A DNA stretch of 53,362 nucleotides from Chlorobiota bacterium (GTDB lineage: Bacteria > Bacteroidota > Chlorobiia > Chlorobiales > Chlorobiaceae): the NCBI GenBank assembly GCA_016868665.1, contig VGGK01000015.1, positions 1-53,362 of the forward strand. Reading direction: 5' to 3'. The position numbers and the translations under genes were made by a program. Positions 1 through 53,362 of the stretch are shown here, one piece after another. The notes beneath the pieces were generated by a model. It did no database searches, had not been told where the DNA came from, and saw nothing but the letters and a program-made list of their open reading frames with translations. Numbering within the stretch: the stretch's first letter is position 1; each line of letters begins with the position of its first letter.

Positions 1-1057
1 CACACGGTTTTTTCTGCTTCAACCCCTTTGTGATTTCGGGATACAGCGCAGACGCCTGCCCCAGAGCCATCAGCATGAACTCCGCAGAATCAGCCCCGTA
101 GCTCCTTGCCTGTCGGGCAGCCTCGCTTTCCGGCAACCAGAGATCCCCGACGTCAAGCAACAGGCTCGGATCGCTTTTCAGCTGAAGCATAAAGGTGAGC
201 TGCCAGATATCCTTTTTCCCATTAAGGGCAGGCTCTGCAAGGCGAAAGCAGAAGCTGAAAGGAGAACGGGCATAGACATCCAGAGGACGACGCCACTCTG
301 CAAGCTCCCTGGCAAAAGCCTCGATCTCCGGTCTGCGTTCCCAGTGCAGTTCCGGATTCTTTCCGGAAAGCGATTGCATCCAGGCGTCATGGATCGTCAA
401 CGGCCTCGCCGCTTTTCGACCCGTAGTTACAAAAGAAAAACGGACAAGCGAATCAACCAGATTATGCAACAGCGCTGCATGCAGCTCCCTGGCCGAGGTG
501 ACCGGAGGCGTCTTCCGCACCGCTGAAACACAACGGCATACGGGAGGCATGGTTTCAGCAAGTATATCGAGGCGGGATGCAACGGAATTTTCAGGGTATG
601 GAACCCAGCGCCCCTCCCACCGGCCGATACCGCGAACAAGCGAAGGAAGATACCTCTCGGCGGAAACAAGGTGCACCGCAGTATCGAAAAGCTGCATTGA
701 CCAGAGAACGGACGGGCCGAAAAACACGCCCGAACCGGGAATATTCCCCCCTCGCACAAATGAAAAGAAAGCTTCGCACAGGGAAATATCGAGAGAAAGA
801 ACGGTAATCGCGAGCGGCTTGAGAGAGGGTTTCAGGCCCTTGTCCGGTTCATCGCCAAGCACAGCAGAAGATGGAACGCGCTCCTCGCCACAATGCGGAA
901 GCCAGGCAAGAAACTCTTTCAGCATCGGTTTGCGAATCGACACCTTCATCCCGATCGCCCTGAGGGCCCGACGCAGATCCCGGATATCTCCCGGTACGCA
1001 CCCTTCACTCCAGAGCAGGAGATGACCATCCAGTACCGAACAATGCAATGCTATCAT
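1..1057 (-). CDS. SNF2-family helicase, N-terminal part (runs off left edge)
   Basis: An open frame of 352 codons without a stop starts at ATG 1057 (MIALHCSVLDGHLLLWSEG), behind an AGAGGT ribosome site, and leaves the window at base 1. The segment resembles the helicase-associated domain found in the N-terminal half of bacterial SNF2/HepA-like ATPases (DUF3670-type). Landmarks are ARELHAALLHNLVDSLVR, a later FSFCFRLAEP, the W-x-L-x-F-x-L-Q strand followed by DPSLLLDVGDLW, and EFMLMALGQASALYPEI. The ATPase motor would lie beyond the edge, so no Walker motifs are visible. Such proteins are DNA-dependent ATPases of mostly unknown cellular role. The family call is by motif recognition only; the reading frame itself is secure. 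Confidence 0.72.
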   Translation of the reverse strand, partial: MIALHCSVLDGHLLLWSEGCVPGDIRDLRRALRAIGMKVSIRKPMLKEFLAWLPHCGEERVPSSAVLGDEPDKGLKPSLKPLAITVLSLDISLCEAFFSFVRGGNIPGSGVFFGPSVLWSMQLFDTAVHLVSAERYLPSLVRGIGRWEGRWVPYPENSVASRLDILAETMPPVCRCVSAVRKTPPVTSARELHAALLHNLVDSLVRFSFVTTGRKAARPLTIHDAWMQSLSGKNPELHWERRPEIEAFARELAEWRRPLDVYARSPFSFCFRLAEPALNGKKDIWQLTFMLQLKSDPSLLLDVGDLWLPESEAARQARSYGADSAEFMLMALGQASALYPEITKGLKQKKPC

Positions 1058-1357
1058 CAGTTACCTCTTGTTAACCGCTGTAAAATTCCAGGGCTCCCCG
1101 AATCAGCTTGCAATATCGCCAAATTCACTTAATCAGCCAACGACCCCGGCACGGGGACTTCCCGGGCAACAACCCCATTCACATTCTATATGGGCACCTC
1201 TACGCACTCAACAGCCTCCCAACCTCAGTCAGAGTGCAGGAATCAGCTATCCTGTTCGATGAGGACACTGACTACATAACCCAGAGGCTTCATCGACACT
1301 TCGACAAACACAATGCGACCGGAATTATTGAAGAAAGTCGATGTCGCCCGATATGAC
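1058..1357. other. Intergenic region without a recognised gene
   Basis: About 300 bases separate the helicase start from the end of the DCC-family gene. Only short overlapping frames without recognisable protein signatures occur here. I see no RNA gene or convincing terminator. Confidence 0.5.
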
Positions 1358-1792
1358 TCATTCCCCCGGCAGCTGCTCGAGAACACGCCGACGCAGCGCT
1401 TCGGTCGGCACCATGCACTGCTCTTTTTTCCCGAACAGCTGATACCGGTTCTGCGCTATCAGATCGTACACCATATCCCGCAGGGGTTCGGGAACCGCCT
1501 TGAATATGGCGAGCAGATTCCACGGCATGTCGAGTCTTGAGGCGATTTCAATGGCAGCTGCACTGCGGGTGAATGCTCTCTCACCCCTGACAAGAACGAC
1601 GGTGTCAAGTCGTGACGTGTTGATGCCGAAACGGCGGAACAACGACGCGCCAAGGGGAGACTGGGCCGGCGTGAAAAAGAAATGGCCGGCGGTATCGTGC
1701 TCAAAAATAAAATTCACCGAAAATTCACACAGATTGCAGACACCGTCAAAAATGACAATGTTTTCAGGAAGAGCGGTCGAGGTCTTGTGCAT
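1358..1792 (-). CDS. DCC-family thiol-disulfide oxidoreductase (DUF393)
   Basis: The 144-residue protein has the family signature near its N-terminus: [18 protein letters not shown], with D-G-V-C-x-x-C at about residues 16-22. This gives the DxxCxxC motif that names the family, in a thioredoxin-like fold. The length is typical and no signal peptide is evident, so it is probably cytoplasmic. Members are thought to carry out thiol-disulfide exchange, but specific substrates are mostly unknown. The gene stands alone between the helicase gene and the pseudogene strip. The family call is solid; the physiological role is not known. Confidence 0.85.
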
Positions 1793-1879
1793 CTGGTTTC
1801 GGGATAACGTTCACGTTAACATCCATCCACCCAGTCCCCCAAGGCCCGGAGTTCCGGATAGCAGATGTTCGGTTTTCAG

Positions 1880-2050
1880 ATAGTTGACTGAGGCGAACAA
1901 CCCGAAAACCATTGGAGAAGTTCCTGAAGCCGGAATGGCCTTGGTAGCGATCGACACAATACAGAGACAAGGTATCGCTGAACCACGAGCCCCCGCGCAA
2001 CGCACTGAACAATCTGTGTCATCGTCGTACCAGTCTCCGGCTGCTCCCGG
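1880..2050 (-). pseudogene. Remnant of a formylglycine-generating-enzyme (SUMF1/FGE) family gene
   Basis: Two minus-strand frames together read like the C-terminus of an FGE-sulfatase domain. One frame gives GDWYDDDTD. After a shift of one base near 2010 the next frame gives ALRGGSWFSDT, then SGFRNFSNGFRVVR. Intact family members have a DWY strand, then RGGSW, then R-x-x-x...GFRVV in one frame. No N-terminal portion is present. This is a truncated, frameshifted relic and not a working gene. It lies between an intact small gene and a transposase fragment, consistent with local decay. Confidence 0.65.
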
Positions 2051-2086
2051 ATGCCCCCCCTTGGCGTTATCAGAATTCACAAGGCC

Positions 2087-2629
2087 TCATTGCGGATTGA
2101 GCATATAGCTCACGGCATTGGCGGTCACGCCGAGCTGGCGCACCGTTTCGGCAAGCGACAGGCCGTACTCGAGCACGGCTTTTCTTGCAAGCTCTTTTCT
2201 CAGTGAAGGCAGCTTGCCCCTCTTGCTCCCGGAGCGGAGAAAAACCGGGGTGAGGCAGGCATCCCTGCACGCTCGCCCGATATCCTCATCGAACAACCGC
2301 AACCGCTCATGCGCAGGAAGCAGCACATCCCTGCGCTCTTCAGCCTCTTTGAGCACCTCCTTCACGAACGAGTCTCCACCGAGAATCCTCTCGTCGCCAA
2401 GCGCCTTCTCGCCCCGCCGGCGCATCGACTGCACCTTCGACCATCCGCCCTGCGAGCGCACGAGTCCGCCTCCCGACAGCTCCTGTTCCCGGTCGATACC
2501 AGGTTCCTCTTCGAGAAACTGCAGATACGCCTTCCTTGCCGATCCCTCCTTCCGGCCGAAAAACTGCACCCCTCCTCCGTAAAGCTCCGGAGGAGCAGCA
2601 AAACGGTAACGCCGGACGCAACACGGCAC
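2087..2629 (-). pseudogene. Truncated REP-associated (Y1/IS200-like) transposase, C-terminal part
   Basis: The frame encodes the C-terminal region of REP-associated tyrosine transposases: a GGGLVRSQGGWSKVQSMRRRG stretch, then GDERILGGDSFVKEVLKEAEER, and a C-terminal helix-turn-helix-like segment (LSLAETVRQLGVTANAVSYML). The N-terminal catalytic part, with the HUH motif and active tyrosine, is absent. The first 30 or so codons do not look like the family, so the fragment is probably 5'-truncated. GC content and codon use look slightly different from the neighbouring genes. Whether any product is made is unknown. Confidence 0.62.
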
Positions 2630-2779
2630 ACCCGCAAATCCGCTTGCTGTTGCTCAATAACCAACCAATCAGCTACAGCTTGCACCACCACTCGCAAGGA
2701 AAACCCTGCATCATGTGATCAGCTGCAGGATAGGACAGGAGTTGTCAATGCCTGTGGAAATCTTGATTTTCTTTTCTTG

Positions 2780-2818
2780 ATTCCATAATTATCGGAGTTT
2801 TATTCCATAATTATCGGA
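2780..2818. repeat. Two 17-bp direct repeats upstream of the DUF4143 ATPase
   Basis: The 17-mer beginning ATTCCATAATTATCGG occurs at 2780-2796 and again at 2802-2818, so the period is 22 bp. The pair ends 38 bp before the ATPase start. It could be an operator or a recombination-related sequence; only the repetition is seen. Confidence 0.8.
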
Positions 2819-2856
2819 ACACAAATCCTTATTAGCCGTCCCTTTTCCACTTACAC

Positions 2857-3888
2857 ATGGATGCACCTCCGCTTTATCGCCGCCTGCTTGACGCCCGTAT
2901 TGCCGAAGCGTTGACTGACACTCCGGTTGTTCTGGTTGCGGGGCCGCGCCAGGCAGGAAAAACCACTCTGTTGCAGCAGATGGCAACTGAGGGAATGCGC
3001 TATCTTACGCTGGATGACGAGTTGACCCTGCTTTCGGCCAGAAGTGATCCAACGGGGATGATCAGAAGTCTTGATCGGGCAGTGATCGACGAAATCCAGC
3101 GGGCACCGCAATTACTGCTGTCTATCAAGAAAAGTGTCGATAAGGATCGACGTCCAGGAAGATTCCTGCTGACCGGATCAGCTAATCCGATGCTGCTGCC
3201 AACAGTGGCGGATTCTCTGGCTGGGCGGATGGAGACGCTTACGTTACTGCCATTGTCGCAAAGCGAACTTCACGCAAACAGTGCAAACCGGATCGACACT
3301 GCTTTTGATTGCGCTTTTCCGGAGGTTGCCAAACCGGTTATCGGAGAGGAATTTGTCGAAACAGTTCTTCGGGGAGGTTACCCGGAAGCAATTTACCGTA
3401 CCCTCCCATGACGGCGAACTGCGTGGGTGCGCCAATATATCGATGCCATTGTCCAACGCGATGTTCGTGATGTTGCGAGTATCGACAAGCTGGACCAGTT
3501 ACCCGGGTTTTTGCGCAGCCTCAGCGAGGTATCGGGCCAGATGTGCAATTACACCCGTCTTGGCAGCAACATCGGACTCGACAGCAAGACCGCAGCACGG
3601 TATACGGGACTCAAGCACAGCCTTACGGCTGAAGGCCGGTATCGCCTTCTCTACTATTGCGATATCGATATGTGTGAGGTGGATGTGGTTATCGAAAACG
3701 TCTCCGGCCACCTGATCGGCATCGAGGTAAAATCTTCGGCTACCGTGAGTGCAGGTGATTTTCGCGGTCTGAAAAAACTGGCAAGCGTTTCCGGAGATTT
3801 CTTCAAAATGGGTGTCCAGCTGTACGATGGCACAGAAACCATGCCTGTGGGTGATAAACTATGGGCGGCTCCATTCTCGACGTTATAG
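2857..3888 (+). pseudogene. DUF4143/AAA_14 ATPase, disrupted
   Basis: The N-terminal half is a AAA_14-type P-loop domain: VLVAGPRQAGKTTLLQQ (Walker A), then VIDEIQRAP (Walker B) and RFLLTGSAN (sensor 1). An in-frame TGA at 3409-3411 interrupts it. The same frame continues at once with RRTAWVRQYIDAIVQRDVRD, typical family sequence. Near base 3625 the C-terminal DUF4143 domain jumps from SKTAARYTGLKHSL to RYRLLYYCDIDMCEVDVVIE, and the roughly 100 residues usually found between these blocks are missing. The end (YDGTETMPVGDKLWAAPFSTL) is intact. It therefore has both a nonsense mutation and an internal deletion. These ATPases have no firmly established function. Confidence 0.82.
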
Positions 3889-4169
3889 GGCATATAGCAT
3901 TGAACATGAGCCCGAAATACGGATATATGCAACCGTAATCATTCGATTACAACACCCCATCAACTTGCAGAAACTTCCAAAGAGCACCTCGAAAAAGTGT
4001 AGTGAGCGCCCTGAGTGCAAGGCTGACGAAGCAGAGGAACCGGAGTGTACACACAATACACGAGGATTTCGAGCACCTCCCAACGCAGCAATCGGGACGC
4101 ACAATAAGTTATTAGAGGGGTCCTTTTATCGCAAGCGAATCAGGCTCATAGCATTAGCGAACAATACGC
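3889..4169. other. Intergenic region downstream of the dsr cluster
   Basis: This 281-bp gap separates the ATPase pseudogene from the convergent end of dsrW. I see no coding signature and no clear U-tracted hairpin for the dsr transcript. Confidence 0.4.
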
Positions 4170-5534
4170 TTATCCGAACACCATCCTGTACTCCTCCTCG
4201 GTTCGCTGGTCGGCACAGGTAACGGTGATGCGTTCGGGAATGGCGCCGAACATGGTGCCGAAGTTGCGCACGCACGAGGGCGAGGCGAAAAAGATTTCAT
4301 CGATGAAGGCGAAGTCGATGCTCTGTTCCAGCTCCTGCGCGCCGTGCTTGTACACACAGAGCGGGGTGACCCGGTTGCCGAGCGACTGCAGCCCTCCGAC
4401 GAGAAACTCGTCGTGGAGGTTCGAGCCGGGCAGAAGGATGCTCTCTCCGGTAATACCGTGCTCGCGGAACAGCGCGATGATGTCGCCGCACCCTTCACTC
4501 TCGAGCGTGAGGTCCGGAATCACACCGTGCTGCTGCAGCTCCGCCGCGGCCGCCTGTCCCGTGGTGCAGATGCGGCTGTGGGCAAGCAGGCGGACGTCGC
4601 GCCCGGTGTCGAAGAGGTACTTGAAGAAGTACTTCACCGCAAACTTGTTCTGGAAGAGCAGCACGCTGTAGCTCTTGATATCGTCGAACGAGCGGCGCAC
4701 CAGGTCGAGGTCCGCTCCCTCGATCTGCCGGCAGGGAAAGTGCACCATGATGTACCGGGTGCTGCTGTACCGCTTTGCCTCGCCGCCCGTGATGAGCACC
4801 TTCCGCTTTTTCGAGTGCCAGTTGTCGGCGATGAACTGCGCGATGTTGTCGCCGATGATGAGCAGGGCCGGCGAGTACACCGCCCGCTCGCGCATGCGGA
4901 ACTCGTCGAGCGTTCCGGTGAACACCTGCTGGTTGTAGCGCGTGGCGTTCTGCACCACGGCCACTTTCGTCTCCGGACTGCGCCCTTTTTCGGCAACGGC
5001 ATCGAGCACGTCGTGCACAGTTGAAGCCACCATATAGTAGACCAGCGTATCGGCGTCCGGCACCTGGATGCTGCTGACCGGATGGCCGGTGCAGAATGCA
5101 ACAGACGAAGATACCTTGCGCATGGTGAGCGGTATTTCGGTGTAGGCACTCGCGCCGTGCGCGGCCGTGATGCCGGGAATGATTTCGTACCCCACGCCGT
5201 TTTTACGCAACTCGTCGATCTCCTCCCCTCCCCTGCCAAACACGAAGGGGTCTCCCCCCTTCAGCCGGGCAACGATTTTGCCCTGCAGGGCATGGCGCAC
5301 GATTTCACGGTTGATCTCCTCCTGCTCGAAATGGTGGCTGTCCTTGCGTTTTCCGGTATAGATTTTCTGCCCGCTGAACTGGTCCACCAGTTCAAGCGAG
5401 ACGAGGTCGTCGTAGAGGATCACGTCGGCATCCTGCAGCACCCGCTGCGCCTTGACGGTCAGCAGTTCCGGATCGCCCGGTCCCGCGCCGATGATGTAGA
5501 CGTATCCTTTTTTTCCTGTTTCGGTGGCAGTCAT
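4170..5534 (-). CDS. dsrW: DsrW: uroporphyrinogen-III C-methyltransferase fused to uroporphyrinogen-III synthase
   Basis: The 454-residue protein joins two tetrapyrrole enzymes. Residues about 8-245 are a CobA/SUMT domain: [45 protein letters not shown] and [11 protein letters not shown], the SAM and substrate motifs. It converts uroporphyrinogen III to precorrin-2. Residues about 250-454 resemble HemD, which closes the tetrapyrrole ring (KVLITGG start, later TVTCADQRT). Placed last in the dsr set behind DsrV, it probably feeds siroheme to DsrAB. A primary biosynthetic copy may exist elsewhere in the genome. The SUMT call is strong; the HemD half is more divergent. Confidence 0.9.
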
Positions 5535-5561
5535 GATCTTGTACTTCCTTTTCTATTCCGT

Positions 5562-6023
5562 TTACTGCAGGAGCGTGTCATCCTCCTGCATCATCTCCCT
5601 TATTTTATTTCGCCATGCGACCGACTTCTTCACGTTCTCGCCGTTCGAGGAGACGGTGATGGTCATTTCGTCCTTGCGGATGACGGCCGGCGAAATGAAG
5701 CTCGACAGCTCCCGGTTATCCACAACGTTCACGAGAATGCCGAGCCGGTCGGCATCCGCCTTTATCTGCCGGTTCACCTCTTCGTCGTTCGTGCTCGCAT
5801 AAACGAGAAAAGCCCCTTCGAGATCGGAGCGTTCGTACCGCTTAATGATTTCCGTGAACCCTTTGCCCTGCAAATCATGATGAATCTCCGGAGCGAGAAT
5901 GGTAATGTTGCGGGTGTACTGTTCGACGGTCTGAATTTTGTGCATGGCGATCTTGCCGCCGCCGACGAACAGGATTTTCCTGTTGTCGATCCGGATGTTG
6001 AGCGGAAGAAATACTTTTTTCAT
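5562..6023 (-). CDS. dsrV: DsrV: precorrin-2 dehydrogenase (siroheme synthase N-domain)
   Basis: The 153-residue protein matches the NAD-binding half of CysG/Met8. It has [21 protein letters not shown] (the GGG-x-x-A-x-x-K Rossmann turn), [13 protein letters not shown], and [31 protein letters not shown], the family catalytic and dimerisation region. It should oxidise precorrin-2 to sirohydrochlorin, and members often insert iron as well. It lacks the SUMT half of CysG, which DsrW next door supplies. The start is ATG 6023, 10 bp from the tandem-repeat block, and no strong ribosome site is seen. Two terminator-like hairpins lie upstream, so it may be transcribed less than dsrP or separately. 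Confidence 0.9.
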
Positions 6024-6033
6024 AAATGCTCAA

Positions 6034-6141
6034 TTAGCTGGTTAGCTGGTTAGCTGGTTAGCTGGTTAGCTGGTTAGCTGGTTAGCTGGTTAGCTGGTTA
6101 GCTGGTTAGCTGGTTAGCTGGTTAGCTGGTTAGCTGGTTAG
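6034..6141. repeat. 8-bp tandem repeat, TTAGCTGG x 13.5
   Basis: The unit TTAGCTGG is repeated perfectly 13.5 times over 108 bp. It ends 10 bp upstream of the dsrV start. Perfect copies suggest recent slippage expansion. The unit is not a multiple of three and is non-coding, so length changes would alter only the dsrV leader. Confidence 0.97.
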
Positions 6142-6162
6142 AAAAAAACCGGCTTTCAGCCG
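6142..6162 (-). terminator. Terminator-like hairpin upstream of dsrV
   Basis: On the minus strand CGGCT-GAA-AGCCG forms a 5-bp GC-rich stem with a 3-nt loop, followed after one G by seven Ts. This has the shape of a short intrinsic terminator. Confidence 0.55.
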
Positions 6163-6238
6163 TCTTAAATTCCCGGTTTCGGAAAATTCTTTTACTGAAA
6201 ATAGCGTTTTTCCGCGGCGTGTAAGCCATCTGCCACAT

Positions 6239-6270
6239 AAAAAAGCCTGCCTTCAGACGAAAGCAGGCTT
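6239..6270 (-). terminator. Intrinsic terminator after dsrP
   Basis: On the minus strand AAGCCTGC pairs with GCAGGCTT across a 12-nt loop and runs directly into a T-tract. It lies 31 bp past the dsrP stop. With the second hairpin nearby it suggests that most transcripts end before dsrV-dsrW. Confidence 0.75.
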
Positions 6271-6301
6271 CAGTAATTACACCAGTCCACCAGAATCAGG
6301 C

Positions 6302-7459
6302 TTACGCCTCCTGCTCCTTTTTCACCGTTACGGCAACCTTCAGCAGCAGCGTCAGCACAAGGATGCCCACGGCCCAAATACCGAGCGTGACGCCAAGTTC
6401 CGTCAGGGTGACACCGTATTCGGTGATCTCCTCAAGCGGATTTGGCACGAAACCGCCAAGTACCAGCCCAACCCCCTTGTCAATCCAGATTGAAGCCACC
6501 ATACCCGCACATGCGGCAACAAGCCATTTCGAAGTCTGACGGAGTTTCGGGTTCATCAGTACCGCGAGGGAACCGAGCCCCAGGAACAGCGACAGCCACA
6601 TCCACGGCACAAGCGCGCTCTTGCCGTGCAGACCGAAAAAGAGGTACTGCAGGCCATGCATGTGCGCCGGCACGTTGCTGTAGAAAGCCGTAAAGAACTC
6701 GGTGCCTATCATGAAAAAGTTCGCCGCTCCGGCATATGCGGCAAGCACGGCAAGCTTCTGGCGTGCCTCGTTGCCCGCATCGAATCCCGTGGTTTTCTTC
6801 AGGATAAGGGTGACGAGAATGAGCAGTGCGGTTCCCGCGGCAAACGCCGAGGCAAGAAACCGGGGTGCGAGTACGGCTGTGAGCCAGAGATGCCTTCCCG
6901 GAAGCCCGGCATACAGAAACGCCGTCACGGTATGGATGCTGAACGCCCAGGGAATCGAAAGATAGATGATCGGCTTGACCCATTTCGGCGGCGGCACGCC
7001 CTTGCGCTCGGCGCCGAGCACCGTCCAGGCGCTCACGAGGTTGATCACAAGATAGCCGTTAAGCACCATCACGTCCCAGAACACCATGGCGTGCGGCGAC
7101 GGGTAGAGCAGCACGTTCAGCACGCGGTCGGGACGGCCCATGTCGGCAAGGATGAAGAGCATGCACATGAGCGTGGCCGCAACGGCCATGAACTCGCCGA
7201 CAATCACGGTTTTTGCGAACACCTTCTGGTTGTGCAGGTAGTAGGGAATAACCACCATCACGGCCGAAGCCGCAACGCCGACAAGAAAGGTGAACTGTGC
7301 GATATAGAGCCCCCAGCTCACGTCCCGGCCCATGCCGGTGACGGTGAGACCTTCCCACATCTGCCGGGAGAAAGCCGAAAATCCTGCGCCGATGCAGAGC
7401 AGGAGAAGTCCTATCCAGAGCCAGTAGTTCCGGTTTCCTTTCAGAGCTTTTTCAATCAT
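6302..7459 (-). CDS. dsrP: DsrP: NrfD/PsrC-type integral membrane subunit of DsrMKJOP
   Basis: The 385-residue protein is almost entirely hydrophobic, with about ten predicted membrane helices. It begins [20 protein letters not shown] and includes [29 protein letters not shown], the polar loop conserved in NrfD/HybB/DsrP proteins. It is the quinone-interacting membrane subunit that works with periplasmic DsrO and DsrJ. Its start lies 9 bp after the dsrO stop, so the two are co-transcribed. In sulfur oxidisers the complex is thought to pass electrons from cytoplasmic sulfur chemistry toward the quinone pool; the direction of flow is inferred. A terminator follows. Confidence 0.93.
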
Positions 7460-7468
7460 GGGAATACC

Positions 7469-8245
7469 TTAGATAATGTAAAATACAGATGGTTTCGTAC
7501 CGAGTTCCGGTTTGCGCTGCATGGTTTCGTTCGCTTCGAGCAGCTTGCGGATCTCCGAAGCCGGATCGTTCAGGTCGCCGAACACCAGCGCTGCTTCGGG
7601 GCAGACCTCCACGCAGGCGGGTTCCTGACCTTTCACCAGCCGTTCGGAACAGAAATTGCACTTCTCCACCACACCCTGCATACGGGTAGGATACTCCGTA
7701 CTCGCAAGCCTGATGCCCTCCCTCGGATCGCGCCAGTTGAAGCTGCGGGAACCGTAGGGGCAGGCCGCCATGCAGAAACGGCAGCCGATGCAGCGATGGT
7801 AATCCATGGAGACGATGCCGTCCCAGCGCCGGAATGTGGCCTCCGTGGGACAGGCCTTCGTGCAGGGCGGCTCGGCGCAGTGGTTGCAGAGCGCGAGGTA
7901 GGGCCGTTCTGTCACCTCCGGACTCTGGAACTGGCTGCTTGCAGTGGGAAACACCTTTTCGTACCCGCTTTTCCATATCCACTTCACCTCGTCCTTTCGG
8001 TTCCCGAAATCGGGCACGTTATGCGTGAAATGGCAGGCCGCAACGCACTCCCTGCAGCTGCCGGAACACTTGCGGGTATCGATGAGCATGCCCCAGCGGC
8101 GCTTGCCGGGCTCAGGTTTTTCATCCCATGCCGGAAACACGGTTTTCTCGAGAGATAGCGCCGGAAACAGACCTGCTGCGGAACCGATGCCGGCAAGAAG
8201 GCCGATACCGGCTTTTTTGATAAATGATCTGCGGTCTTCGTTCAT
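7469..8245 (-). CDS. dsrO: DsrO: periplasmic four-cluster ferredoxin subunit
   Basis: The 258-residue protein begins [20 protein letters not shown], a twin-arginine (Tat) signal, so it is exported folded. Cysteine groups typical of the four [4Fe-4S] clusters of DmsB/HybA-type subunits follow: [41 protein letters not shown], and CNFCSER with a later CVEVCP. It links DsrP in the membrane to the haem protein DsrJ. Its ATG overlaps the dsrJ stop by one base (TGATG), which points to translational coupling. Confidence 0.94.
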
Positions 8246-8628
8246 CAGGGCGCCTCCATTGGTGAAATATGGCAGTTCCAGCAGTTGGGCTTCACGTTGG
8301 CATACATGTGGCAGTTGAAGCAGAACATCCGGTTATTCGAATGGCAGTTGAGACAGCTGTTCAGGCTTTTGTCGATCTTCCGTCCGTCGGGAGCGACATG
8401 CACCCGATTCCCGTCGCGAACCGACGAATGGCGCCACTCGTCGAGCACGCGCATATGGTTTGCTTTCATGAACTCCTTCGATGCAATGCATGCCGAGCTG
8501 TCGACCGCTGCCGACGGAGCCGGGGCGGCAACCTTTTCAGCCTGGCTCTCCTGGTGCCGGAAAGCGTAGACACCGGCAAGCACCACAATAAGCAGCGCTG
8601 CTGCGGTCATAATGATTTTTTTAGTCAA
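8245..8628 (-). CDS. dsrJ: DsrJ: membrane-anchored triheme cytochrome c
   Basis: Three CXXCH haem-binding motifs are visible: CLNCH, CFNCH and CWNCH, all in the last 50 residues. A single hydrophobic N-terminal segment ([17 protein letters not shown]) anchors it facing the periplasm. An upstream ATG at 8649 also keeps the frame open. However, AGGAGG lies about 7 bases before TTG 8628, so I take TTG as the likely start (about 127 residues, overlapping the end of dsrK). It is the periplasmic redox subunit of DsrMKJOP. Families of this type use an unusual His/Cys-ligated haem; I cannot assign that ligand from sequence alone. Confidence 0.9.
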
Positions 8629-18032: not shown

Positions 18033-18443
18033 AATTCGCTCCTGTTGAAATGTTAAATAAACAGTTGATGACCATCCCCTGCCGCTCTGACGCGCCAGTA
18101 ACGGAACGCCCCCCACGGAAAGAGATTAAAATTTTCAGTTATACATTTATATAACTATATAGTAATAAAAGAAACAATAAAAATCAAACTCCGCCATCAG
18201 GATTTTCGCTTTTCTGCAAGGAATAATCAGGCACATACACCATAACCTGAAAACCACCGCTCCCTGCTACGGAAACGTCTTGCCCGGGCCAGGTTACAGA
18301 AAGCTGCGGACGCGCGCGGAACAGCAAAACAGTTATATAACTATATAGTAATAAAAGAGAGGGTTTTTTTCAAACCCAAGATGCATTTTTTTGTTTTTTT
18401 TGCGAACCTGGCAGCCCCGAATCTGACGAAGCGAGAACTGAAC
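18033..18443 (-). promoter_or_regulatory. dsrN-dsrC intergenic leader with duplicated element
   Basis: This 411-bp gap contains a 26-bp perfect direct repeat at 18147-18172 and 18333-18358. Each copy includes, on the minus strand, TTTATTAC-N8-TATATAA. Between the copies a 7-bp inverted repeat (TAACCTG 18243-18249, CAGGTTA 18290-18296) could close a structured RNA. A hairpin GGGTTT/AAACCC at 18361-18377, just upstream of one copy on the transcribed strand, may end the dsrN message. The layout suggests dsrC has its own strong promoter or promoters; this is inference. Confidence 0.6.
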
Positions 18444-19844
18444 TCAGGCGTGCCACGAGCCGGCAAGCATTGTAAAACGCATGGCCCACTGCGGATTGCC
18501 GATCGAATGAAGGTGGGCGTATGAAGCGAACAGTCGGTTATACAAAACGCCGTCATGCCGTCCGGTTACACCCCGACCGCGCATGACGTCGAACTGCCAC
18601 GAACACGACCCGGCACCCGGAAGCGGCGAAGAGTAATGGAACTCATGCGCCCTCACCGCCTGGCCATGATCGAACCAGTGGCTCCCGACCGCGCTCTTCA
18701 GCTGGAGGTAGCCATGACCTGCGGGACGCACACCGAAACCGATGTCGAAGGGCAGGATGCCGGCAAGCGAAAAAGTTTTTCCCCCGAAGGTTCCGCTCCT
18801 GGAAAGCCAGATCAGCCCGCCGCATTCGGCATAAAGCGGCATACCGTCGTTCACCCTTTCGCGAACTTCGCGCATCAGTCCGCGATTGGCTTCGAGCTCC
18901 CCGAAAAACGATTCCGGAAATCCGCCTCCGAGATAGAGCCCCTGTATGCCCGAAGGCAGCGAAGCCTGACGCATGGAGTCGATGAAAACCAGCTCGGCTC
19001 CGCACTCCCGAAGCGCACGAAGATTATCCGGATAATAGAAACAGAATGCTGCATCGCGGAACACCCCGATTCTCGCCTTCCCCACAGCGGTGAGCCGACT
19101 TTCCTCACAAGGCACCGGCGGCAACGGGGACGCCTGAAAAAAAAGCGAACGAATCGCATCCATATCGCAATAGCGCGATACCAGATCCGCTGCCTCGCCT
19201 ATGCATGCCTCGGCCCCGGCAGTTTCGCCGACGGTCGTCAGGCCGAGATGGCGCTCAGCGATCGAAAGCCTTTCATCGGCAGGAATTGCGCCAAGCACAG
19301 GCACCTTGCACCAGGTTTCGATTGCAAGCCGCTGCTTGTCGGCATGGCGCTCGGAACGCACCTGATTGAGTATGACGCCGGCAATCACGGCATGCGGCTC
19401 CATTGCCTGCATGCCCATCACGATGGCGGCAGCTCCCCGGTTCATCTTCCGGCTGTCGATAACAAGCAGCACCGGAGCCTGCAGCAGCGAGGCAAGACCG
19501 GCGCTACTGTCGGAACCATCGAGCGACAGACCATCGTGCAGTCCATGATTGCCTTCTACAAGCGAAAGCGTTCCCCCGGAACCATTGCGCACAAAAGAGG
19601 CAAGACACCCCTCGCTGCCCATCAGCCAGGGATCGAGATTATAACTTTCCCGCCCGGACGCAAGGCTGTGCCACATGGGATCGATATAATCGGGACCTTT
19701 CTTGAAGCAGGTAACCGCATCCCCCCTGCCCGAAAGGAAGGCCGCGATGCCGAGCATCAGGGTCGTTTTTCCCGAACTCTTGTGGGGAGCTGAAATCATC
19801 AGCCGGGGCAGGGAGAGGCATTCCATAACTGCTTGCCGATACAT
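18444..19844 (-). CDS. dsrN: DsrN: siroheme/cobyrinate a,c-diamide synthase-like amidase
   Basis: The 466-residue protein resembles CobB/CbiA. A P-loop lies near the start (SAPHKSSGKTTLML). A DRBD-type nucleotide domain includes FKKGPDYIDPMWH. A C-terminal type-1 glutamine amidotransferase domain has LYAECGGLIWLSRSG, in which Cys of AECGG is the likely nucleophile, and AHEFHYSS. Family knowledge: DsrN is thought to convert siroheme to siroamide, the DsrAB cofactor. The frame allows a start at 19844 or at the M of MECLSL (19826). It follows the rhodanese gene with a 2-bp gap. Confidence 0.93.
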   Translation of the reverse strand: MYRQAVMECLSLPRLMISAPHKSSGKTTLMLGIAAFLSGRGDAVTCFKKGPDYIDPMWHSLASGRESYNLDPWLMGSEGCLASFVRNGSGGTLSLVEGNHGLHDGLSLDGSDSSAGLASLLQAPVLLVIDSRKMNRGAAAIVMGMQAMEPHAVIAGVILNQVRSERHADKQRLAIETWCKVPVLGAIPADERLSIAERHLGLTTVGETAGAEACIGEAADLVSRYCDMDAIRSLFFQASPLPPVPCEESRLTAVGKARIGVFRDAAFCFYYPDNLRALRECGAELVFIDSMRQASLPSGIQGLYLGGGFPESFFGELEANRGLMREVRERVNDGMPLYAECGGLIWLSRSGTFGGKTFSLAGILPFDIGFGVRPAGHGYLQLKSAVGSHWFDHGQAVRAHEFHYSSPLPGAGSCSWQFDVMRGRGVTGRHDGVLYNRLFASYAHLHSIGNPQWAMRFTMLAGSWHA

Positions 19845-19846
19845 GG

Positions 19847-20326
19847 CTACCGGATATCTTCCGGCTGCGGACGCCTCTGATCGGGACGCAGCTTCGACGT
19901 GAAGAAATCATCGGCGACATCTTCATCGACCACTCTTCCTTCCCGATCCACCAGAGGTTCCTCATAATCGTTCCACCCTCTGAGCCCGGTCCTGAGCGAT
20001 ACGACGTTCTGATAGCCAAGCTGCTGCATCACGGCCGCGGCCATCACGCTGCGGCGTCCGGAACGGCAAACCACCACGATCTCCCGCTCACGCGAAGCGG
20101 CGAGTTCCGGCACGGTCTCATCGTAATCCCATTCGCAGGCAGACTCGATAATGCCGCGGGGAACGCCGAGCGATCCCCTGATATGCATGGCATCGAACTC
20201 ATAAGGCTCCCGCACATCAACAACGAGCAGGTCGGGATTCCCGGCCATGCGTGCGGCAAGATCCCATGGCATAATCTCGCGCACGCCGGCAAGACAATCC
20301 CGGATCAGATCGTTAAAAGTCAGCAT
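19847..20326 (-). CDS. Rhodanese-domain sulfurtransferase upstream of dsrN
   Basis: I place the start at ATG 20326 (MLTFNDLIRDCLAGVREIMP), giving 159 residues; the open frame extends upstream without family similarity. A single rhodanese domain contains LLVVDVREPYEFDAMHIRGSLG and the active-site loop VVCRSGRRS, with a catalytic Cys at about residue 98. A charged C-terminal tail of about 30 residues follows. It probably transfers persulfide sulfur into the Dsr pathway. The 2-bp spacing to dsrN makes it the first gene of the minus-strand sulfur unit. Confidence 0.88.
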   Translation of the reverse strand: MLTFNDLIRDCLAGVREIMPWDLAARMAGNPDLLVVDVREPYEFDAMHIRGSLGVPRGIIESACEWDYDETVPELAASREREIVVVCRSGRRSVMAAAVMQQLGYQNVVSLRTGLRGWNDYEEPLVDREGRVVDEDVADDFFTSKLRPDQRRPQPEDIR

Positions 20327-20697
20327 AGCGACTGTACTGTTATCGAGTGTTTTCAGTAAAAAGCCCAAGGGCCAGGCGCCGTTTTGCGCCTTTCTTTCCG
20401 AGTATAGCGCATAGCCCGCATATTTCCGAAGAGCAAGCGAATTAATACCCGTCGCGCAAGAAACCCGCCCGGATGCAGACCTCTCGACAACCCTGCCCAC
20501 AGACCGGTTTACCCTTGTATGGGCAAGCCGGCACAAAAAAGATCCACAACAGAATTAACACTAAAATGTCTGAAATATTATTTTATTAACTATATTGAGC
20601 CTTACTTATTAAGGATTTTTTAATAAAAAAACTTAATAACAAACACAATACGAACCAATACAGGCACTGTGAGGTTGAAACAGAGAACCGAAAAGCC
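20327..20697. promoter_or_regulatory. Divergent promoter region between the dsr and nif blocks
   Basis: This 371-bp gap separates oppositely oriented units. Bases 20570-20660 are very AT-rich and include TTTATTAACTATATTG near 20583, similar to but not identical with the element upstream of dsrC. No sigma-54 consensus is seen before nifV. Confidence 0.45.
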
Positions 20698-21870
20698 ATG
20701 ACGACAACATCATCCCGGCACGAAAGTCCGAGGGTACCGCAAGCCTGGATCATCGACACAACCCTGCGGGACGGGGAACAGGCTCCCGGCGTGGTTTTCA
20801 CCCCTGCGGAAAAAACCCGCATAGCCCTGATGCTTGCCGATACGGGTGTTGACGAACTCGAAATCGGATACCCGGCAATAAGCGAAGACGAATGCCGGGC
20901 CATCAGAGCAATTACCCGGCTCGGTCTGCCCCTGCGGCTCACTTCATGGGCCCGGGCGGTCTGGCAGGATATCGAACATGCCGCCTCGAGCGGAAGCGAG
21001 GGCGTGCATATCAGCTTTCCGCTCTCGAACCTCTACATGGAACTGATGGGCAAAAATTACCAGTGGGTACGTGAGCAGCTGCACGAGCTGGTTCCGAGAG
21101 CCAGACGGATATTCGACTTCGTCAGCGTCGGTGCGCAGGATGCCACGAGAGCCGACAGGGAACTGCTGCTCGCGTTTTTTCGCGATGCTTCATCCTGCGG
21201 CGCCCAGAGGGTAAGAATCGCCGATACCGTCGGTATAGCCACGCCGGGTTCGATCACGGCGCTTCTCGATACGATCAGGAGCACCGACCATCCGCCGATC
21301 GAATTTCACGCCCACAACGATCTCGGCATGGCCACGGCCAACGCATACACAGCTCTCGAAGCCGGATGCGATGCGGTAAGCGTCTCCGTAACCGGCCTCG
21401 GCGAACGCGCCGGTAATGCGGCTCTCGAAGAACTCGCCGTTGCGCTCAAACTATCCGGAAAGTTCGCCACCCGCCTCGACACCACCTGTCTCGCAGCACT
21501 CTGCGAAACCGTAAGCAATGCATCAGGAAGAGCTGTTCAGGAACAGAAACCGGTTATCGGCAAATCCGCGTTTCAGCATGAATCCGGAATTCACTGCGCC
21601 GCGCTGCTCAAGCACCCGCTCTCCTATCAGCCCTTTCTTCCCGAGCAGGTGGGCCGGAACGACAGCGAACTGGTCATCGGCAAACACTCAGGCAGCGCGT
21701 CAATTCATCACTTCTACAACTCACACGGCATCAGCCTTTCGAAGGAGGAAAGCGGAAAACTGCTTTCGGCAGTAAGAAAAACCGCCGGAGAGAAAAAAAG
21801 AGCGCTGACCGAATGCGAACTGAAAACCATCTACCGTTCATATTGCGAGACAAGGAACCCGTTACCATAA
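20698..21870 (+). CDS. nifV: NifV: homocitrate synthase
   Basis: The 390-residue protein has the DRE-TIM signature IIDTTLRDGEQAPGVVF and the metal-site block EFHAHNDLGMATANAY, as well as the second family motif GLGERAGNAALEELA. It condenses acetyl-CoA with 2-oxoglutarate to homocitrate, the organic ligand of FeMo-cofactor. Closely related isopropylmalate and citramalate synthases share these motifs. The choice of homocitrate synthase rests on DGEQAPGVVF-type similarity and on nifA following 5 bp later. Confidence 0.88.
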   Translation: MTTTSSRHESPRVPQAWIIDTTLRDGEQAPGVVFTPAEKTRIALMLADTGVDELEIGYPAISEDECRAIRAITRLGLPLRLTSWARAVWQDIEHAASSGSEGVHISFPLSNLYMELMGKNYQWVREQLHELVPRARRIFDFVSVGAQDATRADRELLLAFFRDASSCGAQRVRIADTVGIATPGSITALLDTIRSTDHPPIEFHAHNDLGMATANAYTALEAGCDAVSVSVTGLGERAGNAALEELAVALKLSGKFATRLDTTCLAALCETVSNASGRAVQEQKPVIGKSAFQHESGIHCAALLKHPLSYQPFLPEQVGRNDSELVIGKHSGSASIHHFYNSHGISLSKEESGKLLSAVRKTAGEKKRALTECELKTIYRSYCETRNPLP

Positions 21871-21875
21871 GAACC

Positions 21876-23510
21876 ATGCTCACACCCCAGAAAAAAGAAG
21901 ACAGCAGTATCAGCCTTCTGGCCGAGGTCAGCAGAACCGTCACCATCGAAAACGATATCGGCAAGGTGCTCCGCCTGGTACTCTTCATCATGTCGGAACA
22001 CATGGACATGCTGCGCGGCATGATCACCATTCTGAACCGCGACAACGGCGAAATCGTCATCAACGAATCCTTCGGACTGAGCGAAGAAGAAAAAGAACGC
22101 GGCCGTTACCGTATAGGAGAAGGAATCATCGGTCAGGTCGTCAAGACCGGCAAGCCCGCACTGGTGCCCAACATCCAGGAAGAACCGCTTTTTCTCGACC
22201 GCACCCGTTCACGCCGCAAGACAAGCAAGGAAGACCTCTGCTTCATCTGCATTCCCATAAAATCAGGCACGGAAATCATCGGTACGCTCAGCGCCGACCG
22301 CCATATAGAACCGCAACTCCCCGTCGATCCGACAAAAAGGATCAATGCTGAAAACCAGCGGATGGATATGATGCAGCACCATGTCGATCTGCTCTCCATC
22401 ATCGCCTCCATGATCTCCCAGGCCGTCCGCCTCAAACAGCTCGCTCACGAAGAAAGCACAAACGGCAGAAAACACCATGGACACGACACCACTGCCCGGA
22501 TTGCCGCTCATATCGGAGAAGAGGAAAAAACCGAAGAAAACCATGAGGATACGGAGCGTCCCTCAAACATCAAAGGCAATGCCAAGCCCATGCTCGGGCT
22601 GTTCCGGATGATAGACAAAATCGCCGGAACAAGCGCGACCACGCTCGTACTCGGAGAAAGCGGCGTCGGAAAAGAGCTGGTAGCAAGCGCAATCCATTTC
22701 AAAAGCCGGCGAGCCGAGAAGCCCTTCATAAAATTCAACTGCGCGGCGCTTCCCGAAAGCATTGTCGAAAGCGAGTTGTTCGGCCATGAAAAAGGCGCAT
22801 TCACCGGAGCGGCGGGCATGCGCCAGGGACGGTTCGAGCTTGCCCATAGCGGCACGATCTTCCTCGACGAAGTCGGAGAACTCAGTCTGCCGGTGCAGGC
22901 CAAACTGCTGCGCATCCTGCAGGAAAAAGAATTCGAACGGGTAGGAGGCTCCAAAACCATCAAAGTCGACGTACGGGTCATCGCCGCAACCAACAGGAAC
23001 CTTGAAGACCTCATAAAAGACGGGCTTTTCAGGGAAGACCTCTACTATCGCCTTAACATCTTCCCGATAACGGTTCCTCCTCTGAGGGAAAGAAAAACAG
23101 ATATACTCCTGCTTGCCGACTATTTCGTCGAAAAATACAACCGGATGAATCAGAAAGGGGTCAGAAGGATCTCGACAACATCGATCGATATGCTCATGCG
23201 CTACCACTGGCCGGGCAACGTGCGCGAACTGGAAAACTGCATCGAGAGGGCGGTCATCCTCAGCGAAGACAACGTCATTCACGGCTACCACCTGCCGCCG
23301 AGCCTGCAGACGGCAGAATCGAGCGGAACGCCCTATACCGGCTCCCTGCAGCAGAAACTCGATTCCATAGAAAACGAAATGATCATCGAAGCCCTGAAAC
23401 GCACCAAAGGAAACATGTCCCGGGCTGCGGCGCAGCTTGGACTATCCGACAGAATCATGGGTCTGCGCGTAAAAAAATTCAATATCGATTACAGAAAATT
23501 CAGAGTATGA
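21876..23510 (+). CDS. nifA: NifA: sigma-54-dependent nitrogen-fixation activator
   Basis: ATG 21876 (MLTPQKKEDSSISLLAEVSRT) gives 544 residues; an ATG at 21813 overlapping nifV is less likely. Residues about 20-190 form a GAF domain. The AAA+ domain carries Walker A GESGVGKE (about 260) and GAFTGA (about 307), the loop that contacts sigma-54. ATNRNLEDLIKDGLFREDLYYRLN follows, and a Fis-type helix-turn-helix ends the protein (NMSRAAAQLGLSDRIMGLRVKKF). It should activate the -24/-12 promoter before nifH. The linker is acidic and long, without a clear Cys-x4-Cys oxygen-sensing pair. Confidence 0.93.
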   Translation: MLTPQKKEDSSISLLAEVSRTVTIENDIGKVLRLVLFIMSEHMDMLRGMITILNRDNGEIVINESFGLSEEEKERGRYRIGEGIIGQVVKTGKPALVPNIQEEPLFLDRTRSRRKTSKEDLCFICIPIKSGTEIIGTLSADRHIEPQLPVDPTKRINAENQRMDMMQHHVDLLSIIASMISQAVRLKQLAHEESTNGRKHHGHDTTARIAAHIGEEEKTEENHEDTERPSNIKGNAKPMLGLFRMIDKIAGTSATTLVLGESGVGKELVASAIHFKSRRAEKPFIKFNCAALPESIVESELFGHEKGAFTGAAGMRQGRFELAHSGTIFLDEVGELSLPVQAKLLRILQEKEFERVGGSKTIKVDVRVIAATNRNLEDLIKDGLFREDLYYRLNIFPITVPPLRERKTDILLLADYFVEKYNRMNQKGVRRISTTSIDMLMRYHWPGNVRELENCIERAVILSEDNVIHGYHLPPSLQTAESSGTPYTGSLQQKLDSIENEMIIEALKRTKGNMSRAAAQLGLSDRIMGLRVKKFNIDYRKFRV

Positions 23511-23748
23511 ATCCCAAAGCAGGCTGTCAATTCTTACAGATCTTTTCTTTTTCGAGTACTTTCTTGTAAAACATCAAAGATATAAGTAAAATACTGAACA
23601 TACAGGCTCATAATCAAGGATGGCGAACTGTCAAAGCGCAAGGCGGACGGAGCGGAAAAAGCTATGATCTGCAAGGATACCCCCCATCAGACTTTTTGCA
23701 GGAGCAACGGAATGCGATATTCTGAACTCCTGAAAAGGCAGAATCCGA
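23511..23748. other. nifA-kinase intergenic region
   Basis: The 238-bp gap is AT-rich near 23560-23600 and could hold the kinase promoter. No hairpin terminator or sigma-54 site is evident. Confidence 0.35.
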
Positions 23749-25758
23749 ATGAACAAATCCTCATCTGAAACATACGGTTCCGCCCGGTTTGCCTACGCCA
23801 ATCTTGAATTCAAACCGGAATGGCAATACGATAACCCGAAAACCGGGGTCTCCTACAGTAATGCGGTCATTCCCCACAGACTCTTCTTTTCTTCCATAAG
23901 CGGACCAATCGAGCTGGAAAGCACGACGGAAGCCATAGACATTCTCGAAAGGCTTTTCGACAGCGGAGTACTCGACAACTGCTCCTACATAAGAATTGCT
24001 GATTATTCCGGCGTCGTAAAAGCATCCTTCAACTCGAGGCTCCTCTATGCCAATGCGTTGAACCGGCTGCATCGCCGGCACAACTGCTCGCCATCCATAA
24101 CCTATATCTGCGGAGCATCGCCCCTGCTCAAATCGATGCTCCGCCTTTTCGCCACCTTTGTTCAGCAGGCTTTCGCCTTTGTCCCCACAACAGAGGCGGC
24201 CTTCGCCGCAATCAACTCCCATTCCGGAGTTCCCGGACATGAATCGGAGACAAGCGTCAGCATAACACAACATGAAATCGACCTGTTCGCATCGCAATGC
24301 GCAAAAATTCTGTTCGACGATACCTGCCGCCGGACAGATCCCGATGTTGAGGCAGAAATGGCGGCACACCCCCTCCACGACCTCTACGCGATCATTTCCC
24401 TCCTGAACAAAGACCTCAGAGAAATGCAGCAGAGCGACAAGGAACAGAAACACCAGCTCGAAGCCGCTCTCGAAAACACAAAATCGCTCTACGACAAACT
24501 CCTGCAGGAAAAAAAGCTGGTGGAAGAAAAAGAAAAAATTCAGCAATTCCTTATCAGCAAGCTTGAAAGCGCAAAAGAGGAAGCCGAGAGCGCCAATAAA
24601 GCAAAAAGCATCTTCCTGGCCAATGTCTCGCACGAACTGCGAACTCCGCTGCATGCGGTAATCGGAATGACGGAACTGCTCACAACGACAGAACTCGATA
24701 CGAAACAACAGGAATATACCGACATCATCCTTGCCAGTTCCGAACAACTGCTCCAGCTCATCAACGACATTCTCGATCTGAGCAGCATCGACGCGGGTAA
24801 ACTGAAAATGGAAAAAAAAGCCTTCAGCCTGCACGAACTGCTTGAAGAAACCCTCTCGCGCATCTCCTTCAGGGCGGCAAGCAAGAAGCTCGACATCATT
24901 ATCGAAAAAGACCCGGACATCGATGCCATACAATACGGCTACCCGGTGCTCCTTCGTCAGACGCTTGCCCACCTGCTTGACAACGCCGTAAAATTCACCT
25001 ACAATGGCAGAATCATCGTCTCGATACAGAAACTGTCTGAAGATGAATCCGGCCAGCGGCTCAGAATCAGCGTTTCGGATGAAGGAATCGGCATACCGGA
25101 CGACAAAAAAGACCTGATTTTTCAGCGATTCACCCAGCTCGACCCTTCAGCCACCCGCAAGGAAGGAGGAACAGGACTCGGACTGACCATCGCAAAACAA
25201 CTGACCGAGCTGATGGGCGGCTCCATCAACGTCATCAGCAGAGAAAATCAAGGCACGCAATTCAACCTCGAAATCACCTTCCCGACAATATCCGAAGAGA
25301 ACCCCTGCCCCGCCGACGGCGCCGAAAACACCACACGGCACCCGGAGACCGCAAACCCTCTTGCACCATCCCCTGCCGAACAGGCAATACTGCTTGTCGA
25401 AGACAATCAGATCAACAAAATGGTAGCGGAAGCCATGATCACCAAACTCGGCTACAAGCTGGACTCCGTCATCAACGGTCTTGAAGCGCTCGAAGCCCTC
25501 AGAACGAAACAGTACTCCCTGGTGCTTATGGATCTTCAGATGCCGGTCATGGACGGATTCGAAACGGCAAAAGCCATCAGAAGCGGCACCTCGGGCGTGC
25601 TCGACAAAGATATCGCCATTATCGCCATGACGGCCAACGCCACCGCCGAAGACCAGAACAACTGCATTGCCGTCGGCATGAACGACTACCTTTCAAAACC
25701 GGTAACAATCAGAACTATCGATAACACCCTCAGAAAATGGCTGTCGGTACAAAGGTAA
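23749..25758 (+). CDS. Hybrid histidine kinase with unrecognised N-terminal domain
   Basis: The 669-residue soluble protein has four parts. Residues 1-215 form a sensor-like domain I cannot name (IELESTTEAIDILERLFDSG, SITYICGASPLLKSMLRLF). A coiled coil follows (about 225-285, rich in E/K/L). The HisKA-HATPase core has phospho-acceptor His295 in NVSHELRTPLHAVIGM, plus GTGLGLTIAKQL. The C-terminal receiver has ILLVEDNQINK and phospho-acceptor Asp595 in LVLMDLQMP. It stands alone between nifA and nifH in the same direction. A role in nitrogen-fixation control is inferred from position only. There is no output domain, so it probably signals through a phosphotransfer partner. Confidence 0.88.
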   Translation: MNKSSSETYGSARFAYANLEFKPEWQYDNPKTGVSYSNAVIPHRLFFSSISGPIELESTTEAIDILERLFDSGVLDNCSYIRIADYSGVVKASFNSRLLYANALNRLHRRHNCSPSITYICGASPLLKSMLRLFATFVQQAFAFVPTTEAAFAAINSHSGVPGHESETSVSITQHEIDLFASQCAKILFDDTCRRTDPDVEAEMAAHPLHDLYAIISLLNKDLREMQQSDKEQKHQLEAALENTKSLYDKLLQEKKLVEEKEKIQQFLISKLESAKEEAESANKAKSIFLANVSHELRTPLHAVIGMTELLTTTELDTKQQEYTDIILASSEQLLQLINDILDLSSIDAGKLKMEKKAFSLHELLEETLSRISFRAASKKLDIIIEKDPDIDAIQYGYPVLLRQTLAHLLDNAVKFTYNGRIIVSIQKLSEDESGQRLRISVSDEGIGIPDDKKDLIFQRFTQLDPSATRKEGGTGLGLTIAKQLTELMGGSINVISRENQGTQFNLEITFPTISEENPCPADGAENTTRHPETANPLAPSPAEQAILLVEDNQINKMVAEAMITKLGYKLDSVINGLEALEALRTKQYSLVLMDLQMPVMDGFETAKAIRSGTSGVLDKDIAIIAMTANATAEDQNNCIAVGMNDYLSKPVTIRTIDNTLRKWLSVQR

Positions 25759-26048
25759 CGCACCTGAAACTGCAGCTTTAGCCTGCGGCAATCATCCCGA
25801 CGGCCGACATACCCGCATATATCCGAAAACCTCCATTTATGTAACATTTCCATTCGATGTCCGACTTCGCCGACACAGGCCGAAGACCGAAAACACCCGC
25901 TGTAACACTGAAAAACACGATCGTCCTCCTGAACGGCACGCTTCGCTTTCAAAATCCGAAAATTTCACGCCCCCCCCCGCTCAAGCAAAGACAATCCGCA
26001 ACCCCACAGACGACCATGCACCCCTTCCGTGCCGGAAACCAGCGACGC

Positions 26049-26102
26049 AAAAACCTACATTTCGGTGCATTCATGCAGCGGGATACCATTATGTAGGTTT
26101 TT
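26049..26102. promoter_or_regulatory. 12-bp perfect inverted repeat upstream of nifH
   Basis: AAAAACCTACAT (26049-26060) and ATGTAGGTTTTT (26091-26102) pair exactly around a 30-nt loop, which itself contains TGCATTCATGCA. The A- and T-rich outer ends would suit a bidirectional terminator ending the kinase transcript. The centre lies about 180 bp upstream of the nifH promoter, also a plausible enhancer position. I cannot choose between the two. Confidence 0.6.
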
Positions 26103-26253
26103 CCCCTTCAAAATGACAGTGGCACCGTCATCGGACTCTCCCTTTTCAGCATCGTCAAAAAAAAGAAATACCCCTTAATATATTTATATAAAAGGACTTA
26201 ACCATCAAGAACAACTGCCGTACCACAAGCAGGATGGGCGGAATGCGTCGTTC

Positions 26254-26269
26254 TGGCACGTCATTTGCA
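26254..26269 (+). promoter_or_regulatory. Sigma-54 (-24/-12) promoter of nifH
   Basis: TGGCAC-N5-TTGCA matches the sigma-54 consensus exactly. GG is at 26255-26256 and GC at 26267-26268, with the required 10-bp spacing. Transcription would start near 26281, leaving a leader of about 78 nt before nifH. No clear TGT-N10-ACA NifA site was found upstream. Confidence 0.9.
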
Positions 26270-26349
26270 CACTCTTAATCATAATTATTCAGGCAAAACC
26301 ATATCTCAGTCTGAATATTTTATACAGAACACAATGAAAACCTAAATAA

Positions 26350-27183
<834 letters not shown>

Positions 27184-27201
27184 TAAACGGAGAACTCGCA
27201 C

Positions 27202-27555
27202 ATGTTAATGATCAGAACAATCGTCAGGCCTGAAAAAGTACACGACGTCATGCAGGGCCTCCTCGATGCCGGGTACCCGGCAGTAACCAAAATCTCGGTC
27301 GTCGGACGCGGCAAACAGCGGGGTCTTCGCGTCGGCGACGTGGTATACGACGAACTGCCCAAAGAGATGCTCTTCGTGGTTGTCCCCGATGCCGACAAGG
27401 ATTTCGTGATCCGGGCCATTCTCGACAATGCCAAATCCGATGCCGAAGGAAAATTCGGAGACGGCAAAATCTTCGTATCCGCCGTCGAAGAGGTCTACAC
27501 CATCAGTTCCGGAACGAAGGAAAGCGAGCCGACTCTGGCCGGCAAGGAGGCCTGA
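27202..27555 (+). CDS. nifI1: NifI1: GlnB-like post-translational regulator of nitrogenase
   Basis: The 117-residue PII-family protein (MLMIRTIVRPEKVHDVMQGL, VVGRGKQRGLRVGD, GDGKIFVSAVEEVYTI) has a T-loop unlike standard GlnB (KQRGLRVGDVVYDELPK). Position between nifH and nifD identifies the NifI1 subgroup. In archaea and in bacteria with this arrangement, NifI1 and NifI2 bind NifDK and switch nitrogenase activity off when 2-oxoglutarate is low. Its end shares one base with nifI2. Confidence 0.93.
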   Translation: MLMIRTIVRPEKVHDVMQGLLDAGYPAVTKISVVGRGKQRGLRVGDVVYDELPKEMLFVVVPDADKDFVIRAILDNAKSDAEGKFGDGKIFVSAVEEVYTISSGTKESEPTLAGKEA

Positions 27556-27932
27556 TGAAAGAGATCATATCAGTCATACGCATCAACAAGGTGAACGAAA
27601 CCAAAAAGGCGCTCGTCGATGCAGGCATACCCGCATTCACGGCAACAGGAAGGGTCATGGGCCGCGGCAAAGGCCAGGTTCACTACGACATTCTTCAGGG
27701 AGCGGAAGCCGGTCATCCGGAAGCCATCGCACAGCTCGGTAACGCGCCGCGGCTGGTTGCAAAACGCATTCTGACCGTGGTAGTTCCCGACGAACTGTGC
27801 CAGATGGCCATCGACACCATCATCAGGACCAACCAGACCGGCAAACCCGGAGACGGAAAAATATTTGTCACCCCGATCCTCGACACCATCAGGGTCAGGA
27901 CCGGCGAGGAAGGCGACGAAGCGCTGAACTAA
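27555..27932 (+). CDS. nifI2: NifI2: GlnB-like partner of NifI1
   Basis: The 125-residue PII-family protein starts MKEIISVIRINKVNETKKAL and contains the longer T-loop region ATGRVMGRGKGQVHYDILQGAEAG, then RILTVVVPDELCQMAIDTII and GDGKIFVTPILDTIRVRTGE. The ATG overlaps the nifI1 stop by one base (TGATG), so equal synthesis is likely. It forms a hetero-oligomer with NifI1 that inhibits dinitrogenase. Confidence 0.93.
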   Translation: MKEIISVIRINKVNETKKALVDAGIPAFTATGRVMGRGKGQVHYDILQGAEAGHPEAIAQLGNAPRLVAKRILTVVVPDELCQMAIDTIIRTNQTGKPGDGKIFVTPILDTIRVRTGEEGDEALN

Positions 27933-27969
27933 CGAGAACAACTTACAAGGTGTAAACGGAGAGAGTTAC

Positions 27970-29610
27970 ATGGAGGCTATGAAACAATATCCGGATCCGT
28001 CCCGAATCAGGGAGGAACTGGTACAGAAATACCCGGCGAAGGTCGCCAAAAAACGAACCAAATCGATCGTCATCAACGACCCTGAATCCATACCTGAAGT
28101 ACAGGCAAACGTCCGAACCGTTCCCGGCATCATCACCCAGCGCGGCTGTTCATACGCAGGCTGCAAAGGCGTTGTGCTCGGACCGACCCGAGACATCGTC
28201 AACATCGTACACGGGCCCATCGGCTGCAGTTTTTACGCATGGCTGACCCGTCGCAACCAGACACGGCCGGAAACCCCGGAACACGAAAACTATATCACCT
28301 ACTGTTTCTCCACCGACATGCAGGAAGAGAACGTGGTATTCGGCGGCGAAAAAAAGCTCAAACAGGCTATTCAGGAAGCATACGATCTGTTCCATCCCAA
28401 ATCCATCGCGATCTTCTCGACCTGTCCCGTCGGCCTGATCGGCGACGACGTGCATGCTGCATCAAAAGAGATGCGCGAAAAACTCGGAGACTGTAACGTC
28501 TTTGGCTTCAGCTGCGAAGGCTACCGCGGCGTCAGCCAGTCCGCAGGCCACCACATCGCCAACAACGGCGTGTTCAAGCACATGGTCGGCCGCAACAACG
28601 AAGTAAAGGAGGGCAAGTTCAAACTGAACCTGCTCGGCGAATACAACATCGGCGGCGACGCCTTCGAGATCGAGCGCATTTTTGAAAAATGCGGCATCAC
28701 CCTCGTTGCCTCCTTCAGCGGAAACTCGACCGTCGGCCAGCTTGAAAACTCGCACACGGCCGATCTCAACGTCATCATGTGCCACCGCTCCATCAACTAC
28801 ATGGGCGAGATGATGGAAACCAAATACGGCATCCCGTGGATGAAGGTGAACTTCGTCGGAGCCGAATCGACCGCCAAATCGCTGCGCAAGATTGCCGAAT
28901 ACTTCGACGATGCCGAACTGAAAGCCAGAGTCGAAGAGGTGATTGCCGAAGAGATGCCGAAAGTAAAGGCAATCATCGACGAAATTCGTCCCCGTACCGA
29001 AGGCAAGACCGCCATGCTCTTCGTCGGCGGCTCGCGCGCCCACCACTACCAGGATCTCTTCACCGAGCTTGGCATGACGACGGTAGCCGCGGGATACGAA
29101 TTCGCTCACCGCGACGACTACGAAGGCCGTCACGTTCTTCCGAACATCAAGATAGATGCCGACAGCAAGAACATCGAAGAACTGAAAGTTACCGCCGATC
29201 CCGAGCTCTATCAGCCGAGAAAAACCGAAGCCGAGCTTGAAGCGCTGAAGGAAAAAGGTCTCGAAATCAACGGCTACGAGGGCATGATGAAACAGATGAT
29301 GAAAAAATCGCTCGTCATCGACGACGTCAGCCACTATGAATCGGAAAAGCTGATCGAGATCTACAAACCCGACATTTTCTGTGCCGGCATCAAGGAAAAA
29401 TATGTGGTCCAGAAAATGGGCGTACCGCTCAAGCAGCTGCACAGCTACGACTACGGCGGACCCTACACAGGTTTTGTCGGCGCAACCAACTTCTACAGGG
29501 ACATCGACCGCATGGTGAACAACCCCGTCTGGAAGCTCATCAAAGCTCCATGGGAAAAAGCAGGAAACGGTAAAGGTACAGAACTCGAAGCCGCTTACGT
29601 GACACAGTAA
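27970..29610 (+). CDS. nifD: NifD: nitrogenase MoFe protein alpha chain
   Basis: The 546-residue protein shows the P-cluster cysteines in GCSYAGCKGVV and IVHGPIGCSFYAW, and later STCPVGLIGDDV. The FeMo-cofactor cysteine lies in the GNSTVGQLENSHTADLN-MCHRS region. It is longer than the classical Azotobacter type. The extra C-terminal segment around EALKEKGLEINGYEGMMKQMM is typical of the Chlorobium/clostridial/methanogen group. It starts 37 bp after nifI2 and is followed by nifK. Confidence 0.97.
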   Translation: MEAMKQYPDPSRIREELVQKYPAKVAKKRTKSIVINDPESIPEVQANVRTVPGIITQRGCSYAGCKGVVLGPTRDIVNIVHGPIGCSFYAWLTRRNQTRPETPEHENYITYCFSTDMQEENVVFGGEKKLKQAIQEAYDLFHPKSIAIFSTCPVGLIGDDVHAASKEMREKLGDCNVFGFSCEGYRGVSQSAGHHIANNGVFKHMVGRNNEVKEGKFKLNLLGEYNIGGDAFEIERIFEKCGITLVASFSGNSTVGQLENSHTADLNVIMCHRSINYMGEMMETKYGIPWMKVNFVGAESTAKSLRKIAEYFDDAELKARVEEVIAEEMPKVKAIIDEIRPRTEGKTAMLFVGGSRAHHYQDLFTELGMTTVAAGYEFAHRDDYEGRHVLPNIKIDADSKNIEELKVTADPELYQPRKTEAELEALKEKGLEINGYEGMMKQMMKKSLVIDDVSHYESEKLIEIYKPDIFCAGIKEKYVVQKMGVPLKQLHSYDYGGPYTGFVGATNFYRDIDRMVNNPVWKLIKAPWEKAGNGKGTELEAAYVTQ

Positions 29611-29635
29611 TCAGGAAACAGGAGACTATTGAACC

Positions 29636-31015
29636 ATGTTATTAAGACACACACCAAAAGAGGTTAAAGAGCGCGAAGGGCTGACGATCAATCCGGCAAA
29701 AACCTGCCAGCCGATCGGAGCCATGTACGCCGCGCTCGGCATTCACGGCTGTCTGCCTCACAGCCACGGCTCCCAGGGCTGCTGCTCCTACCATCGCAGC
29801 ACCCTGACCCGCCACTACAAGGAACCGGTCATGGCTGCCACCAGCTCGTTCACGGAAGGCGCTTCGGTGTTCGGCGGACAGGCCAACCTGCTCCAGTCGA
29901 TCGAAACCATCTTTGCGGTCTACGATCCCGACATCATCGCCGTACACTCCACCTGCCTGTCGGAAACCATCGGCGACGACCTGCAGCAGATCACCAAAAA
30001 AGCCAGCGACGACGGCAAGATTCCCGAAGGCAAATACGTGATCTATGCCAGCACCCCGAGCTTCGTCGGCTCGCACGTAACCGGCTACGCCAACATGCTC
30101 ACCGGCATCGCAGAGCAGTTCGCCCAATCAACCGGAGAAAAGAAAGATCAGATCAACATCATCGCCGGCTGGATGGAACCATCCGACATGCGCGAAATCA
30201 AGCGCCTCTCCAAAGAACTCGGCGTGAAAATCGTGCTGTTCCCTGACACCTCCGACGTACTCGATGCACCGCAGACCGGCAAGCACGTCTTCTACCCGAA
30301 AGGCGGCACCACCGTCGAAGAACTCAAAAGTGCCGGCGACAGCAAATGCTCGCTCGCCCTCGGCTGCATAAGCGCCGAACCTGCGGCAATCGGACTCGAC
30401 AAAAAATGCAGGGTACCGTTCGAAACCGTCGATATGCCCATCGGCCTCAGCGCAACCGACCGCTTCATCATGTCGCTCAGCAAGGCGGCCGGCGTTGAGG
30501 TTCCGGACGAAATCACCGCGGAAAGGGGCAGGCTCATCGACGTCATGACCGACATGGAGCAGTACTTCTACGGTAAAAAAGTAGCACTCTTCGGAGATCC
30601 CGACCAGCTCATTCCGCTCACCGAATTTCTGCTCGACCTCGGCATGAAACCGGTCCATATCGTCAGCGGCACCCCTGGCATGCGTTTCGAAAAACGAATG
30701 AAAGAGATCCTCCAGAGGATTCCCGGGGCAAACTTCAAAAACGGACTCAATGCAGACATGTTCCTGCTTCACCAGTGGATGAAGAACGAGCCTGTCGATC
30801 TGCTTATCGGCAACACCTACGGCAAATACATTGCCCGGGACGAGAACATTCCGTTCATCAGGTTCGGCTTCCCGATCCTCGATCGCATCGGCCACAGCTA
30901 CTTCCCGAACGTCGGATACACCGGTTCGCTCAGACTGATCGAAAAAATCCTCGGCGTCCTGATGGACCGCCAGGATCGCGAAGCTCCCGAAGAGAAGTTC
31001 GAACTGGTTATGTAA
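29636..31015 (+). CDS. nifK: NifK: nitrogenase MoFe protein beta chain
   Basis: The 459-residue protein carries the P-cluster cysteines in TCQPIGAMYAALGIHGCLPHSHGSQGCCSYH and AVHSTCLSETIGDD. It lacks the roughly 50-residue N-terminal extension of Azotobacter-type NifK, as expected for this nitrogenase group, whose NifD instead carries an insertion. It lies 25 bp after nifD. Confidence 0.97.
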   Translation: MLLRHTPKEVKEREGLTINPAKTCQPIGAMYAALGIHGCLPHSHGSQGCCSYHRSTLTRHYKEPVMAATSSFTEGASVFGGQANLLQSIETIFAVYDPDIIAVHSTCLSETIGDDLQQITKKASDDGKIPEGKYVIYASTPSFVGSHVTGYANMLTGIAEQFAQSTGEKKDQINIIAGWMEPSDMREIKRLSKELGVKIVLFPDTSDVLDAPQTGKHVFYPKGGTTVEELKSAGDSKCSLALGCISAEPAAIGLDKKCRVPFETVDMPIGLSATDRFIMSLSKAAGVEVPDEITAERGRLIDVMTDMEQYFYGKKVALFGDPDQLIPLTEFLLDLGMKPVHIVSGTPGMRFEKRMKEILQRIPGANFKNGLNADMFLLHQWMKNEPVDLLIGNTYGKYIARDENIPFIRFGFPILDRIGHSYFPNVGYTGSLRLIEKILGVLMDRQDREAPEEKFELVM

Positions 31016-31052
31016 AAAAGAACTGAAAGGACGTAAAGGTACCAAAAGGAAA

Positions 31053-31073
31053 ACTCCCGGCATTGCCGGGAGT
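31053..31073. other. 9-bp GC hairpin between nifDK and nifEN
   Basis: ACTCCCGGC and GCCGGGAGT pair perfectly around ATT. No T-tract follows, so full termination is unlikely. A position just after nifK fits an mRNA 3'-end stabiliser or processing hairpin that would keep structural-gene message more abundant than assembly-gene message. Confidence 0.75.
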
Positions 31074-31118
31074 GGTTCCTGATATCTGGAATTACTTATT
31101 GAAAAAAGGGTTGGCAGC

Positions 31119-32486
31119 ATGAAGGAAGAAATCGGGATACTCGAAGGAAGACAGCATCAGGTCTTCGAAAAGAAAAGCGGCGAAGAACAGCAGTTCGATA
31201 TCGCATGCGACAAGACAAGTCTGTCCGGTTCGGTCAGCCAGCGCGCATGCGTCTTCTGCGGCTCCCGCGTGGTGCTTTACCCTGTAGCCGACGCCATCCA
31301 CATCGTCCATGGCCCGATCGGCTGCGCCGCCTACACCTGGGACATCCGCGGAGCGGTCTCCTCCGGCCCCGAACTGCACCGGTTGAGTTTCTCGACCGAC
31401 CTTCAGGAAATGGACGTCATCTACGGCGGAGAAAAAAAACTCTACCGATCGCTCATCGAGCTGATCGACCAGTACAAGCCCAATGCCGCATTCATCTACT
31501 CGACCTGCATCATCGGCCTGATCGGCGACGATATCGACGCAGTCTGCAGAAAAGTCGCGCAGGAAAAAGGAATACCGGTCATGCCGGTCCATTCCGAAGG
31601 ATTCAAAGGCACAAAGAAAGACGGCTACAAAGCCGCCTGCTCGGCCCTCATGAAACTGATCGGCACCGGTTCGACCGAGGGAATCAGCAAGTGCAGCATC
31701 AACATCCTCGGCGAGTTCAACCTCGCAGGGGAAGCCTGGATCATCCGGGAATATTATGAAAAAATGGGCATCGAAGTGGTAGCCACCATGACCGGCGACG
31801 GAAGGATCGATGCAATCAGACGCTCGCACGGCGTATCGCTCAACGTGGTACAATGCTCCGGTTCCATGACCAGCCTCGCAAAGGAGATGGAAGAGAAATA
31901 CGGCATCCCGTACATCCGCGTCTCCTACTTCGGCTTCGAAGACATGTCCAAATCGCTCTACGACGTGGCGGCGCTCTTCCCCGAAAGACCGGAAATCATG
32001 GAAAAAGCAAGAGAGATCGTACGCGACGAAATCAGGAAATACTATCCCGAAATGCAGAAATTCAAGGGAGCGCTCTCAGGCAAAAAAGCAGCCATCTACG
32101 TCGGCGGCGCATTCAAGACCTTCTCGCTCATCAAGGCCCTGCGCACCATCGGCATGTCGGTCGTACTCGCCGGATCGCAGACAGGCAACAAGGACGACTA
32201 CCTTCGCCTCAAGGAAATGTGCGACGAAGGCACTGTAATCGTCGACGACTCGAATCCCGTGGAACTTTCCAAGTTTGTGCTTGAAAAAGAGGCCGACCTG
32301 CTCATCGGCGGCGTCAAGGAACGCCCGATCGCCTTCAAACTCGGCGTCGGCTTCTGCGACCACAACCACGAACGGAAAATCCCGCTCGCAGGATTCGTCG
32401 GCATGTACAATTTCGCAAAAGAAGTCTATGAATCGGTGATGAGCCCCGTATGGCAGTTCGCTCCGAGAAAAGGAGGTCTCGCATGA
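31119..32486 (+). CDS. nifE: NifE: FeMo-cofactor scaffold subunit
   Basis: The 455-residue NifD paralogue has cluster cysteines in RACVFCGSRVVLYPVADAIHIVHGPIGCAAYTW and IYSTCIIGLIGDDID. With NifN it forms the scaffold on which NifB-cofactor matures with molybdenum and homocitrate. Its stop overlaps the nifN start (ATGA), giving translational coupling. Confidence 0.95.
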   Translation: MKEEIGILEGRQHQVFEKKSGEEQQFDIACDKTSLSGSVSQRACVFCGSRVVLYPVADAIHIVHGPIGCAAYTWDIRGAVSSGPELHRLSFSTDLQEMDVIYGGEKKLYRSLIELIDQYKPNAAFIYSTCIIGLIGDDIDAVCRKVAQEKGIPVMPVHSEGFKGTKKDGYKAACSALMKLIGTGSTEGISKCSINILGEFNLAGEAWIIREYYEKMGIEVVATMTGDGRIDAIRRSHGVSLNVVQCSGSMTSLAKEMEEKYGIPYIRVSYFGFEDMSKSLYDVAALFPERPEIMEKAREIVRDEIRKYYPEMQKFKGALSGKKAAIYVGGAFKTFSLIKALRTIGMSVVLAGSQTGNKDDYLRLKEMCDEGTVIVDDSNPVELSKFVLEKEADLLIGGVKERPIAFKLGVGFCDHNHERKIPLAGFVGMYNFAKEVYESVMSPVWQFAPRKGGLA

Positions 32487-33865
32487 AAACAGCAACAATA
32501 AACGGCAAAGCCGCCAGTACGGCCAAAACGGCCACGCAGAACGCCTGCAAGCTCTGCAACCCTCTCGGCGCCTGCCTGGCCTTCAGGGGCATAGAAAAAT
32601 GCGTACCCTTCCTGCACGGTTCGCAAGGGTGCGCCACCTACATCCGCCGCTATCTGATCAGCCACTACAAAGAGCCGATCGACATAGCATCGTCGAACTT
32701 CAACGAAGAAACCGCTGTATTCGGCGGCAGCCACAACCTGCAGCTCGGTCTCAAAAACGTCACCCGGCAATACAAACCCGAGGTGATCGGCATCGCAACG
32801 ACCTGTCTGTCGGAAACCATCGGCGACGACGTCCCCATGATCCTCAAAGAGTACAAAGCCGTCATGGGCAATGACGCGCCCCTGCCGGTCATGATCTTCG
32901 CCTCGACACCCAGCTACAGCGGCACCCATATCGACGGCTTTCATGCCGCGGTACGCTCTGCCGTAGCAACGCTCGCCGAAGGAACACCGAAAAAAAATCT
33001 GGTAAACATCTTTCCCGGCATGATATCGCCTGCCGATATCCGCTACCTCAAAGAGATCCTGAACGCATTCGGCGTCCCCTTCGTACTGCTGCCCGACTAC
33101 TCGCAGACACTCGACGGCGGACCCTGGGCCGAATACCACCGGATTCCCCCGGGCGGTACCCCGACCCATGCGATCGCAAACACCGGCGGAGCATCTGCAA
33201 GCATCGAGTTCGGCTCCACGCTCGAAGCCCGGAAATCGGCAGCAGGATACCTCGAAGAAAAGTTCGGCGTACCACGCCGCAGCCTTCCCCTGCCGATCGG
33301 CATCAAGGCAAGCGACCGCTTCTTCGCGGAACTCGAACGGCTGACGGAAAAACCCATGCCCGAAATCCACGAAGACGAACGCCGCCGCCTTGTCGACGCC
33401 TATGCGGACGGCCACAAATACGTCTTCGGCAAACGGGCGATTCTTTACGGAGAGGAAGACCTCGTCATATCGATGGCCGCCTTCCTGCACGAGATCGGCG
33501 TCTTACCGGTGCTCTGCGCCTCAGGGGGGAAAAGCGGGCTCATGAAAAAGCGCCTGCTCGAACTCATACCCGACCTTGAGGAGAGGGGCATAAACGTTCG
33601 CGAAAACGTCGACTTCGTCGATATAGAACACGAGGCCGACGAACTCAGGCCCGACCTCCTCATCGGCAACAGCAAAGGCTTCACCATGTCGAAAAAGCAC
33701 GAACTGCCGCTCATAAGAATCGGCTTTCCAATCCACGACCGATTCGGAGGGCAGCGGCTGCACCATCTCGGCTACCGCGGCACCCAGGAACTCTTCGACC
33801 GGATCGTCAACACCCTCATCGAAGGGCGGCAGAACTCTTCATCAATCGGCTATACCTATATGTAA
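32483..33865 (+). CDS. nifN: NifN: FeMo-cofactor scaffold subunit
   Basis: ATG 32483 sits 6 bp after a near-ideal AGGAGGT site inside the end of nifE and gives 460 residues; an upstream in-frame ATG at 32450 is disfavoured. Cysteine motifs occur in NACKLCNPLGACLAFRGIEKC and FLHGSQGCATYIRRY, with TTCLSETIGDDV. It is a NifK paralogue that pairs with NifE. nifB follows 13 bp later. Confidence 0.95.
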   Translation: MKTATINGKAASTAKTATQNACKLCNPLGACLAFRGIEKCVPFLHGSQGCATYIRRYLISHYKEPIDIASSNFNEETAVFGGSHNLQLGLKNVTRQYKPEVIGIATTCLSETIGDDVPMILKEYKAVMGNDAPLPVMIFASTPSYSGTHIDGFHAAVRSAVATLAEGTPKKNLVNIFPGMISPADIRYLKEILNAFGVPFVLLPDYSQTLDGGPWAEYHRIPPGGTPTHAIANTGGASASIEFGSTLEARKSAAGYLEEKFGVPRRSLPLPIGIKASDRFFAELERLTEKPMPEIHEDERRRLVDAYADGHKYVFGKRAILYGEEDLVISMAAFLHEIGVLPVLCASGGKSGLMKKRLLELIPDLEERGINVRENVDFVDIEHEADELRPDLLIGNSKGFTMSKKHELPLIRIGFPIHDRFGGQRLHHLGYRGTQELFDRIVNTLIEGRQNSSSIGYTYM

Positions 33866-33878
33866 ACGGGAGGAACCA

Positions 33879-35153
33879 ATGACACTCAACATAAACAACC
33901 ACCCATGCTTCAACGATTCGTCGCGCCACACCTTCGGACGGATCCACCTCCCGGTTGCGCCGAAATGCAACATCCAGTGCAACTACTGCAACAGGAAATT
34001 CGACTGCATGAACGAAAACCGTCCCGGCGTCACCAGCAAGGTGCTCTCCCCCCGACAGGCACTCTACTACCTGCAGCACGCCATGGACATCGCGCCGAAC
34101 ATCTCGGTCGTCGGCATAGCCGGACCGGGCGACCCCTTTGCCAACCCTGACGAAACCATGGAAACGTTGCGCCTCGTCAGGGAACACTACCCCGACATGC
34201 TGCTCTGCGTGGCAACCAACGGACTCGACCTGCTGCCCTGGATCGACGAGCTTGCCGAACTGCAGGTCAGCCACGTCACCATTACCATCAACGCCATCGA
34301 TCCTGAAACCGGCGCCGAAATCTATGCATGGGTTCGCCACAAAAAGAAAATGTACCGCGACATCGAAGCCGCGAAACTGCTCATCGGCAACCAGCTCGAA
34401 GCCCTGAAACGACTCAAGGAGGTCGGCGTCACGGCAAAAGTGAACACCATCATCCTCCCCGGCATCAACGACACCCACGTCGTCGATGTCGCCCGCAAGG
34501 TCTCTGAACTTGGCGCAGACATCCTGAACTGCCTGCCCTATTACCAGACCACGGAAACCGTCTTTGAAAACATACCCGAACCATCGCCGGTACTCGTCGC
34601 CGACATCCAGAAAGCCACCGCCGAATTCCTGCCGCAGATGAAACACTGCGCCCGCTGCCGTGCCGACGCTGCAGGCATCATCGGCGAACACAACACTGAA
34701 GAAATGATACAGAAACTCTCCGAAGCAGCAAATATGCCAAAAAACCCTGAAGAGCACCGCCCCTATGTCGCCGTAAGCAGCATGGAAGGCGTACTCATCA
34801 ACCAGCACCTCGGCGAAGCCGACCGCTTTCTCGTCTACGGACTCGACCACGCAACCGGCACCTGCCGGCTGGTCGATTCGCGACCGGCTCCCCTGCCCGG
34901 AGGAGGGCAGCAACGCTGGGAAGCGCTTGCCCGCGCGCTCCACGACTGCCGCACCCTGCTTGTCAACGGCGCAGGCGATTCGCCCACCAAAGTACTCAAC
35001 GCCCACGGCATCGACGTACTCGTCATGGAAGGCATCATCGAAGAAGCCGTCGAAGGCATCTTTACCGGCAAAGACCTCAAACACCTGATGCGAAGCAGCC
35101 AGATCCACGCCTGCGGCACAGGCTGCACCGGCACCGGCGGAGGCTGCGGGTAA
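33879..35153 (+). CDS. nifB: NifB: radical SAM FeMo-cofactor core synthase with NifX-like domain
   Basis: The 424-residue protein has the radical SAM motif CNIQCNYCNRKFDC (about residues 29-42) and ends with a NifX/NafY-like domain (about 300-424) beginning YVAVSSMEGVLINQHLGEAD. NifB fuses two [4Fe-4S] clusters, inserting carbide from SAM, to form NifB-cofactor. The fused C-terminal domain probably holds or hands over the cofactor, which may explain the absence of a separate nifX here. The last residues (HACGTGCTGTGGGCG) are Cys/Gly-rich. Confidence 0.96.
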   Translation: MTLNINNHPCFNDSSRHTFGRIHLPVAPKCNIQCNYCNRKFDCMNENRPGVTSKVLSPRQALYYLQHAMDIAPNISVVGIAGPGDPFANPDETMETLRLVREHYPDMLLCVATNGLDLLPWIDELAELQVSHVTITINAIDPETGAEIYAWVRHKKKMYRDIEAAKLLIGNQLEALKRLKEVGVTAKVNTIILPGINDTHVVDVARKVSELGADILNCLPYYQTTETVFENIPEPSPVLVADIQKATAEFLPQMKHCARCRADAAGIIGEHNTEEMIQKLSEAANMPKNPEEHRPYVAVSSMEGVLINQHLGEADRFLVYGLDHATGTCRLVDSRPAPLPGGGQQRWEALARALHDCRTLLVNGAGDSPTKVLNAHGIDVLVMEGIIEEAVEGIFTGKDLKHLMRSSQIHACGTGCTGTGGGCG

Positions 35154-35158
35154 AATAA

Positions 35159-35200
35159 AGATCAGTCGGATCAGTCCGATCCGACTGATCCGACCGATCT
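35159..35200. repeat. 18-bp stem palindrome with five GATC sites at 9-bp spacing
   Basis: Two 18-base arms pair with one mismatch around CGATCC, starting 6 bp after nifB. GATC occurs five times at exactly 9-bp intervals across 40 bp. No T-tract follows, so its role as a terminator is uncertain. It sits between nifB and the ferredoxin gene. Confidence 0.85.
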
Positions 35201-35226
35201 TGAACAACCAATAAAACACAACCAGC

Positions 35227-35535
35227 ATGGACAAACCGAAACACCACATCTTCGTCTGCGCGAGCTTCCGCGCACAGCGCGCACCCCAGGGTATCTGCCA
35301 CAAAAAAGAAGCCCTCGGCCTCATCCCCTACCTCGAAAGCGAGCTCTCCGACCGCGGCATGTCGGACGTTGCCGTATCAGCCACGGCATGCCTGAACCTC
35401 TGCGAAAAAGGCCCTGTGGTCGTCGTCTATCCCGAAAACTACTGGTACGGCGAAATCGACAGCGAAGACAAGGTTGACGAAATCCTCGACGCGCTCGAAG
35501 AGGGCGAAGCCTGTGAAGACCACCTGATCAACTGA
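35227..35535 (+). CDS. Thioredoxin-like [2Fe-2S] ferredoxin of the nif cluster
   Basis: The 102-residue protein begins DKPKHHIFVCASFRAQRAPQ and contains four candidate cluster cysteines: VCASF, GICHKK, and the pair in CLNLCEKGPVVVVYPENYWYG. This is the pattern of thioredoxin-fold [2Fe-2S] ferredoxins (clostridial 2Fe-2S and Shethna-type). Proteins of this type next to nif genes are thought to donate electrons or protect nitrogenase. A clear terminator follows, so it closes the nif operon. Confidence 0.9.
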   Translation: MDKPKHHIFVCASFRAQRAPQGICHKKEALGLIPYLESELSDRGMSDVAVSATACLNLCEKGPVVVVYPENYWYGEIDSEDKVDEILDALEEGEACEDHLIN

Positions 35536-35550
35536 ACGCCCTGCACAAGA

Positions 35551-35585
35551 AAAAACGCCTCCATTCAAGCAGGCGTTTTTCTTTT
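35551..35585 (+). terminator. Intrinsic terminator of the nif operon
   Basis: AAAAACGCCT and AGGCGTTTTT form a perfect 10-bp stem with a 10-nt loop. It is T-rich on the 3' side (GTTTTTCTTTTC), 15 bp past the ferredoxin stop. The A-rich left arm could also terminate leftward transcripts. Confidence 0.9.
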
Positions 35586-35757
35586 CCTGTCGCACCGGCA
35601 AAATCACGAAACCAGGCCGGTTATTCATGCCCTCATCCCGACTTCCGCATGCTCGCAATCCTGAAAAAAATCGCCCGTAACCGCCACGGAAGCCATTCTT
35701 TCACCTGAAACTCTTATTTTGCGCTGACGGCCCGCTAACAACCTTACCAGAACAGTG

Positions 35758-36570
35758 ATGGCAAAATGCGCCAAACAGCAGATAGGGCTTGAAGGCTCAA
35801 TCTGGTTCCAGAAGGCGGAAAACCGCTTTCTCGGCGGCGACCGCATTCTGCTGCTTGAAAAAATCGACGAGCTCGGATCGATCAACAGCGCGGCAAAAGC
35901 GGTCGGCATCAGCTACAAAACCGCATGGCATCTGGTCAACATGATCAACAACCTTTCCGACAAACCGCTCGTCGATCGCATGACCGGCGGAAAAGGCGGC
36001 GGCGGCACGGTACTCACGCGCGAAGGAAAAAACGTCATCGCACAATTCCGCATCGTACAGGAAGAACACCGTAAATTTCTTGAAAATCTTGAAGTACGGC
36101 TTGGCGAAACACAAAACCTCTACCGATTCCTGAGGAGGATATCCATGAGAATCAGTGCACGGAACGTTTTTTCCGGTACCATCGAAAATATCACCCTCGG
36201 AGCGGTCAATGCCGAAGTCGTGCTTGCACTCCCCAGCGGACCGCGCATCACCTCCGTCATCACCATCGGCGCGGTGCAGAACCTCGGACTCAAAAAGGGC
36301 ATGAACGCCTACGCCATCATCAAATCCAACTCGGTCATCGTCGGCCGCGACCTGCACGACGCCCGAATCAGCGCCCGGAACATCCTCTGCGGCACAATCA
36401 GCAAAATCCTCGAAGGACCGGTCAGCACGGAAATCGACGTGGAAATAGGCGACGGCAACGTCATATCAGCCATTATCACCCACGGAAGTTCCGAAAAACT
36501 CGGACTCAGGGAAGGAGAACACGCCTGCGCGCTCTTCAAAGCCTCGAGCGTCATCCTCGGCGTCAACTGA
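35758..36570 (+). CDS. modE: ModE-type molybdate-responsive regulator
   Basis: ATG 35758 (MAKCAKQQIGLEGSIWFQKA) gives 270 residues. The N-terminal winged helix-turn-helix is ModE-like (ALLEKIDELGSINSAAKAVGISYKTAWHLVNMINN, GGKGGGGTVLTREG). Two molybdopterin-binding TOBE/Mop domains follow (about 125-190 and 200-270; each starts with RISARN-V/I-x-x-GTI). Full-length ModE dimers bind molybdate at the TOBE domains and then bind DNA. It stands between the nif operon and the small-peptide/radical SAM pair. No molybdate transporter genes are in the window. Confidence 0.92.
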   Translation: MAKCAKQQIGLEGSIWFQKAENRFLGGDRILLLEKIDELGSINSAAKAVGISYKTAWHLVNMINNLSDKPLVDRMTGGKGGGGTVLTREGKNVIAQFRIVQEEHRKFLENLEVRLGETQNLYRFLRRISMRISARNVFSGTIENITLGAVNAEVVLALPSGPRITSVITIGAVQNLGLKKGMNAYAIIKSNSVIVGRDLHDARISARNILCGTISKILEGPVSTEIDVEIGDGNVISAIITHGSSEKLGLREGEHACALFKASSVILGVN

Positions 36571-36582
36571 AAACAACAGTGA

Positions 36583-36598
36583 TTTTCTGTACAGAAAA
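36583..36598. promoter_or_regulatory. 16-bp perfect palindrome downstream of modE
   Basis: TTTTCTGTACAGAAAA is a perfect dyad 13 bp after the modE stop and about 160 bp before the small-peptide gene. It has the size of a dimeric regulator operator. The binding protein is unknown. Confidence 0.6.
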
Positions 36599-36623
36599 AC
36601 TTTTAATTAACATACGTTATTAC

Positions 36624-36646
36624 TTTATTACATATAGACTATATAA
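36624..36646 (+). promoter_or_regulatory. AT-rich element shared with the dsrC leader
   Basis: TTTATTAC-N8-TATATAA occurs here, 115 bp before the small-peptide start, and within it ATATAG-A-CTATAT forms a dyad. The same 8+7 pattern with the same spacing occurs twice upstream of dsrC on the other strand. It may be a common promoter type or a regulator site. Confidence 0.55.
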
Positions 36647-36760
36647 GCGTTATACACGACTCAATAGCACATAACCCCGCCCCAGCGGAACAAAGCAGTT
36701 CAATCATTACAAACAGTTGGTTCCATTTTTCTATTAATGAAAAAAAACGAGGAGTCCATC

Positions 36761-36970
36761 ATGGCAAAACTCACCGAAAAGCCGGTTATCGCAGCAATGA
36801 CGGCAGCGGAAAAAATCCGCCCGTTTCCGATCAACTGGGATCCGGTTCCCGACTGGGTCCGTCTGGACGATAAAAAACTTGCAGAGTTCGGAAGGCTCCA
36901 GATTCAGTCGAAACTCAAGGAACTCGAAATTGAAAAAGCCAAACTCGAACAACTTGCAAAACTGATGTGA
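36761..36970 (+). CDS. Small protein (69 aa), candidate peptide substrate of the adjacent radical SAM enzyme
   Basis: ATG 36761 is preceded at 6 bp by GAGGAG and gives 69 residues starting MAKLTEKPVIAAMTAAEKI; an upstream ATG at 36737 in the same frame has no ribosome site. The middle is Pro/Trp-rich (RPFPINWDPVPDWVRLDD). The last 30 or so residues form a charged heptad-like helix ending EQLAKLM. There are no cysteines, no signal peptide and no recognised family. The stop lies just before a strong hairpin and then a B12/radical SAM gene. Size, position and spacing resemble a ribosomal precursor peptide or a small partner protein of that enzyme; this is inference. Confidence 0.75.
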   Translation: MAKLTEKPVIAAMTAAEKIRPFPINWDPVPDWVRLDDKKLAEFGRLQIQSKLKELEIEKAKLEQLAKLM

Positions 36971-36983
36971 CTGATCGCTCCGG

Positions 36984-37013
36984 ACAGGAGGCGGAAAAAC
37001 CGCCGCCTCCTGT
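36984..37013. other. GC-rich hairpin between small gene and radical SAM gene
   Basis: ACAGGAGGCGG pairs exactly with CCGCCTCCTGT (11 bp) around an 8-nt loop, 13 bp past the small-gene stop. No T-tract follows. It encloses an AGGAGG sequence in its stem. It could lower read-through or translation of the enzyme relative to the small protein. Confidence 0.8.
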
Positions 37014-37068
37014 TCCGATCCCTCCCTCGCTTCAACAGATTTTCCGCCATTTCAGGCTCCCCTTGGTC

Positions 37069-38700
37069 ATGGATGCACAACACCGGCATAAAAAAGGCAT
37101 TCTTCTTGTAGGTTATGAAAACCAGGAAAACCTGGGTTTGCGCTCCATAATCGCCTCTCTCCGGAAAAACGGCCATAAAGCCGAACTGCAGCCTTTTTTT
37201 CCCGGCAGCAACCATGATGCCGTACTCGAAACCATAGAAAAGCTGAACCCCGACCTTATCGGATTCTCGCTCATCTTTCAGTTCACCCTCGAACACTTTG
37301 CCGAGCTTATGCGCTATCTCCGCCGACACGGCGTCACGGCGCACTTCACTGCCGGAGGCCATTTTCCCAGCCTCCGCCCGGCAGAAACACTTGAACTCAT
37401 TCCCGAACTCGACAGCATCGTACGATTCGAAGGAGAAGAAAGCATCATCGATCTCTACACGAAGCTCGACGAACCGTCCGGGTGGCCGGAAATACAGAGT
37501 ATCGCCTACCGGAACGGAAACAGCGTCCTACAGACCCCGCTCAGACCGCTCATCGAAAACCTCGACGATATTCCCCCGGTCATTCGCGACGGCTCCATCA
37601 CAACCACAGCCGGCATAAAAACCGCATACATGCTCGCAAGCCGCGGCTGTCATTTCAACTGTTCCTTCTGCAGCATCCGGCAGTTTTACGGCACGGCGCA
37701 GGGCAAACTCCGGAGAACGAGATCGCCCCTTCACGTCGCCGAAGAGATGCGCGACCTCTTCACACACAAAAACGTACGTTTTTTCAGTTTTCAGGACGAC
37801 GATTTCGCAGCACGCTCCCCGGCACAGAAACAATGGATCGGCGAATTCCTCAGGGAACTGCGAAACTGCGGCCTCGACGGAAACATCAGATGGAAAATAT
37901 CCTGCAGGGTTGACGACGTCGAACCGTTGCTCTTTCGGGAAATGGCCTTGCACGGCCTTTTCGCTGTCTATCTCGGCGTCGAATCCGGAAACGAAACGGG
38001 CCTGAAAACCCTCAACAAGCAAACAACCGTCGGCAGAAACCTCGAAGCCATCGAAACCCTCAAAGCAATGGGTTTTGCCCTCTCCGCAGGTTTCATGCTC
38101 TTCGATCCATCCTCCACATTCCCTACCGTCCGGGAAAACATCAGGTTTCTTGCCGCAACAGGCAGCGACGGTTATTTTCCCGTAAATTTCGGCAAAATGC
38201 TCCCATACGCAGGAACACCGATAGAACAGGAACTCAGGCTCCAGGGAAAACTCAAAGGAACGCTGACGCACCCCGACTACGACTTCCCCGATACGGAACT
38301 CGACTGGTACGCGTTCCTCGTTCAGAAACTCTTCGCAAAACGGAACTTCAGCCCCGAAGGAGTGGCGGCTCTGCTCGGTACCGATTTCGAATACCGCCTC
38401 GCAGCGGCTTTCGGACTCGACAACTCGCCCGAACGCACAGCCGCCATGAAAAAAAATATCGCCCGATCCAACGCCCTTGCGACCCGGACGCTCGGCAGAC
38501 TGCTTGACGCCGTCACAACGATGGGCACGCAAGCCCTGCTGCGCGAAGAAGAAACAATCCTCTCCATAGCCGACGAACTATGGACCGGCGAAGCCGAAAT
38601 AACCGCTCAGAACATGAAACTCCGCCGTGACCTCCACGATGCCATCGAAAAGAGCCCCGAAGCCGCATGTTTGCAGCGAAACGAAGATAGCATATCTTAG
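37069..38700 (+). CDS. B12-binding-domain radical SAM enzyme of unknown substrate
   Basis: I prefer ATG 37069 (MDAQHRHKKGILLVGYENQE, 543 residues) because a GTG at 36967 would add 34 low-complexity Pro-rich residues encoded across a strong hairpin. Residues about 8-130 form a cobalamin-binding Rossmann-like domain (ILLVGYENQENLGLRSI, GFSLIFQFTLEHF, FTAGGHFPSL). The radical SAM motif is CHFNCSFCSIRQFYG (CxxxCxxC, about residue 195), followed by SFQDDDFA and VYLGVESGNETGLKTLNK. A C-terminal helical domain of about 130 residues is not recognised. Class B enzymes of this kind often methylate unactivated carbons. The substrate could be the 69-residue neighbour, a cofactor or a pigment precursor; BchE/BchQ/BchR-type sequences are similar in architecture. 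Confidence 0.85.
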   Translation: MDAQHRHKKGILLVGYENQENLGLRSIIASLRKNGHKAELQPFFPGSNHDAVLETIEKLNPDLIGFSLIFQFTLEHFAELMRYLRRHGVTAHFTAGGHFPSLRPAETLELIPELDSIVRFEGEESIIDLYTKLDEPSGWPEIQSIAYRNGNSVLQTPLRPLIENLDDIPPVIRDGSITTTAGIKTAYMLASRGCHFNCSFCSIRQFYGTAQGKLRRTRSPLHVAEEMRDLFTHKNVRFFSFQDDDFAARSPAQKQWIGEFLRELRNCGLDGNIRWKISCRVDDVEPLLFREMALHGLFAVYLGVESGNETGLKTLNKQTTVGRNLEAIETLKAMGFALSAGFMLFDPSSTFPTVRENIRFLAATGSDGYFPVNFGKMLPYAGTPIEQELRLQGKLKGTLTHPDYDFPDTELDWYAFLVQKLFAKRNFSPEGVAALLGTDFEYRLAAAFGLDNSPERTAAMKKNIARSNALATRTLGRLLDAVTTMGTQALLREEETILSIADELWTGEAEITAQNMKLRRDLHDAIEKSPEAACLQRNEDSIS

Positions 38701-38757
38701 CAGAAACAGATAGTCAGGCCATACGCCCTGCCGTTCACCATTAATCCGCACGCATTC

Positions 38758-39762
38758 TTGAGCAGTACAGAAACCACCATCACCCCTCTTGCCGACCGCT
38801 TCGGACGCAGCATCACCTATGCCCGCATCGCCGTCACCAGCGCCTGCAATCTCCGGTGCGCCTACTGCCTGAGCGAAGAGCATCATGAAAGCCCCTCATC
38901 CGGCACCCCCATGAGCACCGGCGACATCCGGCATCTCATTGGTGCGCTCGCCCGGCTCGGCATCAATAAAATCCGCTTTACCGGCGGCGAACCCCTCCTG
39001 CGCGGCGACATCGCCGAACTGGTGGCCGCCGCCAGGCAGACGCCCGGCATCCAGACCGTCAGCCTCACCACAAACGGAGTCCTCCTGCACAGGCGCCTCG
39101 ACGCGCTGCAGGATGCAGGGCTCGATGCGCTCAACCTCAGCATCGACACCCTCGACCGCGACCGCTACCGCGACATAACCCGGCGCGACCTCTTCGACCA
39201 GGTGAAAGAAAACCTCGAAACCCTGCTCGAACGCCAGGCCATGCCGGTCAAACTCAACGTCGTCATGATGCGCGGCATCAACAGCGACGAAATCGGACGG
39301 TTCATGGAATACGCCCGCACCCATCAGGTCACCGTCAGGTTCATGGAACTCCAGCCGTTCGACGACCACCAGATCTGGCGAACCGGCAGATTCCTCGGCC
39401 TCGAAAAAATAAGGGAGCTGCTCACAGAGGCCTGCCCCGACCTTGAAGCCCACCGCGGCGCCTCGACCGAATACTTCAGCTTCACCCTTCCCGGCCACAA
39501 AGGATCCGCAGCCATCATTCCGGCCTACACCAGAAACTTCTGCAGCGACTGCAACCGCATCCGCATCACGGCCGAAGGCACCGTCATAAGCTGCCTCTAC
39601 GACAAGCATGGATTGAAACTGCTGCCATTCCTGCGGCGGCAGGCAGGATTCGAAGAAATTGCCTCGCTCTTCATGCAGGCAGCCGCACGGAAACCCGAAA
39701 ACGGCAGGATGGAAGGAGAAGGAGGAACCCTGCGCACCAGCATGTCCGAAATAGGAGGATGA
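38758..39762 (+). CDS. moaA: MoaA: GTP 3',8-cyclase of molybdenum cofactor synthesis
   Basis: The start is probably TTG 38758 (MSSTETTITPLADRFGRSIT), since no ATG lies before the conserved beginning; this gives 334 residues. The N-terminal radical SAM motif is CNLRCAYC in VTSACNLRCAYCLSE. FTGGEPLLRGDIAELV is also present, and the second cluster motif is C-x2-C...C: NFCSDCNRIRITAEGTVISCLY. The usual C-terminal GG is present (SEIGG). It catalyses the first step of pyranopterin formation. Other moa genes are not in the window. Confidence 0.94.
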   Translation: MSSTETTITPLADRFGRSITYARIAVTSACNLRCAYCLSEEHHESPSSGTPMSTGDIRHLIGALARLGINKIRFTGGEPLLRGDIAELVAAARQTPGIQTVSLTTNGVLLHRRLDALQDAGLDALNLSIDTLDRDRYRDITRRDLFDQVKENLETLLERQAMPVKLNVVMMRGINSDEIGRFMEYARTHQVTVRFMELQPFDDHQIWRTGRFLGLEKIRELLTEACPDLEAHRGASTEYFSFTLPGHKGSAAIIPAYTRNFCSDCNRIRITAEGTVISCLYDKHGLKLLPFLRRQAGFEEIASLFMQAAARKPENGRMEGEGGTLRTSMSEIGG

Positions 39763-39768
39763 ACCCGC

Positions 39769-40203
39769 TCAGAGCAACATAACCGGCATACCCGAACGCA
39801 GAACGCCCCCCCGCAGCACCCGGCAGAAAACCCCCTCGCGAGGCATGATGCAATCGCCCGTCGCGCGCTGGATCGCGCACCCGTCATTGTGGCACTGCTT
39901 GCCGATCTGCGTTACCTCGAGCACTACCCCGTCCCCCGCCTGCAACCGGTCGCCCACAGCGAGCGACAGCACATCGATGCCCCGGGTAACGATATTCTCG
40001 GCAAACGCCCCATGATCGAGATCCGGCATTTTTTCACGCATACGGTCGATGCTCTCGCCGGCCAGCAGCGAAACCTGCCGATGCCACTCCCCCGCATGAG
40101 CATCCCCTTCGATACCCCATTCCGCACGCAGCACGATCTCCTCCACCGCCTGCTTCACCACCCCTTTTTCAGGGCTGACACACACCGCCTCGATAACTCC
40201 CAT
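39769..40203 (-). CDS. MOSC-domain protein
   Basis: The 144-residue protein reads as one MOSC domain: VEEIVLRAEWGIEGDAHAG, RQVSLLAGESIDRM, AENIVTRGIDVLSLAVGDRL, and the conserved cysteine region IGKQCHNDGCAI. MOSC proteins are thought to move sulfur from a persulfide cysteine to the molybdenum centre. It converges on moaA with 6 bp between stops, which fits a molybdenum-cofactor role. It is cytoplasmic. Confidence 0.9.
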   Translation of the reverse strand: MGVIEAVCVSPEKGVVKQAVEEIVLRAEWGIEGDAHAGEWHRQVSLLAGESIDRMREKMPDLDHGAFAENIVTRGIDVLSLAVGDRLQAGDGVVLEVTQIGKQCHNDGCAIQRATGDCIMPREGVFCRVLRGGVLRSGMPVMLL

Positions 40204-40372
40204 AACTTCAGCTCGACTGATTCAAAAACATGGTAAAAAACCTTTCAGGCCCAATTAAAGAAATACCCTCTCCACAACCAACGAATCATGAAAAAACCAT
40301 TAACCGCATTACCTTGTTCTCTGAAGAAATAACAATCCCGAAACCGGCCCACAGCACAGAAAACAAACCGCA

Positions 40373-41521
40373 ATGCAATTCGAAACCCTCGCCATACACG
40401 ACCCTCATACGCCCGACCCGGCCACCGGATCGGTAACGGTACCGATCTACCAGACCTCCACATTCGGCAGGGAAGAACTCGGCCACCGCCCCGAATTCTT
40501 CTACTCCAGAATCGGCAACCCGACCCGCCAGGCGCTCGAAACATCCCTCGCACTGCTTGAAAACGCCCGCTTCGGGCTCGCATTCGCTTCCGGCGCAGCC
40601 GCAACCATGGCCGCCCTGCAGATACTCAAGCCCGGCGACCACATCGTTTCCGGCATCGACATCTACGGCGGCACATACAGAATATTCGAACAGCTGCTCC
40701 GACCCTGGGGCATCACCATCTCCTATGCCCGGGACGAATCGACGGAAAGCTACGCCCGCTGCCTCACACCCGAAACGAAACTTATCTGGCTCGAAAGCCC
40801 CAGCAACCCGCTCCTCAGAATATCCGACATCCGCGCTCTCGCTGAAATCTCAAGGGAAAAAAGCATCAGGGTCGCCGTAGACAACACCTTCGCAACGCCC
40901 TACTTCCAGCGCCCCCTCGAACTCGGCGCCGACATCGCCGTACACAGCACCACCAAATACCTCGGAGGCCACAGCGACGTCATCGGCGGCGCCATCGCGC
41001 TCAACGACCCGGCACTGCATACCATTATCAAAAACTACCAGGCAGCCGCAGGCGCCATTCCGGGACCATGGGACTGCTGGCTGGTCATGCGAGGCATAAA
41101 AACCCTGAAAATCCGCATGAAAGAACACGAAGCCGGCGCCCTTCACCTCGCACGCATGCTCGAAAGCCATCCGGCAGTCGCCAGGGTCTGGTATCCCGGC
41201 CTCCCGTCCCACCCCCAGCACGATATAGCCAGACGGCAGATGAGCGGATTCAGCGGCATGATCACCATCGCCCTCAAAGGCGGCCTGTCTGCCGTCGAAC
41301 ACCTGCTCCACAAAACGAAGCTCTTCACCCTCGCCGACAGCCTCGGAGGAGTCGAATCGCTCGCAGCCTCGCCCGCAAAAATGACCCTCGGCGCCCTCTC
41401 GCCGGAAGAACGCGACAAACGCGGCTGCACCGACAATCTCCTGCGCCTTTCGGTAGGACTCGAACACCCCGGCGACCTCGAAGCCGATCTCAACGAAGCC
41501 CTTGAAGGGATTCCGGTTTGA
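40373..41521 (+). CDS. Cys/Met-metabolism PLP enzyme (cystathionine gamma-synthase/lyase type)
   Basis: The 382-residue protein contains the family markers: RIGNPTRQALETSLALLE, SGAAATMAALQILKPGDHIV, and the PLP lysine in VHSTTKYLGGHSDV. SLGGVESLAASPAKMTL also matches. It could act as cystathionine gamma-synthase, cystathionine gamma-lyase or O-acetylhomoserine sulfhydrylase; sequence inspection alone does not decide. The spacing to thiS (47 bp) allows co-transcription with the thiamine genes. Confidence 0.9.
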   Translation: MQFETLAIHDPHTPDPATGSVTVPIYQTSTFGREELGHRPEFFYSRIGNPTRQALETSLALLENARFGLAFASGAAATMAALQILKPGDHIVSGIDIYGGTYRIFEQLLRPWGITISYARDESTESYARCLTPETKLIWLESPSNPLLRISDIRALAEISREKSIRVAVDNTFATPYFQRPLELGADIAVHSTTKYLGGHSDVIGGAIALNDPALHTIIKNYQAAAGAIPGPWDCWLVMRGIKTLKIRMKEHEAGALHLARMLESHPAVARVWYPGLPSHPQHDIARRQMSGFSGMITIALKGGLSAVEHLLHKTKLFTLADSLGGVESLAASPAKMTLGALSPEERDKRGCTDNLLRLSVGLEHPGDLEADLNEALEGIPV

Positions 41522-41568
41522 ATAAACAATGAATCCCGTATATTCACTCAATTCACCATAGACAACCA

Positions 41569-41790
41569 ATGCCCGACCAGCAGAACATGATCACCATCCA
41601 GCTCAACGGGGAACCCGGTACGCTGCCCGAAGGCTCGTCGCTCGAAGACCTGCTCGCAATCATCGGCTCAGAAGGCAAAACCATGGCCACCCTGGTAAAC
41701 GACCTGATCGTCCGCCCCGAAAACCGTGCCGGATGCACCATCCAGGCAGGCGACCGGATTGAACTGCTCATTTTTGCCGGAGGAGGCTGA
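41569..41790 (+). CDS. thiS: ThiS: thiamine-thiazole sulfur carrier
   Basis: The 73-residue ubiquitin-like protein has [26 protein letters not shown] and the C-terminal Gly-Gly tail (LLIFAGGG). ThiF adenylates that tail, which then becomes a thiocarboxylate donating sulfur to the thiazole. ATG 41587 (MITIQLNGE) is an alternative start that would give the more usual 67 residues. Confidence 0.93.
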
Positions 41791-41806
41791 ACGCCAGACA
41801 ACACTT

Positions 41807-42586
41807 ATGGACTCACTGCAAATAGGCACCTATACATTCTCGTCCCGCCTGATCCTCGGAACAGGCAAATTCAGCAGCGCACAAGTCATGCTCGAAACCC
41901 TCAGGGCATCGGGCACGCAGCTCGTCACCGTAGCGCTCAGACGCTTCAACCGCGAGCGACCGGGCGACGACCTCTTCACGCCGCTCAGCACCATGGCAGG
42001 CATCACCCTCATGCCCAACACCTCCGGAGCCTCCACGGCCGCCGAAGCGGTTCAGGCCGCCCGCATTGCGAGAGAACTTTCAGGAAGTCCATTTATCAAA
42101 GTGGAAATCCACCCCAACCCGCAGCACCTCATGCCCGACCCCATCGAGACCTACGAAGCCTCGAAAATCCTTGCAAAAGAGGGGTTTCTCGTCATGCCCT
42201 ACATACCGGCCGACCCGGTGCTCGCCAAACGGCTCGAAGAAGCCGGATGCGCATCCGTCATGCCGCTCGGCTCGGCAATCGGCAGCGGACAGGGCCTCGC
42301 CACCGCAGAGATGCTCCGCATCATCATCCGCGAAAGCAACATCCCCGTCATCGTCGACGCCGGGCTCCGCTCGCCCTCCGAAGCCGCGCTCGCCATGGAA
42401 ACGGGATGCTCAGCCGTACTTGTCAACAGCGCAGTAGCCGTTGCCGGCAACCCCCCCGCCATGGCCGAAGCATTCGCCGGGGCAGTAGAAGCCGGTCGCA
42501 AAGCCTTCAGGGCAGGCATCATGGAAAAAAGCGGCACAGCCGTCGCCACAAGCCCGCTCACCACATTCCTCGGACCGGCATCATGA
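41807..42586 (+). CDS. thiG: ThiG: thiazole synthase
   Basis: ATG 41807 ([20 protein letters not shown]) gives 259 residues, as usual for ThiG. The Schiff-base lysine is in FIKVEIHPN, with [27 protein letters not shown] and [18 protein letters not shown]. It builds the thiazole phosphate from DXP, dehydroglycine and ThiS-thiocarboxylate. Its end overlaps thiH (ATGA). Confidence 0.95.
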
Positions 42587-43662
42587 ACGCAACGCTGCCC
42601 GAATGGCTGAACCCGTCTCCCGACGAAACCCGCTTCAGGGAGATGCTCTCGCCCGAATCCAGCTGGACGCTTGAACGCCTCGCAGCCGAATCCAGAGCCA
42701 TAACCCTGCGCCGTTTCGGCCGCACCATGACGCTCTACGCGCCGCTCTACCTCTCCAACCACTGCCCGAGCGGCTGCGCCTACTGCGGCTTCGCCTCCGA
42801 CAGAACAACCCCGCGCAGCCGCCTCGAACAGGACGAACTGCACACGGAACTCGCCGCCATGAAAAACCTTGGCATCAGCGACGTCCTGCTGCTCACCGGC
42901 GAACGCACCAGAAACGCAGACTTCGACTACCTCCGCCGGTCGGTCGAAACCGCGGCATCGCACATGCAGCGAGTCTCCATCGAAGCCTTTCCCATGAGCA
43001 CGGAAGAATACCGCGAACTTGCCCGAGCAGGCTGCACCGGCATCACCATCTACCAGGAAACCTACGACCGCGAACAATACGCCCGGCTCCACCGATGGGG
43101 ACCCAAAAAAGACTATGCAGAGCGTCTCGACACTCCGTCACGGGCACTCGAAGGAGGCATCAAAACCGCAGGACTCGGCGTCCTCCTCGGCCTTGCCGAC
43201 CCGCAGCAGGACGCCCTCATGCTCTACCGCCACATCCGCCACCTCGGCAGAACCTGGTGGCGGGCAGGCCTCTCGATCTCCTTTCCGAGAATCCGCCCCC
43301 AGACCGGCGGATACCAGCCCCCCTTTTCCGTAAGCGACCATCAGCTCGCCCGCATGATCTTCGCATTCCGCATCGCCCTGCCCGACGTCGAACTCGTGCT
43401 CTCCACCCGCGAAAGCCCCGCATTCCGCGACGGCATGGCCGGACTCGGCATCACCCGCATGAGCATCGCAAGCCGCACCACCGTCGGCGGCTACACCGAA
43501 CCCGAAAACAACAAAAACGGGCAATTCCACATTCACGACGACCGCTCCACCGAAAAATTCTGCAAAGCGCTCAAAGCAAAACAGATCGAACCCGTCTTCA
43601 AAAACTGGGAACACGCCTACAACGGCCCATCCTCACCGGAACCGGCGCCCCCCGCCACATAA
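42583..43662 (+). CDS. thiH: ThiH: radical SAM tyrosine lyase
   Basis: ATG 42583 ([20 protein letters not shown]) gives 359 residues, with the stop of thiG overlapping. The radical SAM motif is [10 protein letters not shown], followed by [15 protein letters not shown] and [16 protein letters not shown]. It cleaves tyrosine to dehydroglycine, the anaerobic route for thiazole synthesis. This fits a strict anaerobe. Confidence 0.95.
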
Positions 43663-43676
43663 ACAAGGAAGGCTCC

Positions 43677-44441
43677 ATGACGCTCAGCCAGACACAACGC
43701 GAACGCTACGCCCGTCACCTCTCCCTGCCCGAAATCGGCACGCAGGGTCAGGAAAAACTGCTGCACTCGAAAATACTCATCGTCGGAGCCGGCGGACTCG
43801 GCTCCCCCGCCGCGCTCTATCTCACAGCAGCCGGCATAGGCACCCTCGGACTGGCCGACGGCGACAACGTCGAACCAAGCAACCTCCAGCGCCAGATACT
43901 CCACACCACCCGGGCGATTGGAACGCCCAAAGTCTCATCCGCAGCCGAACGGCTGAACGCCCTCAACCCCGACACCCGACTCACCCTGCACCCCTACCAC
44001 ATCAGCGAAACCAACGCCGCCGAACTCATCGCGCGATACGACTTCATCATCGACGCAACCGACAACTTCCAGGCGAAACGCCTCATCGCCAAAACCTGCG
44101 CAAGCGCGCGAAAACCATACTCGCACGCAGGTATCCAGGGCTTTTACGGACAAACCATCACCATCGACCCCGGCAAAACCGCATGCTACGGCTGCATATT
44201 CGACCAAACCCCCGCAACCCCGGCCACCGAGCCCGAAGGACCCCTCGGCGTACTGCCCGGCATCATCGGCACCATACAAGCCACCGAAGCCATCAAACAC
44301 CTCCTCACCATCGGCACCCCCCTCTACAACGCCATCCTCACCTTCGACGCCCTCACCATGCAAATCCGAAAAATCTCCATCCACCGCGACCCCCGCTGCC
44401 CCATCTGCGGACAGAATTCAGGGCTGAGTTCTGAGTTCTGA
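43677..44441 (+). CDS. thiF: ThiF/MoeB/HesA-family adenylyltransferase
   Basis: ATG 43677 (MTLSQTQRERYARHLSLPEI) gives 254 residues. It has the ATP-binding turn ILIVGAGGLGSPAALYL, NLQRQILH, the active-site region FDQTP after AGIQGFYG, and two Cys pairs for zinc (CYGCIF and CPICGQ). Position after thiSGH favours activation of ThiS. A single enzyme may also serve MoaD. The last codons (LSSEF and stop) lie inside a 7-bp tandem repeat, so the C-terminus is set by the repeat. Confidence 0.92.
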   Translation: MTLSQTQRERYARHLSLPEIGTQGQEKLLHSKILIVGAGGLGSPAALYLTAAGIGTLGLADGDNVEPSNLQRQILHTTRAIGTPKVSSAAERLNALNPDTRLTLHPYHISETNAAELIARYDFIIDATDNFQAKRLIAKTCASARKPYSHAGIQGFYGQTITIDPGKTACYGCIFDQTPATPATEPEGPLGVLPGIIGTIQATEAIKHLLTIGTPLYNAILTFDALTMQIRKISIHRDPRCPICGQNSGLSSEF

Positions 44442-44561
44442 GTTCTGAGTTCTGAGTTCTGAGTGATGAGTGATGAGTGATGAGTGATGAGTGATGAGTG
44501 ATGAGTGATGAGTGATGAGTGATGAGTGATGAGTGATGAGTGATGAGTGATGAGTGATGAG
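44424..44561. repeat. Two adjoining 7-bp tandem repeats: CTGAGTT x5.7 then TGATGAG x14
   Basis: CTGAGTT repeats across 44424-44463, and TGATGAG repeats perfectly 14 times across 44464-44561. The first block contains the thiF stop. The two units share TGAG, so one may have arisen from the other. Copy number is likely to vary between strains. Confidence 0.97.
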
Positions 44562-44581
44562 AAACCGCGTAGCTCCCTCAC

Positions 44582-44612
44582 TCAGTAGGGGACGTTGTTT
44601 TCCAGCTCAACT
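44582..44612. repeat. Dispersed 31-bp repeat, copy 1
   Basis: This 31-bp stretch (core GTAGGGGACGTTGTTTTCC) recurs exactly at 52645-52675, 8 kb away. Both copies lie between genes, just after a gene end or repeat block. It may be a fragment of a mobile element. Confidence 0.85.
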
Positions 44613-44742
44613 TTGACCCCTCAAAAATGCCTCTCCCGCGCGAAGTGCCCGATACGCATCCCTGATTTCTCTTTTAAAAAACGCAAAACAGTATATCTTT
44701 CAGGTTTACACCACGAAAGACCATAACACAAATTTTTCTGCA

Positions 44743-45654
44743 ATGAGTACCTCAGCAAAAGTCTGGATGAACGGCGAGCTCATCGACTGGAAAGACGCCA
44801 AAATACATATCCTCTCGCACGTCATTCACTATGGATCCTCAACATTCGAAGGCATCCGCTGCTACGAAACCCGGAACGGTTCCGCAGTCCTCTTTCTCGA
44901 CGAACACATCAGGCGCCTGCGGGAATCTTCAAAAATATACCGCATAGAAATCCCATACTCCGATCAGGAACTCAAAGATGCCGTCATCAGCACCATTCAC
45001 GCCAACGGACACAAATCCTGCTACATCAGGCCCATCGTGCACCGCGGCCAGGGCGCGCTCGGCGTCAACCCCCACCGCGCATCCATAGAAGTCGCCATAG
45101 CCACCTGGGAATGGGGCACCTATCTCGGCGAAGACGTGCTTGAAAACGGCGTCGACGTCCGGGTCTCCTCATGGAACCGACTCGCGCCCAATACCCTGCC
45201 GTCATGGGCCAAAGCCGGAGGCAACTACCTCAACTCGCAGCTCATTAAAATGGAAGCGCTCATCGACAACTACGCCGAAGGCATAGCGCTCGACGTTCAC
45301 GGCTACGTCTCCGAAGGCAGCGGCGAAAACATTTTCATCGTCCGCGACGAAGTCATCTACACACCCATGTCGGCCCAGTCTATCCTTCCCGGCTTCACGC
45401 GCTACGCCATCATGCACATCGCAAAAGAACTTGGCTTCGAGGTTCGCGAAACCCTCATTCCGCGCGAAGCGCTCTACATAGCCGACGAAGTCTTCCTCAC
45501 CGGCACGGCAGCCGAAATCACGCCGGTCAGAAGCATCGACAAATACCCCATCGGCAACGAAAAACGCGGACCGGTCACCGAAATGCTCCAGCAGCACTAC
45601 CTGAAAATAGTCCACACCGGAGACGACCCATATAACTGGCTCACCTTTATCTGA
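44743..45654 (+). CDS. ilvE: IlvE: branched-chain amino acid aminotransferase
   Basis: The 303-residue class IV aminotransferase has GSSTFEGIRCYET, HIRRLRESSKIY, and RPIVHRGQGALGVNPH. The PLP lysine is in SWAKAGGNYLNSQLIKMEA, and EGSGENIFIVRD follows, the standard BCAT pattern. It transfers amino groups in Val, Leu and Ile synthesis. It is followed 19 bp later by holB. Confidence 0.95.
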   Translation: MSTSAKVWMNGELIDWKDAKIHILSHVIHYGSSTFEGIRCYETRNGSAVLFLDEHIRRLRESSKIYRIEIPYSDQELKDAVISTIHANGHKSCYIRPIVHRGQGALGVNPHRASIEVAIATWEWGTYLGEDVLENGVDVRVSSWNRLAPNTLPSWAKAGGNYLNSQLIKMEALIDNYAEGIALDVHGYVSEGSGENIFIVRDEVIYTPMSAQSILPGFTRYAIMHIAKELGFEVRETLIPREALYIADEVFLTGTAAEITPVRSIDKYPIGNEKRGPVTEMLQQHYLKIVHTGDDPYNWLTFI

Positions 45655-45673
45655 ACCATAGCTGGAGGCAGGC

Positions 45674-46840
45674 ATGAGCTGGAACGCCATAATCGGCCAG
45701 AAGCAGCAGATCCGCGTGCTGCAGAAAGCCATTGAAACCGGACGGCTCCCCCATGCCTACCTCTTCGCCGGCCCGGAAGCATCGGGCAAAGAGAGCGTGG
45801 CATTTGAACTTGCCCGAACGCTGACCTGCCGCAACTGCAAGAAATCTCCGGCAGAAGGATCATGCGGCACCTGCCCCGACTGCCTGCAGATAGCCGAATT
45901 CATGCACCCCAACATCGAATACCTCTTTCCAATCGAAGCCGCGCTGCTCGATGCCGGAGAAACCGCAAAAAAAGAAAACAGAAAATCCGCCGAAGTCAGG
46001 GAACGCTACGACGCCCTGATAGAAGAAAAAAAGCAGAACCCCTATTTCTCTCCCGCCATGGAACGCTCCATGGGCATCCTCAGCGAGCAGATCGTCGCCC
46101 TCCAGCAGAAAGCACTCTACATGCCCGCAGCCGGCAGCCGGAAAATCTTCATCATCTCGCAAGCCGAACGCATGAACCCGACGGCAGCCAACAAGCTCCT
46201 CAAACTGCTCGAGGAACCACCCGGCCACGTCATGTTCATCCTCATCTCCTCGCGTCCCGAATCGGTGCTTCCCACCATTCGCTCCCGCTGTCAGCTCATC
46301 ACCTTCAACCGGCCGACTCCGGCGGAACTCGAAACCTGGCTCCGCCAGGCAAAGCCAGACATCTCCCCAAGCGAAACCGGCTTTATAATCAGCTTCTCCC
46401 GCGGCAACCTTGCGCTCGCATGGGAACTCATCAAAAGCAAAGGCAGCTCCGAAAACATCCCCGCAATCCAGCTGCGCGACCTCGCCATCGACTACCTCCG
46501 GCTCGCGCTCACACCGAACCGCTTTCACGAAGCGCTCGCCAAATGCGAAACCCACGCGAAAAACCTCTCGAAAACCGAACTCTCGCACTTTCTCGGAGCG
46601 CTCCTCCTCTTCTTCCAGGACATCAATCACCGCATCCTCAAACCCGGCTACCAGCCCCTCAACAACCCCGATATTGAAACCGCGATCGAACGGTTCGCAA
46701 AAAACTTCCCCAACCCCGACTTCCTCGCCATCTCCGCCGCCACCGAAGAAGCCATCCGCGCCATAGACCGCAACGCAAGCCCCCTTCTCGCCCTCTCAGC
46801 CTGGACATCGCAGATCAGAGACCTCATCCTCGCAAGGTAA
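45674..46840 (+). CDS. holB: HolB: DNA polymerase III delta' subunit
   Basis: The 388-residue clamp-loader protein begins SWNAIIGQKQQIRVLQKAIE. It has a modified P-loop (FAGPEASGKESVAFELA), the zinc-module cysteines (CRNCKKS...CGTCPDCLQI), KIFIISQAERMNPTAANKLLKLLEEPP, and the sensor region FILISSRPESVLPTIRSRCQ containing the SRC motif. It helps load the sliding clamp. The pairing with ilvE is probably incidental. Confidence 0.93.
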   Translation: MSWNAIIGQKQQIRVLQKAIETGRLPHAYLFAGPEASGKESVAFELARTLTCRNCKKSPAEGSCGTCPDCLQIAEFMHPNIEYLFPIEAALLDAGETAKKENRKSAEVRERYDALIEEKKQNPYFSPAMERSMGILSEQIVALQQKALYMPAAGSRKIFIISQAERMNPTAANKLLKLLEEPPGHVMFILISSRPESVLPTIRSRCQLITFNRPTPAELETWLRQAKPDISPSETGFIISFSRGNLALAWELIKSKGSSENIPAIQLRDLAIDYLRLALTPNRFHEALAKCETHAKNLSKTELSHFLGALLLFFQDINHRILKPGYQPLNNPDIETAIERFAKNFPNPDFLAISAATEEAIRAIDRNASPLLALSAWTSQIRDLILAR

Positions 46841-47628
46841 AAGCTAAAAAAGAAACACTCATTTAACCCGGAGTACCGCTCCCACAGGGCTGAATACCCG
46901 CAAGCCACCAAACCACGACCCACGTCTCCCGTCTTCAATCCGTGAAAATCCGATTTCAATCAGCGGGAACCGCGTTCTTTCTCTTCATGGCTGAATGGCA
47001 AGATAGCTTGATGGCTCAAAGGCGAAAAAACATAACCCGAACTCACCCTTTTCCATCCGTGAAAATCCGTGAAAATCCGTGGGCAACATCCCCCCTCTTC
47101 AATCCCTCCCCAATCCGATTTCAATCAGCGGGAACCGCGCTCTTTCTCTTCTTGCCGAATAACTCGACAGCGCAATACCTGAAAACCATTACCCCCCCCC
47201 AGACACCACCTCACCCATCAATCTGTGTCAATCCGTGAAAATCCGTGGGCAACATCCCCCCCTCTTCAATCCCTCCGCAATCCGTTCCCAATCAGCGGGA
47301 ACCGCGCTCTTTCTCTTCATGGCTGAATGGCAAGATAGCTTGATGGCTCAAAGGCGAAAAAACATAACCCGAACTCACCCTTTTCCATCCGTGTCAATCC
47401 GTGAAAATCCGTGGGCAAAAATCTTCCTTCCCCCGACTCCTATCTTCTGTCTCCTGACTCCTGATTCCAATCCGTGGGCAACTCTTCCTTTCCCGACTCC
47501 TCCCTCCTATAGCATTACCAGGATATTATTTGTATATTTTACAACGGAAAAGAAGCTCCCCGGTGCCTTTACGGATTTCAGAACGATCATGGCCCCCCAG
47601 GTAAAGAACGTCATGACACTGCCTCCAT
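46841..47628. repeat. Repeat-rich intergenic region with 104-bp direct repeat
   Basis: A 104-bp block at 46958-47061 recurs at 47290-47393 with one base difference. It starts AATCAGCGGGAACCGCG and ends TTTTCCATCCGTG. A partial third copy starts near 47123. Around these are many short units of the type AATCCGTGAAAATCCGTGGG. Apparent open frames here are made of the repeat and have no protein character. Confidence 0.9.
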
Positions 47629-49689
47629 ATGGAAAAAAAGCTCCTGTCTGCTGAAAATTCGGCAAAAACCGTGCTTGTTGTTGACGACAGCGCCATTTCG
47701 CGGACGCTGGTAGTGCATATCATCCAGAAACTCGGCTACCAGACCATCCAGGCCGATAACGGTAACGCCTGCATCGAACTGCTCAACACCCGCAGCATCG
47801 ACCTCCTGCTGCTCGACATTCACATGCCCGGTAAAAACGGCCTCGAAATCCTCGACTACATCCGCGAAAAAAACATGGTGCTTCCCGTCATCATGATATC
47901 CGGATCCAGCGACATCGAACAGGCCATCCAATCACTCAAACTCGGCGCCTACACCTACCTGCTCAAACCCGTCGAACCCGGCAGGCTTGAAATAACGCTG
48001 AAAAACGCCCTCAACGAATTCGAACTCCGGCGCAAAGTCAGGCTCTTCTCGGCAGCAATCACCGAAAGCCCCTTCGGCGTTGCCATCACCGACCGCAACG
48101 GCATCATCGAATACACCAACCCCGGCTTTACGGCCATCACCGGATATGACGAAGACGAAGCCAGAGGCAAAAACATCGGCATACTGAAATCAGGGCGGCA
48201 ATCCAGAGCGTTCTACAGCAAATTCTGGAAAACCATAGAATCCGGCAGAATCTGGCAGGGAGAAATCGTCAACCGCAGAAAAAACGGCGAACTCTACACC
48301 GAACACTGCATCGTCAGCCCGATACCCGATACGAACGGCACCATAACGCACTTCATCAGCATCAAGCAGGACGTCACGCTCCGCAAAAAAGAGCAGGAAG
48401 CCCTTGCCGAAAGCGAACAACGCTTCCAGGAACTCGCGGATCTCGTTCCCCAGCCGCTCTTTGAAACTGATATCACAGGACGCATCACCTTTGCAAACCA
48501 CTCAGGCCTGCAGCTTTTCGGGTACAGCAAAGATGAAATTCAGAACGATTTCAGCTGCCTCAGGTTATTCGCGCCCGAAGACCAGGAACGGATACGAACC
48601 GCCATAGCCAGCTCTCTATCGAACACCCCGATAGACAATCACGAATACACCGCACTGAAAAAAGATGGCTCTACCTTTCCCATCCTCATCTACAGCTCAC
48701 CGATCATCCGGAACGGAACGCCCTCGGGCCTGCGGGGCATCGGGCTCGACATAACCGAACGCAAACGCAGCGAACTGCAGCTCATGGAGCTCAACCAGAC
48801 GCTCGAAGAACGGGTAGAAGAACGAACCCGGGAACTCGAAATCACCCATCAGCAGATGGTTCTGCAGGAAAAACTCGCATCCATCGGCCAGCTTGCCGCA
48901 GGACTTGCCCACGAAATAAACAATCCCGTCAACTTTCTCAGAATCAACCTCGCCTCGCTCAAGGAAGACGTATCCGACCTCCGGCTCATCCTCGAGGAAT
49001 ACCGCGCCATTGTCCGCTCCGCCGAAACCCGGCCGCCATCGCCCGAAGAGCTGCAGAAACTCGAAAAACTCGAAAATCAGCTCTCCATCGACCATCTCCT
49101 CGACGACCTGCCCGTCATATTCGACGAATCGGAAAGAGGCTTCGAACGCATCAGCACCATAATCGGCAGCATGAGGAACTTCTCGTTCCGTCACGCCGTC
49201 GATCAGCGCGTGCAGTTCGACATCAACAAAGGCATACGCGACACGCTCATCATCGCACGCAACGAATACCGCTACCATGCCGAAATAGAAACCAACCTGC
49301 AGGAAATCCCGATGGTCTCCTGCAACCCTGAACAGATCAACCAGGTCTTTCTCAACCTCATCATCAACAGCGCACATGCCATAGCATCGCAGAAACGCGC
49401 GAACAAGGGAACCATAACCATCGCCACATCATGCAGCGGCACCGATGTCGTCTGCACCGTCTCCGACGACGGTCCCGGCATTCCCCCCGAAACGAGAAAC
49501 CGCGTCTTCGAACCCTTCTTCACCACAAAAGAACCCGGCAAAGGCACCGGACTCGGCCTGAGCATCTCATACGACATCATAACCCGCAAACACGGAGGAA
49601 CGATCTCCGTAACATGCCCCCCATCCGGAGGCTCGACATTCACCATAACCCTCCCGCTGAACGCACGCAAAGAAATACACGAACCATGA
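47629..49689 (+). CDS. Receiver-PAS-PAS histidine kinase
   Basis: The 686-residue soluble protein has an N-terminal receiver (VLVVDD at 15-20, phospho-acceptor Asp63 in LLLLDIHMPG). Two PAS domains follow (about 135-260, GIIEYTNPGFTAITGYDEDE; about 260-385, GRITFANHSGLQLFGYSKDE), then a coiled coil (about 385-410). The kinase core has His428 in LAHEINNPVNFL and ends with GPGIPPETRNRVFEPFFTTK and GTGLGLSISYDI. With a receiver at its front it is probably itself controlled by another kinase. The next gene overlaps its stop (ATGA). Confidence 0.9.
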   Translation: MEKKLLSAENSAKTVLVVDDSAISRTLVVHIIQKLGYQTIQADNGNACIELLNTRSIDLLLLDIHMPGKNGLEILDYIREKNMVLPVIMISGSSDIEQAIQSLKLGAYTYLLKPVEPGRLEITLKNALNEFELRRKVRLFSAAITESPFGVAITDRNGIIEYTNPGFTAITGYDEDEARGKNIGILKSGRQSRAFYSKFWKTIESGRIWQGEIVNRRKNGELYTEHCIVSPIPDTNGTITHFISIKQDVTLRKKEQEALAESEQRFQELADLVPQPLFETDITGRITFANHSGLQLFGYSKDEIQNDFSCLRLFAPEDQERIRTAIASSLSNTPIDNHEYTALKKDGSTFPILIYSSPIIRNGTPSGLRGIGLDITERKRSELQLMELNQTLEERVEERTRELEITHQQMVLQEKLASIGQLAAGLAHEINNPVNFLRINLASLKEDVSDLRLILEEYRAIVRSAETRPPSPEELQKLEKLENQLSIDHLLDDLPVIFDESERGFERISTIIGSMRNFSFRHAVDQRVQFDINKGIRDTLIIARNEYRYHAEIETNLQEIPMVSCNPEQINQVFLNLIINSAHAIASQKRANKGTITIATSCSGTDVVCTVSDDGPGIPPETRNRVFEPFFTTKEPGKGTGLGLSISYDIITRKHGGTISVTCPPSGGSTFTITLPLNARKEIHEP

Positions 49690-51293
49690 AAAACCGGGAA
49701 GAACTGACCATACTCTTCGTTGACGACGAACCGGACATACTCAGCTCCATCAACCGTTTTCTCAGAAGAGAAGCATACCGGAAGATCACGGCCGAAAGCG
49801 GCCAGGCGGCGCTCTCCATCATGGACGAAACCCCCGTCGACATCATCGTATCCGATCTGCGCATGCCCGGCATGAGCGGGCTCCAGCTCGTCAGCGAAAT
49901 CAAACGGCGAAACCCCGACACCATCCGCATGATGCTCAGCGGCTCGCAGGACATCGACCAGATCATCGAATCCATCAACACCGGTGAAGTCTTCCGCTTC
50001 ATACCCAAACCCGTCGAACCCGACTCGTTCAGAACCATCATCAACGACGCCATAGACTACTACCGGCTCAGAACCGAACGCCAGGAACTCTTCGACGAAC
50101 TCTCCAGAAAAAACAGCCAGCTCGTCGAAGCCAACCAGACCCTTCAAAAACTCGCCGCAGATCTCCAACGAAGCGAAGAACAGTTCCGCTCGATGAACGA
50201 CGCCGCGCACGACGCCGTCTTCATGCTCGACGAAAGCGGCACCATCGTCTACCGCAACATCGCGGCAGAAAACATCTTCCGCTACAACAGGGCCACGCAC
50301 GAAAGCCAGCGATTCATCGAACTTGTTCCGCTGCAACCCTCTGAAATCGACCTGCAGTCACCCGCTGCGCCCGACGGCAGCCGGGTACTCGAAACCGAAG
50401 GCGTCCGAAGCGACGGCACGACGCTCCCCCTCGAAATCTCGAAAGGCCGCGTCCACCTCGAAAACGGCCCACACAGCGTCATCATCGCGCGAGACATCAC
50501 CACCCGCATCGAAGAACAGAAAAGCCGGAAGCATTATGAAGAAATGCAGAAAGAACTCGAATCGCAGATCGAAAAAAAGCTGCTGCAGAGCCCCATACCG
50601 CTCACGCTCGAAGGCATCGAAATAAGCCGGCTTATGCAGCCCTCAGGCCATCTCGACGGCGACTTCACAGAATTCATCGTCTACAGCCCCCTGCACGCCG
50701 ATTTTCTCATCGGAGACGTCATGGGCCACGGCATACAATCGGCGCTTGTCGGAGCCGGCCTCAAATCGCTCTTTCTCAAAACCCTGGCGCAACACCGGAA
50801 CGAAACACACCAGCTGCCCTCCCTGCAGCAGCTCTTCACCCTGTTGCACCAGCGCTGCATCCATGAGCTCATCGAACTCGGCACATTCGCAACGCTGCTC
50901 TCCCTGCGGCTCGACCTCGCAAAGCGGCAATGCACAATGATCGACTGCGGGCACAACCCGCTCATCCACCTGCAATCCCGAACCGGCCGCTGCATACTGC
51001 GCAAAGGCGAAAACCTCCCTTTAGGCATGAAACAGCACGAAGAATACGGCGAAATATCGTTTACCGTAGAACAAGGCGACCTCCTCGCCCTCTACTCCGA
51101 CGGCATCACCGAAAGCCTTTCTCCCGAAGGCGACATGTTCGGCATCGAACGGCTCACCTCCCTCATCGAGCGTCATGCCGCACTTCCCGCCAACGATATT
51201 ATCGACACGATCACAAAAGAACTGACCGCCTTCCGCAGTTCCGAAAACTTCGAAGACGACGTCACCTGCATCGTCATACGCATCAGCGACTGA
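49686..51293 (+). CDS. Response regulator with PAS and PP2C (SpoIIE-type) phosphatase domains
   Basis: ATG 49686 (MKNREELTILFVDDEPDILS) gives 535 residues. The receiver has Asp13, Asp14 and Asp57 in IIVSDLRMPGMSG. A PAS domain follows at about 170-290 (FRSMNDAAHDAVFMLDESGTI). The PP2C domain (about 300-535) has the metal-binding aspartates in GHLDGDFTEFI and LIGDVMGHGIQSALV, then LLALYSDGITESLS and FEDDVTCIVIRI. It probably dephosphorylates a protein such as an anti-sigma antagonist, but none is encoded nearby. Confidence 0.9.
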   Translation: MKNREELTILFVDDEPDILSSINRFLRREAYRKITAESGQAALSIMDETPVDIIVSDLRMPGMSGLQLVSEIKRRNPDTIRMMLSGSQDIDQIIESINTGEVFRFIPKPVEPDSFRTIINDAIDYYRLRTERQELFDELSRKNSQLVEANQTLQKLAADLQRSEEQFRSMNDAAHDAVFMLDESGTIVYRNIAAENIFRYNRATHESQRFIELVPLQPSEIDLQSPAAPDGSRVLETEGVRSDGTTLPLEISKGRVHLENGPHSVIIARDITTRIEEQKSRKHYEEMQKELESQIEKKLLQSPIPLTLEGIEISRLMQPSGHLDGDFTEFIVYSPLHADFLIGDVMGHGIQSALVGAGLKSLFLKTLAQHRNETHQLPSLQQLFTLLHQRCIHELIELGTFATLLSLRLDLAKRQCTMIDCGHNPLIHLQSRTGRCILRKGENLPLGMKQHEEYGEISFTVEQGDLLALYSDGITESLSPEGDMFGIERLTSLIERHAALPANDIIDTITKELTAFRSSENFEDDVTCIVIRISD

Positions 51294-51337
51294 CAACGGC
51301 AGAAAGCATCATAACCCCTAAACCACCCCATACGCCA

Positions 51338-52630
51338 ATGTCCCTGACGATACTCATCATCGCAAGCCAGGCCGAACGACGGCTGCCAGCCTCACCCGGC
51401 CGGGATGAAAACCATCTCAGGACAATCTTCGCCGACACTCCCGAGGAAGCGGAAAAACGCATAAAACAGACCCCGCCGAACCTCGTGCTCGCCGTTCTCG
51501 ACGCCGAAACGCAGACCTCCGACCTCTCCATCCGGCGCATGCTCGAACGCCACCCCTCGGTAAAAATCATGATCTTCTCCGTCTGGCAGGAACTCCTCAA
51601 CACCTTCCACGCGCTCCAGACGCTCACGCCCCCCCAGCTCAGGAACCTTCTCATACCGCCGGCGCGCCAGAACGGACAACGGAACTCCGCAGCAGACGCA
51701 GAACAATTCCACTACGACGGACTGATCGGCGGCAGCAGGGAAATACGGAAGCTCAAAGAGATTATCCTCAAAATCGCCCCTACCATCACCACTGTTCTCC
51801 TGCAAGGCGAAAGCGGCACCGGAAAGGAGGTCATAGCGCGCGCCATCCACGCCCACAGCAGCCGCAGCAATGCAATATTCATGCCGGTTGACTGCGCCGC
51901 AATCAACGAAAGCATCATCGAAAGCGAACTCTTCGGCCACACCAGAGGAGCCTTCACCGGCGCCGACCGCAGCACCCTGGGTCTCATCCGCTCATCCGAC
52001 GGAGGCACCCTCTTTCTCGACGAAATAGCCGAACTCCCCCTCGCGCTCCAGGCAAAACTCCTCAGGACCCTTCAGGAACGCACCGTCAAACCCGTAGGAT
52101 CGCCCACCCTCTACCCGGTCGATATCCGAATCATAGCAGCCACAAACAGCAACCTCGCCGAAGCCGTAAAAAAAGGAACCTTCCGCCAGGACCTCTACTA
52201 CAGGCTCAACGCCATCACCATGTACGCCCCGCCCCTGCGAGAACGCATCGGCGACATTCCCCAGCTCTTCACCCACTTCGCCCGCAAATTCGCCGGCGAA
52301 GGCTACGCCGAAAAAACGCTTTCCGGCTCCGCGATCGACGCGCTATCGAGCTACGACTGGCCCGGAAACATCAGGGAACTCGAAAACATCGTCAGAAGCG
52401 CCCTCACCTTCTCCAGAGGAACCATCATAGAACCCTGCGACCTCTTCATACCGCTCAACCCCGGCCCCGAAACCCAGCCGGCCGCAAAGCCCTCGAGCAT
52501 GGCCTACCACGAAAAAGAAGCCATCCGCAAAGCCCTCAACCAGACAACCGGAAACCGCCGCGAAGCCGCCCGGCTCCTCGGAATCAGCGAAGCCACCCTC
52601 TACCGCCGCATCAAGCTCTACAGCATATGA
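51338..52630 (+). CDS. Sigma-54-dependent activator with degenerate receiver
   Basis: ATG 51338 (MSLTILIIASQAERRLPASP) gives 430 residues. The first 115 or so have a receiver-like pattern but lack the acidic pair (IIASQ instead of VDD) and the usual D-x-x-MP phosphorylation loop (LAVLDAETQ). The AAA+ domain carries GESGTGKE at about 157 and GAFTGA at about 204, with FLDEIAELPLALQAKLLR and YDWPGNIRELENIVRSA. A Fis-type HTH ends it (GNRREAARLLGISEATLYRRIK). It can therefore activate sigma-54 promoters, but probably without phosphorylation of its own receiver. It is third in the signalling operon. Confidence 0.9.
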   Translation: MSLTILIIASQAERRLPASPGRDENHLRTIFADTPEEAEKRIKQTPPNLVLAVLDAETQTSDLSIRRMLERHPSVKIMIFSVWQELLNTFHALQTLTPPQLRNLLIPPARQNGQRNSAADAEQFHYDGLIGGSREIRKLKEIILKIAPTITTVLLQGESGTGKEVIARAIHAHSSRSNAIFMPVDCAAINESIIESELFGHTRGAFTGADRSTLGLIRSSDGGTLFLDEIAELPLALQAKLLRTLQERTVKPVGSPTLYPVDIRIIAATNSNLAEAVKKGTFRQDLYYRLNAITMYAPPLRERIGDIPQLFTHFARKFAGEGYAEKTLSGSAIDALSSYDWPGNIRELENIVRSALTFSRGTIIEPCDLFIPLNPGPETQPAAKPSSMAYHEKEAIRKALNQTTGNRREAARLLGISEATLYRRIKLYSI

Positions 52631-53187
52631 GCAGCACTTACTTATCAGTAGGGGACGTTGTTTTCCAGCTCAACTATTCCCCTGAAACCACTCATCTCCC
52701 CTCTAACATCTCTCCATCCGCGAAAATCTGCTCCTCAATCCGCGGGTGCCGCACTCTCACTCCCCAAAATAACCGAGCCTGAATTGCACAGCAAAGCTGA
52801 ACAACGCAGGCGCCAATCCGTGCTGATCCGCTTCCAATCCGCCGGCAACCTCTTCCCCTCAATCCCTCGCTCCACAGCCCTCATCCCACCCAAACTCTTC
52901 AATCCGTGATAATCCGCATTCAATCAGCGGGAACCGCGTTCTTCATTCTTCATCCTCATATAGCCGGATAGCACAACAGCTCAATAGCAGAAAAACTTAA
53001 TACTGCATCCCGGTCACCTCCTATCCATCCATCTGTGCCAATCCGTGTTAATCTGTGGGCAAAACTCTTCCTCCCCCGACTCCTTTCTCCTGACTTCCGC
53101 TTCCAATCCGCCGGCAACCTCTTCCCCTCAATCCCTTCAAGCTCTTCCGTAACCGGCCTCCAATAAGGCTGCTCAACAGCAAGTTGA
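52631..53187. repeat. Repeat-rich intergenic region at the right end
   Basis: It contains the second copy of the 31-bp repeat (52645-52675), a further AATCAGCGGGAACCGCG unit near 52922-52938, and several ATCCGTG-type units, as in 46841-47628. No protein-coding signature is seen. Confidence 0.8.
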
Positions 53188-53199
53188 GCTGCAAAGTCA

Positions 53200-53362
53200 C
53201 GGTAGGGATGCCGGTTACCCGGCACCCCCCGTACAGATCCGTACGTGCGGCACTACCGCATACGGCTCCTGCCTTGAGTCATGGCGAATCTTACCTCCGG
53301 GAAAGGCTGGCATATTCGGAGGTGCGGGATATATTTGTCTACGATCCGGTTGAACTTTTCCC
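53200..53362 (-). mobile_element. 3' end of a group II intron
   Basis: On the minus strand the maturase end leads into domain V at 53236-53268. That 33-nt hairpin begins GAGCCGTATGCGG, has a TAGT loop and returns GCCGCACGTACGGATC, matching the conserved domain V shape. A domain VI-like hairpin (GGTGCCGG-GTAA-CCGGCATCC) follows. The intron's 3' end is probably near 53200 but cannot be fixed exactly. Domains I-III and most of the encoded protein lie beyond the right edge. Confidence 0.88.
53253..53362 (-). CDS. ltrA: Group II intron reverse transcriptase/maturase, C-terminal fragment
   Basis: The frame enters from the right edge and encodes EKFNRIVDKYIPHLRICQPF, then PEVRFAMTQGRSRMR, and stops at TAG 53253-53255. 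The ending (YP/FP-x-x-RF...TQG-x-S-x-x-R) is typical of bacterial group II intron-encoded proteins, and a stop inside domain V is also usual for them. Only 35 residues are present, so RT activity cannot be judged. Confidence 0.82.
   Translation of the reverse strand, partial: EKFNRIVDKYIPHLRICQPFPEVRFAMTQGRSRMR

Follow-up and report, generated by a model that had tools for sequence, protein, structure and literature searches.

A two-gene unit of a small protein and a putative cobalamin-dependent radical SAM enzyme in green sulfur bacteria

A gene encoding a protein of 69 residues and the gene that follows it, encoding a putative cobalamin-dependent radical SAM enzyme, form a real unit in a few green sulfur bacteria. 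We met this unit in the window, i.e. the whole stretch of DNA that was analysed (53,362 nucleotides, contig VGGK01000015.1 of a Chlorobiota bacterium). We favour, at a probability of roughly 0.55, a reading in which the unit is self-contained and horizontally mobile, and in which the small protein is produced in excess, is modified by the enzyme and stays inside the cell. A more specific form of this reading is only tentative: a mobile two-gene system that would yield, inside green sulfur bacteria, an intact and non-secreted helical protein modified on Trp and recognised through its C-terminal helix instead of a leader.

Among class B radical SAM enzymes, only a few have had their substrates identified. 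In this case a candidate of about 69 residues is encoded next door, and since the two genes make up the whole evident system, the question is tractable by reconstitution. If the favoured reading is true, a non-secreted modified small protein moving between genomes would count as an uncommon type of accessory trait for phototrophic bacteria.

Distribution and genomic sites of the pair

The gene layout described by the first-pass annotation (small gene, hairpin, enzyme and moaA, with modE upstream) agrees with the open reading frames and the Pfam matches, and the good ribosome site that it gave to the 69-codon gene is there (Table 1). This site has counterparts at the equivalent position in two other genomes, AAGGAG in G004 and AAGGAGA in G304.

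Table 1. Features of the pair and its neighbours in the window
Feature	Position	Strand	Basis or remark
modE	35755-36570		upstream of small gene
Ribosome-binding site AGGAG	36750..36754	+	read from letters; 6 bases 5' of small-gene ATG
Small gene, 69 aa	36761..36970	+	5 homologues; variable N-terminus, WDPVPDW motif, C-terminal helix
Codons W26-D-P-V-P-D-W32, candidate modification site	36836..36856	+	alignment of five
Codons of predicted C-terminal helix (residues 37-68), candidate recognition element	36869..36964	+	AlphaFold and alignment
Hairpin, candidate partial terminator/attenuator	36982..37015	+	fold; stem 36982-36994 with 37003-37015
Putative cobalamin-dependent (class B) radical SAM enzyme, 543 aa from ATG 37069	37069..38700	+	Pfam and five orthologues
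B12-binding domain	37114..37443	+	Pfam PF02310, residues 50-159 of GTG-started ORF, 65.6 bits
Radical SAM core	37639..38112	+	Pfam PF04055, residues 225-382, 69.3 bits
Cluster motif C-x3-C-x2-C (CHFNCSFC)	37648-37671	+	within radical SAM core
moaA	38758-39762		downstream of enzyme; Mob_synth_C domain

Separate searches with the two genes across 98 genomes of the class located the small protein in five genomes, all of one genus, and the enzyme in the identical five: G000, which is the window genome, G004, G028, G250 and G304. In each of them the two genes are adjacent, on the same strand, with the small gene first. The pairing proposed in the first-pass annotation is thereby upheld; the small gene, whose absence beside a conserved enzyme would have spoken against it, accompanies the enzyme in every case. 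Were the draws independent, both searches would single out the same five of 98 genomes about once in 68 million times; the carrier genomes are related, however, and it is more prudent to count three independent loci. No third gene is common to all five loci. As the first-pass annotation had remarked of the window, no transporter or protease gene is adjacent, and none is shared near any of the five copies.

Among 394 genomes drawn from the phylum we found no further ortholog of the enzyme; for the small protein there was one weak extra match (G133, E 0.006), which falls within a 498-aa frame and was not counted. Plasmids and phages gave no match to the small protein. A scan of genome contigs for exact octamers returned only L001; it missed the G028/G250/G304 type and may have overlooked diverged relatives. 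Matches on viral contigs were discarded as chance, WDPAPDW lying in a primase-helicase-like protein and WDPVPEW in unrelated ORFs. The small ORFs beside plasmid relatives of the enzyme (L033, L121, L122) bear no resemblance to this small gene, and a defence role was rejected, the PADLOC match being weak (33.7 bits).

The unit occupies three unrelated places across the five genomes. In G000 it stands between modE and moaA, which adjoin without it in G001 and G180; in G028 and G250 it stands between comEC and ald, which adjoin in G018, G006 and G023, and G028 and G018 share 84-85% identity in the DNA flanking this position on either side; in G304 its surroundings contain Fic and AbiE-type genes. 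Four genomes whose modE is 83-87% identical to that of the window (G180, G032, G001 and G162) are without a copy, whereas G028, G250 and G304 have one though they are more distant (75-77%). This patchy distribution is compatible with horizontal transfer, or with repeated loss plus relocation.

The surroundings of the copies differ in other respects. The comEC-ald interval is variable: a methyltransferase gene follows the pair in G250 (L030:4054-4686), and a 45-aa remnant of this methyltransferase lies next to ald, without the pair, in G112 (L128:7530-9100). AbiE-like genes lie to either side of the G304 pair, along with genes for two Fic-domain proteins, one like SoFic (161.8 bits); the pair thus lies in an island of the defence/toxin-antitoxin type (L031:2639-4515, 5066-6250, 9207-9967 and 10839-12332). 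In G004 the interval between ferredoxin and modE (L025:7922-11744) holds genes for a 763-aa protein, TonB-receptor-like by eye, and for ModA-like and ModB-like proteins, all missing at the matching spot of the window (35536-35754); moaA is missing after the enzyme of G004.

The two proteins and the hairpin between their genes

The small proteins are 48-72% identical to the window copy among the five genomes, and the dN/dS of their gene, 0.14-0.31 where computable, points to purifying selection; the enzyme gene is also under purifying selection. Residues 1-25 vary in sequence and length. They are followed by a W-D-P-x-P-x-W motif common to all five copies (W26, D27, P28, P30 and W32 are invariant, as is D36 beyond it), in which the two Trp residues singled out by the first-pass annotation never vary. 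The most conserved part is the helix block LxxFGxLQIxxKLKELExxKxKLEQL, with 18 invariant positions within residues 40-65. AlphaFold predicts a single helix over residues 37-68 (mean pLDDT 93 over residues 41-60), with hydrophobic residues at 40, 43, 46, 48, 52, 55, 62 and 65. A helix is thus predicted as announced, but to call it a heptad helix was too strong, because these positions fit the heptad only in part. The protein has no family match in Pfam, NCBIfam or PADLOC, and its helix model no match in the PDB.

The small genes of G028 and G250 probably start at the second ATG, because GGAGAG stands before it. A 5' leader is conserved among G028, G250 and G304 (TTGCC...AC-AGG-T-GGCTAT-ACC--GC...TAAA-CAA-GGAGA; L026:11630-11705, + strand; L030:6655-6720, - strand; L031:7150-7230, + strand), and that of G028 could form a hairpin or a pseudoknot, GCCAAC/GTTGGC with GCCCGG/CCGGGC. 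A leader of this type is not evident in G000 and G004, and Rfam is without match.

The enzyme carries an N-terminal B12-binding domain, then a radical SAM core, both above the Pfam cut-offs (PF02310 and PF04055), and the cluster motif reads CHFNCSFC or CYFNCSFC in all five orthologues (59-80% identity to the window copy), its three Cys being invariant. On these domains and this motif we assign it to the cobalamin-dependent, or class B, radical SAM enzymes. Pfam finds only these two domains and no PqqD-like (RRE) match, although a divergent RRE could escape it. The structure model built from the five sequences reached a pLDDT of 54.5 and was left out of fold searching.

The hairpin reported after the small gene is real; its stem is of 13 bp and its loop of 8, with a computed folding energy of -41.1 kcal/mol (z -3.1) for the 116 nt that enclose it. 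A strong hairpin occurs at the same place in the intergenic stretch of all five loci with differing sequence, the stems of G000 and G004 being unrelated to those of G028, G250 and G304; in G028 a run of U follows the stem. Between G000 and G004, five of the 13 pairs differ and all remain paired, two by compensatory change, in a comparison whose two-sequence shuffle control has low power (130/500). Random stretches of the same locus reach the hairpin energy in 1.2% of cases for G000, 11.2% for G004, 1.6% for G028, 3.6% for G250 and 0.8% for G304; by itself such a hairpin is not rare, as G004 illustrates. The enzyme frame is open upstream to a GTG at 36967, and homologues align from the Met at 37069, so that the hairpin most likely sits between the genes and not within the enzyme gene. 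The hairpin is most simply read as a partial terminator, which would leave the second product less abundant than the first. Rfam has no family reaching threshold near the pair.

Substrate, subunit or passenger

Altogether, the constant pairing, the gene order, the hairpin, the Trp/Pro motif by a conserved helix and a class of enzyme that includes peptide modifiers favour an enzyme with its substrate. The C-terminal helix would be the part recognised by the enzyme, and the W-D-P-x-P-x-W stretch before it, most likely one of its Trp, the modified site; by curbing read-through towards the enzyme gene, the hairpin would keep substrate in excess over enzyme. C-methylation, the commonest chemistry of class B radical SAM enzymes, is the candidate modification, and a crosslink is possible. 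Ribosomal peptides are known substrates of B12 radical SAM enzymes: ApyD makes beta-methyltyrosine (PMC11117315), and the crosslinking of ortho-tyrosines in a peptide was ascribed to a B12 radical SAM enzyme (PMC12257519). Because the pair is accompanied by neither a peptidase nor an exporter, the product would probably be a small modified protein that remains intact and intracellular; the lack of these genes and of a leader-like N-terminus favours such an internal product over a classical RiPP. Several points count against a substrate: small molecules are substrates of class B enzymes as well (OxsB, BchE), conservation is centred on the C-terminal helix where a leader would be N-terminal, peptidase and exporter are lacking, Pfam shows no recognition domain in the enzyme, a hairpin of this strength is by itself no rarity, and the five sequences compared represent about three independent loci.

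The main rival, which we hold possible though well short of probable, makes the small protein an accessory subunit or adaptor (a stabiliser, a docking helix or an activator) of an enzyme acting on a small molecule or on another protein of the cell. It agrees with the helix being the best conserved part, with processing genes not travelling with the pair and with the many class B enzymes that use small molecules, OxsB being among the distant relatives of this one. Against it, an equimolar partner needs no strong hairpin before the enzyme gene, and the closest family scores of the enzyme point to no single substrate. A subunit thus accounts for the helix as well as a substrate does, and for the hairpin less well.

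That the pair makes a secreted or signalling peptide of the RiPP type, with protease and exporter encoded elsewhere in the genome, seems unlikely. A gene of precursor size does stand directly 5' of a class B radical SAM enzyme, as the 69-aa gene does in all five loci, the distribution is patchy and mobile, and one copy lies within the Fic/AbiE island. However, a conserved leader, a separate core and cleavage by a peptidase are not found: the 25 N-terminal residues vary, and the conserved block reaches the C-terminus. Since no shared peptidase or transporter was found near the five copies, Pfam matched no RRE-type domain, and the conserved part is C-terminal, the pair does not look like a standard RiPP.

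Still less credible is an enzyme of tetrapyrrole (bacteriochlorophyll) or hopanoid synthesis with the small gene as a passenger, an outcome that the first-pass annotation had named as fatal to its proposal. Green sulfur bacteria do methylate bacteriochlorophyll with radical SAM methyltransferases (PMC7242693), and BchE gives the best named profile, yet at 118 bits against a cut-off of 481. No NCBIfam model is in fact reached by the enzyme, the next scores being those of PhpK (103), ApyD (94) and HpnR (84) for cut-offs of 481-750. A tree that also includes the other class B enzymes of the window genome and relatives from plasmids places the five copies in one clade (100/100), apart from the genome's BchE and from two BchE-like proteins, presumably BchQ and BchR; forcing them together with BchE-type proteins costs 23 log-likelihood units, a weak rejection (AU p 0.033). 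For hopanoids the decision is less firm: the HpnR profile is far below its cut-off of 650 bits, but a forced grouping with HpnR is not rejected (p 0.147), on long branches. The enzyme would accordingly group with neither the bacteriochlorophyll nor, with more reserve, the hopanoid enzymes, and the small gene is kept in all five genomes.

A function tied to molybdenum or nitrogen fixation, e.g. in the maturation of nitrogenase or its cofactor, is mostly refuted: the link to molybdenum genes drawn in the first-pass annotation fits the window pair, between modE and moaA and downstream of nif genes, and the G004 pair, also beside modE, but the three other copies lie elsewhere, modE and moaA adjoin in relatives that lack the pair, and 58 of the 65 genomes of the genus possess modE against five that possess the pair, so that this neighbourhood is local context and no functional clue.

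Comparison with known systems

The nearest relative found elsewhere, and the best match in the plasmid collection, is a class B enzyme of the Sinorhizobium sojae plasmid pSJ05684b (H1, L032), 32% identical over 66% of the enzyme; it sits among genes for other oxidoreductases and methyltransferases, and the 80-aa ORF beside it is different from the small gene. This unannotated cluster (L032:1477-8809) comprises by eye the 80-aa ORF, a 732-aa radical-SAM-like protein, the class B enzyme, and aldo-keto-reductase-like, methyltransferase-like and oxygenase-like ORFs. On a Burkholderia stagnalis plasmid (L033:212-5737), three class B radical SAM genes surround a 55-aa ORF; a gene for an insulinase-family peptidase precedes them and AzlC/AzlD genes follow. 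This cluster is RiPP-like and unrelated to the present pair.

Among enzymes with solved structures, phmmer detects OxsB and TokK as relatives, at 61 and 27 bits. They act in small-molecule antibiotic pathways and, unlike this enzyme, are not known to have a comparable small-protein partner. BchE and the proteins of BchQ/BchR type, the latter identity being presumed, share the class B architecture and the same genome; by contrast, the enzyme described here forms a separate clade, reaches no family cut-off and travels with a small gene.

The clusters of ApyA/ApyD type (PMC11117315) are alike in that a small gene for a ribosomal product lies beside a cobalamin-dependent radical SAM enzyme. The ApyD profile nevertheless gives 93.8 bits with this enzyme, for a cut-off of 750; the five loci share no MNIO, P450, RRE protein or methyltransferase partner, and the conserved block is here the C-terminal helix.
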